The translations under genes were made by a program, and so were the position numbers. A stretch of DNA of 64,000 bases from a bacterium (GTDB lineage: Bacteria; Planctomycetota; UBA1135; UBA2386), in contig JANSXC010000005.1 of NCBI GenBank assembly GCA_024743115.1, forward strand, positions 62,001 to 126,000, written 5' to 3'. A model generated the notes under the pieces. That model made no database searches. It was not told where the DNA came from and saw only the letters and a list, made by a program, of their open reading frames with translations. The number at the start of each line of letters is the position of its first letter. Within the stretch, counting starts at the first letter, position 1. Below are positions 1 through 64,000 of the stretch, piece after piece.

Positions 1-7
1 GCTGAGC

Positions 8-850
8 ATGACCGCCGGCCACGAGCTCGAGCCCGACGCCGTCCTGCCCGACGAGAACGGTCGGGACGACGGCATCCCCGCCGCCGGCGAGGAGATCCTG
101 CGCACCGAGGGCCTCGTCAAGGCCTACCGCGGCCGCCGCGTCGTCGACCACGTGAGCATCACGGTCAACGCGGGCGAGATCGTCGGACTGCTCGGCCCCA
201 ACGGCGCAGGCAAGACCACGACGTTCCGCATGGTCGTCGGCATGGTCACACCCGACGACGGCCGCGTGAACCTCGCGGGCCACGACGTAACCAGGCAGCC
301 GATGTATCGCCGGGCCCGCCGCGGCCTCGGCTACCTTGCCCAGCAGGAATCCGTCTTCCGCCGCATGTCGGCGATCGACAACGTGCGCTGTGTGCTCGAG
401 GCCCGCGGATTCTCTCGCAGGGAACGCGAGGAGCGCGCCCGCGAATTGCTCTCCGATTTGCAGCTCATGCACGTCGCCGACTCGATCGCCGAAACGATGT
501 CTGGCGGCGAGAAGCGCCGCCTCGAGATCGCACGCGCGCTCGCGACCGCGCCGAGCCTGCTGCTGCTCGACGAACCGTTCGCGGGCGTCGACCCGATCAC
601 AGTCGAGGAGATCCAACAGATCCTCGCCGCCCTCGCGCGTTCGGGCATTGCGATTCTCATCACCGAGCACAACGTCATCGCCACGCTGCGCATCACCCAC
701 CGCGCCTACATCATCAACCAGGGCAACGTGATCGCGGAAGGCGACTCGGCCACCGTCGTCGCGGACGAGCAGGTACGTCGGGTCTACCTCGGCAGCTCGT
801 TCGGCGAAGGCATCACGGAAGAAGAAGAACGCGGCCTCGAGCTCGATTGA
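8..850 (+). CDS. lptB: LPS export ABC transporter ATP-binding protein LptB
   Basis: Cytoplasmic ATPase that would power extraction of lipopolysaccharide from the inner membrane with LptF/LptG. The 280-residue product has a Walker A motif GPNGAGKTT at residues 63-71, a Q-loop stretch LAQQESVFRRMS typical of LptB, an ABC signature MSGGEKRR, Walker B LLLLDEPFAGVDP and a switch His in ITEHNV. About 30 extra acidic residues precede the usual LptB start. The ATG follows a TGA at positions 3-5 by two bases, so it probably belongs to an operon extending left of the window (often lptA/lptC there). Identification by motif pattern is strong; the partner genes are not visible. Confidence 0.93.
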   Translation: MTAGHELEPDAVLPDENGRDDGIPAAGEEILRTEGLVKAYRGRRVVDHVSITVNAGEIVGLLGPNGAGKTTTFRMVVGMVTPDDGRVNLAGHDVTRQPMYRRARRGLGYLAQQESVFRRMSAIDNVRCVLEARGFSRREREERARELLSDLQLMHVADSIAETMSGGEKRRLEIARALATAPSLLLLDEPFAGVDPITVEEIQQILAALARSGIAILITEHNVIATLRITHRAYIINQGNVIAEGDSATVVADEQVRRVYLGSSFGEGITEEEERGLELD

Positions 851-884
851 CGCCCCGGCTTGACGCCCAGGGCGCCGCTCCGGC

Positions 885-1469
885 TCAGATCTGCTGACCG
901 TAGTTCGCAACGTAGTCGCGCAACGCGCCGCTCCAGACCTTCTCCGGCACCTTCGCCATCAGCACATCGAACACGTGATTGTGACCGCGATGCAAACACG
1001 ACACCTTGATCGTGTCGCCGCCCCGCTCACGCAGTCGTAGGCACTTCGAGCGCCGCTCGAACTCGACCTCGCCGACCTCGCCCCATCGCACTTCACGCCA
1101 GCCGCGGATCGCCGTCTGCCCGCGAATGCCGTCACCGTCCAGCCAGAAGCGGACTCGCGCCTCGAGCGCGCAGCCGACGCCGAGGACCACGAACAGCGGC
1201 ATCGCGAACCAGGCAACGCGCTGCAGCTTCGCGTCGGCTTCCTCCACGACGAGGAGCCACACGAACGCGGCGAAGGCAACCAGGAACAACAGAGTCGCGC
1301 CGACCAGGAGGGCGCGCAGTGCCGGCGACGGACGGATCAGGACCGCGCCACCGCCGAACCCATCGCGACGCACCTCCGGCGGCCGCAGCGCGTCGCGCAA
1401 CAGCCACGCGAACGCCGCGGCCGTGAGCAGCGTCGCGACGAGTCCGCCGATCAGTCTGGGCCAATCCAT
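885..1469 (-). CDS. small membrane protein of unknown function
   Basis: Not recognised as a named family. The 194-residue product has three hydrophobic segments (about residues 6-26, 53-75 and 85-103) followed by a soluble C-terminal half rich in beta-prone sequence, containing RGWREVRWGEVGEVEF, a pattern like the PH-like domains that follow membrane anchors in bacterial proteins. It converges with lptB, 34 bases away. The ATG start at 1469 gives a hydrophobic N-terminus immediately. Function unknown. Confidence 0.6.
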   Translation of the reverse strand: MDWPRLIGGLVATLLTAAAFAWLLRDALRPPEVRRDGFGGGAVLIRPSPALRALLVGATLLFLVAFAAFVWLLVVEEADAKLQRVAWFAMPLFVVLGVGCALEARVRFWLDGDGIRGQTAIRGWREVRWGEVGEVEFERRSKCLRLRERGGDTIKVSCLHRGHNHVFDVLMAKVPEKVWSGALRDYVANYGQQI

Positions 1470-1510
1470 CGCGGCGCGAGTCTAAGCGGCGATGGTAGCT
1501 GGTACAAGGG

Positions 1511-1534
1511 TCGAGCCGGGCGTGCCCGGCTCGA
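1511..1534 (-). terminator. perfect 10-bp hairpin downstream of flagellin
   Basis: TCGAGCCGGG and its exact complement enclose a 4-base loop, about 130 bases past the flagellin stop. Read on the minus strand it is followed by CCCTTG, only a weak U-tract, so termination is possible but not certain. A second small hairpin with a GCGA loop lies at 1539-1554. Confidence 0.4.
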
Positions 1535-1662
1535 TCCCGCGGGCGCGAGCCCGCTGCGGCAAAGGAAACCTCGGTTCCGCCGGCCGCCGCAGCGCCAGCG
1601 TCGAATGGCATGGGACCTCACGCGCCACGTTCGTCGAACGATCGCGGCGCGGCGGTGGTCGA

Positions 1663-2490
1663 TTACTGCAGCAGCTGCAGGGCAGCCTGCGGCTGCTGGT
1701 TGGCCTGCGACAAGATCGAGATCGAGGCCTGCTGCAGGATGTTGTTCCGGGTCAGGTTCGCAGTCTCGTAGGCAACGTCGACGTCACGGATCCGGCTCTC
1801 GGCGGCGGACAGCGACTCCGAGGTGACGCCGAGGTTGGCGATCGTCGACTGCAGTCGATTCTGCAGCGAGCCGAACTTACCGCGCAGCGCCGACACCGAG
1901 TTGATCGCGTTGTCGATCGCCGCGATCGCGAACGTCGTGTTGCCACCCGAACCGACGTCCGCCGTGCTGAGACCGAGCGACGTCGTCAACGCCGGGGTCA
2001 GCGACACGTTGAGTGCGTCGATGTTCGCTACGGTGTTGATGCCGACCTGGAACGTCACCGTCGAAGCGGTGCCGTCGAGCAACTTGATGCCGTTGAACTC
2101 GGTCGACTGTGCGATGCGGTTGATCTCGTTGACGAGACTGTCGAACTCTTCCTTGATCGTGTTCTTGTCGGTCGACGACGAGGAGCCGTTCGCAGCCTGG
2201 ATCGAGAGCTCACGCAGCCGCACGAGGATGTTGCTCACCTCGTTGAGTGCACCTTCGCCGACCTGCACGAGCGAGATGCCGTCGTTGGCATTTCGTGACG
2301 CCTGGTTGAGCGACCTCACCTGCGAACGCAGGCGCTCCGAGATCGCGAGCCCCGCGGCATCATCCGCGGCAGTCGAAATTCGAAGGCCCGTCGAGAGCCG
2401 GTTGTAGTTGCGTGCCAGTCGTCCGGTGACCAACGCGGTATTCCGCTGCGCGTTGATCGACGCGATGTTCGTATTGACTCGAAGTCCCAT
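1663..2490 (-). CDS. fliC: flagellin
   Basis: Structural subunit of the flagellar filament, exported by the flagellar type III apparatus and polymerised outside the cell. The 275-residue product has the conserved N-terminal D0/D1 helix (MGLRVNTNIASINAQRN, then LSTGLRISTAADDAAGLAIS) and the matching C-terminal D1/D0 helix ending LQLLQ. The central variable region is very short, so this is a minimal flagellin of the roughly 270-residue class. It stands alone, 230 bases downstream of the PilT-like gene, with its own candidate sigma-28 promoter and a 67-base leader. A purine-rich stretch AAAGGGAAA precedes the ATG and can act as ribosome binding site. Confidence 0.96.
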   Translation of the reverse strand: MGLRVNTNIASINAQRNTALVTGRLARNYNRLSTGLRISTAADDAAGLAISERLRSQVRSLNQASRNANDGISLVQVGEGALNEVSNILVRLRELSIQAANGSSSSTDKNTIKEEFDSLVNEINRIAQSTEFNGIKLLDGTASTVTFQVGINTVANIDALNVSLTPALTTSLGLSTADVGSGGNTTFAIAAIDNAINSVSALRGKFGSLQNRLQSTIANLGVTSESLSAAESRIRDVDVAYETANLTRNNILQQASISILSQANQQPQAALQLLQ

Positions 2491-2530
2491 GACTCGTTTC
2501 CCTTTGCCTGTCTTTGATTCGCCGATCTGC

Positions 2531-2556
2531 GGGAGTCGGCTTCGATTCCAACTCCC
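2531..2556 (-). promoter_or_regulatory. 5'-terminal stem-loop of flagellin mRNA
   Basis: On the minus strand GGGAGTTGG pairs with CCGACTCCC (9 pairs, one G-U) around an 8-base loop. It lies immediately after the expected start site of the sigma-28-like promoter, so the transcript would begin with this hairpin. A GGA occurs at the stem-loop border. Role (mRNA stability or translational control) is inferred. Confidence 0.45.
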
Positions 2557-2563
2557 ACTCGAA

Positions 2564-2590
2564 TGCTCGGCCCCATGCCAAGGGGCTTGA
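2564..2590 (-). promoter_or_regulatory. candidate sigma-28 (FliA) promoter for flagellin
   Basis: TCAA (2590-2587), a 15-base spacer and GCCGAGCA (2571-2564) on the minus strand match the FliA consensus TAAA-N15-GCCGATAA at 9 of 12 positions with exact spacing. The position relative to flagellin is suitable. Confidence 0.5.
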
Positions 2591-2691
2591 GCGTCTTGCT
2601 TGCGTTTTTGGGCGCCAACCGTCCGTTGCGACCGGCGTCACAGCCTTCGAGCGCGGACTCGGGATCGCGGGCTGCAGCGCGAACCGTCGAT

Positions 2692-2729
2692 GCCACCGCA
2701 GTTTGGTGGCGTCCGCGAATTCAGCGGAC
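2692..2729 (-). other. two adjacent hairpins at the end of the PilT-like gene
   Basis: Two six-bp perfect stems, GTCCGC/GCGGAC spanning the stop codon (2711-2729) and GCCACC/GGTGGC (2692-2710), lie back to back. There is no U-tract, so they may be a processing or pause structure rather than a classical terminator. Confidence 0.3.
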
Positions 2730-3797
2730 TCCGGGACCCGTCAAGGCCACCGCGCGGCCGTCGCGCTGCGGCAGATAGAGCTGCGCGTCCTCGTCGCTGA
2801 CGAGATGCGACGCCTGCAGCGCGTGCAGCGCGGCCTCGGCCGTCTGCATGCCGAGACCCCGACAGCGGTGCATGATCTGCGGCAGTTCCTGGAACTTGCC
2901 GGCGCGGATCGCTGCGCGGGTACCGGGACTCGCAACGAGGATCTCGACGACGGCGACCCGGCCGGAGCGGTGTGCGCGCGGCAGCAGGTACTGCGCCGTC
3001 ACGCCGCGCAGCGCGCGGGCGATACGGGTGCGCAGTCGCGCGCGATCCTCGATCGGCGCCTGCAACACGACCTCGGTCAGCGCGCCGACGACCGAACCGG
3101 CCTCGACTCCGCAGAACACCAGGCAGCCAGACTCGACCGCATCGAGCACGGCCTCGAACGTCGCGAGATCCGTGATCTTCGAGACGACGATCGTATCCGC
3201 ACCGGCCGCGACCGCCTGCCGCACGCCCGCGACCGCCGTCGAAACGTGGGCACCGATCTCCTGCTGATGCAGCAGCGCATGCCCGGGCTGATGAACGAAC
3301 TCGATCGTGTCCTCGATCGTCATGATGTGCCGCGTCGGATCGCCGTTCAGCGCATCGACGATGGCAGCGAACGTCGTCGTCTTCCCCGAACCGAAGAAGC
3401 CAGCCGCGATCACGAGTCCCGTGCGGTGCCGCGTGAACCCCGCGATCTGCGCCGGCAGCTCGAGGCTCTCGAGCGTCGGCACTTCGGTCGGCAACGGGCG
3501 CAACGTCATCGTCCGCGCACCGGCACACTCCGTGAAAGCGGCCCGGTAGCGCCGGCCGTCTCGCGCCATGTAGAGCACCTCGACCTGACCCGTAGCCGTG
3601 AGCGCCTGCCGATGATCCGAGAACAGCAGGTCGCGAACGAGGTCATCGACCTGCTCGGCAGTCACGACATCACCGTCGAGTTCGACGATGCGACGCTGAA
3701 CGCGCATGCAGGGCGCCCGACCCGGAACGAGATGAACGGCGGCTGCATTGACGCCTTCGAGCGCGTGCAACAGCGATTCGAATCCGTTGTTCTCCAT
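2721..3797 (-). CDS. PilT-like type IV pilus ATPase with altered Walker B
   Basis: Member of the PilT/secretion ATPase family, which form hexamers at the base of type IV pili. Starting at ATG 3797, two bases after the upstream stop, the product is 358 residues, a usual PilT length. It keeps Walker A (GFFGSGKTTT, residues 133-142) and the Asp box (TIEDTIEF, 160-167). The Walker B region reads GADTIVVSKITD, with Lys207 where the family has the catalytic Glu (VGEMRD), and the His box LHTNS is replaced by GVEAGS. Nucleotide binding is therefore plausible but hydrolysis doubtful. It is translationally coupled to the MshEN-containing relative upstream. A longer start at 3845 is less likely because it overlaps that gene. 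Confidence 0.85.
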   Translation of the reverse strand: MENNGFESLLHALEGVNAAAVHLVPGRAPCMRVQRRIVELDGDVVTAEQVDDLVRDLLFSDHRQALTATGQVEVLYMARDGRRYRAAFTECAGARTMTLRPLPTEVPTLESLELPAQIAGFTRHRTGLVIAAGFFGSGKTTTFAAIVDALNGDPTRHIMTIEDTIEFVHQPGHALLHQQEIGAHVSTAVAGVRQAVAAGADTIVVSKITDLATFEAVLDAVESGCLVFCGVEAGSVVGALTEVVLQAPIEDRARLRTRIARALRGVTAQYLLPRAHRSGRVAVVEILVASPGTRAAIRAGKFQELPQIMHRCRGLGMQTAEAALHALQASHLVSDEDAQLYLPQRDGRAVALTGPGVR

Positions 3798-3799
3798 GG

Positions 3800-5089
3800 C
3801 TATTCCCCCTCCGTCTGCAGGTTGCGCGTGCGCTCCAACACCCACGCCTTCTCCTCGGCCCGGGCGAACACGTCCTCCATGCGCACGCTGCCCGCACCCA
3901 GCAGCTCGAGCATGTGGCTATCGAGCGTGTGACCGCAAGCGCGATCCTCGAGTCGCAGCAGCGCTGCGATGTCACCGAGTGCGCCGCGCCGCAGCGCATC
4001 GCGCACGGCATCATCGACGAGCAGAAGCTCGTTGGCGACCACCGACTCTTCACCGTTCTTGTGCAACAGAGGATGCCGGACGACCAGGGCCTTGAGCACC
4101 GCCGCAAGCGACGAACGCACTCGCGGGACGTCGTGCACAGGGTAGAAATCGAGCACGCGCTGCAACGCTGCGGCGACGTTGCCCGCGTTGATGTGGCCGA
4201 TCACGAGGCGCCCGCCCTCCGCGGCACGCAGCGCCACCTCGAACGTCTCGGCCGAACCGAGATCCGCGATCACCACGGCATCGGGGTCGTCTCGCACCGC
4301 GCTGCGCACGGCGAGACTGCGTTCTTCGGGCGTCTCGCCGAACCGTCGCCGCACGTAGAGTGCGTTGGTAGTCGGTGGCTCGAGCGGCTCGTCGTCGAGC
4401 ACGACCACATGACTCTGCGAGTCGTGTGAACTGCGCTGGGCGAGCATCGCAAGCGCCTCGGCCCGCAACTGCCCACGCTCGCTCGCGATCAGGATCATCC
4501 CGCGACCGCCCTGCGCGAGATCGAGCACTGCCGTGGGCAAACCGATCGCAGCCGCGCCCGGATCCTCCGCCACGAACTGCAGCCGAACCGCCACGCCATC
4601 GAAGTGACGGAACACCCGCGCCGAACCGCGGCCCAGGTCCTCGACCTTGAACCCGCGCACGACACTCTTGCCCTCGGCGAGCTCTTCGAGCACCTCGTGA
4701 CCGACGACCTCACGCGCGAAGTCCCAGACCTCGGGCCCCGCAACACACTCGTCCGTCAGCGATCGCCACTCGGTGCCGACGCGAATGCGCACGGTGCGCC
4801 CTTCGCTGACGATCATCTCCGAGGCATTGCTCGCGACCGCCGCTGCCAGCAGCGTGTTGCTCATGGCATCGCCCGCCGGCACCTTCGCCGCGCCTGCGGA
4901 CGTTCGGACCTTCTGCAGGTCGAGCACGCGTTCGATTGCGTCCGCGTCCACAAGACCCTGTTCGACGAGCACCTGACCGATCGGTCGCACCGATCCCGTC
5001 AGCGCCTGAATCGACAGGCAACGCTCGAGGTCCTGTTCCGTGACGAGTCCACTCTCGAGCAGAATCGCTCCGAGTCGGGTGTCTTCCAT
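3800..5089 (-). CDS. MshEN-domain PilT-like protein with degenerate ATPase sites
   Basis: The 429-residue product starts with a MshEN-type domain (LGAILLESGLVTEQDLERCL and IGQVLVEQGLVDADAIERVL, residues 6-57), a fold that in other proteins binds cyclic di-GMP. The remainder aligns by pattern with PilT, but the P-loop has become ASERGQLRAE (about 202-211), lacking the GxxGxGK[ST] glycines and lysine, and Walker B reads DPDAVVIADLGSAET. The DEPLEPP stretch replaces the Asp box. It is therefore likely a non-catalytic paralogue or regulatory subunit, perhaps partnering the PilT-like protein encoded two bases downstream. The C-terminal ~110 residues are Leu/Arg/Glu-rich helices. Confidence 0.8.
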   Translation of the reverse strand: MEDTRLGAILLESGLVTEQDLERCLSIQALTGSVRPIGQVLVEQGLVDADAIERVLDLQKVRTSAGAAKVPAGDAMSNTLLAAAVASNASEMIVSEGRTVRIRVGTEWRSLTDECVAGPEVWDFAREVVGHEVLEELAEGKSVVRGFKVEDLGRGSARVFRHFDGVAVRLQFVAEDPGAAAIGLPTAVLDLAQGGRGMILIASERGQLRAEALAMLAQRSSHDSQSHVVVLDDEPLEPPTTNALYVRRRFGETPEERSLAVRSAVRDDPDAVVIADLGSAETFEVALRAAEGGRLVIGHINAGNVAAALQRVLDFYPVHDVPRVRSSLAAVLKALVVRHPLLHKNGEESVVANELLLVDDAVRDALRRGALGDIAALLRLEDRACGHTLDSHMLELLGAGSVRMEDVFARAEEKAWVLERTRNLQTEGE

Positions 5090-5250
5090 TCGCCGTTCCT
5101 TTGCCTGCGGCCCGTGGTCTGACCCAAGGTCTTCGGGCCTTGCCGCGGGCTCCTCATCGGCCGCGCACGGCTACCGGCTTGAAGCCGAATGCCGATGGGA
5201 AGGCGGACTTCGCGAGCACTCGACCCGCTGGCAGGCAGCTGGCGCGGCGC

Positions 5251-6210
5251 TCAGCGCAGGCGCTCGAGAGCCGCGGCGGCGAGTTCGACGACAAAGGGCA
5301 GCGGCACAAGTTCGCCCCCTGCCAGCGCCTGCCGCCAGCGGGCTCGGGCCGTATCGCGGTCCGTCGCGGCCTCGGCCCACAGCGCAGCCGCGAGGTGAGC
5401 GAGCACGGGATCGCCGAGATCGAGGAACGCCCGCTGGTCCGGCAACGGCACGACCGTCGGCACGGGAGCTCCCCCGAGCCGTTCGACGGCCGCGTGGTAT
5501 GCCGACCGATTCGCCAACGCGACAGCCGCGAGCAGACCAGCCCAGCGCCCCCGCTCGGATCGGCTAACGGCACCGAGTTCGACGAGCAACTCCAAGCGCT
5601 GCGCACGGACACCCGGGTCCCCAGCCTCGCGGCCGCTCTCGGCGAGCACTCGCACCTCCGCCTCGAGGTGGCGCTCCAGATACTCCCGCGCCAGTTCGAC
5701 TGCGAGTGGCCGTGGCGCAAACCGTCCTTGAGCAACAACTTGCAACCAGCGACGGCGAGCCACATCGCGCTCGCGCAGCGCTTCGGCCCATAGCGCTTCG
5801 GCGAGGTGGGAAAGCACCGGGTCGCCGAGATCGAGGAACCCGCGGTGGTCGGGATGCGGCAGGTCCGATGGCACCGGACCGCCTCCAAGCCGTTCTACGG
5901 CAACATCGTAGGCAGCCCGGTCATCCAGCGCGACGGCGGCGAGCAGGCCGGCCCAGCGACCGCGCGGACTGTCACTGGCGGCGCCGAGCTCGACCACCAG
6001 TTCGAGCCGCCGCACGCGCGCCCCCTTCGCCTTGTCCGATCGGATCGGATAGGGGCCCTCGAGATCGCCATCGGCGAGCTCGCGGATCGCGGTCTCGAGA
6101 TCGGGCTGCCGCAAGCGCTCGATGCCCGCCCAGACCAGCACGCCCGCGACCACCACCAGGAAGGCGATCAGAGGTCGAGTCAGCAGGCGTTCGGGCGGCG
6201 GTCCGGACAT
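5251..6210 (-). CDS. membrane-anchored protein with a tandem ~95-residue repeat
   Basis: No named family recognised. One N-terminal membrane segment (LLTRPLIAFLVVVAGVLVW) is followed by two copies of a ~95-residue unit: each has R/QRLELxVELGA, then GRWAGLLAAVAL, AYxxAVERLGG, FLDLGDPVLxHLAxALWAEA and an ARxRWxQ ending. The strong match shows an internal duplication; the helical spacing suggests a TPR-like scaffold facing outward. The ATG at 6210 places the membrane segment near the N-terminus; an upstream start at 6249 is also open. It lies upstream of the PilT-like pair on the same strand with a 160-base gap that shows no gene. Confidence 0.65.
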   Translation of the reverse strand: MSGPPPERLLTRPLIAFLVVVAGVLVWAGIERLRQPDLETAIRELADGDLEGPYPIRSDKAKGARVRRLELVVELGAASDSPRGRWAGLLAAVALDDRAAYDVAVERLGGGPVPSDLPHPDHRGFLDLGDPVLSHLAEALWAEALRERDVARRRWLQVVAQGRFAPRPLAVELAREYLERHLEAEVRVLAESGREAGDPGVRAQRLELLVELGAVSRSERGRWAGLLAAVALANRSAYHAAVERLGGAPVPTVVPLPDQRAFLDLGDPVLAHLAAALWAEAATDRDTARARWRQALAGGELVPLPFVVELAAAALERLR

Positions 6211-6316
6211 GTCCGCGCAGAATGTCGACGCCCGACTCCGACTACGCAACCCGGCTTCTCACCAAAGGATGGGGCCATGGTTGCGAAACGCCGCCAAGCC
6301 CGCAGAGGCGTAGGGC

Positions 6317-6344
6317 TTCCGGAGTCGAAAAAACGTGGTAGAAT
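6317..6344 (+). promoter_or_regulatory. possible sigma-70-like promoter
   Basis: TTCCGG, a 16-base spacer containing an A-tract, and TAGAAT lie 128 bases before the histone-like gene. It is the only AT-enriched patch in the 261-base gap. The -35 match is poor. Confidence 0.3.
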
Positions 6345-6471
6345 GGTGGTTTGCACTCCGTTTACGCACCAGAGCAAGCCTGGACCCCCGCTGACTCGTG
6401 CGTCCGATGGTGCCGGAGCCAACCACGGGCTACCGGCCCGAAAACCGTGTCCTAGCGAGACAACAACCGCC

Positions 6472-7164
6472 ATGGCAACCAAAGCCCCGACCAAGACCAA
6501 GAAGAAGGCAACCAAGAAGGCTGCCGCGACCAAGAAGAAGGCGACGACGCGCAAGGCTGCCACGACCAAGAGTGCCACGACCAAGAAGAAGGCCACCAGC
6601 AAGTCGGGCGCCGGCAAGTCGGGCACCTCGAACCCGAAGCGCTCGCCGTCGGGTCGGTCGTCTGGCCCGGCCGCAGCGCGGTCGGTCAAGAAGGCGGCAC
6701 CGGTCTTCGTGCCGCGCGCGCTCGTGAACGTCGACGACGACGACGAGTTGATGGCGCACGGTGGCGGCGGCGCCGGCTTCGGCCGGTGCGGCGGTCGCCT
6801 GCTGTCGAGCAAGCTCGAACAGAACCTCTGCCACCGCCTGGGAATGGCGGGAATCGTGCACAGCCACTCGCCGCGCCACTACGAGGTGCGGTTCGAGGAG
6901 AACGGCCGCGTCGCCGCCTACGCGCCGCAGATCGTGCTGCGCGGCCGGGGGCGCGAGGGCAAGAGCGTGGTGCTCGAAGGCGTCGAGGACCCGAAGTCGC
7001 CGATTCTCCGCAAGATCACGGCGTTCCGCGGCCAATACGGTCAGGAGTTCTATGTCATCGTCGTCGCCGACGACGACGTCGTGGATGAAATTCCGCTCTC
7101 GTGCTTCGACGAGAGTTGCTCGACGACGAACGTCAACACGCTGATCGCGCGCCTCGCGGAGTAG
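6472..7164 (+). CDS. histone-H1-like basic protein with an acidic C-terminal domain
   Basis: The 230-residue product begins with about 80 residues dominated by Lys, Ala and Thr in repeats such as TKKKATKKAAATKKKATT, resembling the tail of bacterial histone H1-like proteins that bind DNA or RNA non-specifically. After a Ser/Pro linker comes a folded domain starting VNVDDDDELMAHGGGGAGFGRCGG, with four Cys residues in total (GRCGG, NLCHR, LSCFDESC). That domain was not recognised. ATG 6472 is chosen because the basic repeat starts there; the open frame upstream to 5806 has no coding character. Closed by a strong terminator at 7261-7293. Confidence 0.75.
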   Translation: MATKAPTKTKKKATKKAAATKKKATTRKAATTKSATTKKKATSKSGAGKSGTSNPKRSPSGRSSGPAAARSVKKAAPVFVPRALVNVDDDDELMAHGGGGAGFGRCGGRLLSSKLEQNLCHRLGMAGIVHSHSPRHYEVRFEENGRVAAYAPQIVLRGRGREGKSVVLEGVEDPKSPILRKITAFRGQYGQEFYVIVVADDDVVDEIPLSCFDESCSTTNVNTLIARLAE

Positions 7165-7260
7165 GCGCCCGGCCACGCGGCGGCCCTGCCGCAGCGCGAA
7201 CCGCGCCCCGCCTGATTGCGCATTCGCAAGAACGAGCCGACGGAACTCTGGCTACGGGTC

Positions 7261-7293
7261 GGCGGGAGCAGTATCGTTCCCGCCCCCTTTTTT
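7261..7293 (+). terminator. intrinsic terminator after the histone-like gene
   Basis: GGCGGGAGC pairs with GTTCCCGCC (9 pairs with one wobble) around a 6-base loop and is followed by CCC and six T. This is a textbook Rho-independent terminator, 97 bases past the stop codon. Confidence 0.85.
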
Positions 7294-7324
7294 CGCTCTG
7301 ACACCCGTCCCCCAGGCTCCGACG

Positions 7325-9502
7325 TTGACGCAAGACATCGTCCATCTCGCGCGTTCCCTCCAACTAGATGCCCTGGAAACCGAGTGGGCTGCCCAGGTGC
7401 AGACCCCTCGCGCCGACCAGGCCGATGCCTACGCAACCGCGATCGACCATCTGTGCGATCGCGACATGACCAGCAAGGCGCTCAGCCTCGGCAGCGCGAT
7501 GATCGAAGCACTCGCGGGGGCATCCGAGACCCAGGCCGCGATGGAACTCGGCTTCCGCGTCGTCAAACGCAATGCGCACTACGAAGCGCTGTGCAAGCAG
7601 ATCGCGGAGCTCATCGAACAGCATTACGGCAGTGAGGAGTGGTACGGGACGCTGGCCAGCCGCGCCGGCCTCGCCAACGATCCGAACGCCACGGCCATCA
7701 CCGACTTCGACAAGCTGCGCCGCTACACGCGCGGCCACGTCGTCTACCACGCCGCAGGCTGGGGCGAAGGCGTCGTCGAGGACTTCGAGGTCGGCACTGG
7801 CGAAGTCACGGTGCAGTTCGCCACGGGGCGGCGCTCGCCGTTCCCGCTCGACACGCTGCTGACGAGCTTCAAGCCGCTCGATCCGACCGATCTGCGGTCG
7901 ATGAAGCTGCAACAGATGGAGCAGCTGCAGGCCGAAGCCAAGAGCGATCCGAGCATGCTGATCCGCCGCGCCGCGTCGCTGTATCGCGGCACGATCACGA
8001 GCCAGCAGGTAAAGAACGAGATCGCGGGTTCGGTCGTCGCCGACAAGTCGTGGGCCAGCTACTGGAAGCGCGCGCGCGCCGCCGCGACGAAAGATCCGTG
8101 GCTCAAGGTCGAAGGCTCGCGCACGCGGCCGACGTTCGTCCTGCGCGACAAGCCCGTCGGCCTGCTCGAAGAGGCGACCGCCGCGCTACACCACCAGAAC
8201 GACCTCGGCCAGCGTATCGGCGTGCTGCGCGACTACCTCGCGCGTGGCCAGGACGACGAGATCCGCACACAGATCCTCGATCTCGCGGCGACGGTCGTCG
8301 AACAGGCCATCGCCGAGAAGCAGGCGTCCCACGCGCACGTGCTGGACGGCATCCTGTTTCTCGAAGAGCACGAGCGCAGCGCTTCCGTGCCGGCGGCGCA
8401 GGAAGTGCGCGCGCTGCTCGTCAACGAAGATGGCGCGCTCGATCACCCGGCCCTCGATCGCCTCGCGACGCAGGAGTCGCGCGAGCACGCCGTGGCGCTG
8501 CTGCCGGCCGCGCTCGGTGACAACTGGGCCGAGCAGTGCGCCAAGGATTGGATCCGGTGGCCGAACTCGGTCATGGAGGTCGTCGTCGACCAGATCGCGT
8601 CAGCCGGCAAGGGGCCGATGCTGCTGCCGACCTGGGATCGCATCGCGCCCTACCCACGTCGCCACCCGATGGCGATCTACCTGCTCGGCAAGCTCTACGC
8701 CGAAAACACGTTTGCGGACGAAGAAGGGCGACCGCATCCCGTCGCCGTCGGCCGCGTGCTGTTGCACCTCGGCCGCATCCTCAACGAGGACCGCAAGAAG
8801 AACGTTCTGCACAGCCGCCTACTCAACCGCCTGACGAGCCTGCTTGCGGGCAAGCGTGGCCTGCTGCACACGGCCCTCGACGGCATCAGCCGCGAGGACA
8901 TGGTGCACTATCACGGCATCATCAAGCGCGCTGGCGAAGACTTCCCGCAGGAGCTGATCGACCTGCTCGATCGCGCCATCCTCAAGACCTACCCCGACAT
9001 CCTCGCCGAGCCCGAGCTGCCGTTCTGGGAGAAGTACGACACGCTCACCACCGCGGCCGGCCTCGCGAAGATCAAGGAGGACTACCGCGTCCTCGTCGAC
9101 GAGAAGATCCCGGCCAACAGCAAGGCGATCGGCGCCGCGGCCTCGCTGGGCGATCTCAGCGAGAACAGCGAGTGGGAAGCGGCGATGGAGGAGCAGCGCA
9201 ACCTGACATCGCGCGCCCAGGACATGGATCAGCAGATCCGCGGCGCCAAGCTCATCGAGGACCAGGAGATCACGGGCGACATCGTCGCGCCGGGCACCCA
9301 GGTCACGTTCGCCGACGAAAGCGGTAGCACGCGCTCGTTCCGCGTGCTCGGGCCGTGGGACGGCGACGACGAAACGACGATCAACTACAAGGCGCCCGCC
9401 GCGCAGGGGCTGCTCGGCAAGGCCGTCGGCGAATCGGCGACGGTCCCGTCCGATTCGGGACCTGCGCAAGTCACGATCCAGGAGATCGAGCGGATCATCT
9501 GA
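7325..9502 (+). CDS. GreA-type transcript cleavage factor fused to a long N-terminal region
   Basis: The last ~160 of 725 residues form a GreA/GreB module: a coiled-coil tip with GDLSENSEWEAAMEEQ, equivalent to the GreA GDLSENAEY motif whose acidic residues help RNA polymerase cleave backtracked RNA, followed by the FKBP-like domain (SFRVLGPWDGDDE ... LLGKAVGESATV). The first ~560 residues are mostly helical, with a KOW/Tudor-like patch around residue 135-165 (HVVYHAAGWGEGVVEDFE), and were not otherwise recognised. Such long GreA fusions are known in Planctomycetes. The start is TTG at 7325; no in-frame ATG fits better. It may head the operon that follows 51 bases downstream. Confidence 0.85.
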   Translation: MTQDIVHLARSLQLDALETEWAAQVQTPRADQADAYATAIDHLCDRDMTSKALSLGSAMIEALAGASETQAAMELGFRVVKRNAHYEALCKQIAELIEQHYGSEEWYGTLASRAGLANDPNATAITDFDKLRRYTRGHVVYHAAGWGEGVVEDFEVGTGEVTVQFATGRRSPFPLDTLLTSFKPLDPTDLRSMKLQQMEQLQAEAKSDPSMLIRRAASLYRGTITSQQVKNEIAGSVVADKSWASYWKRARAAATKDPWLKVEGSRTRPTFVLRDKPVGLLEEATAALHHQNDLGQRIGVLRDYLARGQDDEIRTQILDLAATVVEQAIAEKQASHAHVLDGILFLEEHERSASVPAAQEVRALLVNEDGALDHPALDRLATQESREHAVALLPAALGDNWAEQCAKDWIRWPNSVMEVVVDQIASAGKGPMLLPTWDRIAPYPRRHPMAIYLLGKLYAENTFADEEGRPHPVAVGRVLLHLGRILNEDRKKNVLHSRLLNRLTSLLAGKRGLLHTALDGISREDMVHYHGIIKRAGEDFPQELIDLLDRAILKTYPDILAEPELPFWEKYDTLTTAAGLAKIKEDYRVLVDEKIPANSKAIGAAASLGDLSENSEWEAAMEEQRNLTSRAQDMDQQIRGAKLIEDQEITGDIVAPGTQVTFADESGSTRSFRVLGPWDGDDETTINYKAPAAQGLLGKAVGESATVPSDSGPAQVTIQEIERII

Positions 9503-9553
9503 TCGCCGCTAGCGACCTGCCCCCCAGGTCGCCCAGCCCGTTGCGAGCCTGCT

Positions 9554-10267
9554 GTGACGAGCCGCGAGCACCGCATCGACGTCGGTGACAGCCACCACGT
9601 GGTGATCGACCACGCGCCCGGCAACACGCCGGGCTACTTCTTCCTCCACGGCCTCGGCTCGACCCGGGTGGGCGAGAAGAGCGACTCGCTCATGGCGCAC
9701 GCTGCGGCTCGCGGTCGCGCGTTCACCCGCTGTGACCTCCGCGGCCACGGCGAATCGTCGGGAACGATCGGCGTCGTAACGATCGGCGAACTGATTGCTG
9801 ACACCACGCTGCTACTCGAACGCTTCGGCCCCGCGGTCCTCGTGGGTTCGAGCCTCGGTGGCATGGTCAGCGCATTCGTCGCCGCCAATCGCCCCGATCT
9901 CGTGACGGCTCTCGCCCTGCTCGCGCCGGCCCTGGGGTTCGTCCAGCACCTCGATCACACGGTCGACGACCAGGGCCGTATGCGCCTGAGCGACGGCCGC
10001 TGCTTTCCGCTCGCCCAACGGGTCCTCGACGATGCGCGACTGCTCGACGAACGCGCTCTGCCTGGCCGCATCACCGTGCCGACCCTGGTCGTCCACGGCT
10101 CCGCCGATGACACGGTGCCTGCGACGCGCAGCCAGCGCTTTCACGCCGCGATCCCCCACTCGCACAAGGATCTCTGGATCGTCACGGACGGCGACCACCG
10201 CCTCAGTGATCAATCCACGGCGATCTGGCACCGACTCGATACGCTGCTCGCACGAGAACGTCCATGA
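9554..10267 (+). CDS. alpha/beta hydrolase
   Basis: Single-domain alpha/beta hydrolase of 237 residues, predicted cytoplasmic esterase or thioesterase. The oxyanion region is FLHGLGSTR, the nucleophile elbow is GSSLGG with Ser100, the acid is Asp185 in HGSADDTVP and the base is His215 in DGDHRL. A GTG start at 9554 precedes the conserved REHRIDVG strand. Its stop overlaps the next start codon by four bases (ATGA), so it is co-translated with the PLP enzyme. Substrate unknown; the overall pattern resembles the small BEM46/ABHD10-like thioesterases. Confidence 0.85.
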   Translation: MTSREHRIDVGDSHHVVIDHAPGNTPGYFFLHGLGSTRVGEKSDSLMAHAAARGRAFTRCDLRGHGESSGTIGVVTIGELIADTTLLLERFGPAVLVGSSLGGMVSAFVAANRPDLVTALALLAPALGFVQHLDHTVDDQGRMRLSDGRCFPLAQRVLDDARLLDERALPGRITVPTLVVHGSADDTVPATRSQRFHAAIPHSHKDLWIVTDGDHRLSDQSTAIWHRLDTLLARERP

Positions 10268-11370
10268 ACCGCGACCTCGAACTCGAAGACCTGCAGACCC
10301 CGGCGCTGCTGATCCACCTCGACCGCGTGCGTCACAACCTCGCGACGATGCGGACCTGGCTCAAGGGCAATGTCGATCGCTGGCGACCCCACGTCAAGAC
10401 CAGCAAGGTTCCCGAGGTGCTGGCAGAAGTGCTCGAGCTCGGCGTGCGGCGCTTCAAGTGCGCGACGACGCGCGAAGCCGAGGTGCTGCTCGATTGCGCT
10501 GCTACGCGGGTGCCGGGTGCGTCGATCGATCTACTCTTCGCCATGGCCCAACACGGCGCCGCGCTGAGCCGGATTCGCGACCTCGCGGCGCGCCACTCCG
10601 GTCACCGGCTCGCCGCGTTGAGCGAGCACCCAGATCACGCAGCGCTCCTCGCCGATGCCGGGCTGGGCGTGTTCATCGATCTCGACCCAGGCTACCACCG
10701 CACGGGGATTCCGCTCGCCGAGGTCGACCGCATCCGCGCCGTGCAGGCTGCTGCCGGGAACGCGCTGCGCGGGCTGCACTGTTACGACGGCCACCTCCAC
10801 GTGGACGATCCCGAAGAACGCCGCCGGGCCGCGCGCGCGGTCTATTCGGAGTTCGTCGACCTGGCGCGCCAGCTGGACATCACCGGCGAGCTCGTCACGA
10901 GTGGTACGCCGACGTTCCCCGACGCCTTGTTCTACGAGGGCTTCGCCGACTTCGAACACACCGTCAGCCCGGGCACCGTCGTCTACTGGGACGGCCGTAG
11001 TGAAGAACTCGGCATCGAGGGGTTCGGGTTCGCGGTCGAGGTGCTCGGACGGGTCGTGAGCCGACCGACCGACGAACGATTCACGGTCGACGCCGGCAGC
11101 AAGGCTCTCGACGCCGCCGCGGGTTCACCGTGCGCGCTGCTCACCTGGCCCGTCGGTGTCGACGCCGAGGCGCTGACTCCGAGCGAAGAGCACCTGCCAT
11201 TCCGCATGACCTCCGGACCCGCACCGGCCGTTGGCACGCTGGTTCGACTCGTGCCGCGCCACGTCTGCCCAACGGTCAACCTCGCGGACGACGCGGTGCT
11301 GCTGGAGGGTGACAAGATCGTCGGCGTCGTCGCCGTCGCGGCCCGCGGTCACGAGACGCTGACCCACTGA
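10264..11370 (+). CDS. D-threonine aldolase / D-serine dehydratase-like PLP enzyme
   Basis: Fold-type III PLP enzyme (alanine-racemase N-terminal barrel) of 368 residues. The N-terminal LQTPALLIHLDRVRHNL and RPHVKTSK with the PLP lysine (Lys45) are typical of the D-threonine aldolase/DSD1 family; the C-terminal RHVCPTVNLAD supplies the His and Cys that bind the divalent metal in this family. It would cleave a D-beta-hydroxy-amino acid to glycine plus an aldehyde, or dehydrate D-serine; sequence alone does not decide. It overlaps the hydrolase by four bases and the next gene by one base (TGATG). Confidence 0.87.
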   Translation: MNRDLELEDLQTPALLIHLDRVRHNLATMRTWLKGNVDRWRPHVKTSKVPEVLAEVLELGVRRFKCATTREAEVLLDCAATRVPGASIDLLFAMAQHGAALSRIRDLAARHSGHRLAALSEHPDHAALLADAGLGVFIDLDPGYHRTGIPLAEVDRIRAVQAAAGNALRGLHCYDGHLHVDDPEERRRAARAVYSEFVDLARQLDITGELVTSGTPTFPDALFYEGFADFEHTVSPGTVVYWDGRSEELGIEGFGFAVEVLGRVVSRPTDERFTVDAGSKALDAAAGSPCALLTWPVGVDAEALTPSEEHLPFRMTSGPAPAVGTLVRLVPRHVCPTVNLADDAVLLEGDKIVGVVAVAARGHETLTH

Positions 11371-11906
11371 TGTTCCCCGTGCCGCCATCCCTCCGCCGCA
11401 CAGCCGACGAAATCGACGGTTGGTTGGAACTCAAGTGCCCCGATCGTGCGCTGACGCGGATCTCGGATCTGCTCGACGCACCTGATGCCCGGCATGCCGG
11501 ACTCGCGATGCGCGTGCGCGCACTGACGAGCCTCGGCCGCCACGATGAGGCGATCGCCGATATCGCCGAACTCCGCCAGACCGAGCAGCCCGACTTCGCG
11601 AAGCTCCACGACTGGCTCGATCTCTGCGAAGCGTGGTGCCGCAAGCGCACGCACGACCTGCAGACAGCCATCCGCTGCATGGAAGAGCTGGTCGCGCGCA
11701 ACCCCAAGTCCGCAATCGGACACTACAACCTCGGCTGCTATCTCGCGCTCGCGGGCCAGCGCGACCGCGCGATCGACGAAGTCACGCTGGCGTGCGGGCT
11801 CACCGAAGAGCTGCGCGAACACGCCCGCGAAGAGCCCGATCTCGATGGCCTGCGCAACGACTCGCGGTTCCGCGACCTCATGCAGAAGCGCCGCGGCTTT
11901 CGGTAG
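11370..11906 (+). CDS. TPR-repeat protein
   Basis: 178-residue soluble protein with helical hairpin repeats, the clearest being SAIGHYNLGCYLALAGQRDRAIDEVTLA (two-thirds through) and HAGLAMRVRALTSLGRHDEAIADIAEL, both matching the TPR spacing of small and large residues. The C-terminal stretch EEPDLDGLRNDSRFRDLM is the usual cap seen in TPR proteins. Its ATG overlaps the stop of the PLP enzyme by one base. Probably an adaptor; partner unknown. Confidence 0.75.
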   Translation: MFPVPPSLRRTADEIDGWLELKCPDRALTRISDLLDAPDARHAGLAMRVRALTSLGRHDEAIADIAELRQTEQPDFAKLHDWLDLCEAWCRKRTHDLQTAIRCMEELVARNPKSAIGHYNLGCYLALAGQRDRAIDEVTLACGLTEELREHAREEPDLDGLRNDSRFRDLMQKRRGFR

Positions 11907-11960
11907 CACGACGCCCATGGCAAGGCAGCGGCAGCGCCCGGTCTCACACGGGCGCCGCCG

Positions 11961-12944
11961 GTGGTCGATGAGACCCCGGAGAAGCCCGCAACCGTGCCGA
12001 CTACGCCATCCATACCGCGCGCCATCGATGCCGCCGCGCTGCGCATCGCCATCATCAAAAACGTCACCGACGTCGTGACCATTCCGGAGGCGACGCTCGA
12101 GACCGTGCTGTGCGCCATGATCTCGGGAGGCCACGTCCTCGTCGAAGGCGTGCCCGGCACCGGCAAGACGATGCTCGCCCGCACGCTCGCGCGCTCGGTG
12201 AACTGCGACTTCAAACGCATCCAGTTCACCAACGACCTCATGCCCGGCGATGTCGTCGGCACCGCCGTGTGGCGCCCCGACGCCGGTCGGTTCTCGTTCG
12301 TCAAAGGGCCGCTGTTCGCGGACTTCGTGCTCGCGGACGAGATCAATCGCACGAGCCCCCGCACGCTGTCGTGTCTGCTCGAAGCCATGGAGAACGGTCG
12401 CGTGTCGGTCGAGGGCCGAACCCTCGACCTGTCGGCCGCGTTCACTGTCTTCGCGACGCGCAACCCGATCGAGTTTCACGGCACGTTCCCGCTGCCCGAG
12501 GCCGCGCTCGACCGCTTCCTCGTCTGCGTCGAACTGGGCTACCCAGATCCCGAAGCGGAGGTCGCGCTCTACGCCGGCAACAACCCCGAACGCGTGCTCG
12601 CCGGCCTGGCGCCGGTCATCGAAGCCGAAGAGCTGCTGCAACTGCGCGAGGCCGCAACCGGCGTCACCGTGAACGAACGCCTGCTGGGGTTCGTCCACGC
12701 GGTCGCCACAGCGACCCGGCAGCATCCGGACCTCGTGCTCGGTGCCAGCCCGCGCTCGGCGATGTCGTGGATCGCCGCGGCGCGCTCGCGCGCACTGCTG
12801 TTCGCTCGCGACTATGTGCTGCCCGACGACCTGAAGGCGCTCGCCGTGCCGACCCTGGCTCACCGGCTCCTCTGCCGGGATCCGCAGAACGACACCAGCC
12901 GCACCCTGCGCGAGATCCTCGGCACCATCGAGGTGCCGTTGTAA
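11961..12944 (+). CDS. MoxR-family AAA+ ATPase
   Basis: 327-residue AAA+ ATPase of the MoxR group, chaperone-like proteins that act on von Willebrand-domain or metal-enzyme partners. Walker A is GVPGTGKTMLA, Walker B LADEINR, sensor 1 FATRNPIE and arginine-finger region EAALDRFLV. The GTG at 11961 gives a short variable leader; GTG 11994 is an alternative. It is followed by DUF58 and a transglutaminase, the standard order for MoxR/DUF58/TgpA clusters linked to cell-envelope functions. Confidence 0.92.
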   Translation: MVDETPEKPATVPTTPSIPRAIDAAALRIAIIKNVTDVVTIPEATLETVLCAMISGGHVLVEGVPGTGKTMLARTLARSVNCDFKRIQFTNDLMPGDVVGTAVWRPDAGRFSFVKGPLFADFVLADEINRTSPRTLSCLLEAMENGRVSVEGRTLDLSAAFTVFATRNPIEFHGTFPLPEAALDRFLVCVELGYPDPEAEVALYAGNNPERVLAGLAPVIEAEELLQLREAATGVTVNERLLGFVHAVATATRQHPDLVLGASPRSAMSWIAAARSRALLFARDYVLPDDLKALAVPTLAHRLLCRDPQNDTSRTLREILGTIEVPL

Positions 12945-12953
12945 GGGGGCGAA

Positions 12954-13901
12954 TTGCGCATCCGCCCAACCGAGCTCGGCGTCAAGGGGACGCTGCTGCT
13001 CGCGGCGCTCGTCGTCGCGTTCCTGGCCGCGGCCTACAGCAACCTGTTCTTCCTGATCATCGCGTTCTGCGTGGTGCTCGGGGTGCTCGGATGCTGGTGG
13101 GCGATCGGCAACGGTAAGGCAGTCACCGCGAAGTTGAGCAACCCGGGCCCCGCGGCCGCGGGCCAACGCCGTACGTGCAGCCTCGTGATTTCGCCGCGGC
13201 GCCCGGCATTCGACCTGACGTTCGCGATCGAAGTGGCCAGCGACGCCGGATCCGCACTCAGCGAACGCCACGAACTGACTCACGTGCCGGCGCTGCGGGA
13301 TCGACAGACCGTCACCGTCGAACTGCCGCCCCTGCCTCGCGGGGTCCAGCGGGTGACGCGCGTGATCTGCGGCTCGCGCTATCCGTTCGGTCTCGTGCGC
13401 AGTGAGCGCGACCTCGCGCCAGCCGAGCCGATCGAACTCGTGACCTATCCCGATCCCGACACCGGCGGGAACCGTCGACAGCACCTCGGCGCCGTCGACC
13501 ATGCCGGCAACGCCCGGCGTGGCGACACGATTGCGGGCCTGCGGGAACACCGCCCCGGCGACAGCCTGGGTGAGATGCATTGGAAGGCGACTGCCCGGCG
13601 CGGGACACCGATCGTCAAAGAACGCGAACGCAGCAGCACTGCGACCGAGTTCGTGACGATCGATCGGCGAACGGAATCGACTGCGGCGTTCGAAGTCGTA
13701 CTCGCCGACGCGACTGCGAAGGTGCTGTCCGCCCAGGACCGCGAACGCCCACTCCGGCTCGTCAGCCAGGACTGCCGCATCACGCTCGCACCCGGTGGCG
13801 ACCCGACACCGGCGCTGCGGTGGCTCGCGACGGCAGAACCGCTGCCGCTCTCCGCCCCCGCGCCCGATCCAGGTCGTGCGGAAGAGGTGGTCCATGCGTG
13901 A
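12954..13901 (+). CDS. DUF58 domain membrane protein
   Basis: 315 residues with two N-terminal transmembrane helices (GTLLLAALVVAFLAAAYSNL and FFLIIAFCVVLGVLGCWW) and a large soluble part ending in the DUF58 signature EHRPGDSLGEMHWKATAR. The TTG start at 12954 is supported by the GGGGG run 5-9 bases before it. It lies ten bases after the MoxR stop and overlaps the transglutaminase start by eight bases. DUF58 proteins are considered MoxR partners, with a vWA-like fold; exact role unknown. Confidence 0.9.
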   Translation: MRIRPTELGVKGTLLLAALVVAFLAAAYSNLFFLIIAFCVVLGVLGCWWAIGNGKAVTAKLSNPGPAAAGQRRTCSLVISPRRPAFDLTFAIEVASDAGSALSERHELTHVPALRDRQTVTVELPPLPRGVQRVTRVICGSRYPFGLVRSERDLAPAEPIELVTYPDPDTGGNRRQHLGAVDHAGNARRGDTIAGLREHRPGDSLGEMHWKATARRGTPIVKERERSSTATEFVTIDRRTESTAAFEVVLADATAKVLSAQDRERPLRLVSQDCRITLAPGGDPTPALRWLATAEPLPLSAPAPDPGRAEEVVHA

Positions 13902-15843
13902 CTGGCTCCACCCGTTCCTCGTAACGCTCACGCTGCTGGACCTGTGGTTCGTCGGCATCACGGGCACGGTCTCGATCTGGCCGCTGGCGCCGCTGTTCGT
14001 GCTGGCCTGCGCCTCACCGCTCCTGCGCCAACTGCGCCGATTCGCGCTCTATCGCACGGGCTGGAACGCCGGCGTCTTGATCGTATTCGCGATGCTCGTG
14101 CAGCACGCCTCCACGACGGGACTGCTGCACATGCTCGAGGACGGCATGCTGCTCGCGGTGCTGTGTCAGGTGCACCTGCTCAACAACGTCGGGCGTCGGC
14201 AACGACCCGACCTCGTGTTCTTCAACTCCTTCCTGATCGCGTTCGTCACGAGCTTCTTCGCACCAACCGTCTCGTGGTCCGCGCTCTTCGTCATTCACGC
14301 GCTGATCTTCGTCCCCGCGTTGCAGCTGAACGTACTCGCACGCAGTACCGAGAACGTCGACTCGCACCTCGCGCGGCAGCTGCTGCGCGACAGCCTCCCG
14401 AGGACGGCCTGGATCGGCGCCGTCACCGCCGTGGTATTCGTGTTCTGCCCGCGCGACTTCGATCACGACGGCTGGCTCGGCAACTCGTTCGTCCAGCGCG
14501 CCGGGTTCACGACCGGCCTTGCGGAAGTGATCAACCTCGACAACAACGGTGCCACCACACTCGACGACCGGGTCGTCATGCGGATCGAGTCGACCGATGC
14601 CGGTCTGGCCGAGGCTCCGAGTCACTGGCGTGGGATCGCGTTCTCGTACTTCGACGGCCAAACCTGGCTGCCGCAGGAGGCCCGCCGACTCGGCTCGCGC
14701 TTCGCCACGGATCCCGCATGGGAACGACACGCCGACGGTGCCTGGCGCACGGCCGCGCGCTCGACGGGTCAACTGTTGCGGGTCAGGGTCGAGGACACTG
14801 CACTGCTGCAGGTGCCGTTGCCGTCAACCGCCGCGGAGATGCGGCCGATCGGCGGCGCCGGCCTGCTGTTCGATCCGCGGTCGTACGGCGGCTTCACGTT
14901 CTTCCGGCTCGACGACGCACCGAGCGAGAACCTGGAATACTTCGTGGGCTGCGCCGACTCACGGCGGCCGCATCCGGTCACACAACGAGCGCGCAGTATC
15001 TTCCTGGACGTCCCGCGCCGTGGTGTCACCCGCCGCGCGCGCCAGCTCCTGACCGCGATCCAGGCCGAACTGCCGACGGGGCAGAGCACCGATCCGCGCA
15101 CGCTCGCCCGCGCCTGCGAAGCCTGGCTGCGCACCAACCGCAAGTACCGTCTGCCCGGCGCACCGGGGTTCGCCGGCTCGATCGAGTCGTTCGCACTCGC
15201 GCACGGCGGCGGCCACTGCGAGTTCTTCGCCACGCTGCTGGCGCTCATGCTGCGCCAGGCCGAGATCCCCTGTCGGCTCATCGGCGGCTATCTCGCGCAG
15301 GAGCGGGCCGAGGACGGCGCGATCATCATCCGTGGCAAGCACGCGCACGCCTGGGTCGAAGCACTGATGCCGGACAACAGCTGGGTAACGCTCGATGCGA
15401 CGCCCGCCGCTCCGGTCGAGTCCGTGGCCAACGCCGACACCACGTGGTGGGACAGCTTGACCGCCGAGGCCGACGAGCTGTGGAACGCGATCGTCGGATT
15501 CGACGAACAGGGCCGTGCCCGATTGCTCGGCACGCTCGCCGCGACGCCGGGCTACCTCTGGCGGCAGGGCAGGCAACACCCGTTCAGCTCTGCTGCATTG
15601 CTGGCTTTGCCCATCGCACTGATCTACGCTCGCTTTCGAAAGCGTCGACGGCCGCTGGCCGTGGCTTCGCTCTTGGCGACGGCGCGCGCCCTCGGGATTG
15701 CGCTGCGCACGGGCGAGACCCCGCGCGAGCTGCTGACCCGGGTTCGGGCAACCGACGCCCCTGCAGACAAGGTTTCCGCGCTCGCCGCTGCAGTTCGTGA
15801 ACACGAGCTCGCGCGCTATGGCGCGGTGGAGAAATCGCAATGA
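13894..15843 (+). CDS. TgpA-like transglutaminase membrane protein
   Basis: 649 residues: about five N-terminal membrane helices, a periplasmic region and a transglutaminase core with Cys442 (GGGHCEFFAT), His485 (GKHAHAWVE) and Asp501 (TLDATP), then another helix near residue 565-580 (FSSAALLALPIALIYA) and a cytoplasmic tail. This matches the TgpA/DUF3488 architecture. ATG 13894 is chosen over 13795 because GAAGAGGTGG precedes it by three bases and the start overlaps the DUF58 stop by eight bases. In relatives TgpA is implicated in cell-envelope maintenance; the acyl substrate is unknown. Confidence 0.92.
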   Translation: MRDWLHPFLVTLTLLDLWFVGITGTVSIWPLAPLFVLACASPLLRQLRRFALYRTGWNAGVLIVFAMLVQHASTTGLLHMLEDGMLLAVLCQVHLLNNVGRRQRPDLVFFNSFLIAFVTSFFAPTVSWSALFVIHALIFVPALQLNVLARSTENVDSHLARQLLRDSLPRTAWIGAVTAVVFVFCPRDFDHDGWLGNSFVQRAGFTTGLAEVINLDNNGATTLDDRVVMRIESTDAGLAEAPSHWRGIAFSYFDGQTWLPQEARRLGSRFATDPAWERHADGAWRTAARSTGQLLRVRVEDTALLQVPLPSTAAEMRPIGGAGLLFDPRSYGGFTFFRLDDAPSENLEYFVGCADSRRPHPVTQRARSIFLDVPRRGVTRRARQLLTAIQAELPTGQSTDPRTLARACEAWLRTNRKYRLPGAPGFAGSIESFALAHGGGHCEFFATLLALMLRQAEIPCRLIGGYLAQERAEDGAIIIRGKHAHAWVEALMPDNSWVTLDATPAAPVESVANADTTWWDSLTAEADELWNAIVGFDEQGRARLLGTLAATPGYLWRQGRQHPFSSAALLALPIALIYARFRKRRRPLAVASLLATARALGIALRTGETPRELLTRVRATDAPADKVSALAAAVREHELARYGAVEKSQ

Positions 15844-17174
15844 AACTCGAGCTGTCGCAGTCGATCTCGACGTTCACGTTGGCCGCGCTCGTGACCTGCG
15901 GCGCGTCAACGGCCCAACGCGCCCCGACGGTCGTCAGACTCGAGCCCGCCCACATGGCCCGTGACGTGGATGCCAAGAAGGTCGCGGAGCTGGTGGTCGA
16001 GTTCGATCAGGACATGGACCGCAGCGCGTACTCCGTCTGCGGGGGGGGACCGAGTTTTCCGACGGTCGCCGGCGTCACCTGGCGCGACGATCGCACGTTC
16101 GTGTTGCAGGTCACGCTCGAGGAAGACCGCGTCTACTCGATGGACCTGTCCTGCATCGGGGTCAAGGGCTTCTGGTCCAAGGCCGGCGAGCGCCTGGCGC
16201 CGACGCCTTGGCGAATCGCTACCCAAGGACCAAAGATCGATCGCGCCACCGCCGACAAGGTCGCCACCCGACTCTTCATGCTCCTGCGCAATCGCTACTC
16301 GTACCGCGACCGCCTGGGCATCGACTGGTCGGACTTCGAAACGCGATCGTACGACGAACTCATCGGCCAGACGAGCATGGCGGCACTCGCGCTGACGATC
16401 AGCGAGACCCTCGTCGTGCCGCAGGATCCGCACGTGGCGGTCCGCTGGCTCGAAGCCCAGGTGCCGACGTTTCAGCGCGAAGCCCGCAGCAACTTCGACA
16501 TCGCCGGCGTTCGGAAGCTGCTGCCCGACCTCCAGCCCGTTGGCCGCACCGGCATGTCGGCGCGCACGAAGGACGGCTACGGCTATCTCTTCATCGGCTC
16601 GTTCTCGCGCGACAAACGGCGCGACTTCGAACTCTGCATCCGCGCGCTGCGCCGGATGCTCGACTGCAAGGGACTCGTGATCGACGTTCGCGAGAATGGC
16701 GGCGGCGACGAGAATCTCGCGCGCCGGCTCGCGGGATTCTTCGTCGAACGTCAGAAGACCTACGCAGCCCATCGCTACCGCGATCCACGCGCGCCGGGCG
16801 GCTTCGGCCCCAAGCAACTGCGCACGCTGCGGCCCAACGCCGCACCCGACATCTATCGCGGCCCCGTCGCCGTGTTGATGGGGCCGGCCAACATGTCGAG
16901 CTGCGAGGCGTTCCTGCTCATGATGAAGCAGGTCGATCGCGCGCATCTCGTCGGGTCGACATCCTACGGCAGCTCCGGCAACCCCAAACCGCACGCGATC
17001 GCTCCTGGCTTGACGGTCCTGCTGCCGAGCTGGCAGGCGCTGCGCGCCGACGGCACGCCGTTCGAAGGGGAAGGCATCCAGCCGACGGCGCCCATCGAGA
17101 TCCCGGAACACATGCTCGGCGTCGGCGACCCGGTGCTCGAGGAGGCGCTGACGCTGCTTCGCAAGCCGCGGTGA
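15840..17174 (+). CDS. secreted S41-family peptidase
   Basis: 444 residues with a signal peptide (cleavage likely after STAQ, residue 26), an Ig-like N-terminal domain (VVEFDQDMDRSAYSV) and a C-terminal-processing-peptidase fold. Elements of the S41 site are visible: VIDVRENGGGDE, then MGPANMSSCEAF with the presumed nucleophile Ser353 and Glu356, and GSTSYGSSGNP. There is no clear PDZ domain. It overlaps the transglutaminase by four bases (ATGA) and ends the operon, 20 bases from a convergent gene. An 8-G tract at 16041-16048 encodes Gly68-Gly70. Confidence 0.85.
   Translation: MKLELSQSISTFTLAALVTCGASTAQRAPTVVRLEPAHMARDVDAKKVAELVVEFDQDMDRSAYSVCGGGPSFPTVAGVTWRDDRTFVLQVTLEEDRVYSMDLSCIGVKGFWSKAGERLAPTPWRIATQGPKIDRATADKVATRLFMLLRNRYSYRDRLGIDWSDFETRSYDELIGQTSMAALALTISETLVVPQDPHVAVRWLEAQVPTFQREARSNFDIAGVRKLLPDLQPVGRTGMSARTKDGYGYLFIGSFSRDKRRDFELCIRALRRMLDCKGLVIDVRENGGGDENLARRLAGFFVERQKTYAAHRYRDPRAPGGFGPKQLRTLRPNAAPDIYRGPVAVLMGPANMSSCEAFLLMMKQVDRAHLVGSTSYGSSGNPKPHAIAPGLTVLLPSWQALRADGTPFEGEGIQPTAPIEIPEHMLGVGDPVLEEALTLLRKPR
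16041..16048 (+). repeat. G8 homopolymer inside the S41 peptidase gene
   Basis: Eight consecutive G encode part of CGGGP near the N-terminus. The frame is intact here. Such tracts are prone to slippage, and a one-base change would truncate the protease early. Confidence 0.9.
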
Positions 17175-17193
17175 ACCAGCGCGGCAGCGCGGC

Positions 17194-18645
17194 TCACTGG
17201 TCCGCGAGCACCGCAGCCGCGTAGGCCACCACCGCGGCGCCGAGCGCGAGCTCGCGTTCGTTGACGGCCGCGAGATCGTCGACCGCCGTGTGGTGGTAGT
17301 CGAAGTAGCGGTTGCCATCGACCCACAGCCCGAAGCACGGCACGCCACGCGCATGCAGCACGCTGATATCCGCACCGCCCGCACCGGCGCCCTTCAGGAA
17401 CATGCCCGCGTGCAGTTGATCGAGCGGCTCGAACAAGCGCTCGATGCGGTCCGCTTCCGCGCCGCGCAGCGAACACGAGAATCCCATCGGTCGGAAGCCG
17501 CCGGAGTCGGTCTCGAGCGCGGCGACGTGCTTCTTGATCTCCCCTTCGTGGGCCGCGGCGTAGGCCCGCGCGCCGCGCAACCCGTTCTCTTCGTTGGCGA
17601 ACAAGACGACCCGAATGGTGCGCTTCGGCCGCCACCCGATCGCCTTCAACAACCGAATCGCCTCGAGGCAGTGCACGCAACCGGCGCCATCGTCGTGCGC
17701 GCCGGTCCCGAGATCCCAGGCGTCGAGATGGCCGCCGATCACGACGATCTCGTCCGGGCGCTCGCTACCGCGATACTCACCGATCACGTTGTGACCCTGG
17801 GTGTCCGGCAACGTCTCGCAGCCTAGTTCGAGCCGTACGCGCACAGGTCCTTCTTTCAGCATCGCGGACAGCGCCTCGGCGTCGACCGTCGCTACCGCGG
17901 CGGCGGGCACCTTGGCGACCCCGTCCGCGTAGCGCATCGCGCCCGTGTGCGGATGCTCGTCGATCGTGGTCGTCATCGAACGCACGAGCGCCGCGACGCC
18001 ACCGGCCTTGGCGGCCTCGACCGCGCCGTTCGTCCGCTGCGGCACGGCCGCGCCGTAAGCCCGCCCCGTGCGACGGAAGATGCGAGGCATCGGCCGGTTG
18101 AAGAACACGATCTTCCCCTTCGCCGCGTCACCTAGTTCGCGCAGTTGCTCGAACGTGCGCACTTCGATGATCTCGGCCTCGATGCCACCAGCCGGCGTCG
18201 GCACGCTGCTGCCCAGCGCCGTGACCCGCAGCGGCATGGCCCGCGGCGAGGTCGTCGCTGAGACCTCGGTCCCACGCCGCCAGTTGGGCACCATCACCGG
18301 CTCGGCGACGACCCGATCGAAACCGATCGCGAGCATCTGCTCCATCGCCCAGTTCTCGGCGGACTTCATGCCCGGCGAACCCGCGAGCCGGCGCGGTGCC
18401 GCCGTGACGAGCGCACGCAGGGTCACGATCGCGGCGTTGTCCTCGAGCGCCAGCTTCTCGAGCTCGAGACAGCGCTTCGCCAGCTCCGTCGATGGTTCGA
18501 CGTCGACCGGCGCGGCCGCGATCGGTCGCGACGGCTCGTCCGTTGCCGCCGAGCGACAGCCGGCCGCCAGAACGGCGGCCATAGCGACTACCCCCAGAAC
18601 GACCATCGCCAGCGGCCTCGTGCCGGCAGCCGTGGACCGGTTCAT
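17194..18645 (-). CDS. M28-family metallopeptidase lipoprotein
   Basis: 483-residue zinc aminopeptidase/carboxypeptidase-Q-like protein with a lipobox (AVLAAGC), so predicted to be membrane-anchored and periplasmic. The co-catalytic site residues follow the M28 order: IGGHLDAWDLGTGAHDDGAG (His, Asp), FANEENGLRG (Glu-Glu), ETDSGG (Asp) and DYHHTAVDD (His). The PA-like insert FEQLRELGDAAKGKIVFFNRP precedes the catalytic part. ATG 18645 overlaps the upstream hydratase stop by four bases (ATGA), preferred to GTG 18654. Converges with the S41 gene. Confidence 0.9.
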   Translation of the reverse strand: MNRSTAAGTRPLAMVVLGVVAMAAVLAAGCRSAATDEPSRPIAAAPVDVEPSTELAKRCLELEKLALEDNAAIVTLRALVTAAPRRLAGSPGMKSAENWAMEQMLAIGFDRVVAEPVMVPNWRRGTEVSATTSPRAMPLRVTALGSSVPTPAGGIEAEIIEVRTFEQLRELGDAAKGKIVFFNRPMPRIFRRTGRAYGAAVPQRTNGAVEAAKAGGVAALVRSMTTTIDEHPHTGAMRYADGVAKVPAAAVATVDAEALSAMLKEGPVRVRLELGCETLPDTQGHNVIGEYRGSERPDEIVVIGGHLDAWDLGTGAHDDGAGCVHCLEAIRLLKAIGWRPKRTIRVVLFANEENGLRGARAYAAAHEGEIKKHVAALETDSGGFRPMGFSCSLRGAEADRIERLFEPLDQLHAGMFLKGAGAGGADISVLHARGVPCFGLWVDGNRYFDYHHTAVDDLAAVNERELALGAAVVAYAAAVLADQ

Positions 18646-19427
18646 CGAATCCACCCCGCCTTGCGCTTCTCGAGGAACGCAGCGAAGCCTTCCTTGGCCT
18701 CCGGCGTCGCGCGCAGCTCGGCAATCCAGTTGGAAGTCACAGGGATCGCGTCCTCGAGCGTCTTGCCGTCGACGGCTCGGATCAGTTCTTTGGCACTCGC
18801 GACCGCGGCGGGACCCGCCGTGAGCAGTTCACCGACGGCCTGATCGACCGCCGCGTCGAGCTGCTCGACCGCCACTGCCCGGTGCACGAGACCGATCCGC
18901 TGCGCCTCACGCCCATCGAAGCGTTCACCAGTGAGGAACAGCGCACGAGCCCGACCCGCACCGATCTTCTGCATGACGAACGGCGAGATCACCGCGGGCA
19001 CGATGCCGAGCTTCACCTCCGTGAGCCCGAACATGCAGTCTTCGGTCGCGATCGCCATGTCGACCGCCGCAGTCAGTCCCGTGCCGCCACCGAGCGCGTG
19101 GCCGTGGATCCGTCCGACCACGGGCTTCTTGCAGCGGGCGATCGTCAGGAACGTGCGAGCCATGTGATCCGCGGACTTCGCGTTCTCGTCCTTCGGCAGG
19201 TCGGCCTGCTCCCGCATCCACCCGAGGTCGGCGCCCGCCGAGAAGCTCTTGCCGTTGCCGGACAACACGACGACGCGCGCCTCGTCGTCGTCATCCGCCG
19301 CACGGAACGCGACCTGCAACTCGTCGACGACCACGCCATTGAACGCATTGCGGACGTCCGGTCGATTGAGTCGAACGTGGAGAACGGGGCCATCGCGGCT
19401 GACTTCGAGGGTCTCGTAGGTGGTCAT
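18642..19427 (-). CDS. enoyl-CoA hydratase, methylglutaconyl-CoA hydratase-like
   Basis: Crotonase-fold enzyme of 261 residues. The oxyanion segments are FSAGADLGWM and HGHALGGGTGLTAAVDMAIA. The sequence DLGWMREQADLPKDENAKSADHMARTF and the GIVPAVISPFV stretch resemble the LiuC group that hydrates 3-methylglutaconyl-CoA in leucine breakdown; a methylcrotonyl-CoA carboxylase beta subunit gene at 35.4-37.0 kb fits the same pathway. ATG 19427 is chosen because the conserved strand starts there. The substrate assignment is inference. Confidence 0.88.
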   Translation of the reverse strand: MTTYETLEVSRDGPVLHVRLNRPDVRNAFNGVVVDELQVAFRAADDDDEARVVVLSGNGKSFSAGADLGWMREQADLPKDENAKSADHMARTFLTIARCKKPVVGRIHGHALGGGTGLTAAVDMAIATEDCMFGLTEVKLGIVPAVISPFVMQKIGAGRARALFLTGERFDGREAQRIGLVHRAVAVEQLDAAVDQAVGELLTAGPAAVASAKELIRAVDGKTLEDAIPVTSNWIAELRATPEAKEGFAAFLEKRKAGWIR

Positions 19428-19562
19428 GTCTTGGCGAAGAGCGTCCGGGCCGGACGCCGCCGTGTCCACAACCGAAACCTCAGCCCCCACTGCGATTGTC
19501 CCCACGCGTCCCTCTGGACGCCCGGGCTCCCGAATGCGACAACCGGGTGCGTGCCCCCCGCC

Positions 19563-20414
19563 ATGCGATTGCTGCTGGCCGGCGCGTTGTTCGCCACGGG
19601 CGGCGCGCTCATCAAGAGCTGTGACTTCCCGTCGCTACAGCGCGCGGGCCTGCGCGCGCTCATCGCGGCAATCACGCTCTTCGCCTTGCTGCCCGACGCC
19701 AGGCGCCGGCCGGGGCGCAGCACCTGGCTGCTCGCACTGCCCTACTTCTGCGCCACGTGCTTCTTCGTTGTCGCGAACACGCTGACCACGGCCGCCAACA
19801 CCATCTTCCTCCAGGCCACCGCGCCGCTCTGGGTCGCGATGCTGAGCCCCGTCCTCCTGCGCGAGCCCCCGACGCGCCGCGACGTACTCGCGATGGTCGG
19901 CATCATGCTGGGGATGACGCTGTTCTTCCTCGCGCCCGCGAACGCCAGCTCGACCGCGCCGTCACCCCGAATCGGCGACATGTTCGCCGCCGCATCAGGG
20001 CTCGGGTTCGGCGTGCTCCTGCTCGGCATGCGCTGGCTCTCCCGCCACGGCGGCTCGGATGCCCCGGTCGCGATCGCCTGGGGCAATGCGATCACGGCCC
20101 CGCTCGCGTTCGCCCTCATGCCGCTCGTCGGGCAGACCCCCGTGCTCGGCGACAGAGGGGACTGGCTCACCATCACATACCTTGGAACCATCCAGGTCGG
20201 CCTCGCCTACGTGCTGCTGCTGCGCGCGACACCCCACGTGAGCGCAGTGACCGCCAGCCTGCTGCTCATGATCGAGCCGGCGCTGAACCCCGTGATCGCG
20301 TTTGCGGTGCACGGCGAATCGCCGCACTGGCTCGTGCTGCTCGGCGGCACACTGATCGTGGCCGCCGTTGCACTGAGCAGCCTGATCAAGCGAGGTACAC
20401 GGCCCACCAAGTGA
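19563..20414 (+). CDS. EamA/DMT-family transporter
   Basis: 283 residues with about ten transmembrane helices arranged as two EamA halves, each with the characteristic pattern (FLQATAPLWVAMLSPVLLREPPTRRDVLAM in the first, LLLMIEPALNPVIAFAVHGESPHW in the second). Predicted inner-membrane exporter or permease of the drug/metabolite superfamily; substrate unknown. ATG 19563 begins directly with a membrane helix, and the open frame further upstream lies antisense to the hydratase gene. Confidence 0.9.
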   Translation: MRLLLAGALFATGGALIKSCDFPSLQRAGLRALIAAITLFALLPDARRRPGRSTWLLALPYFCATCFFVVANTLTTAANTIFLQATAPLWVAMLSPVLLREPPTRRDVLAMVGIMLGMTLFFLAPANASSTAPSPRIGDMFAAASGLGFGVLLLGMRWLSRHGGSDAPVAIAWGNAITAPLAFALMPLVGQTPVLGDRGDWLTITYLGTIQVGLAYVLLLRATPHVSAVTASLLLMIEPALNPVIAFAVHGESPHWLVLLGGTLIVAAVALSSLIKRGTRPTK

Positions 20415-20497
20415 CATGACGGCCTGGCATGGCCACGCCGATCGACGCTGGCCTGCAACACGACTCGGTCCAGCAGTGGTAGCATCGCTTGCGAGTC

Positions 20498-21544
20498 ATG
20501 GAACAGGGACAACAACCAGAACCTGCCGTAACCAGGGCACCCAAGTGCGCCCCCGGCAGCATCACCGCAACGTCGAACTCAGGTCGCAAGACCCAACTCG
20601 CGCTCGATGAGTTGGTCGAAGAACTCGACCTGGCTCTGACCGAACACGGCGATCTCGACAAGTCGCCGCGCGCCGCCCGCCTGCTGGGCACCCTGGTAGC
20701 GGCTCACCGGCATCGATTGAACGTCTTCGGCAACCGCTACTCTCGCGTCACCGAAGCAGCGTTGTTTCGGATGCTCCACTCCCATCCGGACTTCACGCCG
20801 GACCACCTGCGCGGCGGTACGTTCGTCGACCTGGGCTGCGGTGGATTGAACCCGCTCGCAGGCCTGCTCGTGCTCCTCGGCGCGGGCGCGAGCCGTGGCA
20901 TCGGAATCGACCTCGAGCCAGTCGCCAACGAGCCGACGGCGATTCGCGCACTCGCCAAGACGGCAATCGAGCTGATCGCCGAGCCATCGTTCTACCTCGG
21001 CAACTTCCCGATCGCCGGCGAAGAGGTGCGACGGAACCTCAGGCGCTTCGACATCCGGGCCGTCGACCAGGCCCGGCGCGAGGCGCTGGCCGACTGCGGC
21101 CTCGAGTTCAGGAACACGTCGGCGGAAGCCACGGGCATCGAAGACGGCACGGTCGACGGCATCTGCAGCGCTTCGTTCCTGGAGCACGTACCCGACCTCG
21201 ATTCGGTCCTGGCCGAGACCGCGCGCATCACGCGCCGCGGTGGACTCGGGTCGCACCGCATCGACGGCGTCGATCATCGCAGCTACGGGCAACCCGGCAT
21301 CGGCCCGCTCGACTTCCTCCAGGAAGAGTCCGACGCGCCAATCGTCTTCAGCTGCAACCGGATTCGACCGACGGAGATGCCCGCGAAGTTCGAGCAACAC
21401 GGTTTCGAGGTTCGCGACTTCGCCGTGCTCCACCGCGAACCGGTCACGGCCGAACAACGCGCCGAGTTCGTCGAACCCTACCGTTCGATGACGCTGGACG
21501 ATCTCGCCATCCTCGGCGCGAGAATCTCGGTCGTGCGGCGCTGA
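20498..21544 (+). CDS. SAM-dependent methyltransferase
   Basis: 348-residue class I methyltransferase. Motif I is FVDLGCGGLNPL, the acidic residue after strand 2 lies in GIGIDLEP, and motif IV is VDGICSASFLEHVPDLDSVLAETARITRRGG. An insertion of about 60 residues between strands 2 and 4 (LAKTAIELIAEPSFYLGNFPIAGEEVRRNLRRFD) is unusual. ATG 20498 is preferred to the in-frame TTG 20489. Acceptor unknown; the lone position, convergent with the ankyrin gene, gives no hint. Confidence 0.85.
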   Translation: MEQGQQPEPAVTRAPKCAPGSITATSNSGRKTQLALDELVEELDLALTEHGDLDKSPRAARLLGTLVAAHRHRLNVFGNRYSRVTEAALFRMLHSHPDFTPDHLRGGTFVDLGCGGLNPLAGLLVLLGAGASRGIGIDLEPVANEPTAIRALAKTAIELIAEPSFYLGNFPIAGEEVRRNLRRFDIRAVDQARREALADCGLEFRNTSAEATGIEDGTVDGICSASFLEHVPDLDSVLAETARITRRGGLGSHRIDGVDHRSYGQPGIGPLDFLQEESDAPIVFSCNRIRPTEMPAKFEQHGFEVRDFAVLHREPVTAEQRAEFVEPYRSMTLDDLAILGARISVVRR

Positions 21545-21571
21545 GACCGTCTCGATTTGGCGCGGCAGGAC

Positions 21572-22675
21572 TCACGACAGCAGGTCCCGCACGGCACGGG
21601 CGTCGCGCTTCTTGCTGCGGGAGGCCAAGAGCTCGACCGTTTGGCCCAATCCGTTCTCACGCGCCAGGTCGGCACCGAGTTCCAGCAGCCTCTGCGTCGC
21701 GGCAATCCGACCCGCGCGCACCGCGTCGAACAACGGGGTCTCGCCGCGCCTATCGCCGACTTCGAGATCGGCACCGGCTGCGACCAGAACGTCGATCGCC
21801 GCCACGAAGTTCGCCTGCGCCGCGCGGTGGAGCGCGGTCTTGCCCTTGTGATCCGTGACGTCGACCCGCGCCCCGAGGGCGAGCAGCTCCGTGACCCGCT
21901 CGACGTCCTCGGCCGCGTTGTGATTGCCGCGGCAGGCCTCCACGAGCGGCGGAAACCCGAGGCGATCCGGCGCGTTCCAATCGGCCTCGTAGCCGTAGCG
22001 CGCGAGAATCGTCACCCAGCGCGGCTCACGACACGCTTCGTTGGCATCACCCGGTCGCGGTCGTGCACCGCGCTCGAGTAACAGTCGCGCGAACCGTTCG
22101 TCGTCGGATCCGAGTGCCCACGCGAGCATTCGCTCGGCGTCATCCGTGGCCGACGCACCGCATTCCAGCAACCACTCGAAGACCTCGAAGTGCGCGCCGG
22201 CGAGCGCATGGTGGAGCGGCCGCTCGGGAACCGGCGAATGGGTCACGACCGGCGCGTCGATGATGGTCGAGTCGGCGGCAGCGAGGGCGCGGGCCCGCTC
22301 GAAGTCGCCGAGGAAGCACGCCGCCTCGAAGCCGAACGCAGCCCCCAGCTCGACCAGTGCGTCGGCCGTCCGCCGCTTCTTGCGAAACTTCGCGATGCAC
22401 CACGGCGAAACCTCGACCGACGTCTCGCGGAAGTAGCAACCGCGAGCCTCGAGATCGGCCCCCGCCGCAGCCAGCCACTGCACGAGTTCGGTCCGTCCCT
22501 TCCGAGCAGCCTCCCACAGCACCGTGCGACCGTGCGGACCAATCGCCCGCAGGAAGCGCGGCTCCGCCGCGAGATAGTGTTCGACCGCAGCGATGTCACC
22601 GCGCCCGGCGGCCGGCAGGACCAGTTCGAGGAAGTCGCGCGACCGACCGGTCAGAGGTTCGATCGCGCGGCTCAT
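21572..22675 (-). CDS. ankyrin-repeat protein
   Basis: 367 residues composed mostly of ankyrin repeats; clear units are GRTVLWEAARKGRTELVQWLAAAGADLEAR, ERPLHHALAGAHFEVFEWLLECGASAT, KGKTALHRAAQANFVAAIDVLVAAGADLEV and GETPLFDAVRAGRIAATQRLLELGADLA. There is no signal peptide or enzymatic domain, so a cytoplasmic protein-binding scaffold is likely. ATG 22675 is preceded by GGAAGGG. The start codon lies only 24 bases from the divergent C25-like gene. Confidence 0.88.
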   Translation of the reverse strand: MSRAIEPLTGRSRDFLELVLPAAGRGDIAAVEHYLAAEPRFLRAIGPHGRTVLWEAARKGRTELVQWLAAAGADLEARGCYFRETSVEVSPWCIAKFRKKRRTADALVELGAAFGFEAACFLGDFERARALAAADSTIIDAPVVTHSPVPERPLHHALAGAHFEVFEWLLECGASATDDAERMLAWALGSDDERFARLLLERGARPRPGDANEACREPRWVTILARYGYEADWNAPDRLGFPPLVEACRGNHNAAEDVERVTELLALGARVDVTDHKGKTALHRAAQANFVAAIDVLVAAGADLEVGDRRGETPLFDAVRAGRIAATQRLLELGADLARENGLGQTVELLASRSKKRDARAVRDLLS

Positions 22676-22699
22676 CGCCCTTCCACTACAGTTTCCGTC

Positions 22700-24064
22700 A
22701 TGCGTCGTGCGGTCGTCTCCGGTCACCTGTTGCTCGCCCTGATCCTACTCGGTGCGATCGCGTCGGGCTGCGTCTCGCGAATCGGACAGGTCGAACGATA
22801 CGCCGCGCTGGCGCCGACGCGCTACGTCGTCGTCCTGCCCGCACAACGAGCCTCGTGGCCGTGCGTGCAACGCTTCCTCGCGTGGAAGAGCGCCCAGGGC
22901 TACGCGGTCGAGACCGTGACGATTCCGCAGGGCGGCACACGCTCCAGCCGATTCACGGCCGTGAGCGAAGCACTCGAACGCCGGCGGCCGAAAGCCGGCG
23001 AGTGCGCGTACGTGCTGCTACTCGCCACGCCACGACAGCTTCCCATGGGCGCGTGGAAGCTTCACGAGGACGAACGGGGCACGCTGTCCGATTGGCCGCT
23101 ACTCGCGGGCGTGCGCGACCGCCACGAGGTTCTCGAAGACGTCGACTGGCTCGATACGGCGCGATATCCGCAGCGCTGGATTCCCGGCCGCATTCCGTTC
23201 GGCTCGTACCGCACCGTCGCCGCCGCCTTGCGCGCGGCCGAACGCTACGCGGCGCGATCGACGCGAGCGGAACGCTCGGCACTGCTCGGTGCCGAACGCT
23301 TTGGCGTCCCGTTCGACTCGTCGCTCATCCTGGATGCGGTGCGCGAAACGTTGCGCGAGGGCTGCTGGGACACTCGGCTACTGTCCGAGGACGTTCCCCG
23401 CGACGCTCCGATCGCGGGGCATATCGAACGCATCGAGAGGCTCGGCAAGACCGTCTTTGCCAGCGAAGCCACCATCAACTTCACGTTCCTGCGCGAATGG
23501 GCCACAGCGGTCCCGGACCTCGTCTACGTCATCGCCCATTCGACCCTGCTCACGATCGAGTCGGAGGTCGGCCAAGACCGGTGGTTCGGCATCGGCAAGC
23601 GGGCGATCGATCCGATCAGCTACCTGGTGTATCGCGCCGGCGGTCACTCACGCGCGAAGGCGCCGAAGACGCCGAGTTCACCCGCCATTCTCGTCGCGAC
23701 CGGCTGCCAGGTCGCCCGTCCCGACAATCGCCTGATCGACGCGCTGTTCCGCGACGGCTGGATCGCCGGCTACTGCGGCAGCACGACCGACACGGGGCCA
23801 CTGCCGCCAGCAGCAGCGGTTCGGGCCGAGCTCCGGTTGCCCTATTACCTGGCCCGCGGGCTGCCGATCGGAGTCGCAATGCTCGCGACGGCCGATGCGT
23901 ATCTCACCGAATCGGCCTGGGACCCACTCACGACCCTGCTCCGCCCCTGGGCCGAGCCGATGCGCCGACAGAACGTCCTGAGTTGGGTGTTCTACGGCGA
24001 TCCATCCCTGCAACTCGCGAACCGGGATCGCTTTCACCCGCACGGGCCGCTGCGACCGAAGTGA
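22700..24064 (+). CDS. C25 (gingipain-like) peptidase-fold lipoprotein
   Basis: 454 residues with a lipobox (GAIASGC), so probably an outer-surface or periplasmic lipoprotein. The pattern RYVVVLPA...FLAWKSAQGYAVETVTI and, later, WIPGRIPFGS followed by ILVATGCQVARPDNRLIDALF and GWIAGYCGSTT follow the layout of gingipain-type C25 cysteine peptidases, in which the Cys of ATxC is the nucleophile. The catalytic His would be in VYVIAHST rather than the usual GHG. It lacks the propeptide and C-terminal modules of gingipains. Assignment to the family is from pattern alone and should be checked by structure prediction. Confidence 0.6.
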   Translation: MRRAVVSGHLLLALILLGAIASGCVSRIGQVERYAALAPTRYVVVLPAQRASWPCVQRFLAWKSAQGYAVETVTIPQGGTRSSRFTAVSEALERRRPKAGECAYVLLLATPRQLPMGAWKLHEDERGTLSDWPLLAGVRDRHEVLEDVDWLDTARYPQRWIPGRIPFGSYRTVAAALRAAERYAARSTRAERSALLGAERFGVPFDSSLILDAVRETLREGCWDTRLLSEDVPRDAPIAGHIERIERLGKTVFASEATINFTFLREWATAVPDLVYVIAHSTLLTIESEVGQDRWFGIGKRAIDPISYLVYRAGGHSRAKAPKTPSSPAILVATGCQVARPDNRLIDALFRDGWIAGYCGSTTDTGPLPPAAAVRAELRLPYYLARGLPIGVAMLATADAYLTESAWDPLTTLLRPWAEPMRRQNVLSWVFYGDPSLQLANRDRFHPHGPLRPK

Positions 24065-24151
24065 TCGGACGGCTTCTCCAACCGGTAGGGAATGGGCACC
24101 GCCGAGGGTTGAGCGCCCGGCCATCGACCGCACCTCGAATGGGCCTTACCC

Positions 24152-26872
24152 TTGCAGGGAGTGTCCGCCTCGCGCCTCGGAAAGTCCGACCTTCTCGCCT
24201 TCCTCCTGCTCCTGCTGCTGCCCGCGGCACTGCTCGGCGAGTCGCTCTTCACGAGTGATCGGTATCTGTCGTACGACCTCGCGGAGTTCCCGCCCGCCGC
24301 GCAGAACCTGACGCCAGAGCAACTCGCCGCCGTGCGATCGACGGCGAACTACGACGCGACGGAAGCCCCGATCTGGTTCGCGGTCGAACTGCAGCTCGCG
24401 CGCGAGGCCGCAGAGCGCGGCCAGCTGCCGCATTGGAATCCGTACGTCAGGAACGGTGCGCCGATGCTCGCGCACGGCCACCTCGGCTTGCTCAACCCGG
24501 TGCACATGCCAGCGCTGTGGTTCGAGGATCCCGCCGACGGCCTGCTGTACCTGACCTACGTGATGTTCGCGCTCGCCGGCGCGCTGATGTTCGGGTTCTT
24601 GCGCGCCATGGGACTCGGCACGGCGAGCGCCGCGTTCGGCGCACTCGCGTTCGCCTGGTCCGGCACGCTGACCGCGAACGGGCACTGGTTCATGCGCATG
24701 GAACCCCTCGCGGTGCTGCCGGGCATGCTCTGGGGGATCGTCGGAGTCAGTAGTCGCCAAGGCCTCGCGCGGGCGTGGCCCGCGGCCGGTCTCGCGATCA
24801 CGACGGCGTTGTGCTGGATGTCCGGCTTCCCGCAGTACGGCATCCCGGTCACGCTCCTCGCGGCTGCTTTCGGATGCATGTTCCTGGTGCGCGAGTGGCG
24901 CCGCGACGGGATGCGCAGCGCGCTGCGGCTGCTCGGATGGCTCGCAGGTGCGGGCCTGGTCGGCATGCTGCTCGCGATGCCGCAACTGCTGCAGATGTTG
25001 CTGTTCTACCCGGACAGCAACCGCCCGATCGCCGAGTCCCTCGACCGCGCGACCCGGCACGCGTTCGCTCCGTTCGGATTCCTCGGCTACGTGATGCCCG
25101 AGGCGTTCTCCCATCCCGGCGACTCGACGCTGCCGCAGGACGCCTCGCCAGTGCCGTACTTGTGGTCCGATCTGAAGCACTGGGAGACCGGCGAGCAGCT
25201 GCTGCCGAACTACAACTTCACCGAGTACGCGATCTACCCGGGAGTCGTGCCGCTCGCGCTCGCGCTGCTGGCGCTCGTGATCCGTGGCCCGCGCTGGCGT
25301 TGGTTCGTCGTGGGTGCGTTCGCCGGGGTATGGCTGCTCGCGACCGGCGCGTTCGGGCTCTATCACGCCTATCACCTGCCCGGCATCAAGCCCGTGCCGC
25401 CCTATCGCTTTGCCGGCCCGGCCTGCGCGCTGCTCGCAATGCTCGCGGCGATCGGCTTCGACGGATTGCGCGATCGCCTGCGACCGTGGTCGATGCGCGG
25501 TCTCGGCATCGCGTTGCTCGGTGGCGCGGTGGCGATGTTCGTGTGGTCGAGCGAACCGGTGCCGGACAAGACAACCATCGAGGACCCGTGGCTCGTTGCG
25601 ATCGTCGATCGCTACCGTGAGATCTACGCCGAGCAGCACAGCACACCGGAGCAGAAGCTCCCAGCTGCGGCCATCACGCCGGCGGTCGCGCTCGACCAGA
25701 AGTTCACGCCCGGCAATCGCAATGCTCCCGGCACGCGTATCGACGCGATCAAGAACGGCCGCGAACGACTGCAGTGGAACCTGCGCCGCGGTGGCGGTGG
25801 ATTGCTGATCGTCGCGGGCCTCCTGATCGCGAGTTCCTTCCGCCGTCGAGAGAACGGGCTGCGCGGCTGGCCGACGATCGTGGCGTTCGGCCTCGCGGCG
25901 ATCGAACTCGGCGCGTTCGGCCTCGCGCTGAACCGCGGGCAGGCCTGCGAGCATTCACCGGACACTCCGGTCCACGAGTTCTTGCGCGAACGCCGCGACG
26001 CCGCAGCCGATGCCGGCGGCTTCCTCGTCGGCCGCGGCGTCGGCGGCGTCTACAACCTGCCCGGCGGCACGCTCGCGGCCGAGCACATCCGCGATCTCAA
26101 CTTCTACACGTTCGTCGACAACAAGAGCGACCTGCCGATCCGCAAGCTCTACGGCGACGCGTTCATCCTGCGCGGCTTCGTCTGCGACGCGGTGCCCGAC
26201 GACGATCGGCTGCGACGCCCCTATTGGGACCTCATGGGTCTGCGCTACGTGCTCGCAACGCGGCCGATGGAGCACGCCGGCGAGCGCGTTGGACCGACGA
26301 CCATCGGCGATAAGGACTACTTCGTCTACGAACGCACCACCGCGATGCCGCGTGCATGGTGCGTCGGCAGACTCGAGGTGGTCAACGACGAGGCTGCGCT
26401 CGTCGACCGACTCGCGGACACCGATCTCGATCCGCGCGCGCAGGTGCTCGTCGATTCTGCGAGCGCCAACCAGCTCGCCACCGTTCCAGCGAACGCTGAT
26501 CCTGGCAGCCGCACCGCGCGATTCGTTCACGAAGACAGCAAGCGGGTCTCGATTCATCTCCAGGCGGGCGACCCCGGCTACCTCGTCATCGCCGACACGT
26601 TTTTCGACGGCTGGGAAGCGTGGATCGACGACGAGCCGGTTCCGATGGTGCGGGGCAATCTCTACCAACGCGTCGTTGCTGTGCCCGAGAACGAGTGCAT
26701 CGTCGAGATGCGGTTCCGTGCGCCGGGTTTCTTCGCCGGTTTCGTGATCGGCGGTGCCGCGGTCCCGCTGCTCGCTGTGCTCTTGCTGGCGAGTGCGTGG
26801 GCGGGAATACGGCTGCGCCGGCGCCATGCCACGCCGACGCAGCCTCCGGACGCCGACTCTCACTCGGCTTGA
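24152..26872 (+). CDS. YfhO-family multi-pass membrane protein
   Basis: 906-residue membrane protein with about 12-13 helices. The first extracytoplasmic loop has DLAEFPPAA...HWNPYVRNGAPMLAHGHLGLLNPVHMP, a pattern typical of YfhO-like proteins (GT-C-type glycosyltransferase relatives). A soluble region near the C-terminus (VSIHLQAGDPGYLVIADTFFDGWEAWIDDEPV) is the familiar YfhO beta domain, followed by one last helix. Start TTG 24152 is uncertain; GTG 24161 is also possible. Predicted role is glycosylation or lipid-linked sugar transfer at the inner membrane. Confidence 0.85.
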   Translation: MQGVSASRLGKSDLLAFLLLLLLPAALLGESLFTSDRYLSYDLAEFPPAAQNLTPEQLAAVRSTANYDATEAPIWFAVELQLAREAAERGQLPHWNPYVRNGAPMLAHGHLGLLNPVHMPALWFEDPADGLLYLTYVMFALAGALMFGFLRAMGLGTASAAFGALAFAWSGTLTANGHWFMRMEPLAVLPGMLWGIVGVSSRQGLARAWPAAGLAITTALCWMSGFPQYGIPVTLLAAAFGCMFLVREWRRDGMRSALRLLGWLAGAGLVGMLLAMPQLLQMLLFYPDSNRPIAESLDRATRHAFAPFGFLGYVMPEAFSHPGDSTLPQDASPVPYLWSDLKHWETGEQLLPNYNFTEYAIYPGVVPLALALLALVIRGPRWRWFVVGAFAGVWLLATGAFGLYHAYHLPGIKPVPPYRFAGPACALLAMLAAIGFDGLRDRLRPWSMRGLGIALLGGAVAMFVWSSEPVPDKTTIEDPWLVAIVDRYREIYAEQHSTPEQKLPAAAITPAVALDQKFTPGNRNAPGTRIDAIKNGRERLQWNLRRGGGGLLIVAGLLIASSFRRRENGLRGWPTIVAFGLAAIELGAFGLALNRGQACEHSPDTPVHEFLRERRDAAADAGGFLVGRGVGGVYNLPGGTLAAEHIRDLNFYTFVDNKSDLPIRKLYGDAFILRGFVCDAVPDDDRLRRPYWDLMGLRYVLATRPMEHAGERVGPTTIGDKDYFVYERTTAMPRAWCVGRLEVVNDEAALVDRLADTDLDPRAQVLVDSASANQLATVPANADPGSRTARFVHEDSKRVSIHLQAGDPGYLVIADTFFDGWEAWIDDEPVPMVRGNLYQRVVAVPENECIVEMRFRAPGFFAGFVIGGAAVPLLAVLLLASAWAGIRLRRRHATPTQPPDADSHSA

Positions 26873-26971
26873 TCCGGCTGTCGGGTCCCGCCTGCCCGCG
26901 GGGCAACCGACCTGATCTCTTACTCATCAGGGCCCCGACTCGCAGGGACCCGAGCCGCTGGGACCTGCCTC

Positions 26972-28213
26972 TCAGGAGCCCCAGCGACGGTAGACCCGCG
27001 GGTAGGCTGACGAGCCCTTCGCGCGGCGCTTCTTGCGCTCGGCCTCCTTCTTCTGACGCTCGCGCTCCTTCTTCTGCGCCGCGAGGCGCTTCTTGTTGGA
27101 ACGCGCCGCCGCGTGGAACGCCTTGCCACGGTCGCTGCCCGGGTTGTTGTCGTAGTAGGCGCGGCCGTAGTCGACGAAGGCCTCCATGTCGAAGTCTTCG
27201 AACGCCATGAACGGGCGCTTCGCCATGCGTTCGTGCACAACCTCGCACAGCGGCTTGGCCATGATCTGACCCGAAGCGGACAGCATCGGCTGGCCGTTCT
27301 CGTCGAGCACGAGCGTGTCACGGCGCTGCTTGCGGTTGCGCTTGACCTCTTCCCAGACATCGAAGCCCTGCCAGCGGCTGCGCCGAATCGTCGCGGGCGA
27401 CAGTCGGCGAACCTTGGCGCGATGCATCGCCTGGAACATGCTCTGCTTCTCTCCCTTCGACCGTTCCTGGTCGTCGTAGAGTTCGTGCAGCGTCAGTGCG
27501 AACTTCAGCTCGTCGACGAGATCCTCGGCGTGCCAGAAGCCCGGCAGCACGTGGAGCACGGTGCGATCCGACGCCAGCACGCAGAGCTGCACGTTGCGAC
27601 CACCCGCGCCGTTGGTCGTGCCAACCGCGGAATCCGTCTTCCTGTAGCCGTGGGACAATCCGACGTGCTCGTCCCGCTCGATGTTGCGCGAACCGAGGAT
27701 GAACTCGTCTTGGAGCAGCTGCAGCACTTCTTCATTCGGCAGGGTCACGCCCCGCAAACTTTGAAGCGCGCTTCAAGCACGGTCGTCGAGACAGCCGAGC
27801 GCCTGCAAGAACAGGATCGGCTTGCCCGTCGCGGCCGACTGGGCCTCGAGTTCGAGCATCTGGCCACGCGCGTTGGACTTCTTGACCTCGTGCCAGTCGA
27901 GGTCGAGCACGCGCTCGACGCGCTGCTTCAGCGCGCGTCCCTTGACCTTGACGCCGACGGTCGCCGGGTCGATCACGGGCCGCTTGCGCCGCGGCTTCTT
28001 GTTCTTGGCTGGCTTGTTCTTCTGACCCTTGGTCTGACCGCCCGTCTTGGGCGTGGCCGGGGTCTTCGCGTTGTCGGGCTGCAGCAGGGGCTGAGCCAGC
28101 AACGCAGGATGCTGCACGGGCGATGGCACGACCGGCAGCCCAGGCAACGGCCCGCGTTGGGCCACGGCCATGCCGGCGAGAGCCAGCACGGCGAGCAGGA
28201 CAGGTTGCTTCAT
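26972..28213 (-). CDS. secreted thioredoxin-fold protein with in-frame UGA (candidate selenoprotein)
   Basis: One continuous frame of 413 codons is interrupted only by TGA at 27775-27773 (codon 147). The N-terminal part has a signal peptide (MKQPVLLAVLALAGMAVAQ), a Lys/Pro linker and a thioredoxin-like first strand (TGKPILFLQALGCLDDRA); the frame continues after TGA as SALQSLRGVTLPNEEVLQLLQDEFI, the helix and strand expected next in the fold, then NVQLCVLASDRTVLHVLPG and a Lys/Arg/Glu-rich tail. Each half alone would be half a domain. A 6-bp hairpin begins 18 bases after the UGA. AAGGA precedes the ATG. Readthrough as selenocysteine fits best; a nonsense mutation or two separate ORFs (TTG 27757) are the alternatives. 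Confidence 0.65.
27739..27755 (-). promoter_or_regulatory. candidate bacterial SECIS hairpin
   Basis: On the minus strand GCGGGG pairs with CCCTGC (six pairs, one G-U) around loop CGTGA. The loop begins 23 bases after the UGA and has G as its second base, both compatible with published bacterial SECIS rules. A separate palindrome TTGAAGCGCGCTTCAA (27761-27776) overlaps the UGA itself. Confidence 0.4.
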
Positions 28214-28374
28214 GGGGTCTTCCTTGGTGGCGGTGGGTCGCCGCGGTCCGCTACCTCACGGTCCAGGACGATCGACGTGGGTTGGACCCCGGTCGGCCGA
28301 CGCCGTAAGGAAAGGAACCCGCAAACCTGCCTGCGCAACCGTTACCTGCTGTCAGAGCGACTCTTGTGGATCGC

Positions 28375-29352
28375 TCAGTAACCGAATCCGCGGGCGATCC
28401 GAGCCCGAACGATCAATCCCTGCAGCTGCTTGCAGCCACCGCTCGCCGGATCGAGCTCGCAGGCCTTGGCATTGAACTCCTCGGCCGAGGGCAACGCGAG
28501 CCGCTGGACGAGGATCGAACCCATGCCGAGGTAGTGCTCACCGAGCTGGCCGCGCACCCGCTCGCGCGCAGCCCGAAACTCGTTGGCCGTCGCCGCCTTC
28601 ACCGCCGCGGCGGGGGTGAACCGGTCGAGTTCGGACCAGGCGCCTTCGAGCAGCTTGATTGCCTTCTTGCGGCGGTTGCGCTCCCTTGAGGTCTGATTGG
28701 GGTTGCTGGTCGGCTCGATCCCGAGTTTCGCGACCGCCGTCTCGCGGCGCTGCACTGCGTCGAGGATCTTGCCGAGCTTCGTCGCGCCGATCGGCTTGCG
28801 CGCGCCCCGCTTCTCGAGCTTGGCCTGCGCTTCGGCCGCAACCGTACGGGCGCTACGCGCGGCGCTAGTCTTGCCGTAGCGCGCGAGGATCACCTCCGCG
28901 TTGAGCTTGGCCTTCCCGAAGTCGCCGGCCGCGATCTGCGCACGGGCCTGCGCTAGCAAACCGACCGCGATCTCTGCCTCGATGTGCTCCACCATCGTCT
29001 GCGCCTCGCGCGCCCGCTCCGGCACGAGCCGCGCGACCTCGTGCCACTCGGCGACGGCGTGCAGCGGCAGCCCGAGTTCGAGCGCCAGCTTCGCGAGTCG
29101 CTCGCGATGCGCAGCGCTGTCGGGGTCGCTGCGCCGCGCGCGGATCGCGTAGTACGAGCGTGGCGCGAACTCGTCGCGGGCGACCTTGCGCGTCGCGTCG
29201 TTCGGGCCGGTGCGCAGCGTCACCTCGTCGTCACCGATCTCGACGACCTGGCCGATCAACACTTCGCCGTTTCGCAGCTCGAACGTCTGGGCACGAGCCT
29301 CTCCGACGACCGACAAGACGGCGGTGAGCACGAAGGGGAAGAACGCTTTCAT
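28375..29352 (-). CDS. secreted TPR-like protein
   Basis: 325 residues with a signal peptide (cleavage about GEARAQ), a short beta domain (FELRNGEVLIGQVVEIGDDEVTLRTG, an SH3-like pattern often seen at the N-terminus of planctomycete secreted proteins) and then helical repeats resembling TPR (GLLAQARAQIAAGDFGKAKLNAEVILARYG). AAAGGAG lies 9 bases before the ATG, a good ribosome binding site. It is 161 bases upstream of the thioredoxin-fold gene on the same strand, so they may be co-transcribed. Function unknown. Confidence 0.72.
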   Translation of the reverse strand: MKAFFPFVLTAVLSVVGEARAQTFELRNGEVLIGQVVEIGDDEVTLRTGPNDATRKVARDEFAPRSYYAIRARRSDPDSAAHRERLAKLALELGLPLHAVAEWHEVARLVPERAREAQTMVEHIEAEIAVGLLAQARAQIAAGDFGKAKLNAEVILARYGKTSAARSARTVAAEAQAKLEKRGARKPIGATKLGKILDAVQRRETAVAKLGIEPTSNPNQTSRERNRRKKAIKLLEGAWSELDRFTPAAAVKAATANEFRAARERVRGQLGEHYLGMGSILVQRLALPSAEEFNAKACELDPASGGCKQLQGLIVRARIARGFGY

Positions 29353-29465
29353 CGGAGATACTCCTTTCTGGTCGAGGCAGTGTCCCGCGCGAGTGTCGCT
29401 GGGGCATGCGCGGCTGATTCTCGAACCGGCGGCGGTCGTTCCGTGAATTCGCCGCGACGCTCCCG

Positions 29466-29510
29466 TCCGGAACCGTTCGCACCTGCGGTCGTAGAACCGC
29501 AGGTTCCGGA
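29466..29510. promoter_or_regulatory. nested inverted repeat in a divergent promoter region
   Basis: An outer pair TCCGGAACC (29466-29474) / GGTTCCGGA (29502-29510) and an inner pair ACCTGCGGT (29481-29489) / ACCGCAGGT (29496-29504) are each perfect. It ends 12 bases before the hydratase start, immediately before TAGACT, a possible -10. Could be an operator or a leader hairpin. Confidence 0.4.
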
Positions 29511-29522
29511 TAGACTGGCGGC

Positions 29523-30272
29523 ATGATCGAGACCCGCCAGCAGGGCGACATCGCCATCCTCGAACTGGCTCACGGCAAGGTCAACGCGCTCGACGTCGAG
29601 TTCACGACCGCGCTCGCGGACGCCGTCGAGACCGCCGGCAACAGCGACGCGGCGGCCGTCGTGCTGACTGGCCGCGGTGGCGCGTTCTCGGCGGGCGTCG
29701 ACCTCAAGCGGCTCGTCAGCGAAGACGCGGACTACGCGGATCGCCTGATCGACGCACTCGATCGCGCGTTCGAAGCCGTGTTCTGCTGCCCCAAACCGAC
29801 CGTCGCCGCACTCAACGGCCACGCGATCGCGGGCGGCATGGTCATCGCCTGCGCATGTGATCTGCGCGTCATGGCCGCGGGCAAAGGCCGCCTCGGCGTG
29901 CCGGAGATCGCCGCGGGCGTGCCGTTCCCGTGGCTCGCGCTCGCGATCACGCAGAGCGCGGTGTCACCCGCACAGCTGCCCCAGCTCGTCGCACTCGGTG
30001 AAACGTTCGACGCGGAGGAGTCGCTGCGCCGCGACTTCGTCCAGGCCCTCGTGCCAGCCGAAGAACTGCTGCCCCGCGCCGTGGGGTTCGCCGAGCGCCT
30101 CGCCACGAACGCGAGCCCCGGCTTCGACCTTCAGCGACAGCAGATCCGCGGCCCGATCATGGCCGACGAACGCCGTGCGGCCCACGACGTGCAGGTTCGA
30201 GCCGTCTGGCGCGAGGCCAGCACGCGGGAGCGGGTCCAGCACTACCTGGATTCGCTCGGCAAGCGCAGCTGA
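29523..30272 (+). CDS. enoyl-CoA hydratase/isomerase family protein
   Basis: 249-residue crotonase-fold enzyme. Oxyanion-hole segments are AFSAGVDLKRLV and NGHAIAGGMVIACACDLRVMA. The usual catalytic Glu region reads GVPEIAAGVPFPWLAL, with one Glu in GVPEI and no second acid downstream, so an isomerase or hydrolase role is as likely as hydratase. It sits alone between divergent and downstream secreted-protein genes and has a nested inverted repeat before it. Cytoplasmic; substrate unknown. Confidence 0.87.
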   Translation: MIETRQQGDIAILELAHGKVNALDVEFTTALADAVETAGNSDAAAVVLTGRGGAFSAGVDLKRLVSEDADYADRLIDALDRAFEAVFCCPKPTVAALNGHAIAGGMVIACACDLRVMAAGKGRLGVPEIAAGVPFPWLALAITQSAVSPAQLPQLVALGETFDAEESLRRDFVQALVPAEELLPRAVGFAERLATNASPGFDLQRQQIRGPIMADERRAAHDVQVRAVWREASTRERVQHYLDSLGKRS

Positions 30273-30330
30273 ATCGATCGGCCGGCGCCGGGGCTCCCCT
30301 GGACCAGCGGCGCCGCAGTATCATGCGGGC

Positions 30331-31137
30331 ATGAAGCTCCTGCATGCTGCCGTGGTTCTCGCGTCGACCATGCTCTGCGTCTTGGGCCAGGGTATCCCGC
30401 GCCCGCTCCAGGATCCCGCGCCTCTCGACCCGGCGGCCGCAGGCCCCGCGATGCGCATCTGGAGCCACCGCGAACTCGGCATGCAGGAGGTCTGGTTCCG
30501 CCGCGAGTTCAAACTCACAGCCGTACCCGACGAAGCCACGTTCGTGTTCTCGTGCGACAACGAGGCGACCGTGTTCGTCAACGGCAAGCGCGTGGCGCAC
30601 AGCGAACATTGGGAAGAGCTCACCGTCGTCGACGTCACACGCCTGCTCGTGAAGGGCAAGAACGTGATCGCGATCCACGCGAAGAACACCGGCAGCTGCG
30701 CCGCACTCGCCGCGTGGCTCACGTGGGAGAGCGCCGCGAAGAAAGCCGTGCCCGGCGTGCCCGCAGTCGTTGCCACCGGCGGCGAGATCGTCACGGACGC
30801 GGACTGGGTCTACGCCGACGAAGAGCACGATGACTGGGCCGCGGTCGCATTCGATGCCAGCAAGTGGAACGCCGCGAACGCGACGCTCGAGACACCGTTC
30901 GGCAACAACGTCTACAACGGCAAACCGCTGCGCCTGCGGTTCGAGAACGGCCGCAGTGCGTCGGCCCAGGCGATCGAGCGGGCTCTCGCGCAGTTCCGCG
31001 CGGCGCGCACGCCGGCCGCGGCGCAGAAGGCGCTCGACGCGTTGGATCGCGCGGTGATGGACGCGCGGGCGCGGTTGTGGAAAGAGAAGGGGAACGCGGC
31101 GAAGAAGGGTGGAGTTCGGGTGCGGAAGCGCGACTGA
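30331..31137 (+). CDS. secreted galactose-binding-like beta-sandwich protein
   Basis: 268 residues with a signal peptide (MKLLHAAVVLASTMLCVLGQ). The core EVWFRREFKLTAVPDEATFVFSCDNEATVFVNGKRV ... WEELTVVDVTRLLVKGKNVIAIHAKNTG is the recognisable jelly-roll sequence of carbohydrate-binding/galactose-binding-like domains seen with DUF1553/DUF1549 cytochrome proteins in Planctomycetes, here as a stand-alone protein. The C-terminal ~60 residues are Ala/Arg-rich helix. It probably binds glycans outside the cytoplasm; partner unknown. Confidence 0.75.
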   Translation: MKLLHAAVVLASTMLCVLGQGIPRPLQDPAPLDPAAAGPAMRIWSHRELGMQEVWFRREFKLTAVPDEATFVFSCDNEATVFVNGKRVAHSEHWEELTVVDVTRLLVKGKNVIAIHAKNTGSCAALAAWLTWESAAKKAVPGVPAVVATGGEIVTDADWVYADEEHDDWAAVAFDASKWNAANATLETPFGNNVYNGKPLRLRFENGRSASAQAIERALAQFRAARTPAAAQKALDALDRAVMDARARLWKEKGNAAKKGGVRVRKRD

Positions 31138-31162
31138 GACCCGCCTGGTCGGGTTTATCGCC

Positions 31163-31635
31163 TTACATACCCGCGACGTAAGCCCACCGACCGATTCGCC
31201 GAACGCGACCGCCGTCGATGGAATCCGGATACATCTCCGACGGCCAGTAGACGAACATGTCGCTGCTCGATACGCCGATCGGGCAACGCACGACGATGCC
31301 CCAACTATCGCGCGTCGCCCCATCGCGTATCGGCAGCATCTCGAAGCTCGGATAGGACGGCAGACCCGTTTGCGGGACCGCGTTCAGAACGTCAGGCACC
31401 AGATTCGTGATGCGTTCCGGCGGCCGATCGAAGCGATGGCAAAAGGCCTCCACCGCCGCGATGAGCCCCTCGGACCGCTCGACGAGATCAGCAAAGACCT
31501 GCACCCGCACGGCCTTGCCGCCGCATTGCCGCAGAGCACGAGAAGAATCGTCGCCCCCCCCTCCAAATCCACGTCAAGGACATCCTGCGGACCACCGGCC
31601 GCTCGCTTGGAGCGTTCGTGATCGAAAGGACTCAC
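31163..31635 (-). pseudogene. unknown gene split by a one-base shift in a G8 tract
   Basis: Reading from GTG 31635 gives SPFDHERSKRAAGGPQDVLDVDLEG, then an 8-G run (31561-31554) at which the frame breaks. Adding one G joins it to GGDDSSRALRQCGGKAVRVQVFADLVERSEG and on to VRRIGRWAYVAGM at 31163, about 157 residues in all. The downstream frame has no good start of its own. The protein was not recognised; it is soluble, with a conserved-looking core ITNLVPDVLNAVPQTGLPSYPSFEML. It may be a pseudogene, a phase-variable gene or a sequencing error in the homopolymer. Confidence 0.5.
31554..31561 (-). repeat. G8 homopolymer at the frame break
   Basis: Eight C on the plus strand (G8 in the coding strand). 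The two halves of the gene at 31163-31635 are joined in frame if the tract has nine bases, the hallmark of slipped-strand variation or of base-call error. Confidence 0.85.
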
Positions 31636-31646
31636 AGCTCGTAATC

Positions 31647-31973
31647 CTACGTTGGCGGACCGAGGTTCGGCAGAACTGCAACCCAACGGCCAGCCAACTC
31701 GCGCCGGATCTCGGCGAGCGCGCTGCGAGGCTCGGGGGCGCTGACCGGCCTTGCGCGCGCCCCGGCCATCGGCTGCGCCGCCCTGCACAACGCGTACCCG
31801 GCAGCAGTCGCTCAACGATCGCGGCAGTGCACAAGTCCGATACCCGGCTGATCGTCCGGATGCCGAAGCAGGTCATTCACGAACGAGACATAGAAGTTCA
31901 GCTCGCCCATGTAATCGGACCGGACACGACCGACTCTGAATGACTCTTTGCCAACGAACACGAAGCCCCCCCC
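31647..31973 (-). pseudogene. remnant of a DUF1016/YhcG PDDEXK nuclease gene (C-terminal part)
   Basis: A fragment reads GFVFVGKESFRVG, then MGELNFYVSFVNDLLRHPDDQPGIGLVHCRDR followed by a stop at the centre; in another frame the sequence continues AGYALCRAAQPMAG ... IRRELAGRWVAVL to a stop at 31647. This is the unmistakable tail of YhcG-type nucleases (family pattern MNFYLSAVDDLLRHPDDQPSIGL, then EYALRDxxKPIG). The catalytic PDDEXK core between the first two pieces is deleted and the tail is frameshifted, so the gene is dead. A second G8 tract lies at its upstream edge (31966-31973). YhcG relatives are mobile accessory genes linked to DNA recombination and defence. Confidence 0.75.
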
Positions 31974-32045
31974 GGAAAACCCCAGACAACACGCGCCCTT
32001 CCTGTGTGCGATGCCCGCTATTCAAGCGTTCGTGCCTCGGCTAAC

Positions 32046-32267
32046 ATGGGGCGCGTGCAAGAGCGACGCGATCGCAAAGTGACTGCGCAGGTCATCCGCC
32101 CCGGGCAGCAAGAGAAGCCCGATCTTGACTGGCAATCCATGACGATCGAGCAGCGCATCAACACTGTGTGGGAGTTGACTCAGCTCTGCTACGCTTGGAG
32201 CTACGACGATCCCAGTGCACTCCGACTTCAACGATCTATTGTCCACGTTCAACGGCCACGGCGTTGA
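32046..32267 (+). CDS. small protein paired with a nucleotidyltransferase
   Basis: 73 residues from ATG 32046: basic N-terminus, then DWQSMTIEQRINTVWELTQLCYAWSYDD and a closing LQRSIVHVQRPRR. Small proteins with the pattern MTxEERIxxVWELTxxxxAW...RLQRSVxRVQRP are found immediately before nucleotidyltransferases of the kind encoded next, and it overlaps that gene by 53 bases. It may be the cognate antitoxin or regulatory partner. A TAACAT at 32042-32047 overlaps the ATG, so GTG 32055 on a leaderless transcript is possible. Confidence 0.65.
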   Translation: MGRVQERRDRKVTAQVIRPGQQEKPDLDWQSMTIEQRINTVWELTQLCYAWSYDDPSALRLQRSIVHVQRPRR

Positions 32268-32661
32268 CTACCTCGTCGTTGGGGCGCACGCCCTCGCCGC
32301 ACACGGCCTGATCCGCGCGACGAAAGACCTGGATGTGTTCGTGCGGCCGGATGACGACAACGCGCCGCGAGTCTTGCGTGCGTTGGCGGCCTTTGGTGCA
32401 CCCCTTCAAGATCTGTCGGAGCAGGATCTGCAGACTCCGGGCCTCATCTTCCAGATCGGCGTGCCGCCCGTCCGCATCGACGTGATCACCGCGATCGACG
32501 GCGTCGAGTTCGAGGATGCCTGGCAGTCGCACGTCACGGCGAAGTTCGGAGATGTCGAGGTACCGGTCCTGTCACGCCAACACTTGATCACGAACAAGAC
32601 CAAGGCGGGGCGGAAACAGGATCTCGCGGATGTCGAGTGGTTGGAGAAGAACGGCGGTTGA
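32215..32661 (+). CDS. nucleotidyltransferase-fold protein (AbiEii/DUF6036-like)
   Basis: 148-residue protein with a minimal nucleotidyltransferase fold: DYLVVGAHALAAHGLIRATKDLDVFV contains the GxxA helix and the metal-binding Asp38 and Asp40, and VPPVRIDVIT supplies the third acidic residue. The C-terminal LSRQHLITNKTKAGRKQDLADVEWL is the usual end of this family. Start GTG 32215. Together with the small overlapping upstream gene it forms a two-gene module like known nucleotidyltransferase toxin-antitoxin pairs; toxicity itself is not shown. Confidence 0.8.
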   Translation: MHSDFNDLLSTFNGHGVDYLVVGAHALAAHGLIRATKDLDVFVRPDDDNAPRVLRALAAFGAPLQDLSEQDLQTPGLIFQIGVPPVRIDVITAIDGVEFEDAWQSHVTAKFGDVEVPVLSRQHLITNKTKAGRKQDLADVEWLEKNGG

Positions 32662-32765
32662 GTAGTCGGGAAGAGGCCCCCGCATCCATGAGACCTACGC
32701 ACGCCGCTTGGCAACGCTGATGCGGCGGCACGGTCCGCGCGCTGGACCTGCCCCCTCGCGCCGAG

Positions 32766-32992
32766 TTACTCGACGAACTCGCTGCTCGCCCGGGCTGTCA
32801 ACTCGATGGTCCGCTGCGGCAATCCGTAGATCTCCATTTCGCACTGCAGCCGGTCACCGATTGCCACGCGCGGATTCTCGAAACGCCCGATGCGACCCCT
32901 GGCGTCCTTCGCCACCCGGATACGCAACCAACTCGACGCCGCATTCGCGGGGCCTGGCTTCCCGCTTCGTGCCAGAACACGGTAGCGACCGA
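32766..32992 (-). pseudogene. out-of-frame tail of the carboxypeptidase-regulatory-like protein
   Basis: In another frame past the stop of the gene to the right, the strand reads AVIGRYRVLARSGKPGPANA ... RVAIGDRLQCEMEIYGLPQRTIELTARASSEFVE to a TAA at 32766. It has a beta-rich coding character, and no start codon suits it as an independent gene. It looks like the original C-terminus separated by a frameshift near 32993-33010. Confidence 0.45.
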
Positions 32993-34576
32993 TCACCGCG
33001 CGTGGGTGGCGATCGATCGCAGACGAACACCCACGATGCCTTCGCGCGGGAGCACCATGGACCCATTCCAGGTGGTCACGGCGCACGACGCGTCGCAGTG
33101 GCCCACCTTGCGAGCGCGCAGCACACCGTCCGGATCCGCACCGCCATGCCGGATGACGAAACGCCCGGCAGGCCCGGTCACTGCCGGCTCGAGAGGCAGG
33201 ATCGCTCCAAACAGATCGTCGAAATCTCGCGGAGCGTCGTACCAGACCCGCGCGTTCGGAACAGCGGCGCCTTCTTCGTCCACGACGACACCGCGATACT
33301 CGACTGCCGGCTGCAGGGTGATCGTGACGCGGTCACCTTCGACCGAGACCCGCGCCCGACGGTAGCCGTCCGCGACCACACTGACGCTGGCGGACCCGTT
33401 CATCTCGTTCAATCGTGCAAGGCCATCAAGATCGGTCGTCGCCGACGCCATCGCGCCGTCGAGTCGCACGCCTCGAACCCTTGCGCCTGCGAGCGGGCCA
33501 TCCGCACCCGTCACGACCACTTCGAGATCGGTCGGAACCCCGAGCGACAGCTCCCATTCGCCATCCTTGCAGTCCTCCCAGAACTCTTCGTTCCGCCAGC
33601 GGCGCACTCCCGTGCGGCCGTCCGGCCCACCGACACTCATGGAATAGAACGCGCGGTTCGTTGGCAGCCCGCGCAGCTCGACCACGCCATTGGCGTCCGT
33701 TGAATGACCTTGCAGATACTCCTCGCGGATACCGAAGAGTCCACTCGCAATGAGGACATGGCCGGCAAGCGCGACACCCTCGGACAGCAGCCGGACAGTC
33801 ACGTTCTTGCCTGGTTCACAGCAGGTGATCGTCAGCACTTCTTCGGTTTCACGAACGTGGACCACGCTGGGACGGCAGCCTTCCACTTCGGCGCGGCACA
33901 GCTCCGCAGTCGCGCCTTCGAGCAACGGAAAGACCGCCCGGCCTCCGGCGTCCGTTCGCCGCTGATACGTCCCGATGCTGGATCGCAGCATGACATCCCC
34001 CGGCACCCCGTTGCCGAGAACGCCTTCGAGCTGCACACAGAGCTCGCTGGTAGCCCTTGCGACAACCAGTGGCGGCAGCTCCACCATGCGCTGCGCCACG
34101 TCGATTCGTCCACGGACCCGTCGCCGTGCAACGACGCGATCGTCTTGTGTCGTCGCATAGACGTTGCCCAAGGCTACATCGCGACTGATCCTGATTTCGA
34201 AGTGTCCACGTTCGGCGGCCACGACGACGCCGAGTACTGCGCGTCCCCCTGCAGGGTCGAACTGTTCGACCGCCACGCGAGCACCACTGACGGCTCCGCC
34301 ATGCTCGTCCTCGACCGAACCACGAATGAGCCACCGGCTCGCGGGCGTCGACTCCGTCTCGACGCGCTTTCGTTGACGCGGAAGAGGGCCGTCGCCTTCG
34401 ACAGCCTCCGGCTCCGCCGGCGCTCCGGCATCGAAGGGATCATGCCCTCCACTACCGGCTTCGGCGAACTCCCGCTCACCCGCGCTCCAAAACGAGATCA
34501 GGAATCCCGCGACGACCAGTGCCAGGATTGCAATCAGTAACAGGCCAGCATGCCGTGAAGAGGACACGGCTGGCAT
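32993..34576 (-). CDS. membrane-anchored carboxypeptidase-regulatory-like domain protein
   Basis: 527 residues from ATG 34576 (GTG 34591 also open): an N-terminal membrane helix (AGLLLIAILALVVAGFLISFW), an acidic/Pro linker, then several beta-sandwich units of the CarboxypepD_reg type, seen as IRGSVEDEHGGAVSGARVAVE, LEVVVTGADGPLAGARVRGV and YRGVVVDEEGAAVPNARVWY. These domains are common in Planctomycetes and face the periplasm. The product probably lost its last ~75 residues through a frameshift (see the tail entry). Function unknown, probably structural or binding. Confidence 0.7.
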   Translation of the reverse strand: MPAVSSSRHAGLLLIAILALVVAGFLISFWSAGEREFAEAGSGGHDPFDAGAPAEPEAVEGDGPLPRQRKRVETESTPASRWLIRGSVEDEHGGAVSGARVAVEQFDPAGGRAVLGVVVAAERGHFEIRISRDVALGNVYATTQDDRVVARRRVRGRIDVAQRMVELPPLVVARATSELCVQLEGVLGNGVPGDVMLRSSIGTYQRRTDAGGRAVFPLLEGATAELCRAEVEGCRPSVVHVRETEEVLTITCCEPGKNVTVRLLSEGVALAGHVLIASGLFGIREEYLQGHSTDANGVVELRGLPTNRAFYSMSVGGPDGRTGVRRWRNEEFWEDCKDGEWELSLGVPTDLEVVVTGADGPLAGARVRGVRLDGAMASATTDLDGLARLNEMNGSASVSVVADGYRRARVSVEGDRVTITLQPAVEYRGVVVDEEGAAVPNARVWYDAPRDFDDLFGAILPLEPAVTGPAGRFVIRHGGADPDGVLRARKVGHCDASCAVTTWNGSMVLPREGIVGVRLRSIATHAR

Positions 34577-34640
34577 TATCGCATCTGTCACGCGCGGTGT
34601 GGCGCCAGTTACACCACGGCGTTTGGCTCGGTTTCGACGG

Positions 34641-34838
34641 CTAATCCACCGGCGCGCGCAACACCTTGATCACGCGCAACACCACGAGCACGCCGGCCAC
34701 GATGATCAGCAGGGGCAGCATCGGCCGCAGCAAACCGCGCAGCCACAGGAACACGAGCACCGCGAATCCTGCGAAGCCGAGGAACCAGCTCGCCGCCTGC
34801 TGACGCGGGGTCGGGCCGCTCGCGCCCGCGTTCGTCAC
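34641..34838 (-). CDS. small two-helix membrane protein
   Basis: 65 residues with two hydrophobic segments (WFLGFAGFAVLVFLWL and MLPLLIIVAGVLVVL). Its GTG start overlaps the stop of the DUF4262 gene by four bases (GTGA), which supports it as a real, coupled gene. Not assigned to a family. Confidence 0.65.
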   Translation of the reverse strand: MTNAGASGPTPRQQAASWFLGFAGFAVLVFLWLRGLLRPMLPLLIIVAGVLVVLRVIKVLRAPVD

Positions 34839-35329
34839 GCCGACGACCCGGAATCGCCCGGCTCCCGATCACCGAACAGCGGTTGCCCATCGCGAAAGCC
34901 CTGCTGGCAACCTTCGTCCCAGGGCCAGCGCCCCATCTTGTCGGGATACACCATCTGCAGGGCGGCGAACGGCGAGCCTTCGTAGACCCAGTCGGCCATC
35001 GCGAGCAGGTGCGGCATCTCCGGGCGCGTTACCGCGAGAAACTGCACGGGGTAGCCCTCGATCAGGTCTTCGCTGCGATCACCCGGCGCGAAGCGCCGAC
35101 CGCCCGCGACCAGGTCGGCGAGGTCGTTCAGCAGCTCGTGCGCAACTTCGTGCGGCAATCCGAAGACCAGGACTTCGGGCTGCTCGTGCTTCTCATGCAA
35201 CCCAACCGTGTAAGAGAACGCCGGCCCGTCCTCGTCCGCGAGAATGTGCACGATGTGCACGCCGAACTCTGAGACATCCGCGAGCGCGCGAGCTTCGCTC
35301 TCGTCGTGGGAGGGGTGGGGTGCGCGCAT
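34835..35329 (-). CDS. DUF4262 family protein
   Basis: 164-residue soluble protein with the DUF4262 pattern: VSEFGVHIVHILADEDGPAFSYTVGLHEKHEQPEVLVFGLP, then LINDLADLVAGGRRF-like and the Trp-containing segment QMVYPDKMGRWPWDEG. These proteins are widespread, of unknown biochemical function. ATG at 35329. It is coupled to the downstream membrane peptide and lies 33 bases beyond the carboxylase gene. Confidence 0.85.
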   Translation of the reverse strand: MRAPHPSHDESEARALADVSEFGVHIVHILADEDGPAFSYTVGLHEKHEQPEVLVFGLPHEVAHELLNDLADLVAGGRRFAPGDRSEDLIEGYPVQFLAVTRPEMPHLLAMADWVYEGSPFAALQMVYPDKMGRWPWDEGCQQGFRDGQPLFGDREPGDSGSSA

Positions 35330-35362
35330 AACGATCTGGAGAACGAGTTCGAGAATCGGGGC

Positions 35363-36973
35363 CTACATCCGGAAGACCGGCGCACGCCAGTCCGGAATCG
35401 GTGCATTCAGCGCCGCCGAGAGCGCAAGCGCAAGCATCGACCGCGTCTGCCGCGGATCAACGATGCCGTCGTCCCAGAGCCGCGCGGTCGCGTGCAGCGG
35501 ATGGCCCTCGGTCTCGTACTTCTCGAGGATCGGCGCGCGCATCTTCTCCTCTTCTTCGGCGCTGAGCTGCTCGCCCTTGGCCTCGAGCTGATCCTTCTTG
35601 ACCTGCACGAGCACGCCCGCGGCCTGTTCACCGCCCATCACCGAGATGCGCGAGTTGGGCCAGGTGAACAAGAAGCGCGGCGAGTAGGCACGACCGCACA
35701 TGCCGTAGTTGCCAGCGCCGAACGAGCCGCCGATGAGCACGGTGAGCTTTGGCACAGGCGTCGACGCAACGGCCTGCACCATCTTGGCGCCGTCCTTCGC
35801 GATACCGCCGGTCTCGTATTTCCGACCGACCATGAAGCCCGTGATGTTCTGCAGGAAGAGCAGCGGCACCTTGCGTTGACTGCACAGTTCGACGAAGTGC
35901 GCGGCCTTCTGTGCGCTCTCGCTGAACAGGATGCCGTTGTTGGCGACGATGCCGACCGGCATGCCGTGGATGTGCGCGAACCCGGTGACCAGGGTCGTGC
36001 CGTAGCGCGTCTTGAACTCGTGGAACCGACTGCCGTCGACGAGCCGCGCAATGATCTCGCGCACGTCATAAGGCGTCTTGGTATCGCGCGGCAGCACGCC
36101 GAGCAGCTCCTCGGGATCGTAAGCCGGTTCTTCCGGCGCCTGCATGCTGAGCTGATCGGGCTTCTGCGTGTTGAGGTTCTTGACGATCGAACGGCAAAGC
36201 TCGAGCGCGTGTGGCTCGTCCTCGGCGAAGTGATCGGCGACGCCCGACAGCCGCGTGTGCACATCGGCGCCACCGAGGTCCTCAGCCGACACGACCTCGC
36301 CGGTCGCAGCCTTCACGAGCGGGGGACCGCCGAGGAAGATCGTGCCGTTGCCCTTCACGATGATGCTCTCGTCACTCATCGCCGGCACGTAGGCGCCACC
36401 CGCGGTGCACGAACCGAGCACGACCGCCACCTGGGGCACCCGGCGAGAGCTGAGCTGAGCCTGATTGTAGAAGATGCGGCCGAAGTGATCGCGATCGGGG
36501 AAGACCTCGTCCTGTAGCGGCAAGAACGCCCCACCCGAGTCGACGAGGTAGACGCACGGCAGGTTGTTCTCGAGCGCGACCTCCTGCGCCCGCACGTGCT
36601 TCTTCACCGTCATCGGGAAGTAGGTCCCGCCCTTCACCGTGGCGTCGTTGGCCACGATCATGACCTCGCGCCCTTCGACCATACCGACGCCCGTGACGAT
36701 GCCGGCGCTCGGCGCACTGCCGCCATAGAGCCCGTGCGCCGCGAGCGGTGAGAGTTCGAGGAACGCAGCCCCCGGGTCGAGAATCTGGTCGATGCGCTCG
36801 CGCGGCAGCAACTTGCCGCGCTTGTGGTGACGCTCGACCGCCGCTTCGCCGCCACCCTGCCGGGCAGCCGCCATCAGCGACTGGATCTCCTCGATCGTCT
36901 CGAGATGGTGGGCCCGGTTCTGCTCGAACTCGGGAGAACTCGGCTTGGCTTGACTGGTCAGAACCTCGGACAT
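35363..36973 (-). CDS. mccB: methylcrotonyl-CoA carboxylase beta (carboxyltransferase) subunit
   Basis: 536-residue carboxyltransferase of the biotin-dependent acyl-CoA carboxylase family. The segment [31 protein letters not shown] is specific to methylcrotonyl-CoA carboxylases; [38 protein letters not shown] forms the acyl-CoA site. It would act in leucine degradation with a biotin-carboxylase/BCCP subunit. That partner gene is not next to it. ATG 36973 lies where the conserved sequence starts; the frame above it is unconvincing. Together with the LiuC-like hydratase at 18.6 kb the pathway is plausible. Confidence 0.9.
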
Positions 36974-37065
36974 GCGCGAACGACGATAGGGCGCAGCCAC
37001 GTTCCGGCGAGACCAAAAACCTCGAGGGAACAGCGCGGTTTTCGTCAGCCCCGGACCACTGAGGT

Positions 37066-37764
37066 GTGACGACCACGGCAACCGAGTTCGCGGGGTTCCC
37101 CGCTGCCACGCGACGCTTCCTGCGGAAGGTGCGTCAGAACAACGACCGGAACTGGTTCGCGGCGCACCGGGAGGAATATGTGCGCGCCTACGTCGAACCC
37201 GCGCGGGCGTTCGTTCGGGCGCTCGAACCACATCTGCGCAAGCTCGTGCCGGCGCTCGTGATCGATGCGCGAATCAACGGCTCGATCCGACGCATCCAGC
37301 GGGACTCGCGATTCGTTCGCGATGGAGCCCCCTTCAAGGACCACCTCGGCTTCTCGTTTTGGGAACACGGACCGCAACGGGGAATGTCGGCATTGTTCGT
37401 CCGATTCAGCCCCGAGGCATTCGCGGTCGGCTGCGGCTTTCGAGGCCAGGATTCGACGCGCCTTCGGGCCCTGCGGTCGACGCTGACGCAGCCCCGCCGG
37501 CGGCAGGAACTCGCTCGCGTCGCGCAACGGCTGCGTCGCCACGGCTACGAGATCGGCGGTCGGCGCTACGAGAGACCGCCGAAGACCCTCGAGGTTCGTG
37601 GGCCCGGCAGCGAGTTCGCGCTGCACGCTGCACTGTTCGTGATCGACGAGCAAAAGCCGCGCCTCGCGCAATCCGCCAACCTGATCGACCACTGCCTGCA
37701 GCACTGGCGTCGTTCACTGCCGCTGCATCGGTGGCTCAACGACCGGGTGGCGTTCGATGATTGA
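37066..37764 (+). CDS. DUF2461 family protein
   Basis: 232 residues matching DUF2461 (TIGR02453): [28 protein letters not shown], then [27 protein letters not shown], with [13 protein letters not shown]. Start GTG 37066. Cytoplasmic protein of unknown function, found widely in bacteria and fungi. Divergent from mccB by 92 bases and convergent with the secreted-protein gene 35 bases downstream. Confidence 0.87.
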
Positions 37765-37799
37765 CGAACCAGCGGGCCAGCCGCCACAGGCGTACGCCC

Positions 37800-38816
37800 C
37801 TAGTGGCAGTCGACCCAATAGGCCGGACCCGAGATCACCGACAAGGTCGCGAGATCGAGGCCGAGGACCTGCGCGGCAAAGCCGATGGCCGGCGCGCCGA
37901 CCGGACGCGCAAACGTCCAGGAGTTCTCACCGGCCAGCGACCTCGCCTGCAGCAAACTGGCGATCGGCGTGGTGTGGAGCGGGCAGAACGGCGTCAGGGG
38001 CAGCCAGCTCATCGTCTGGTCGACCCCGAGCACTGCGAGCAAGAAGTCCGTCGTTGGCCCCGGAGTCGAGCGCACCGTGGCACCCGAGAAGAAGTTGCCG
38101 GCGATCTTCGTCGCAGGCGCTCCACATCCCGAGCCGAACGCCACGGCCGAACACGAGTCCGGCTCGAACCTGACTTCCAACCGACCGCGAGCATCGCCTT
38201 GGAACGGCACCCGGATCCCCCAAGGTCCCGCCAGGGTGCCAGCGGTCGCCCGCGCGCTCACGCGCACGACGACGTCGGTGCGGCCCGCCGGCAGGTGCGC
38301 GGGCAGGACCACGGGCCACACGCCCGCCACGCCCGTGCTGGCCTGAAACGCATGCGCTGCCTCGGACACGCCATCGCCATGGAGGTCGAACTCGAACGCC
38401 GTCACCCCGGTGCCGCCACCACTCGGCAACCAGTCGATCACGAAGCGGCCGTCGGTCGGGCGGCCGAGATACAGGGCGTGAAGAGTGGCGCCATCCGCGA
38501 TAACGGAGGTCGACCGGAGCGCAACGGCGGCGACGTTCCAGGCCAGAACGAGCCCGCTGTCGCCCCAAGCCGGCGCGAGACCGAAGTCGGCCTGCCCAAG
38601 CACATCCGCGAGATGCAGCTGCAGACCCGTGGTCACATCGTGACCCGTGAGCGCCACCGAGCTCACGGGACCATTCTGGACGACCACTCCCGCACTGGTC
38701 GCCCGCGGATCGAGCTGAGCGTCGAGGGAGCCGGAAGCGCCGATCGCAATGGCCACAAGCGGCTTCAAAGCAGAGAGATACGAGGCCAGGGGAAGGCGGC
38801 TGGAGAACCGATACAC
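37800..38816 (-). CDS. secreted protein with the lineage's Gly-Cys C-terminal domain
   Basis: 338 residues; signal peptide within LSALKPLVAIAIGASGSLDAQ. The middle part is beta-rich. The C-terminal ~110 residues carry FGSGCGAPATKIAGNFFSGATVRSTPGPTTDFLLAVLGVDQT...LPLTPFCPLHT, a pattern (GxGC, then LLAVLG, then C-L) that recurs in other secreted proteins of this window and may be a surface-association domain. GTG 38816 is one of several possible starts; an ATG at 38753 leaves little signal peptide. Function unknown. Confidence 0.65.
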   Translation of the reverse strand: MYRFSSRLPLASYLSALKPLVAIAIGASGSLDAQLDPRATSAGVVVQNGPVSSVALTGHDVTTGLQLHLADVLGQADFGLAPAWGDSGLVLAWNVAAVALRSTSVIADGATLHALYLGRPTDGRFVIDWLPSGGGTGVTAFEFDLHGDGVSEAAHAFQASTGVAGVWPVVLPAHLPAGRTDVVVRVSARATAGTLAGPWGIRVPFQGDARGRLEVRFEPDSCSAVAFGSGCGAPATKIAGNFFSGATVRSTPGPTTDFLLAVLGVDQTMSWLPLTPFCPLHTTPIASLLQARSLAGENSWTFARPVGAPAIGFAAQVLGLDLATLSVISGPAYWVDCH

Positions 38817-38955
38817 GGAGAAGGGTATCCCGAATACGGCTCCCCGTGCGAAATCGAGGAAATCCGGCTCCCACGCGTTTCCTCAACGGAGCCGAGGGCT
38901 ATTCCCGGGCGTCGCCCTCCTCACGCTGCATCCCGAAGAACCTCGAGTTCTGTCA

Positions 38956-40065
38956 ATGCAGCCGCTCCGCATCACCACCGTCCAGCTCGCGTTGTCTGTC
39001 GCCGCCATGGCGCAGACCAACCCGTTCGTCTTCTTTCCGCAGGACCCCGAGCGTCAGACCATCACCGCGGCGTCGTTCGTGGGTCGACCGGATCTCGCCA
39101 ACGCAGCCGAGGCCCTGATGGAGATCGACGAGGCCTACTTCCAGGGCATCGGCGACGCCAACGGACCCGACCGTCTGTTCGGGGTCTACCACTGGATCGC
39201 GGACGAGAAGCTGTCGACCGTCGAAACCTACGACCTCGTGATCCGCAACGGTCTGCCGACGGGCGGCCCCGACATGAGTGCCGGCGCGGAGCTGATCCGC
39301 ATCAGCAACCTGACGAGCCCGCCGTCGCCGAGCCAGCAACGCGGCACCTGGATCATGAACGAAGGGTTCGGCCTGCAGGGCGGACTACTCGTCAACTACG
39401 TCAACGGCCCACAGACGACGCCGAAGTACTACGTCGGCGTCGACCTGCCGGCCAACCCACTCTGGCCGGCGACCGACGGCCACGCGCTGTTCCGTGCGGA
39501 CCTGCTCAACGCCAACACCGGCGCGACGGTTGGCGAGAACCACCGCGCCGGCGCGCCGGACCCAACCTGGGCAGGGATCGCCAACGGCCAGTCGTTCTCG
39601 ACGCCCTGGACCTACATCCTCGGCCCGGTCGTCACGAGTCCCAACCTGCACATCGGCGGAGTCGACCCGACGAGCAACCGGCTCGGCGCACCGGGGGCCA
39701 ATCTGAGCATGAACGGCCTGTTCCCCGACGTGAGCAACAACCCGCGCAGCGACGGCATCACGGTCCGCATCACCGACAACATCGCGCCACAAGGCCTGGT
39801 GTTCCTCGGCGCCTCACTCGGGTTCCAGCCGCCCGTCTTCGAGTGGCGTCTGCAAGGCATCCTGATCGGCCACAGCCACATCGGCCGGCAGCCGATCTCG
39901 CTCGACATCAGTGCGCTCAACAACGGCGAGTACGACTATTCGGTCGCGCTGCCCGGCACGGTGCCGACCTGGATGATCGGCCAAAGCCTCGTCTTCCAGG
40001 GCATCGTCTGGGACACGGGAATCACGCTCGCCGAGTGGACCAACGCTCAGGTCGTGCTGTTCTGA
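38956..40065 (+). CDS. secreted protein of unknown function
   Basis: 369 residues with a signal peptide (MQPLRITTVQLALSVAAMAQ). The mature part starts NPFVFFPQDPERQTITAASFVGRPDLANAAEALMEIDEAYFQGIGDA and is otherwise a Gly/Asn/Pro-rich beta protein of low charge, typical of exported planctomycete proteins. The unusually AT-biased ATG context TTCTGTCAATG has no clear ribosome binding site. Divergent from the preceding secreted-protein gene with a 139-base gap. Not recognised as a named family. Confidence 0.7.
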   Translation: MQPLRITTVQLALSVAAMAQTNPFVFFPQDPERQTITAASFVGRPDLANAAEALMEIDEAYFQGIGDANGPDRLFGVYHWIADEKLSTVETYDLVIRNGLPTGGPDMSAGAELIRISNLTSPPSPSQQRGTWIMNEGFGLQGGLLVNYVNGPQTTPKYYVGVDLPANPLWPATDGHALFRADLLNANTGATVGENHRAGAPDPTWAGIANGQSFSTPWTYILGPVVTSPNLHIGGVDPTSNRLGAPGANLSMNGLFPDVSNNPRSDGITVRITDNIAPQGLVFLGASLGFQPPVFEWRLQGILIGHSHIGRQPISLDISALNNGEYDYSVALPGTVPTWMIGQSLVFQGIVWDTGITLAEWTNAQVVLF

Positions 40066-40160
40066 GCTGGGCTGCTCGCTCTCGCGACCAAACCAGCTCA
40101 GGTCCACGCCGAGCCCATTAGGCGCTCCGCTCAGGTTCTGAGATCCAGGGGATACCTGTC

Positions 40161-40667
40161 ATGATCCGCGACTCCATGTTCCGTGAAGCAATCGTGCTCG
40201 GCGCGATCGCCACCCTCGCGATCGCCTCGTGGTCGCTGCAGCCGGAGACGGCGATGCCGATCACACCGGCGACCATCAGTCAGACGACTCCAGCACATGG
40301 CGGCAAGGCCGCGGCAAGAACAATCGAACTCGAGCCGGCAACCGGCGCGGTTGCCGCACAGACCAATCGCTCGATCGATCGTTCTCGCCAGCTCGAACTG
40401 CCGGACGGCACGTTCGTCGAAGCACTCAACGATGCGGTCGACGCCGCCCCGATCGCGCAGTACTGGGGCACGGGAGCATGGAGCCCGATCGTCGCGGTCG
40501 AGCGCAGCAGCGCCGGAATCGATTGGTACCGGCACGAGAACGGCTCGTTCAGCACCACGCAGATGGTCTGGCGCGCGGACCTGGGTCGTCACCTCGCGAT
40601 GACGCGAGTCGCGCATGTCGGGCCGGAACCGGCGCCCGCAGCGGCGGCCACGGCCACCAGGCGATAG
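40161..40667 (+). CDS. small secreted protein of unknown function
   Basis: 168 residues with one N-terminal hydrophobic segment (EAIVLGAIATLAIASW) that may be a signal peptide or anchor, an Ala/Thr-rich linker and a short folded-looking domain (IAQYWGTGAWSPIVAVERSSAGIDWYRHENGSFSTTQMVW). AGGGGAT lies 12 bases before the ATG. Nothing in the neighbours defines its role. Confidence 0.55.
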   Translation: MIRDSMFREAIVLGAIATLAIASWSLQPETAMPITPATISQTTPAHGGKAAARTIELEPATGAVAAQTNRSIDRSRQLELPDGTFVEALNDAVDAAPIAQYWGTGAWSPIVAVERSSAGIDWYRHENGSFSTTQMVWRADLGRHLAMTRVAHVGPEPAPAAAATATRR

Positions 40668-40694
40668 TCGGCGGAGATGGTTCTCCGCGGGCAG

Positions 40695-41018
40695 CTACTC
40701 GCCGAGCAACTCACGGAACAGGGCGAGGGACTCCTGTTCGGCGGGCGGTACCTGACCGTCGGCCTTCGTCATCGCCTCGACCGCGGTCAGGAACATCTGC
40801 CGGTGCTCGGCGGGCACCATGGTCGGATCGACCTCGTCCCCTGCCGGCGGCACCTCGAGCCATTGCGCAACCTGCTTGGTTTCGTCGCCCGACAGACCGA
40901 GTCGCCCGGACATCCGCATCACGAGATCGCGCTCGTCCTGCGTGACCTTGAGGTCGGTCCAGGCAAAGGAGCACACGAACTTCATCAGATTCATGCGGGC
41001 TTGCGGATCGAGATTCAT
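40695..41018 (-). CDS. TerB-like helical protein
   Basis: 107 residues from ATG 41018. The pattern MKFVCSFAWTDLKVTQDERDLVMRMSGRLGLSGDE and FLTAVEAMTKADGQVPPAEQESLALFRELLG matches the TerB/DjlA-type helical bundle, in which acidic residues at the ends of helices may bind metal. The longer ORF start at 41063 would overlap the divergent CDSGH-type gene. Cytoplasmic, function unknown. Confidence 0.65.
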   Translation of the reverse strand: MNLDPQARMNLMKFVCSFAWTDLKVTQDERDLVMRMSGRLGLSGDETKQVAQWLEVPPAGDEVDPTMVPAEHRQMFLTAVEAMTKADGQVPPAEQESLALFRELLGE

Positions 41019-41061
41019 GCGGGCAGTGAAACATCCCGGCGGTTCCCGGACAATGCACCGC

Positions 41062-41304
41062 ATGGCGGAACCAAAGATCGCGTCCCGATCCCCGTACGTC
41101 CTCGATGTCGAACCGGGGACCTACGCGTGGTGCTCCTGCGGCCTCAGCAAGAAGCAGCCCTATTGCGATGGCGCGCATGCCGGCACGGGGATGATCCCGA
41201 AGATCGAAATCGTCGAGGCGGCGAAGAAGGTCGCATGGTGCGGCTGCAAGCACAGCGCAAACAAGCCGTTCTGTGACGGCGCGCACAACACCCTGCCGAG
41301 CTAG
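41062..41304 (+). CDS. CDGSH iron-sulfur domain protein
   Basis: 80-residue protein with two CDGSH-type motifs, WCSCGLSKKQPYCDGAH and WCGCKHSANKPFCDGAH, each supplying three Cys and one His that hold a 2Fe-2S cluster, as in tandem mitoNEET-like proteins of bacteria. Here the motif reads CDGAH in both copies. ATG 41062 is preferred to ATG 41053. It is divergent from the TerB-like gene. Redox or iron-handling role inferred from the family. Confidence 0.9.
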   Translation: MAEPKIASRSPYVLDVEPGTYAWCSCGLSKKQPYCDGAHAGTGMIPKIEIVEAAKKVAWCGCKHSANKPFCDGAHNTLPS

Positions 41305-41380
41305 AACAGGACCGCAGCAGGCGAGCCCAAATCCGCGGCCGATTTTCCGCCGGTTTCGACCCGCGGCGTTCCACTGAGGT

Positions 41381-41755
41381 GTGAAGACACTCCATCTCAT
41401 GGTCGCGCTGTCGGGGACTCTCCTCGGCATGCTGTTCAGCCCCGGGGCACGAGCACAATCGCGGTGCTACGACTTCGGCTCCCGGCCGATTGCCGCCCGG
41501 TGGGAGTCGAGCGGCGTGCCGCTGGGATGCCCCCACGCGCCGTCCTGGCCAACGTGGCACTTGTTCACGCCACCGCACCGGCAGCCGACCCGGCACATCG
41601 GTTTCAATCCCGGCAATGCCTATCAAATCCCACGGGTGATCGTGACCTGGCGCTGCACGGGTCTGCGGTTCGCGCCGGTCACCGTCGATCGGATTCGCCT
41701 TCTCGGCTATGTGATCGATCAGGCAGAGTACGCCTGCGACCCGAGTGCCCGATGA
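41381..41755 (+). CDS. small secreted Cys-containing protein
   Basis: 124 residues with a signal peptide ending near ARAQ (residue 26) and a mature part with four Cys (SRCYDF, PLGCPHA, WRCTG, YACDPS), suggesting two disulphides. It is rich in His/Pro/Trp. Start GTG 41381. Not recognised as a family; converges with the symporter gene. Confidence 0.6.
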   Translation: MKTLHLMVALSGTLLGMLFSPGARAQSRCYDFGSRPIAARWESSGVPLGCPHAPSWPTWHLFTPPHRQPTRHIGFNPGNAYQIPRVIVTWRCTGLRFAPVTVDRIRLLGYVIDQAEYACDPSAR

Positions 41756-41776
41756 GCGACACGGCCAGGGGCGATC

Positions 41777-43093
41777 CTACGTGTCGCCCACAGCCTCCCC
41801 GCGGGCCAACCACACGCTGCAGACGAGATCGCTCGTGATGTTCGGCACGGTTCGCGCCATGTCGACGATGCGGTCGACACCGAGGATCAACGCCAACAGC
41901 TCAGGCGGCACACCGACCTGCGCCAGCACGAGGGCGATCAGAGGCAGGGAACCGCCGGGCACGCCGGCAGCACCGATCGCAACGAGCAGCGCCATCCCCA
42001 CGACGACGAAGTAGTCGCCTGCATCGAGCGAGATGCCGGCAACCTGAGCGAGGAACAAGACCACGATGCAGAGGAACAGCGCGGTGCCGTTCATGTTCAT
42101 GGTCGCACCGAGCGGCATGACGAATCCCGCGATTCGATTCGGTACGCCAAACTCCTCTTCGGCGGTGCGGATCGTGGTCGGCATGGTCGCATTCGACGAC
42201 GACGTGGAGAAGGCGGTAACACACAGACCACGACAGCGGCGCAAGAACGCCCCCACACCAACACCAGCGAACAGCAAGGCGAGACCGGGCAGGACGACGA
42301 ACTGGAGCAGGATCAACCCACTCATCGCGGTGACGAAGTACCACCCCACGAGCTGCATGACCGGGAGGCCAAGCTTGACTGCCGCATGAAAGATCAGACA
42401 GGCCACGCCGAGTGGCGCGAGCCGCATCGTCCAGTCCAGGATCCGCAAGCACAGCTCGTAGACGGCTTCCAACAGTTCACGCAGGACACGGGTTCTTTCG
42501 GGGGCGACGCCGATCGCAGCCGCGCCGAGCAGCAGCGCAAAAAGGATCAGGCTCAACAAGCCCTTGTTGCTGCTCGCGGCTCCGACGACGTTGGTCGGCA
42601 CGAGGTCCACGAGCGCAGCAAGCCAGCTCTTCGCCTCGGCACTCTGGGCGACCTTGGCCTGGGCTGCTGGCAGATACTGCTGCTTGACCTGTTCCGCGAC
42701 ATCAGCGGCCATCCGCTCGCCGGGACCGACGAATGATACGAGCGCGACGCCGAGAACAGCCGCGAGCAGACCGGTGCCGAAGAACCAAAGCAGAGTGCGA
42801 CCGCCGAGTCGGCCGAGCTTTTGCACCGAGCCGAGGCTCGCAACACCGAGAAACAGCGAGCAGAACACGATCGGGACGACGACCATGAACAACAGCCGTA
42901 GAAACAGGTCCCCGACGGGCTTCACGTACTCGTCCGCGACACGCTCGATCGCCTGATAGGCCTCGCGCGGCTCGGCGCCCAGCTCAGGTGCAAGGGCCAG
43001 GTTGAGGCCGATCCCAACCACGACACCTACCGTGAGACCGATCAGGATCTTCGTCGACAGCGTGACGCGACGGCGTGGCTTGGCTTGCTCCAT
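41777..43093 (-). CDS. dicarboxylate/amino acid:cation symporter (DAACS family)
   Basis: 438-residue GltP/DctA-type transporter with about eight helices and two hairpins. Diagnostic segments are the serine-rich hairpin TAFSTSSSNATMPTT, MPLGATMNMNGTALFL (equivalent of the NMDGT cation motif), GVPGGSLPLI and GVDRIVDMARTVPNITSD. A large loop (AADVAEQVKQQYLPAAQ...) replaces the usual short connection after helix 3. Predicted sodium- or proton-coupled uptake of glutamate, aspartate or C4-dicarboxylates at the inner membrane. Its ATG lies 42 bases beyond the sbcC stop. Confidence 0.93.
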   Translation of the reverse strand: MEQAKPRRRVTLSTKILIGLTVGVVVGIGLNLALAPELGAEPREAYQAIERVADEYVKPVGDLFLRLLFMVVVPIVFCSLFLGVASLGSVQKLGRLGGRTLLWFFGTGLLAAVLGVALVSFVGPGERMAADVAEQVKQQYLPAAQAKVAQSAEAKSWLAALVDLVPTNVVGAASSNKGLLSLILFALLLGAAAIGVAPERTRVLRELLEAVYELCLRILDWTMRLAPLGVACLIFHAAVKLGLPVMQLVGWYFVTAMSGLILLQFVVLPGLALLFAGVGVGAFLRRCRGLCVTAFSTSSSNATMPTTIRTAEEEFGVPNRIAGFVMPLGATMNMNGTALFLCIVVLFLAQVAGISLDAGDYFVVVGMALLVAIGAAGVPGGSLPLIALVLAQVGVPPELLALILGVDRIVDMARTVPNITSDLVCSVWLARGEAVGDT

Positions 43094-43134
43094 TGCGACT
43101 GTGGCTTACTCGATCCGGGTCCGACGTTCTCCGC

Positions 43135-46100
43135 TCAGCTCGTCCGAACGGTAATCCTGCTCTGCCCGCCACCATCAGGGCGAACATCGACGACTGCGCC
43201 AATGCGTTCGGCGATCCCTTCGACGTGCGAGATGATCCCGATCTGACAACCCGCGGCCTGCAGCGAATCCAGGGCCCCGAGGGCGGCTTCGAGGTGGCTT
43301 GCATCCAACGTTCCGAAGCCTTCGTCGAGGAACAGCGTCTCCACGCGCGACCGCGGCGCGGCGAGACTCGCGAGCGCGAGTGCCAACGACAGCGACACGA
43401 GAAACGTCTCACCACCGGACAGCGACTGCAGCCCGCGACGAACCCCACCGAGTTCGAGGTCGACGACGATGAAGTCCATGTCACGGCCGTGGTTCTTCTC
43501 GAGGCGGAACCGCGGGGCGAGTTCGGCGAGGCGATGGTTGGCTTCGAGCAGCAGCAGATCGAGCGTCAGACTCTGCGCGAACACGGCGAACCGATCGCCT
43601 CGACTGTGGCCAATGAGTTCGTCCAGCGCCGCCCAGACCTCGAGCTTCTGGCGCGCCGACTCGAGATGCGGCGCGATCTCCGCGCGACGCTGCCGCAACA
43701 TGCCGTCGGCACCCAGTCGCGCGTTGAGGTCATTGAGCGCTACCTCGGTCGACTCGCGGGCTTCGCGCGCATCCTCGAGCGCCCGTGTGGCATCGTCCTC
43801 AATGATCGCCGGGCGATTGGTGTCCTCGTGCCGGCGCCGGAGTTCGACACACTTCTTGAGAACGGCGCGCGCTTCCCGCTCGGCTTCCGAGAGCTCTCGA
43901 AGTTGCTCGGCCTCGTGCCGCACGCGGTCGCCACCGAGATCGGCGGCCTCGCGCACGGTCGCGGGCTGTAGATCAACCGTCGCGAGTTCGGACTGGAACG
44001 CCGCGTTCGCAGCGGCGAGTTCCTGTTCGCAGCGCGTTCGTTCGCGCGACGTGGCGGCCAGGCTTGCCGCTTGCCGCTCGATGCTGTTCGCGAGGTCCGT
44101 GCAGTGCGCGGCGGCGGCGGCGGCGAAGTCGAGTTCGGCCGTGACCCGGGCCCCGAGCGAAGCAACGCGGGTACGCCAATCCTCGATCGCCCCCCACGCC
44201 GGCGCCAACTCGGCTTCTGCGGCTTCGAGTTCGCGCATGGCGTCGACGGCCGCGGCCGCGCGGTGGGCCTGCCGCTCTGCTAGCGCAAGCGCCGTCCGGC
44301 CCGCTTCCAACCGATCACTCATCGCGGCCACCCGGCGATCTCGAGCCGCCAGGTCTTCCGACAGCTCCGCGATGGCCGTGGCCGCGATCGACGAATCTGC
44401 CGTGACATCGCTGTTCACGAAACGGGCGAACGCGTCCAACCCGGCATCGGTTCGAGCATCGACCGGGTGGCAGGCACCGGCGCCGGCAGCATGAGTGGCG
44501 CCCGCACTGGTGACGTCTTCGGCGTTGGTTCCAACGCCGGCGCTCGCGTTCGCAGTCGCGTCAGCTTCGGAATCAGATGCATCGGAATCGGCTCCGGCGC
44601 ATCGATCCAAACGGCGACCGCTTTCCCGCTCCCCGGCGACGTCGTCACGATCGCTCAGAGTAGACGACCGCTCGCGCGCCAGTCTCTCCGCCAGAACGTG
44701 ATACTGGTCGGCCGCAGCCGTCACGGTCGACTCCATCGCCGCCAGCCTCTGCTGCGCAAGCTCGATCCCGCGTTCACACTCACGCCGCGCCGCTTCCCGC
44801 GCAGCCACCGCGTCGCGAGAACGATCGCGCGCTTCCTGAGCCGCGACGAGCCCTGCGGTGAGAGCCTCGAGCTCGTTGCGGTCGGCGGCCACGGGGCTCG
44901 GGTGCTCTTCGCTGCCACACAGTGGGCACGCGTGGCCGGGTTCGAGATGCGAGCGGAACGCAGCGAGATCGCCACGCAGACGCTCGTGCTCGACCGCAGC
45001 GCGGGCATCGACGAGTCGTTGCTCGGCGTCCCGCTGGGCCAAAACCAGGCGTTCGAACCCGTCGCGTAACGCGTCGCGCTCGCCGCTGCGGCGCGCGACC
45101 TCCTCGCGCTGGCGGCGGAGTTCTGCGTCGGCCGACTGCCAGTTCCGCACGGCGTCCTGCAGCCGCTCGAGCCAGGATCGATCAGCCACGACCTGCTGAC
45201 GCAGAGCAGGCAGCTGGCGGAACAGCGGGTCCTCGATCGCCGCGCGGGCAGCCTGCTCCGCCGCGGCCGCTCGCCGGCTCGCCGAATGCGCGCCCTCACG
45301 ATCGACCTCGAACTCCAGCCAGGCTCGTTCGAGCCGCTGCCAGCGCTCCTGGACCGCACGCCAACGCTCACGTTCCTCGACGATCGGTGGCGCGACGCTA
45401 GTGCCGAACGTCGCGAGCAGACGCTCACCGAGGCGCTCACGCGCGCGCTCCAGATCTCCGACAAGCTGCGCCTGCTCGCGGGCGACCTGCTCGCTCGTCG
45501 CCACGGCCTGCACGACCTCACGCTGAGCAGCCGCCACGCGTTCCAGGCGAGGAACGAGCGGTAACGCCCGACCGAGTGCCACGACCTGCTGCCGTCTGGG
45601 CTCCGCCGCCAGACGCGCCGCCCGGGCACGCTCGAGTTCGGCAGTCGCCTTGCTCTCCTCCGCGCGAGCATCGGCAGCGGCGGCATACCAGGACACGACG
45701 CTCTGCGCGAGGCCGACCGCGAGCTCGTTCACGCGTCTTTGCGCTTCCAGCGCCGCCAGTTCGGCTCGCAACCGGTCACGCTCCTCGTCGGCCAACGGCT
45801 CGAGCCCATCGATCTGCGCCTCGAGGCGCTCCACGTTCTGACGCGCGGTCTTGCTGCGTTCGTGGGCCGCACGGGACAACCGGCGATAGACATCGGCGCC
45901 GGTGAGGCTCTCGAGCAAGCTCGCGCGTTCGTCGGCCGGCGCCCGCAGGAACGCCGCGAAATCGCCCTGCGCAAGCAGAACCGAGCGACAGAACTGCGCG
46001 AAGTCGAGGCCGAGGCGCGCGCGAATCGCCGCAAGAACCTCGCCCTTGCCACCGCGAGCCACGGCGCGATCACGATCGAGATCGTGCAGCGTCATCTCCT

Positions 46101-46488
46101 GAGCCTGCACGCGCCCATCAGCGCGGCGACGGGCGCGGCGCACGGACCAACGCGCGCGGTAGCGCCGCCCGTCACGACCGGAGAAGTCGACCTCGGCATA
46201 CCCCTCGCCAGCGCCCCGGCGCAGCAACGATCGTGGGTCATGGCTGTGCAGCCAATCCTTCTCGGGCCGCTCGATCTCGGCAACGGCGACGCCGCCGCGT
46301 CCGGAAAGGCGCGGCGTCCGGTCGAACAGCGCCAGGCACAGCGCGTCGAGTAGCGTGCTCTTCCCGGCCCCGACGGGACCGCAGATCGCGAAAATCCCGG
46401 CGCCCCCGAGGTTGCCGTCGACGAGATCGACCTCGAACTCACGCGCGAGGCTCGCGAGGTTGTGACCGCGGATCGCCAGAATCCTCAC
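43135..46488 (-). CDS. sbcC: SbcC-type nuclease subunit (Rad50-like ATPase)
   Basis: 1117 residues. N-terminal Walker A GPVGAGKST (residues 37-45); long coiled coil with a zinc hook CPLC (GHACPLCGSEEHP) near the centre; C-terminal ABC signature SLSGGETFLVSLSLALALASL and Walker B LFLDEGFGTLD. With SbcD it forms an ATP-dependent double-strand exonuclease/hairpin endonuclease that clears cruciforms and protein-blocked ends. An Ala/Asp/Ser/Glu-rich insert of about 90 residues (DSDASDSEADATANASAGVG...) interrupts the second coiled-coil arm. Its start overlaps the sbcD stop by four bases. Confidence 0.95.
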   Translation of the reverse strand: MRILAIRGHNLASLAREFEVDLVDGNLGGAGIFAICGPVGAGKSTLLDALCLALFDRTPRLSGRGGVAVAEIERPEKDWLHSHDPRSLLRRGAGEGYAEVDFSGRDGRRYRARWSVRRARRRADGRVQAQEMTLHDLDRDRAVARGGKGEVLAAIRARLGLDFAQFCRSVLLAQGDFAAFLRAPADERASLLESLTGADVYRRLSRAAHERSKTARQNVERLEAQIDGLEPLADEERDRLRAELAALEAQRRVNELAVGLAQSVVSWYAAAADARAEESKATAELERARAARLAAEPRRQQVVALGRALPLVPRLERVAAAQREVVQAVATSEQVAREQAQLVGDLERARERLGERLLATFGTSVAPPIVEERERWRAVQERWQRLERAWLEFEVDREGAHSASRRAAAAEQAARAAIEDPLFRQLPALRQQVVADRSWLERLQDAVRNWQSADAELRRQREEVARRSGERDALRDGFERLVLAQRDAEQRLVDARAAVEHERLRGDLAAFRSHLEPGHACPLCGSEEHPSPVAADRNELEALTAGLVAAQEARDRSRDAVAAREAARRECERGIELAQQRLAAMESTVTAAADQYHVLAERLARERSSTLSDRDDVAGERESGRRLDRCAGADSDASDSEADATANASAGVGTNAEDVTSAGATHAAGAGACHPVDARTDAGLDAFARFVNSDVTADSSIAATAIAELSEDLAARDRRVAAMSDRLEAGRTALALAERQAHRAAAAVDAMRELEAAEAELAPAWGAIEDWRTRVASLGARVTAELDFAAAAAAHCTDLANSIERQAASLAATSRERTRCEQELAAANAAFQSELATVDLQPATVREAADLGGDRVRHEAEQLRELSEAEREARAVLKKCVELRRRHEDTNRPAIIEDDATRALEDAREARESTEVALNDLNARLGADGMLRQRRAEIAPHLESARQKLEVWAALDELIGHSRGDRFAVFAQSLTLDLLLLEANHRLAELAPRFRLEKNHGRDMDFIVVDLELGGVRRGLQSLSGGETFLVSLSLALALASLAAPRSRVETLFLDEGFGTLDASHLEAALGALDSLQAAGCQIGIISHVEGIAERIGAVVDVRPDGGGQSRITVRTS

Positions 46489-48047
46489 GACTCCTCCCCC
46501 GCAGCATCGGCATCGGCATCGCCAACACCCTCGCCACCCTCACCGACTTCACCAACGTCGCTGGCGTCTCCAGACCTGCCGTCAACGATCGGTCGACCGC
46601 TGCGAGAGCCATCCGACGGCGACAAACGACCGGCCGCCGGCACGGTCAACGGCTCGTCGGGGCCATGCTCGACCTCGTCGAGCAGCTCACGAAACGCAGC
46701 CATGAGCGGCGCCGGCACGGCCCCCCGATGATCCCGGGCGTAGCGCCAGCGGAAGAGCTGCTCAGGCGCCAGGGTCGAGAGGTCCCGCGGCCCGGCGGTT
46801 GGCTCCACTCCCGAACTCGCTCCCGTCGTCGTGATGTCGACGCGCGTCAACCGACCGTTCTTCTCGGCACACGCTGCAGCGACGCGTTCGCCGATGCCCG
46901 GCGCCGGCACAGCGAGGCGAACGGCCACCTCGAGCAACGGCCGCAACTCGTCATCGATCTCGGGATCCCGTGGCGGCAGTTCCGCAACCGCCGCCAGCGC
47001 GTCTGCCGGCGCGCTCGCGCCGCGCTCTGGAATCCTCAGCAGCGGCACCAGCCGCGGCACGCGCAGCGACCACGTCTTCGCGAGCCCGCCGTCCGCGAGG
47101 TCCGCGAACACGACGTGATGCGGGTGCTCGCGCTCGGGCATCGACAACGGGATCGGTGAACCGCTGTAGCGGACGCTCTCCCGACCGGCCACGGGCTGCG
47201 GCCGGTGAAGGTGACCGAGGGCAACGTAGTCGCAGTCCGTCGGAAAGAGATCGACCGGCAACGCGTGCTGATTGCCTCCGAGCACCTTGCGCTCACTGAG
47301 TTCACTCAGCATGCCGCCAACGAGATAGCCGTGGGCCATGGCGACCAGCGCCTGGCCCGGCTGCCGCATCGCGCGCGCTGCCCGGAACAGTTCGGCGTGG
47401 AAGCCACGCATTCCGCGAATCAGCGGATCCTCTGCGGTCGCCGTATCCACGTCAGTGGACCTGCCAGGCATCGGAAGCTCGTAGACCGGCTCGGGCCCCG
47501 AATCCGAGCCCGCGTCGTCGATCTGGCCTTCGGCAGCCGAATCCGTAGCCGCATCCACAGCCGGCTTCGCAGCCACCGTGGAAGCCAGCCCTGCGAAGGC
47601 CAGCACATCGCTCGCCCGGAGGAAGGGGATCGCGACGCACAACGCCCCCACTGTCCCCGCTGCGCCGCGCAGCGGCACGAGGAGGTCGTCGGTCACCAGG
47701 CGTTCGCCATCGCGGCGAATCCGCCCGATGATGCGCACGTCGAAGGCCGCCAACAGATCCCGCGGCGCCTCGAGCCGAGCCGCCGAATCATGGTTACCGG
47801 CAATGACCACGACCTGCACCGCGGGACGGCGCCGCTTCAGCGCGCCCAGGAACTCGAACCACATTCGCCACGCGAACGGTGGCGGGTTGGCGCTCTCGAA
47901 CACGTCACCGGCGATGAGCAACGCATCGACCTCACGCTCAACGACGGTATCGACGAGCCAGCTCAGGAAGTGCTCGTGCTCGCGCTCGCGCGAATGGTCG
48001 CGCAGCGTGTGTCCCAGGTGCCAGTCTGCGGTGTGCAGGATGCGCAT
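46485..48047 (-). CDS. sbcD: SbcD-type nuclease subunit (Mre11-like)
   Basis: 520 residues with the metallophosphoesterase motifs DWHLGH, GDVFE, GNHDS and, after a long acidic insert (DAATDSAAEGQIDDAGSDSG), AHGYLVGG and YVALGHLHRPQ, which bind two Mn ions. A capping domain follows, then an acidic C-terminal tail (GEVGEGGEGVGDADADAAGEES). Partner of SbcC encoded by the overlapping downstream gene (ATGA). ATG 48047 starts on MRILHTADWHLGH as in all SbcD. Confidence 0.95.
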   Translation of the reverse strand: MRILHTADWHLGHTLRDHSREREHEHFLSWLVDTVVEREVDALLIAGDVFESANPPPFAWRMWFEFLGALKRRRPAVQVVVIAGNHDSAARLEAPRDLLAAFDVRIIGRIRRDGERLVTDDLLVPLRGAAGTVGALCVAIPFLRASDVLAFAGLASTVAAKPAVDAATDSAAEGQIDDAGSDSGPEPVYELPMPGRSTDVDTATAEDPLIRGMRGFHAELFRAARAMRQPGQALVAMAHGYLVGGMLSELSERKVLGGNQHALPVDLFPTDCDYVALGHLHRPQPVAGRESVRYSGSPIPLSMPEREHPHHVVFADLADGGLAKTWSLRVPRLVPLLRIPERGASAPADALAAVAELPPRDPEIDDELRPLLEVAVRLAVPAPGIGERVAAACAEKNGRLTRVDITTTGASSGVEPTAGPRDLSTLAPEQLFRWRYARDHRGAVPAPLMAAFRELLDEVEHGPDEPLTVPAAGRLSPSDGSRSGRPIVDGRSGDASDVGEVGEGGEGVGDADADAAGEES

Positions 48048-48106
48048 GCCGATTCGCCCGCCGAATCGCCACGGTATCCGGCCGGAGCATCGGCTACCAA
48101 CGGGAA

Positions 48107-48138
48107 CGCGCCCGGCAGTCTCACGACTGCCGGGCGCG
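48107..48138 (-). terminator. 14-bp perfect hairpin after subtilase 1
   Basis: CGCGCCCGGCAGTC and its exact complement flank loop TCAC, 43 bases past the stop at 48181. On the minus strand TTCCC follows, a weak U-tract. Given its strength and place, it probably terminates subtilase transcription ahead of sbcD. Confidence 0.65.
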
Positions 48139-48180
48139 TTGTTCGAGCTGCAGCGAGCGCCGCAGCCAGGGCTCCCTGGA

Positions 48181-51033
48181 TCAGTTCCCCAGACGCGCCT
48201 TGCCGGCGTCCGACACGACGATGCCGAGCGCGTTCTTCGTCACATCGAGAACCGCCCACTGGTGGAACATGTTCAGGCCGATGTAGGACGAGTCCGACGG
48301 CAGGTTGAACGTCTGGCTCGCGTTACCGCTGGCGTCGGTGAACGTGAGGAACGTCGAGCCAGCCGCAACCTGGAGCTCACAGCCCGGCGCCCCCGGCAGC
48401 GGGAACGGCAGCGGCGTGCCACCCGACATCTGGTCGGAGAAGCCCGTGATGCAGAACGTCGCCGTCGTGTCGAGCGCGTTGCCGAGCGTGATGTCGTAGC
48501 TCGAGCCGAGGACCGGGTCACCGTTGTTGCCGAGCTCCGGCACGGCGAACGAGATCCCCGCCTGGCAGTAGAGCTTGTAGGCCGGCATCGTGACCGTGCC
48601 GTCGTAACCCCACACACCCGTGACAGGCGTGCGACGGAAGACGACACCGGTGCTGCCCGACGTCAGGTTCGGCACGACTACGTTGCCGCCCGAGACATCG
48701 ATCGCCATGAAGATCGTCGTGCCACCGGTCGGCACCGGCGCCGGGAACGACGCCTCGTAGAAACCCGGGTTCGGGCCGATCGTCATCGTCGTCGACGCAA
48801 TCGGCGCGCTGCCGAAGATCGTGTAGATGTGCGCCGGAACGGTCACCGTGCCACCCGTCGAACGGGTGTAGAGCTCGAAGCTGTCGACCTGCGCCGCACC
48901 GAGACCCGTCGGGATCACGCCGTATTCGAACGCGCTCGTCTGACCGGTGAGCGTGCCACCGTTCTCGTTGTTGGTCGAGCAAGGCGAGACCTGGAACGGC
49001 GAGCCTTCACAGCCCTGACCGAACTTGCTGAAGAACGCCGAAGTCGGCGGCAGCGGGAAGCCACCCGAGACCACGAGGCCGAAGTCGGCATCGATCGCGG
49101 GCGTTTCGACGTGGTTGTCGGCGACGATCGACGTGGCGATCACCTCGACGGTCCAGGAGCCCGGCGCGGGGTTCTGCACGAACACACACTCGATCGAGTT
49201 GATCGTGTCCTCGGAACCACCGGCGACCGACCAGTTACCCTGCTCGAGGGCATTGTTGCCCCAGTACATCGTGCCGTTGGGCGCCGTCACGCGCAGCGAC
49301 AGGTTGTTGATGAGCGTCGGCGAGGCCGACGGGTTGGCGGCCGGCTCGGACCAGTTGAGCACGGCACCGAACTGCGGCTCGTTCGGGTTGACCGTGACGT
49401 CGTACTGGAACGTGCTGCCCTGCGTGATGACGTCCGTCTCGTCGACGATCAGCGTCTTGCTGCGCAGATCCCACATCCGCTGCAGGTTCGGGTAACCCCA
49501 ACCGACGTGCTCGCGACGGTTGTCGTTGCTCGTCGAGGTAAACGGGTACTGCGAGGCGTTCGCCACCTGCAGACACTTCAGGGTCGTGAAGTGCGGGCGG
49601 TTCTGGTGCGTCGTGCCACCCGGGTTGCGCAGCACGTTGCCGAACGGGCCGATGCCCGGCGTGCCGGTGTCGTCGACGAACATCTCGATCGCGATCGCGT
49701 TGTGGCCCGCGATGATCGGCGTCGCACCCGAGGTGCCACCGAACGAGTTCGTGTAGCCACTGCCGCCGCTCGTCGTGCCGATGCCGTCGTAGTAGGCAGC
49801 GAGCGTCGGCTTGATGCGACCATCCGCGGCCGGCCCCGTGCTGCCGTTGCCGGCCTGCCAGGAGTCGTCGTTGGGGTTGGCATTGTTGCCGTGCCCGAAA
49901 CCACCGCAGGAGAAGATGTTCTTCGCCCACGCCTGCGGCCGCGACTGCGGGTTGCCCGCGTTGCTCTGACTCTGCGTCCACGCGATGTCGTGGTCGAAGA
50001 TGATGTCGTCCGAGTCCGCGGAGATCGACGTGTACTGCGTCGTGCGCGCACCACCCCACGACGCGGTCGTGTGGCTGACGTTGTGGATATTGACGAGGTC
50101 ATCGACGACCTGGTAGCGCGAGCCCTGCACCGAGCTGTAGTTCGTGAAGAACTTGCCCGCATCGGGCGCGAAGCCGCGGTACTGAGGGCCACCACCGGTG
50201 CCGTCACCGAAGACGATGCCGGCCGTGTTGGTGCCATGACCACTCGAGTTGCCACCACTGCGAACGTTGGTCACCCCACCCGAGAAGCCCGGGTGGTTGG
50301 CATGAACACCTTCGTAGATGTGCAGGTTGATCGTCGCGCCGGAGTAGCCGGCCTGCTGCTCGACGTAGTTGGTGCCGCTCTGCGCGCGCGCGTTGTCGAC
50401 GTCCGTCTCGTTCGGCGTCCACGCATCGATCCAGAGGACCTCGTCGAGGTTCGCCGCCTGGACGAGCTGCTCGGGCGTCAGCGTCGCCGTGAAGAGCAGG
50501 CTGCCCGTGTGCTCGTTGTCGATGCGACCGCCCATCGCGCGCAGCTTCGCGCCGAGCGCCGGCTTGTCGTTGTGCTTGTCGACGACGACCATGTTGTAAC
50601 GGGTCGTGCCGAGATCACCGGACTCGAGGGTCTCGATCAGGTCCGGGTCGATGCGGTAGGCGGCGTGGTAGCGGCCGACCCAGCGGATCTGCGGCAGCGC
50701 GCGGATGCTGTCCGCGGCGCCGTGTGGCATGCGAACGACGTAGGCGTTGTCCGGCAGATAGCCGTGCACTTCGCCGCCGGCGTTCGTGATGCCATCGCGA
50801 CCAGCCTGCGAAGGCGTACCTGCGAACTGCACGACGAAGAGACGACCGGCGGTGCTCGTCAGCAACTCCGACATCTGCGGTTCGCCCTGGACCGGGTCGA
50901 ACGCCGCGAAGCGCAGCCGCAGGAAGTCCGACGAAGTGGTGATGTTGGCGGTGGCGGGCTGTTGCGCAGGAACAGCAAGAGAAACACCGAGGACGCACGC
51001 GAGGAGCGCGCCCTGTTTCGTAGCTGGGTACAT
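48181..51033 (-). CDS. secreted subtilisin-like (S8) protease, paralogue 1
   Basis: 950 residues: signal peptide (about 1-25), a propeptide-like region with FVVQFAGTPSQAGRD and RYHAAYRIDPDLI, the S8 core with GHGTNTAGIVFGDG (His266) and GGTSGATPIIAGHNA (Ser435), a P/proprotein-like beta domain and a C-terminal Gly-Cys domain ending FHQWAVLDVTKNALGIVVSDAGKARLGN. Where S8 enzymes have the catalytic Asp (VIDTG) it reads HIYEGVHANHPGF, so Glu241 replaces Asp. It is the first of three tandem paralogues, all on the minus strand and each separately terminated. Confidence 0.85.
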   Translation of the reverse strand: MYPATKQGALLACVLGVSLAVPAQQPATANITTSSDFLRLRFAAFDPVQGEPQMSELLTSTAGRLFVVQFAGTPSQAGRDGITNAGGEVHGYLPDNAYVVRMPHGAADSIRALPQIRWVGRYHAAYRIDPDLIETLESGDLGTTRYNMVVVDKHNDKPALGAKLRAMGGRIDNEHTGSLLFTATLTPEQLVQAANLDEVLWIDAWTPNETDVDNARAQSGTNYVEQQAGYSGATINLHIYEGVHANHPGFSGGVTNVRSGGNSSGHGTNTAGIVFGDGTGGGPQYRGFAPDAGKFFTNYSSVQGSRYQVVDDLVNIHNVSHTTASWGGARTTQYTSISADSDDIIFDHDIAWTQSQSNAGNPQSRPQAWAKNIFSCGGFGHGNNANPNDDSWQAGNGSTGPAADGRIKPTLAAYYDGIGTTSGGSGYTNSFGGTSGATPIIAGHNAIAIEMFVDDTGTPGIGPFGNVLRNPGGTTHQNRPHFTTLKCLQVANASQYPFTSTSNDNRREHVGWGYPNLQRMWDLRSKTLIVDETDVITQGSTFQYDVTVNPNEPQFGAVLNWSEPAANPSASPTLINNLSLRVTAPNGTMYWGNNALEQGNWSVAGGSEDTINSIECVFVQNPAPGSWTVEVIATSIVADNHVETPAIDADFGLVVSGGFPLPPTSAFFSKFGQGCEGSPFQVSPCSTNNENGGTLTGQTSAFEYGVIPTGLGAAQVDSFELYTRSTGGTVTVPAHIYTIFGSAPIASTTMTIGPNPGFYEASFPAPVPTGGTTIFMAIDVSGGNVVVPNLTSGSTGVVFRRTPVTGVWGYDGTVTMPAYKLYCQAGISFAVPELGNNGDPVLGSSYDITLGNALDTTATFCITGFSDQMSGGTPLPFPLPGAPGCELQVAAGSTFLTFTDASGNASQTFNLPSDSSYIGLNMFHQWAVLDVTKNALGIVVSDAGKARLGN

Positions 51034-51143
51034 GTATGGCCTGGAGAGGGGCGGGGATCGATGGGCAGGCGGCGGGGCAGTCTAACCGCCTGGAGGATCG
51101 CCGGGGCAATCCTGCCCGACCCGGACTTACCCCCTGACGCAAA

Positions 51144-51175
51144 CCGCCCGGGCGTCACAAAGGACGTCCGGGCGG
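51144..51175 (-). terminator. intrinsic terminator after subtilase 2
   Basis: CCGCCCGGACGTC pairs with GACGCCCGGGCGG (13 pairs, one G-U) around a 6-base loop and is followed by TTT on the minus strand, 51 bases past the stop. Confidence 0.75.
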
Positions 51176-51225
51176 ATCGGAGCCGACAACGGCCCGAAGC
51201 GAGCCGTTGCGATGGGCTGCCTGGG

Positions 51226-54135
51226 TCAGTTCCCGATCGATGCGCGGCCGCCTTCCGAGACGACGATGCCGATCGCGTTGACCGCGTCGAGCACGGCCCA
51301 CTGGTGGAAGAAGTCGATACCGACGAAGCTCGCCGCGTTCGGCACGCTGAACGACGCGCTGGCAGTTCCCGCCGCGCTCGTGAAGATCAGCTGCGTCGAG
51401 TCCGGGGCCGCAACCACGCTGCAGCCCGGTGCGCCGGGGATCGGCGCGGGCAGCGACGTACCCATGTAGCTCTGGTCGGACAGACCCGTCAGCAAGAACG
51501 CCCCCGACGACGCGACGGCGTCCGCAAGCGTGACGTCGTACGAGTTGCCGAGCGCCGGCAGGCCGTTGTTGCCGAGCACCGGCGCAGCGAACTGCGCACC
51601 GCCCGCACACGACACGCGCCACGACGGGTTCTGGACGAGCCCCGACTGGGTCCAGTTGGGCGTCGCGGCATCACGCCAGAAGCCGACGCCACCCGAGCCG
51701 CTCGTCAGCGTCGAGATCACGACGTTCTGTGACGAGCTGTCCATGCCGACGTAGAAGTCGCCAGTCACACTCACAGGCGTCGCGAAGGTCGCGGTGTAGA
51801 AGCCCTGCGCGGCACCGATCTGCATCGTCGTGCTCGCTACGGGGTTCGGCGACGGCGCACCGCCGTTGTCCGCGTAGATGTGCGCCGGACGCGTGACCGT
51901 GCCACCCGTCGACTGCGTCCACAGATCGAACGAAGCGATCTGGATCGAGCCCGTGTTCGGCACGCGGTAGCAATACTCGTTGTCACGGGTCGCACCGCTC
52001 AGGCTGCCACCGTTCGGGTTGAGCTCCACGCAGTAGGTCGGCAACGGCACCGAACCCGGGCAGCCCTGACCGTACTTCGAGAACGTCGCGAACACCGGCG
52101 GCGTGCCTTCCGAGGTCTGACCACCGACGATCACGAGGCCGTAGTCGGCATCGACCGCACCGGTCTCGACATGGTTGTCAGCGACGACCGAGGTCGCGAT
52201 GACGTCAACGCTCCAGGTGCCCGCGGCCGGGTTCTGCACGAACACGCACTCGATCGGGTTGGTGTCATCGGCGCTGCCGCCGGCGACGGACCAGTTGCCC
52301 TGCTCGAGGCCGTTGTTGCCCCAGTAGATGGTGCCATTGGGCGCGGTGACGCGAACCGACAGATCGTTGATGAGCGTCTTCGCGGCCGACGGGTTGGCGG
52401 CCGGCTCGGCGTAGTGCAGCACGACGCGCAGCGACGGCTCGTTCGCGCTGACGACGACGTCGAAGCGGTTCGCGGCGCCCTGGCTCAGGACCTTGGTCTC
52501 GTCGACCACGTAGGTGTCGCCGCGGTCGTCCCACATCGTCTGCAGGCTCGGGAAGCCCCAACCGACGTGCTCACGGCGGTTGTCCGTGCTCGCCGCGTTG
52601 AACGCATACTGCCGCGCGCTCGCCACCTGCAGGCACTTCAGCGTCGTGAAGTGCGGACGGTTGACGTGCGACGACGCCCCCGGGCTACGCAGCGCGTTGC
52701 CGAACGGGCCGACACCGGGCGTACCCGAGTCATCCGTGAACATCTGGATCGCGATCACGTTGTGACCCGCGACGATCGGCGTCGCACCCGAGGTGCCACC
52801 GAAGCCGCTGGTCCAGTTGCCGCTCGAGTAACCGGCCCCACCACTGAGATCCGACGTACCGATGCCGTCGTAGTAGGCCGACAGGGTCGGCTTGATGCGC
52901 AGGTCCGCAGCCGGGCCCGTGCTACCGCTACCGCTCCAGGAGTCATCGAGCGGGTTGGCGTTGTTGTTGTGACGCACGCCGCCGATCGAGAAGATGTTCT
53001 TGGCCCACGCCTGCGGACGCGAGTCCTGGTTGCCGGCGTTGCTCTGGCTCTGCGTCCACGCGATGTCGTGGTCGAAGATGATGTCGTCCGCGTCAGCCGA
53101 GATCGACGTGTAGAAGAACGTGCGAGCGTTGCCCCACGATGCAGTCGTGTGGCTCACGTTGTGCACGTTGATCAGGTTGCTGACCACCTGCCAGCGCGAC
53201 GCGTTGGTCGAACCGTTGTTCGTGTAGAACTTGCCCGCATCGGGCGCCATGCCGCGCACGGCGGGGTTGCTCGTGCCGTTGCCGAAGACGATGCCCGCGG
53301 TCGCGTGACCATGGCTCGCCGCCGCACCGCCACTGTTGACGTTCGTGACCGTGCCCGTGAAGTCCGGGTGCGTGGCCTCGACGCCTTCGTAGATGTGCGC
53401 GTTGACGCCCGTGCCCGTGTAGCCGACCTGCGACTCGACGTAGTTGCCACCGCCCTGGATGCGGGCGTTGTCCATGTCGTACTCCATCGGCGTCCACGCA
53501 TCGATCCAGAGCACCTCGTCGAGGTTCGCGGTCTGGACCAGCTGAGCCGGCGTGAGCGTCGCGGTGAAGAGCAGGCTGCCCTCGTGCTCGTCGTCGATCC
53601 GACCACCGATCGCCTGCAGCTTCGCTGCGAGCGCGGGCTTGTCGTTCTGCTTGTCGACGACGACCATGTTGTAGCGGGTGGTGCCGAGGTCACCGGACTC
53701 GAGAGCGTCGATCAACTCCGGATCGATGCGGTAGGCGGCGTGGTAATGGCCGACCCAGCGAACCTGCGGCATCGCACGGATCACGTCCGCCGCAGTCTGC
53801 GGCATGCGGACGACGTAGGCGTTGTCCGGCAGGTAGCCGTGCACCTGGCCGCCGGCGTTCGCGATGCCATCGCGACCCGCCTGCGTCGGCGTGCCGGCGA
53901 ACTGCACGAGGAACAGGCGGCCACCCGTGCTCTGCAGCGATTCGGGCATCTGCGGCTCGCCCTGGACCGGGTCGAACGACGCGAAGCGCAGCCGGACGAG
54001 TTCCGAACTCGAGTTGGCCGAGCTGGCGTTGGCGGGCTGCTGCTGTGCCGGGTTGCCGAACTGCTGCGCGGGAACGGAGAAAGCAACACCAAGGGCGCAC
54101 GCGACGAAGGCGCCCTGAGACAGAACTGATGACAT
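51226..54135 (-). CDS. secreted subtilisin-like (S8) protease, paralogue 2
   Basis: 969 residues from ATG 54135. Same plan as its neighbours: signal peptide (VACALGVAFSVPAQQ), propeptide region, catalytic core and C-terminal beta domains. Catalytic positions: Glu250 in HIYEGVEATHPDF where Asp is expected, His275 in SHGHATAGIVFGNG, Ser449 in GGTSGATPIVAGHN. The His region differs from the usual HGT (here HGHAT), so this copy is the most diverged. It has an extra Gln/Asn/Ala-rich stretch after the signal peptide. The long open frames on the opposite strand are a composition effect. Confidence 0.85.
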   Translation of the reverse strand: MSSVLSQGAFVACALGVAFSVPAQQFGNPAQQQPANASSANSSSELVRLRFASFDPVQGEPQMPESLQSTGGRLFLVQFAGTPTQAGRDGIANAGGQVHGYLPDNAYVVRMPQTAADVIRAMPQVRWVGHYHAAYRIDPELIDALESGDLGTTRYNMVVVDKQNDKPALAAKLQAIGGRIDDEHEGSLLFTATLTPAQLVQTANLDEVLWIDAWTPMEYDMDNARIQGGGNYVESQVGYTGTGVNAHIYEGVEATHPDFTGTVTNVNSGGAAASHGHATAGIVFGNGTSNPAVRGMAPDAGKFYTNNGSTNASRWQVVSNLINVHNVSHTTASWGNARTFFYTSISADADDIIFDHDIAWTQSQSNAGNQDSRPQAWAKNIFSIGGVRHNNNANPLDDSWSGSGSTGPAADLRIKPTLSAYYDGIGTSDLSGGAGYSSGNWTSGFGGTSGATPIVAGHNVIAIQMFTDDSGTPGVGPFGNALRSPGASSHVNRPHFTTLKCLQVASARQYAFNAASTDNRREHVGWGFPSLQTMWDDRGDTYVVDETKVLSQGAANRFDVVVSANEPSLRVVLHYAEPAANPSAAKTLINDLSVRVTAPNGTIYWGNNGLEQGNWSVAGGSADDTNPIECVFVQNPAAGTWSVDVIATSVVADNHVETGAVDADYGLVIVGGQTSEGTPPVFATFSKYGQGCPGSVPLPTYCVELNPNGGSLSGATRDNEYCYRVPNTGSIQIASFDLWTQSTGGTVTRPAHIYADNGGAPSPNPVASTTMQIGAAQGFYTATFATPVSVTGDFYVGMDSSSQNVVISTLTSGSGGVGFWRDAATPNWTQSGLVQNPSWRVSCAGGAQFAAPVLGNNGLPALGNSYDVTLADAVASSGAFLLTGLSDQSYMGTSLPAPIPGAPGCSVVAAPDSTQLIFTSAAGTASASFSVPNAASFVGIDFFHQWAVLDAVNAIGIVVSEGGRASIGN

Positions 54136-54245
54136 GAAAGGCCTGGGGAGGGCAGGAGAACGAGGGCAGGCGGGCGACCATCTAACAACGTCCCGCGGCC
54201 CGCCGGCAAGGCCTCCTCCTCCGAGGGTTACTCCACAACGAAAAG

Positions 54246-54275
54246 CGCCCGGCTGACCCTGAGGGCCGCCGGGCG
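54246..54275 (-). terminator. intrinsic terminator after subtilase 3
   Basis: CGCCCGGC and its complement enclose a 14-base loop that contains a further CCCT/AGGG pairing; CTTTT follows on the minus strand, 51 bases past the stop. Confidence 0.7.
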
Positions 54276-54325
54276 ATTCGACTCGGGCGAAGGGCGGCGA
54301 ACCGGCCCTTCGCGCGGGCGACTCG

Positions 54326-57169
54326 TCAGTTGCCGAGCGTCGCGCGGCCCGCGTCGGAGACCACGATGCCGATCGCGTTGACGGCATCGAGCACGGCCCA
54401 CTGGTGGAACAGATCGACACCCACGAAGCTCGCCGAGTTCGGCATGTTGAACGTCGAGCTGGCAGTGCCGGCCGCGCTCGTGAACACCAGCTGGGTGGCG
54501 TCAGGCGAGGCGAGCACGTTGCAACCCGGCGCGTTCGGGATCGGAGCCGGCAGGGGCGTGCCCTGGTAGTTCTGGTCCGAGAAGCCCGACATCATGAACG
54601 CACCCGACGAAGCGACGGCGTCCGCGAGCGTGATGTCATACGACCCACCGAGGATCGGCAGACCGGTGTTGCCGAGGACCGGCGTCGCGAACTGCTGACC
54701 ACCCGTGCAGGTGACGCGCCACGACGGCCGCTGCACCAGGCCGGACTGCGTCCAGCTGCCGCTCGGCGGCGTGCGGAAGTAGCCGGTGCCGCCCGCGCCG
54801 CTCGACAGGTTGCTGATGATGCCGCTCGGCGTGTTGACGTAGCCGATGTAGAACGTGCCGTTGACTGCGACCGGCGGGTTGAACGTCGCCGTGTAGAAGC
54901 CCGGCGTCGTGCCGACGGTGATGTTCGTCGAGGCGATCGGCGCGCTGGCGGGGCCGCCACCCGACTGGGCGTAGATGTGCGCCTGACGCGTGATCGAACC
55001 CGCGTTGGAGTAGGTGAAGATGTCGAAGCTCGACACCTGCGCACTGCCGACACCGTTGACCTCGAACGTGTACTCGAACGAGTTGGTGTTGTTCGTCAGC
55101 GAACCGCCGTTCGAGTTGAGCTCGGCGCAGTAGGGCGAAAGCGGCACCGAACCCGGGCAACCCTGACCGTACTTCGAGAACGACGCGAACACCGGCGGGG
55201 TGCCTTCCGAGGTCTGACCGCCAACGATCGCGAGGCCGTAGTCGGCATCGACGGCACCGGTCTCGACGTGATTGTCGGCGACGACCGACGTCGCGACGAC
55301 GTCGACGTACCAGGTGCCCGCAGCCGGGCTCTGGACGAAAACGCACTCGATCGGGTTGGTGTCGTCGGCGCTGCCACCGGCGACGGACCAGTTACCCATC
55401 TCGAGGCCGTTGTTGCCCCAGTAGACCGTGCTGTCGGGCGCGGTCACGCGGACCGTGAGGTCGTTGATGAGCGTCTTGGCGGCCGACGGGTTCGCGGCCG
55501 GCTCGGCGTAGTGCAGCACGACGCGCAGCGACGGCTCGTTGGCGCTGACGACCACTTCGAAGCGGTTGGCGGCGCCAGGCGCGAGGACCTTGGTCTCGTC
55601 GACCACGTAGGTCTTGTTGCGGTCGTCCCACATCGTCTGCAGGTTCGGGAAGCCCCAGCCGACGTGCTCACGACGGTTGTCCGTGCTCGCCGCGTTGAAC
55701 GCGTACTGCCGCGCGCTCGCGACCTGCAAGCACTTCAGCGTCGTGAAGTGCGGACGGTTCTGGTGCGTCGTGCCACCGGGATTGCGCAGCGGGTTGCCGA
55801 ACGGGCCGACACCCGGCGTGCCGGTGTCGTCGACGAACATCTCGATCGCGAGCGCGTTGTGACCCGCGACGATCGGCGTCGCACCCGAGGTGCCGCCGAA
55901 CGTGTTGGTGTAGCCACCACCACTGCTCGTCGTGCCGATGTTGTCGTAGTAGGCCGCGAGCGTCGGCTTGATGCGACCGTCGGCCGCCGGCCCCGTGCTG
56001 CCACTGCTGTTCCACGTGTCGTCGAGCGGGTTGGCGTTGTTGCCGTGGCGCACGCCACCGATCGAGAAGATGTTCTTCGCCCAGGCCTGCGGCCGCGAGT
56101 CCTGGTTGCCGGCGTTGCTCTGACTCTGCGTCCACGCGATGTCGTGGTCGAAGATGATGTCGTCGGAGTCGGCCGAGATCGACGTGTAGGCGCGAGTGCG
56201 CGCGCCGCCCCACGATGCGGTCGTGTGGCTGACGTTGTGCACGTTGATCAGATCGTCGACGACCTGGTAACGCGACGTGTTGACCGAGCTGTAGTTCGTG
56301 TAGAACTTGCCCGCATCCGGTGCGAAGCCGCGGTACTGAGGGCCGCCACCCGTGCCGTCACCGAAGACGATGCCGGCCGTGTTGGTGCCGTGACCCGTCG
56401 TGGCGCCGCCACTGTTGACGTTGACGACCGCACCGGAGAAGCCCGGGTGGTTGACGTCGATGCCTTCGTAGATGTGGAGGTTCAGCGTCGAGCCGGTGTA
56501 GCCACTCTGGGTCTCGACGTAGTTGGCGCCACCCTGAATCCGGGCGTTGTCGACGTCGGTCTCGTTCGGCGTCCAGGCGTCCATCCAGAGCACCTCGTCG
56601 AGCTGCGCGACCTGCAGGGCCTGCTCGGGCGTGAGCGTGGCCGTGAACAGCAGGCTGCCAGTGTGCTCGTTGTCGATGCGCCCACCGAGCGCCTGGATCT
56701 TGGCACCGAGCGCCGGCTTGTCGTTGTGCTTGTCGACGACGACCATGTTGTAGCGGGTCGTTCCGAGATCACCGCTCTCCAGGCCCTCGATCAGCTCCGG
56801 ATCGATCCGGAACGCGGGATGGTAGTGACCGACCGAACGAACCTGCGGCAGCGCCTGCACGGCGGCGACGTTGCCCGGCGCCATGCGCACCACGTAGGCA
56901 TTGTCCGGCAGGTAGCCGTGGATCTGGACGTTCGACTCGACGAGCAGGCTGCGACCAGCCGCCGTCGGCGTGCCGTGGAACTGCACGACGAAGAGGCGGC
57001 TGCTCTCCGGGCTGCGGAGCAACGCCGGAATCATCGGCGCGCCGGCGAGCGGATCGAACGTCGCGTAGCGCAGACGCAGCGATGCAGCGCCGGTCTGGTC
57101 CTGAGCAACCGCAGAAAGGGAAAGGCCGAGGGCGCACGCGAGCGCGCCCAACGTGGTGGCTTTGAGCAT
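54326..57169 (-). CDS. secreted subtilisin-like (S8) protease, paralogue 3
   Basis: 947 residues from ATG 57169; signal peptide MLKATTLGALACALGLSLSAVAQ. Catalytic positions: Glu235 in HIYEGIDVNHPGF, His260 in GHGTNTAGIVFGDG, Ser428 in GGTSGATPIVAGHN. The C-terminal region repeats the Gly-Cys pattern FSKYGQGCPGS and ends FVGVDLFHQWAVLDAVNAIGIVVSDAGRATLGN, nearly the same as in paralogue 2. Its catalytic core is closest to paralogue 1 and its tail to paralogue 2, which suggests exchange between the copies. An upstream extension of the frame to 58141 runs antisense to the next gene and is not used. Confidence 0.86.
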   Translation of the reverse strand: MLKATTLGALACALGLSLSAVAQDQTGAASLRLRYATFDPLAGAPMIPALLRSPESSRLFVVQFHGTPTAAGRSLLVESNVQIHGYLPDNAYVVRMAPGNVAAVQALPQVRSVGHYHPAFRIDPELIEGLESGDLGTTRYNMVVVDKHNDKPALGAKIQALGGRIDNEHTGSLLFTATLTPEQALQVAQLDEVLWMDAWTPNETDVDNARIQGGANYVETQSGYTGSTLNLHIYEGIDVNHPGFSGAVVNVNSGGATTGHGTNTAGIVFGDGTGGGPQYRGFAPDAGKFYTNYSSVNTSRYQVVDDLINVHNVSHTTASWGGARTRAYTSISADSDDIIFDHDIAWTQSQSNAGNQDSRPQAWAKNIFSIGGVRHGNNANPLDDTWNSSGSTGPAADGRIKPTLAAYYDNIGTTSSGGGYTNTFGGTSGATPIVAGHNALAIEMFVDDTGTPGVGPFGNPLRNPGGTTHQNRPHFTTLKCLQVASARQYAFNAASTDNRREHVGWGFPNLQTMWDDRNKTYVVDETKVLAPGAANRFEVVVSANEPSLRVVLHYAEPAANPSAAKTLINDLTVRVTAPDSTVYWGNNGLEMGNWSVAGGSADDTNPIECVFVQSPAAGTWYVDVVATSVVADNHVETGAVDADYGLAIVGGQTSEGTPPVFASFSKYGQGCPGSVPLSPYCAELNSNGGSLTNNTNSFEYTFEVNGVGSAQVSSFDIFTYSNAGSITRQAHIYAQSGGGPASAPIASTNITVGTTPGFYTATFNPPVAVNGTFYIGYVNTPSGIISNLSSGAGGTGYFRTPPSGSWTQSGLVQRPSWRVTCTGGQQFATPVLGNTGLPILGGSYDITLADAVASSGAFMMSGFSDQNYQGTPLPAPIPNAPGCNVLASPDATQLVFTSAAGTASSTFNMPNSASFVGVDLFHQWAVLDAVNAIGIVVSDAGRATLGN

Positions 57170-57418
57170 GGTAGGGAACGGAAAGAAGCTTGGGACGGGC
57201 AGGTGGACGAGAGAGTCTAGCGAACGGATGACCCGAGCGTGGCCCCCCACAGCCGGAAACCCGTTTCGGCGCGGCGCAGCCCGCGCGCGCCTTCTCCTCA
57301 GCGAGCAGTTAGGCTCGCGCCGTTCCGACCACGGCAATGGCGCCTCGCGAATCGCCGGCGCCAACCCGACAGTCATCGCGCCCACCGGCGGACGTCCCAT
57401 GCCAAGCCGAGCCCCGAG

Positions 57419-58945
57419 ATGAGACACCACCCTGCAGCTGTCATGGCATCGACTCGCCCGACCGTCACGTTGATTGCCGTGCTTGCGCTCGCCATGACGC
57501 TCACCGCTCAGGTTCACTACCATCCCGACGGGCGCCCGTGGAAGCAGCGCAGCCATGCGGGCCCGGACGCGAAGGTCGACGGCTGGTACTACCACCTGGG
57601 CCTGACCGGGATCCGCGTCGAACTCATCGCCGATGCGCCAACGCATCTGATGGTGCGTCACGTCTTCGAGCGCTCCCCCGCGAGTCGTCGCGTCAAGGTC
57701 GGTGACGTGCTCATCGGCGCCGGCGGCAAGCGCTTCACCACGCCGCATCAGAACGGCTACGGTACGGACGTGTTCGGCGCGCAAGGCCCGATCGGCGACT
57801 TCGCCGAGGCACTCGAAGCGTGTCAGAGCAAGAACGTCAAGGGCCGCCTGCAGGTCACCCTGCGGCGCGGGTCTCGCGAGAAGGACATCACGCTCGAGGT
57901 CGGAACCGGGTACGGGACGTTCGCGAAGACCTGGCCGGACAACTGCAGCAAGTCGAAGAAGCTGCTCGCTGGACTGCTCGACTACCTGCTCGACCAGCAG
58001 GGCGGCGACGGTTCGTTCGGCAACCCGGTACACAACACGTTCGCGCCGCTCGCACTGCTGGCGCACGGCGACCGGAAGCACCGGAAGGCGATCGAGAAGT
58101 GCGCGCGGTGGCACGCACGAACGACGAAGGCGAAGGATCACTCATCGCTGATCAACTGGCGCTACATGGCCGCCGCGATCGTGCTGTCGGAGTACCACCT
58201 CGCGACCGGCGAGAAGTGGGTCATGCGCGAGCTGCAGGAGATCCACGACTTCCTCTGCTGGAGCCAGTATCTGCAGATGTCGCAGATCAACCCGAAGTCG
58301 AAAGAGTCACACCCCGACGCCTACCCCAAGAACGCCGAGGACGCCCACGGCGGCTGGGGTCACAACCCCGGCTTCGAAGGCTACGGCCCGATCTGCATGC
58401 TCACGGGTCAGGGCGCCCTCGCCTTCGCGCTGATGAGCCGCTGCGGAATCGCGATCGATCGCGCGCGCCACGACGCGGCCTACGCGTTCCTCGCCCGCGG
58501 CACCGGCCCCAACGGTTACGTCTGGTACGAGGATCAGGTCGGCGATCCACAGAGCTGGGCCGACCCCGGACGCACGGGCGCGGCCGGCATCGCGAACTGG
58601 CTGAGTCCGTGGGACGGCGAGATCTATCGGCAGCGGGCGCGCGCGCACGCTCGCGTCCTGGGACAGCACCCCGAGAGTTTCCCCGACACGCACGGTTCAC
58701 CAACGATGGGTATGGCATGGGCAGCCGTTGCCGCGTTCGTCGACCCACCGAGTTTTCGCCGGCTCATGGACAGCAACCGCTGGTGGTTCACGCTCGCGCA
58801 GTGCGACGACGGCAGCTTCTACTACCAGCCGAACCGCGACAACGCGGGCTACGGCCCCGACGCCAGGATGTCGGCGTCGGCGGTCACGGCGTTCATTCTC
58901 ACGATCCCCGAGCGTGGGCTCGTGATGACCGGTCGTCGGCAGTGA
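57419..58945 (+). CDS. DUF6288 secreted protein (PDZ-like plus alpha/alpha-toroid)
   Basis: 508 residues with a signal peptide (best from MASTRPTVTLIAVLALAMTLTAQ, an in-frame ATG at 57443). A PDZ-like domain follows (MVRHVFERSPASRRVKVGDVLIGAGGKRF), then a helical toroid like terpene-cyclase/prenyltransferase folds, with the repeated pattern LLDYLLDQQGGDGSFGNP, HGGWGHNPGFEGYGPICM and MGMAWAAVAAFVDP. It matches the DUF6288 proteins that are frequent in Planctomycetes. No catalytic acid pair like the DxDD of cyclases is seen. Role unknown; divergent from the subtilase array. Confidence 0.8.
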   Translation: MRHHPAAVMASTRPTVTLIAVLALAMTLTAQVHYHPDGRPWKQRSHAGPDAKVDGWYYHLGLTGIRVELIADAPTHLMVRHVFERSPASRRVKVGDVLIGAGGKRFTTPHQNGYGTDVFGAQGPIGDFAEALEACQSKNVKGRLQVTLRRGSREKDITLEVGTGYGTFAKTWPDNCSKSKKLLAGLLDYLLDQQGGDGSFGNPVHNTFAPLALLAHGDRKHRKAIEKCARWHARTTKAKDHSSLINWRYMAAAIVLSEYHLATGEKWVMRELQEIHDFLCWSQYLQMSQINPKSKESHPDAYPKNAEDAHGGWGHNPGFEGYGPICMLTGQGALAFALMSRCGIAIDRARHDAAYAFLARGTGPNGYVWYEDQVGDPQSWADPGRTGAAGIANWLSPWDGEIYRQRARAHARVLGQHPESFPDTHGSPTMGMAWAAVAAFVDPPSFRRLMDSNRWWFTLAQCDDGSFYYQPNRDNAGYGPDARMSASAVTAFILTIPERGLVMTGRRQ

Positions 58946-58958
58946 GCGAGATCACAAC

Positions 58959-59930
58959 GTGAAGGAGATCTGCTTCGTCACCGGGGCAAGCGGTTTCGTC
59001 GGCCGCCATCTGCTGCCACGACTCGCGGCGCGCTATCGGATCCGGGCACTCGTGCGGCCCGGGCAACGGCTCGCGGGCGACGTCGAGTTCGAGCCGATCG
59101 CGGGCCGCCTCGACGACGAACCCGCGCTCGCTCGCGGCGTCGAAGGCGCCGACATCGTGGTCCACCTCGCCGCGCTCGTGTCGTTCCGCCGCGAGGACCA
59201 CGCCGCGATGCGGCGCGCCAACGTCGAGGCCACGGCGCGCCTCGCCGCGCTCGCGCACGGCGCGAGCGTCCGGCGCTTCCTGCACTGCTCCACCATCAGT
59301 GCCGTGGCGTATCGCGATCGCCCCGAAGTCGTCGACGAGACCGCGGAGTACAACTTCGGCCCGCTCGGTATCGGCTACTGCGACACGAAGCGCGCAGCCG
59401 AAGAAGCGGTCCTCGCCGAAGTCTCACGCGGCCTCGACGCCGTCATCGTCAACCCGCCTTCGATGTTCGGTAGCGGCGACCCGCGCAAAGGCGGCGACGG
59501 TTCCTTGATCACCGCTGTGATCCGCGGCGAACTGAAGTTCGCGCCGCCGGGCGGACTCAACGTCGCGAACGTCGACGACGTCTGCGCCGGCATGCTCGCC
59601 GCGCTCGACCGCGGGCGCGCCGGCGAACGCTACCTGCTCGGCGGCGAGAACCTCACCGGTCGACAGCTCGTCGAGCGCATCGCGGCCGTCGCCGGCGGCA
59701 CGGCACCGAAGCGCACGTTCCCGCGCTGGCTCACGCGACTCGCCGCGAGGGTAGTCGCGCTCAAAGAACGTGTGACCGGCAGCAAGCTGCCGCTCACGAG
59801 CCAGATCCTGCGTCTCGCGCCGCGCTACCTGTGGTACTCGTCGGCGAAGGCCGAGCGCGAACTCGGCTGGCGCGCCGGGTCGGTGGATCCGGGCATCGTT
59901 GCCGCGGCCGGCGACCTCGCCGACGGATAG
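58959..59930 (+). CDS. NAD-dependent epimerase/dehydratase (extended SDR)
   Basis: 323-residue extended short-chain dehydrogenase. Nucleotide site TGASGFVGRHL near the N-terminus, catalytic Ser in HCSTISAVAY and the YxxxK pair in GYCDTKRAAEE (Tyr-Lys). Substrate-binding part is diverged (PPSMFGSGDP, then KFAPPGGLNVANVDD), as in the hopanoid-associated HpnA-like and dihydroflavonol-reductase-like groups. Start GTG 58959, 13 bases after the DUF6288 stop, so co-transcription is likely. Substrate unknown. Confidence 0.88.
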   Translation: MKEICFVTGASGFVGRHLLPRLAARYRIRALVRPGQRLAGDVEFEPIAGRLDDEPALARGVEGADIVVHLAALVSFRREDHAAMRRANVEATARLAALAHGASVRRFLHCSTISAVAYRDRPEVVDETAEYNFGPLGIGYCDTKRAAEEAVLAEVSRGLDAVIVNPPSMFGSGDPRKGGDGSLITAVIRGELKFAPPGGLNVANVDDVCAGMLAALDRGRAGERYLLGGENLTGRQLVERIAAVAGGTAPKRTFPRWLTRLAARVVALKERVTGSKLPLTSQILRLAPRYLWYSSAKAERELGWRAGSVDPGIVAAAGDLADG

Positions 59931-60064
59931 GGCCAGCCCGCCCGCCGACCTGGCGTTGTGAAACCCGGAGGCGCCTTTCGGATCTCGCACCGCGGCCAGA
60001 CGGGGAGCCAGGCCACGTGCCCTTTTCCCCCTCCGAGTGCACCACTCTATGTGCCGAAAAAAAG

Positions 60065-60107
60065 GCCGCAGCGCCGCGTGGGCATGGAGCCCTCACAGCG
60101 CTGCGGC
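60065..60107 (-). terminator. orphan intrinsic terminator pointing to the minus strand
   Basis: GCCGCAGCGC and its exact complement flank a 23-base loop; on the minus strand the hairpin is followed by CC and seven T. No minus-strand gene lies to its right within 1.5 kb, so it may stop antisense transcription, or it could act as a leader hairpin for the plus-strand gene 10 bases downstream. Confidence 0.5.
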
Positions 60108-60117
60108 GGCATCAACC

Positions 60118-61596
60118 ATGTGCAGACGTCTGTTGGCGCTACGCAGCCGCCGCTGGTTGTGGCTCGCGTTCTTGGTCCTGCCGTTCCTCGCGGGGTTCGT
60201 GCTCTCTTATCTGCTCGCATCGCACCATGTTGCGTCGCGCCCCCCGGACGATTCCCCGCCGAAATCGACGCCGCAGCCGCGCGGGACATCGGACGGTCCG
60301 CCGCACGGCGGCGAGGGCCCGGCGGAAGCCAAGGGCCCCTGCGACCAGGCCCGCCTGCGGATCGACCACGCACCGTCGGCTGGTCGCGCCACCGCGAACG
60401 CCGACTTCGGAGCGCGACTCGCAGCCCTCGCGGCCGCCGTGGCTACGACCCAGGTAGCGGCCGACCGCGGAGAACTCGAAGCAGCGACAACGCTCGACCG
60501 CCGCTGCGGGGAGACGCTTGCGACCATTCTGGCGGACTACCCCGACGCCGGCGAGCTCACGCTCGCCACGCTGCGCCATGCAGAACCCGGCCCGACCCCG
60601 GCGTTCCGACGCGCGGCCACCGAAGTCCTGCGCGCGGAGTGCCGCCGCCGGGCCGATCCCGCCGCACTCGTCACGGCAATTCTCGAACGACTTCTCACCG
60701 GCGAACCGCCCCACATCGACAGCATCTTCCTCGCCACGAACCCCTGGCTCGACGAGCGTCACGAGCGCACGGTCACGGCGTTCACCGCCATGGCGGAATC
60801 CGAGCCGGCGCGACGCCCGCTCGCGATCGCGTTGTTACGCGCGGTATGGCGCGGGATCGAACGGCGCCAGGTGCAGACGCCAGGACAACTCACGGCCCGC
60901 GCGATGCAGCTACTCCACACGGGCAACCGCTGCGAACGGATCGTCGCCTGTGAACGCGTGCTCGCCGATTCCCATCGACGCCCCGCGGCGCTGGCCTGGC
61001 TGCGACATGCGGACGATCCCGACCTCGTGCGCGAACTCGCGGGCCGCAGTGCGGCGGACCTGCCGCCGGGCGCTGCTGCCGCGACTCTGCGACAACTCGC
61101 GGTCGCGGGCACCGATCTGACAGCCGCCTGGATGACGCTCGCGGCCCGGGCATCGAGCGCCGCGATCGACGGCTACTTCGAATGCCTGGCGGCCGGCCAC
61201 GGCACCACGTCACGACGGGAGATCGTGACCGGCCTCGGCGTGGCGAACCCGACACCCGAGGTCCGCGCCACGCTCGAGCACGCTGCCGACTTCGACCCGG
61301 ACCCGCAGGTCCAGCTGCGGGCCCTGCTGTCGATGAGCGCAACCGCGCCGGGCCACTGCGAAGCGGCGTGCCACCGCCTGCTCGATCGCGCCACCGTGAT
61401 CGGCAACCCGGAACATCTGGCAGTCGTCGTCTTCGCGCTGCAGAACGTGGCCGCCGCTGGACTCGTCAACGCGACCCAGCGGATCGGCGCCCGCCTGACG
61501 AACGCCCGCCTCACATCCGCGAGCCGGGAACGCCTGCAGCGCATCCTCGCCGAGCGGTTGCCGCCGGAAATGGAAGGGTTCCCGCCGGGGCGGTAG
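60118..61596 (+). CDS. membrane-anchored HEAT-like helical protein
   Basis: 492 residues from ATG 60118 (upstream in-frame ATG 60037 would put the membrane segment late). One N-terminal helix (WLWLAFLVLPFLAGFVLSYLL) is followed by a Pro-rich linker and a long alpha-helical region with repeated Ala/Leu/Arg-rich units such as LRQLAVAGTDLTAAWMTLAARASSAAIDGYFECLAAG, reminiscent of HEAT repeats. No catalytic motif recognised. No ribosome binding site is visible. Function unknown. Confidence 0.6.
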   Translation: MCRRLLALRSRRWLWLAFLVLPFLAGFVLSYLLASHHVASRPPDDSPPKSTPQPRGTSDGPPHGGEGPAEAKGPCDQARLRIDHAPSAGRATANADFGARLAALAAAVATTQVAADRGELEAATTLDRRCGETLATILADYPDAGELTLATLRHAEPGPTPAFRRAATEVLRAECRRRADPAALVTAILERLLTGEPPHIDSIFLATNPWLDERHERTVTAFTAMAESEPARRPLAIALLRAVWRGIERRQVQTPGQLTARAMQLLHTGNRCERIVACERVLADSHRRPAALAWLRHADDPDLVRELAGRSAADLPPGAAAATLRQLAVAGTDLTAAWMTLAARASSAAIDGYFECLAAGHGTTSRREIVTGLGVANPTPEVRATLEHAADFDPDPQVQLRALLSMSATAPGHCEAACHRLLDRATVIGNPEHLAVVVFALQNVAAAGLVNATQRIGARLTNARLTSASRERLQRILAERLPPEMEGFPPGR

Positions 61597-61663
61597 TCGG
61601 GGACCAGGCGGGAAATCCCCCGGTCGACCCGAACGTAGTCAGCCCGCCTGAGCGGGACGGACG

Positions 61664-61828
61664 CTACTTCTTCTTCTCGACGTGCTTGGTGTGCCGGCGC
61701 AGGCGCGGGCAATACTTGCTCAGCTCGAGCTTGGGGGTGCCGGGCTTCTTGAAGATCGTGTAGTTGCGATCACCCGACTCCTCGCAGACGAGGAACACGA
61801 TCTCTTTCTTCTTCTTGGGCTTGGCCAT
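61664..61828 (-). CDS. rpmG: 50S ribosomal protein bL33
   Basis: 54-residue basic protein. The pattern [54 protein letters not shown] is diagnostic of bL33, including [10 protein letters not shown] at the end. Only two Cys are present, so this is the zinc-independent (C-minus) form. It is below the usual ORF size cut-off but clear. It stands alone, convergent with the helical-protein gene. Confidence 0.97.
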
Positions 61829-61878
61829 GGCTCGGGAGCTTCAGTGGGCGAAGCAAGGTAGCGAGCCGGCGCCGCGAA

Positions 61879-63015
61879 TCAATTGTATTCGATCGTGATG
61901 ACGGGCATCTGCCCCAGATAGGGCTCCCAAGGCGAGTAATTGACGCTGCTCGGGAAGTACGCCGTCGCGCAACGATCGCGCACGTCCACGTTGTCGAGCA
62001 CGAGCATGAGCCCGTTGCTCAACGACACCGGCGCCCCCTGCCGGCTGGTGTCGAGCCAGACGGCCTGCGCCCCGATCTGCATTCCCACGGCCGAGGCCCC
62101 GCCGAGCAGCGTGAACGACGTCGAATACGACCCGCCCGGATCAGATAGACCGCCGAGCGTGACGTCGGCCGGAGTCCACTGGAAGCACCCCGTAAGGGTG
62201 GGGTCGAAAGCCGTAAGTGACTGCCCGAAGCCCATGTAGGTCGGACTGGCAGCGCGCGCGACCGGCTCGAGCCCGAACACGACCAGGTAGAACGCACCCG
62301 GCGCCGCGCCCGTCGCCTGGAGCGCAGCCTGCCCTCCGGGCATCGGGCCCGTCGAAGGATCGGTCCAGCGCAGCTCGGAGGGCACACTACGCGTGGTGCA
62401 GCTACCGTCACCGAGAGTCACCGCGTAGCCCTTCGGCACGCCGTCGTCGACCCAGACCGCATCGACCCACTGCTCCGGCTCGATCTGGAACGGCCCGTCG
62501 GAAGTCACGAACTCCAGGAACAGCGTGCCCGGCTGCACCGGTAACGGGGCCGAGAACGGGATCACGAGGAAATCGTCCCCGACCTGGGTGCCCGGACCGG
62601 GCGCGGCTGTGGCCGGCACGGAAATCACCGTGGGACCGAACACGCTGACCCGATTGGCCATCGGCGGGCGATTGAAGTCGCGATTGCGGGTCATCGCGTC
62701 CGGCAGACCCCGGAACCCGGTCTCGAAACCCGCCATGACCGACAGCGTGCGGGAGAGCGCGGGATAGCCGGGCTCCTGGAGGAACGTCGGCCGCCGCAGT
62801 CGGATTGCCGTGATGGTCTGCCCCTGACTCGTCGGCAGCAGCCCGGCATCGATGCGAACCTGCAGCGTCGCATCGCTCCAGCGCAGCGGCATTGCGAGGG
62901 CGGCGTTGCCCGGCAGATCGGCGCAGACCGGCGGCACGACGGCGACGTTCTGGGCCGAGGCGGTGAGTGCGAGGGCTCCGACAACGAGTGGCAGCAGGAC
63001 GGACGAAGGTCTCAT
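61879..63015 (-). CDS. secreted protein of unknown function
   Basis: 378 residues, signal peptide MRPSSVLLPLVVGALALTASAQ, AGAGGA ribosome binding site 9 bases before the ATG. Beta-rich mature part, with LGDGSCTTRSVPSELRWTDPSTGPMPGG. The C-terminus (LTGCFQWTPADVTLGGLSDPGGSYSTSFTLLGGASAVGMQIGAQAVWLDTS) follows the same scheme as the tails of the subtilases and of the 37.8-kb protein. Lies 50 bases upstream of rpmG on the same strand. Function unknown. Confidence 0.7.
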   Translation of the reverse strand: MRPSSVLLPLVVGALALTASAQNVAVVPPVCADLPGNAALAMPLRWSDATLQVRIDAGLLPTSQGQTITAIRLRRPTFLQEPGYPALSRTLSVMAGFETGFRGLPDAMTRNRDFNRPPMANRVSVFGPTVISVPATAAPGPGTQVGDDFLVIPFSAPLPVQPGTLFLEFVTSDGPFQIEPEQWVDAVWVDDGVPKGYAVTLGDGSCTTRSVPSELRWTDPSTGPMPGGQAALQATGAAPGAFYLVVFGLEPVARAASPTYMGFGQSLTAFDPTLTGCFQWTPADVTLGGLSDPGGSYSTSFTLLGGASAVGMQIGAQAVWLDTSRQGAPVSLSNGLMLVLDNVDVRDRCATAYFPSSVNYSPWEPYLGQMPVITIEYN

Positions 63016-63160
63016 GGGCGATTCCTCTTGGGTCGCGAGTCGGCGCCGGGGCCGCCGCGAAACGGGTTGGGGGAAGTGCCCGTGTCATCGGCAGAATCGC
63101 CGCCGCGCCGTAGCCCGTTCCGCCGGAAGGCGTCCAGGCCGGACCGCGGGAAAAAGGAAA

Positions 63161-63183
63161 GGGCCCGGCACGTGGCCGGGCCC
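63161..63183 (-). terminator. hairpin with U-tract in the leader of the minus-strand secreted-protein gene
   Basis: GGGCCCGGC / GCCGGGCCC (perfect 9-bp) around ACGTG, followed on the minus strand by TTTCCTTTTT. It lies 146 bases before the ATG at 63015, so it may be a leader attenuator of that gene, or a barrier to antisense reads from the right. Confidence 0.45.
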
Positions 63184-63336
63184 CTTCCTGGGGGTCGTCC
63201 TGACTCGACTCAATCCCCCCTTCCCCTGACCCCCCTCCTATCGGGCCGCGCTCGTGCCCGACCTGAGCCGACTTTCGCGAACGACTGATGGCATCGGCTG
63301 GTTCGCTGTTGCGCGAGCCCGCGACCATGCGCGAGC

Positions 63337-64000
63337 ATGACCGGCCGAATGACCCGCCCCGCGACCATCGTCACAGGCAGCAGCCGCGGCATCGGCGCAG
63401 CGATCGCGACCGAGTTCGCGCGCCGCGGTCACCGGCTGACGCTCGTCGCACGCAGCGGCGAACAGCTCGACGCCACCGCCGCGGGCCTGCGGGCACTCGG
63501 CGCCGAAGCGATCACGGTCGCGGTCGATCTGCGCCAGGCCGCCGCCGTGGAGACGGTCATGGAGCGCGCGACGGCAGCGTTCGGCCCGCCCGACATCATC
63601 GTGAGCAACGCCGGCACCGCCCCCGCGGACAAAGTCGAACGGACCACGACGGCCGTACTACAGGCAACGTTCGATCTGCACGTCGCGGCCCCGCTCGCGT
63701 TCGCTCGCGCAGCGGTCGCGGGCTTCAAGGAACGCGGCCGCGGCTGCCTCATGCACCTCGCGTCGACGGCCGGACTGCGCGGCTACCCGTTCACGTCGGC
63801 CTACACCGCCGCGAAGCACGGCATGGTCGGCCTGACCCGGGCGCTGCATGCCGAACTCGCGCCCGCCGGCATCGACGTCTATGCGGTCTGCCCCGGATTC
63901 GTCGACACGGAGATCACGCGCAACGCCGCTGCGGCGGTCGCCGCGCGCGGCAAGCTGTCGGCGGACGAGGCGTTCGACCGAATGGCCGCGCAGAACGAGA
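63337..64000 (+). CDS. short-chain dehydrogenase/reductase (partial, runs off window)
   Basis: 221 codons to the window edge. Classical SDR with cofactor motif TGSSRGIGAAI, NAG in IIVSNAGTAP, catalytic Ser in HLASTAG and Tyr-Lys in SAYTAAKHGMVGLTRAL, then CPGFVDTEIT. The reading frame is open and clean, and the end of the protein lies beyond 64000. ATG 63337 or the in-frame ATG 63349 starts it. Such enzymes act on many alcohol/ketone substrates; NADP or NAD preference is not decided here. Confidence 0.9.
   Translation, partial: MTGRMTRPATIVTGSSRGIGAAIATEFARRGHRLTLVARSGEQLDATAAGLRALGAEAITVAVDLRQAAAVETVMERATAAFGPPDIIVSNAGTAPADKVERTTTAVLQATFDLHVAAPLAFARAAVAGFKERGRGCLMHLASTAGLRGYPFTSAYTAAKHGMVGLTRALHAELAPAGIDVYAVCPGFVDTEITRNAAAAVAARGKLSADEAFDRMAAQNE

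Follow-up and report, generated by a model that had tools for sequence, protein, structure and literature searches.

We conclude with high confidence that the window, our name for the whole 64,000-nucleotide stretch of planctomycete DNA analysed here, carries on its reverse strand a gene (26972-28213) that contains a UGA decoded as selenocysteine (Sec) and that yields a thioredoxin-fold product. On the computational evidence, Sec decoding at residue 147 is near-certain. Read on the reverse strand, 26972-28213 is a single frame with one TGA inside: an ATG at 28213 is followed by 146 codons up to the TGA at 27775-27773 (codon 147), and then by 266 sense codons that end at a second TGA (26974-26972), which is the true stop. 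The homologue alignment supports the whole frame as a complete coding sequence of 413 residues including Sec147, and the positions and codon counts on which the original prediction was built all check out in the sequence. A Shine-Dalgarno-like AAGGA (28221-28225), read from the sequence, lies 7 nt before the ATG. By inspection the N-terminus, MKQPVLLAVLALAGMAVAQ (28157-28213), is signal-peptide-like; leaders resembling it occur in many homologues, and the product would be exported. A variable linker rich in Pro, Lys and Gln (27947-28156) leads from the signal peptide to the conserved core. In the alignment and the model, the thioredoxin-fold domain (27473-27895, about residues 107-247) has the Sec codon (27773-27775) at the N-terminal end of its first active-site helix, and it is followed by a conserved helical C-terminal region (27176-27457, about residues 253-346) with the motifs R..WQ.FD, RDT and H.R. 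Next come a DYG..YDNN motif (residues 348-357) and a long, basic, variable C-terminal helix (27008-27115, about residues 367-402). A Pfam search gave no match for the helical C-terminal region.

Is the frame beyond the UGA real? Open length by itself is weak evidence, as the GC-rich window has 256 ORFs of at least 100 aa, and conservation was therefore taken as the test. A search of 101 relatives found homologues in 23 genomes; almost all of these have one in-frame TGA, and in the 23 the coding sequence is conserved on both sides of it. A contig scan with the window protein alone gave no match; the alignment-based scan that followed gave 30 loci. The profile, built from 24 sequences (alignments A1 and A3), matched in 79 of the 392 Planctomycetota genomes sampled, and every strong near-full-length match in that survey carries the TGA. 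Further matches came from eight Melainabacteria/Obscuribacterales contigs and from two bacteria whose phylum is not stated, again all with TGA. Since dozens of genomes assembled independently of one another have the TGA, a sequencing error at this codon is ruled out.

Across 63 aligned loci, drawn from many Planctomycetota families, the Obscuribacterales/Melainabacteria and the two unplaced bacteria, the codon aligned with the window TGA is TGA in 60, TGC in two and TCG in one; the 60 include one locus (L029) whose TGA stands one codon on through a column shift in the automatic alignment, and which reads Cys-Sec. The original prediction, that the UGA encodes Sec where relatives may have Cys, is upheld (Sec in 60/63, Cys in 2/63, Ser in 1/63) and proves to have been understated, since in this phylum-wide family Sec is both ancestral and dominant rather than a rare substitution. 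The three non-Sec copies group in a single clade within the Sec copies (SH-aLRT 96 in a quick tree), which makes Sec ancestral in this sample, with a single loss. In one genome a Sec copy and a Cys copy stand in tandem (G011:C256:59348-61734; L005 and L026), the Cys copy without a SECIS hairpin. Comparison of gene neighbourhoods revealed some loose local synteny among close relatives, no conserved operon, and no operon partner that would point to a substrate.

Two side observations concern gene number and more distant relatives. Some Planctomycetota genomes, G319, G239, G369 and G210 among them, each contain four or five profile matches, most with TGA, which suggests expanded paralogous selenoprotein sets. 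L029 (G026:C72) and L025 (G036:C40) are shorter and only distantly related, and carry Cys-Sec or Sec (ELCUTNA, PFAUTNA); their hairpins are strong, 7-8 bp long, with the loop CGUGCU. They probably represent a second uncatalogued Sec family.

A bacterial SECIS element has been modelled as a stem of 4-16 bp with a loop of 3-9 nt, a G among the first two loop nucleotides, a spacing of 16-37 nt between UGA and loop and a free energy of at most -7.5 kcal/mol (PMC13188914). The window has, at 27755-27739, the hairpin GCGGGG-CGUGA-CCCUGC, which starts at nucleotide 18 after the UGA and fits that model in every respect: a 6-bp stem (GCGGGG/CCCUGC), a 5-nt CGUGA loop (27749-27745) with G then U at loop positions 2-3, a UGA-to-loop distance of 23 nt and an energy of -8.9 kcal/mol. 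The stem length, spacing and loop G are just as had been proposed. The same geometry, at the same offset, is found in 60/60 Sec loci, with an energy at or below the -7.5 limit in 85%, and a comparable hairpin in 0/3 Cys/Ser loci. Mean hairpin energy over the 60 Sec loci is -8.8 kcal/mol, versus -2.7 in synonymous shuffles, a conservative test because the codon pool is drawn from the same genes; per-locus shuffle p-values are mostly 0.005 to 0.1, and the strength of the result lies in recurrence at one offset.

The structure also shows covariation. In 21 Sec sequences the 42 nt after the UGA align without gaps, and the common predicted hairpin pairs columns 18-23 with 29-34; all 126 pair cells are canonical. 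One pair is changed on both sides, from C-G to A-U, in 5/21 sequences. Both changes are synonymous, in an Arg codon (CGG/AGG) and a Leu codon (CTG/CTT), and therefore selection on the protein does not explain them. In the more distant Planctomycetota and in the Obscuribacterales the offset is kept while most of the stem letters differ (GAGAGC...GCUCUC), and the loop is CGUGA(C), CGUGUC or CGGGUC. Scanned against Rfam at gathering thresholds, the window gave no match, so the case for the SECIS rests on geometry and the shuffle test. Two further structures were set aside. A long lower stem predicted in the window (-22.5 kcal/mol, z -3.4) has bases that are not conserved, and we do not claim that it is required. 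A 16-bp palindrome overlapping the UGA, TTGAAGCGCGCTTCAA (27761-27776), is real in the window, as originally noted; homologues lack it, and we reject it as part of the signal and judge it incidental.

The proposed thioredoxin fold is borne out by structure prediction and by profile comparison. An AlphaFold2 model of the core, made from alignment A3 with Sec entered as Cys, has a mean pLDDT of 88.8. Its best Foldseek matches in the PDB are the DsbD C-terminal domain (1vrs_E, probability 1.00, target TM-score 0.71), AGR2 and ERp18; the family is divergent, and the E-values are accordingly modest (best 3e-3). With hhalign, the family aligns to seven Thioredoxin_7-type proteins (UxxC/CxxC) of the same genome at E 1.8e-8, and Sec falls on the first Cys/Sec of their motif. 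In the model Sec147 immediately precedes the helix after the first strand of the core, where thioredoxins have their attacking Cys. The surrounding motif is U-S-A-[L/A/G], and more broadly U-[ST]-x-x across the aligned loci. The site is not a classical CxxC/UxxC site, as the aligned loci have no Cys at +3, and the family alignment has no other conserved Cys. Nor is there a cis-Pro before the third strand: judged by alignment with the paralogues rather than by model coordinates, the column of their invariant Pro holds Val, Leu, Met or Thr. Invariant in the alignment are W107, W227, Q151, Q209, N201 and N207.

What might such a protein do? Since Sec occupies the nucleophile position with no second Cys at +3 and no other conserved Cys, we infer a one-selenol cycle in which the resolving thiol comes from outside the protein. 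The product would be an exported, divergent thioredoxin-fold domain with a helical C-terminal region; the selenolate of Sec147 would attack a disulfide, a peroxide or a similar electrophile, and the intermediate would be resolved in trans by a partner thiol. We hold the role of a one-selenol oxidoreductase outside the cytoplasm to be about an even call. One might think instead of an enzyme that is mainly a peroxidase, akin to peroxiredoxins or glutathione peroxidases, that guards the cell envelope and is not a disulfide or thiol exchange enzyme. A lone Sec that lacks a resolving Cys fits the chemistry of one-Cys peroxidases. The glutathione peroxidase site is a Sec-Gln-Trp-Asn tetrad, and, speculatively, the invariant Trp, Gln and Asn could stabilise the selenolate in the same way. 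In fold, however, the protein comes closest to DsbD-gamma, AGR2 and ERp18 rather than to peroxiredoxins or glutathione peroxidases, and the AhpC-TSA_2 match is weak, found in one member only and outside the Sec region. We regard a mainly peroxidatic role as possible and rather unlikely. Less likely still is an AGR2-like chaperone or isomerase that binds substrates and joins client proteins in mixed bonds through its single chalcogen. Among PDB sequences the family comes nearest, if weakly, to AGR2/AGR3 (E 0.04-0.07), which have a single-Cys CxxS whose Cys aligns with Sec; yet these AGR-type matches are below usual significance, and the keeping of costly Sec argues for catalysis over holding.

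How secure is the reading of the UGA itself? The window genome, a 6.95 Mb draft about 90% complete, was found to have all four components whose presence the original prediction made a check: selA, selB, selD and selC, the gene for tRNA-Sec. The selB scores over its family cut-off, the tRNA-Sec has the anticodon TCA, and selD, directly after selA (G000:C19:18046-20384; L001 and L038), carries an in-frame TGA of its own. Relatives have selA in 41 of 43 genomes tested, and the two without it are drafts less than 75% complete. A selA match is missing in 3/4 tested Obscuribacterales drafts and in the genome of locus L077; selB and tRNA-Sec score above cut-off in 2/3 of those selA-less Obscuribacterales drafts and in the L077 genome, and the third draft (G453) has neither above cut-off. 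We attribute the components missing from these genomes to draft incompleteness.

Could the UGA nevertheless be an ordinary stop, giving a 146-residue secreted product, with the remainder a decaying remnant or a separately started gene? There is a plausible alternative start, an in-frame TTG at 27757. Against this, the downstream part is kept in frame directly after the TGA in dozens of genomes, and it is under constraint similar to that of the upstream part (dN/dS against the nearest relative about 0.48 downstream and 0.59 upstream). Sister copies with TGC or TCG in place of TGA encode a continuous protein, the SECIS occurs only together with the TGA, and the predicted domain spans it; we consider an ordinary stop extremely improbable. 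Stop readthrough or a reassigned code that places another amino acid such as Trp at the UGA is just as improbable. Any code in which TGA stands for an amino acid would leave the frame open, but the Sec system of the genome is complete, two copies have Cys instead, the gene's own end is TGA, and the hairpin fits bacterial SECIS geometry. Under Sec decoding, the hairpin just downstream of the UGA would recruit SelB bound to Sec-tRNA(Sec), this complex would insert Sec at residue 147, and the second UGA, with no conserved coding sequence beyond it, would end translation.

The gene is not alone in its genome. Five further Thioredoxin_7-type genes have one in-frame TGA at the first active-site position (L112, L116, L117, L118 and L120, at C44:45495-45764, C4:93328-93591, C47:74387-74653, C53:63148-63408 and C6:71675-71941), with the active-site motifs VPGUTTC, UGPC, UGSC, UGMC and UPPC; one of the five belongs to the known VPGUxxT type. 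A SECIS-like hairpin (-10 kcal/mol, loop CGUGU) is present in the C4 copy; the same geometry finds none in the C6 copy. These five genes make the organism selenoprotein-rich, and part of the Planctomycetota, our results indicate, has a sizeable exported selenoproteome.

Is the family new? A 2026 catalogue lists 119 prokaryotic selenoprotein families, and none of them, compared by domain or motif, matches (PMC13188914). A search within a limited set of papers, covering main texts and not supplements like the list of planctomycete selenoproteins in PMC4807772, found no description of it. The family is therefore probably uncatalogued, set apart from the listed families by its domain and motif descriptions. 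The larger proposal, which we favour with some reserve, is that this is an uncatalogued, ancestrally selenium-dependent family of secreted one-selenol enzymes that belongs to the core of a large section of the Planctomycetota and occurs in the Obscuribacterales too; Sec would be almost obligatory in it, and the Cys versions the outcome of a single late loss. A widespread family would thereby be added to the prokaryotic selenoproteome. Selenoprotein discovery leans on abundant Cys homologues (PMC12013277). The present family has almost none, which creates an annotation blind spot, and ordinary gene callers would truncate its proteins at the UGA. If the proposal is true, Sec-dominant families would be systematically missed by discovery based on Cys homologues, and the family may carry out chemistry for which a thiol would not suffice. 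The naturally occurring Sec, Cys and Ser versions, the tandem pair among them, offer a ready-made experiment on why a cell bears the cost of selenium.

How does the family stand among known systems? A Pfam search with the window protein gave no match, PF13899 (Thioredoxin_7) included. Thioredoxin_7 is matched weakly by 13 of 24 members (best E 3.8e-5), and its gathering cut-off of 27 bits is not reached, with scores of 16.9 and 18.1 among the matches listed. In an NCBIfam search the window protein had chance matches only, and no selenoprotein model reached its cut-off across the members. The Thioredoxin_7/DsbD C-terminal group resembles the window family in fold, in the position of the attacking residue and in a W...A...KP lead-in before the first strand; the window family differs in lacking the second Cys and the cis-Pro, and in having an extra conserved loop, SHGY...GTTNGAG.RN.Q, and the helical C-terminal region. 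The VPGUxxT selenoproteins (NF041382/NF041383) have Sec at the same thioredoxin-fold position, whereas the window family lacks the VPGU motif; the window protein does not match these models, and the best member reaches 17 bits where the cut-off is 275. The Trx7/PDZ selenoprotein (NF041199), which the NCBIfam search did not match, likewise has a Thioredoxin_7-type fold with Sec. Its motif is listed as CxxU (PMC13188914), while the U of the window family has no Cys partner. The eukaryotic AGR2, AGR3 and ERp18, weakly matched in sequence and structure, have Cys rather than Sec, reside in the ER and lack the C-terminal region of the window family; what AGR2 and AGR3 share with it is a thioredoxin fold built around a single chalcogen.
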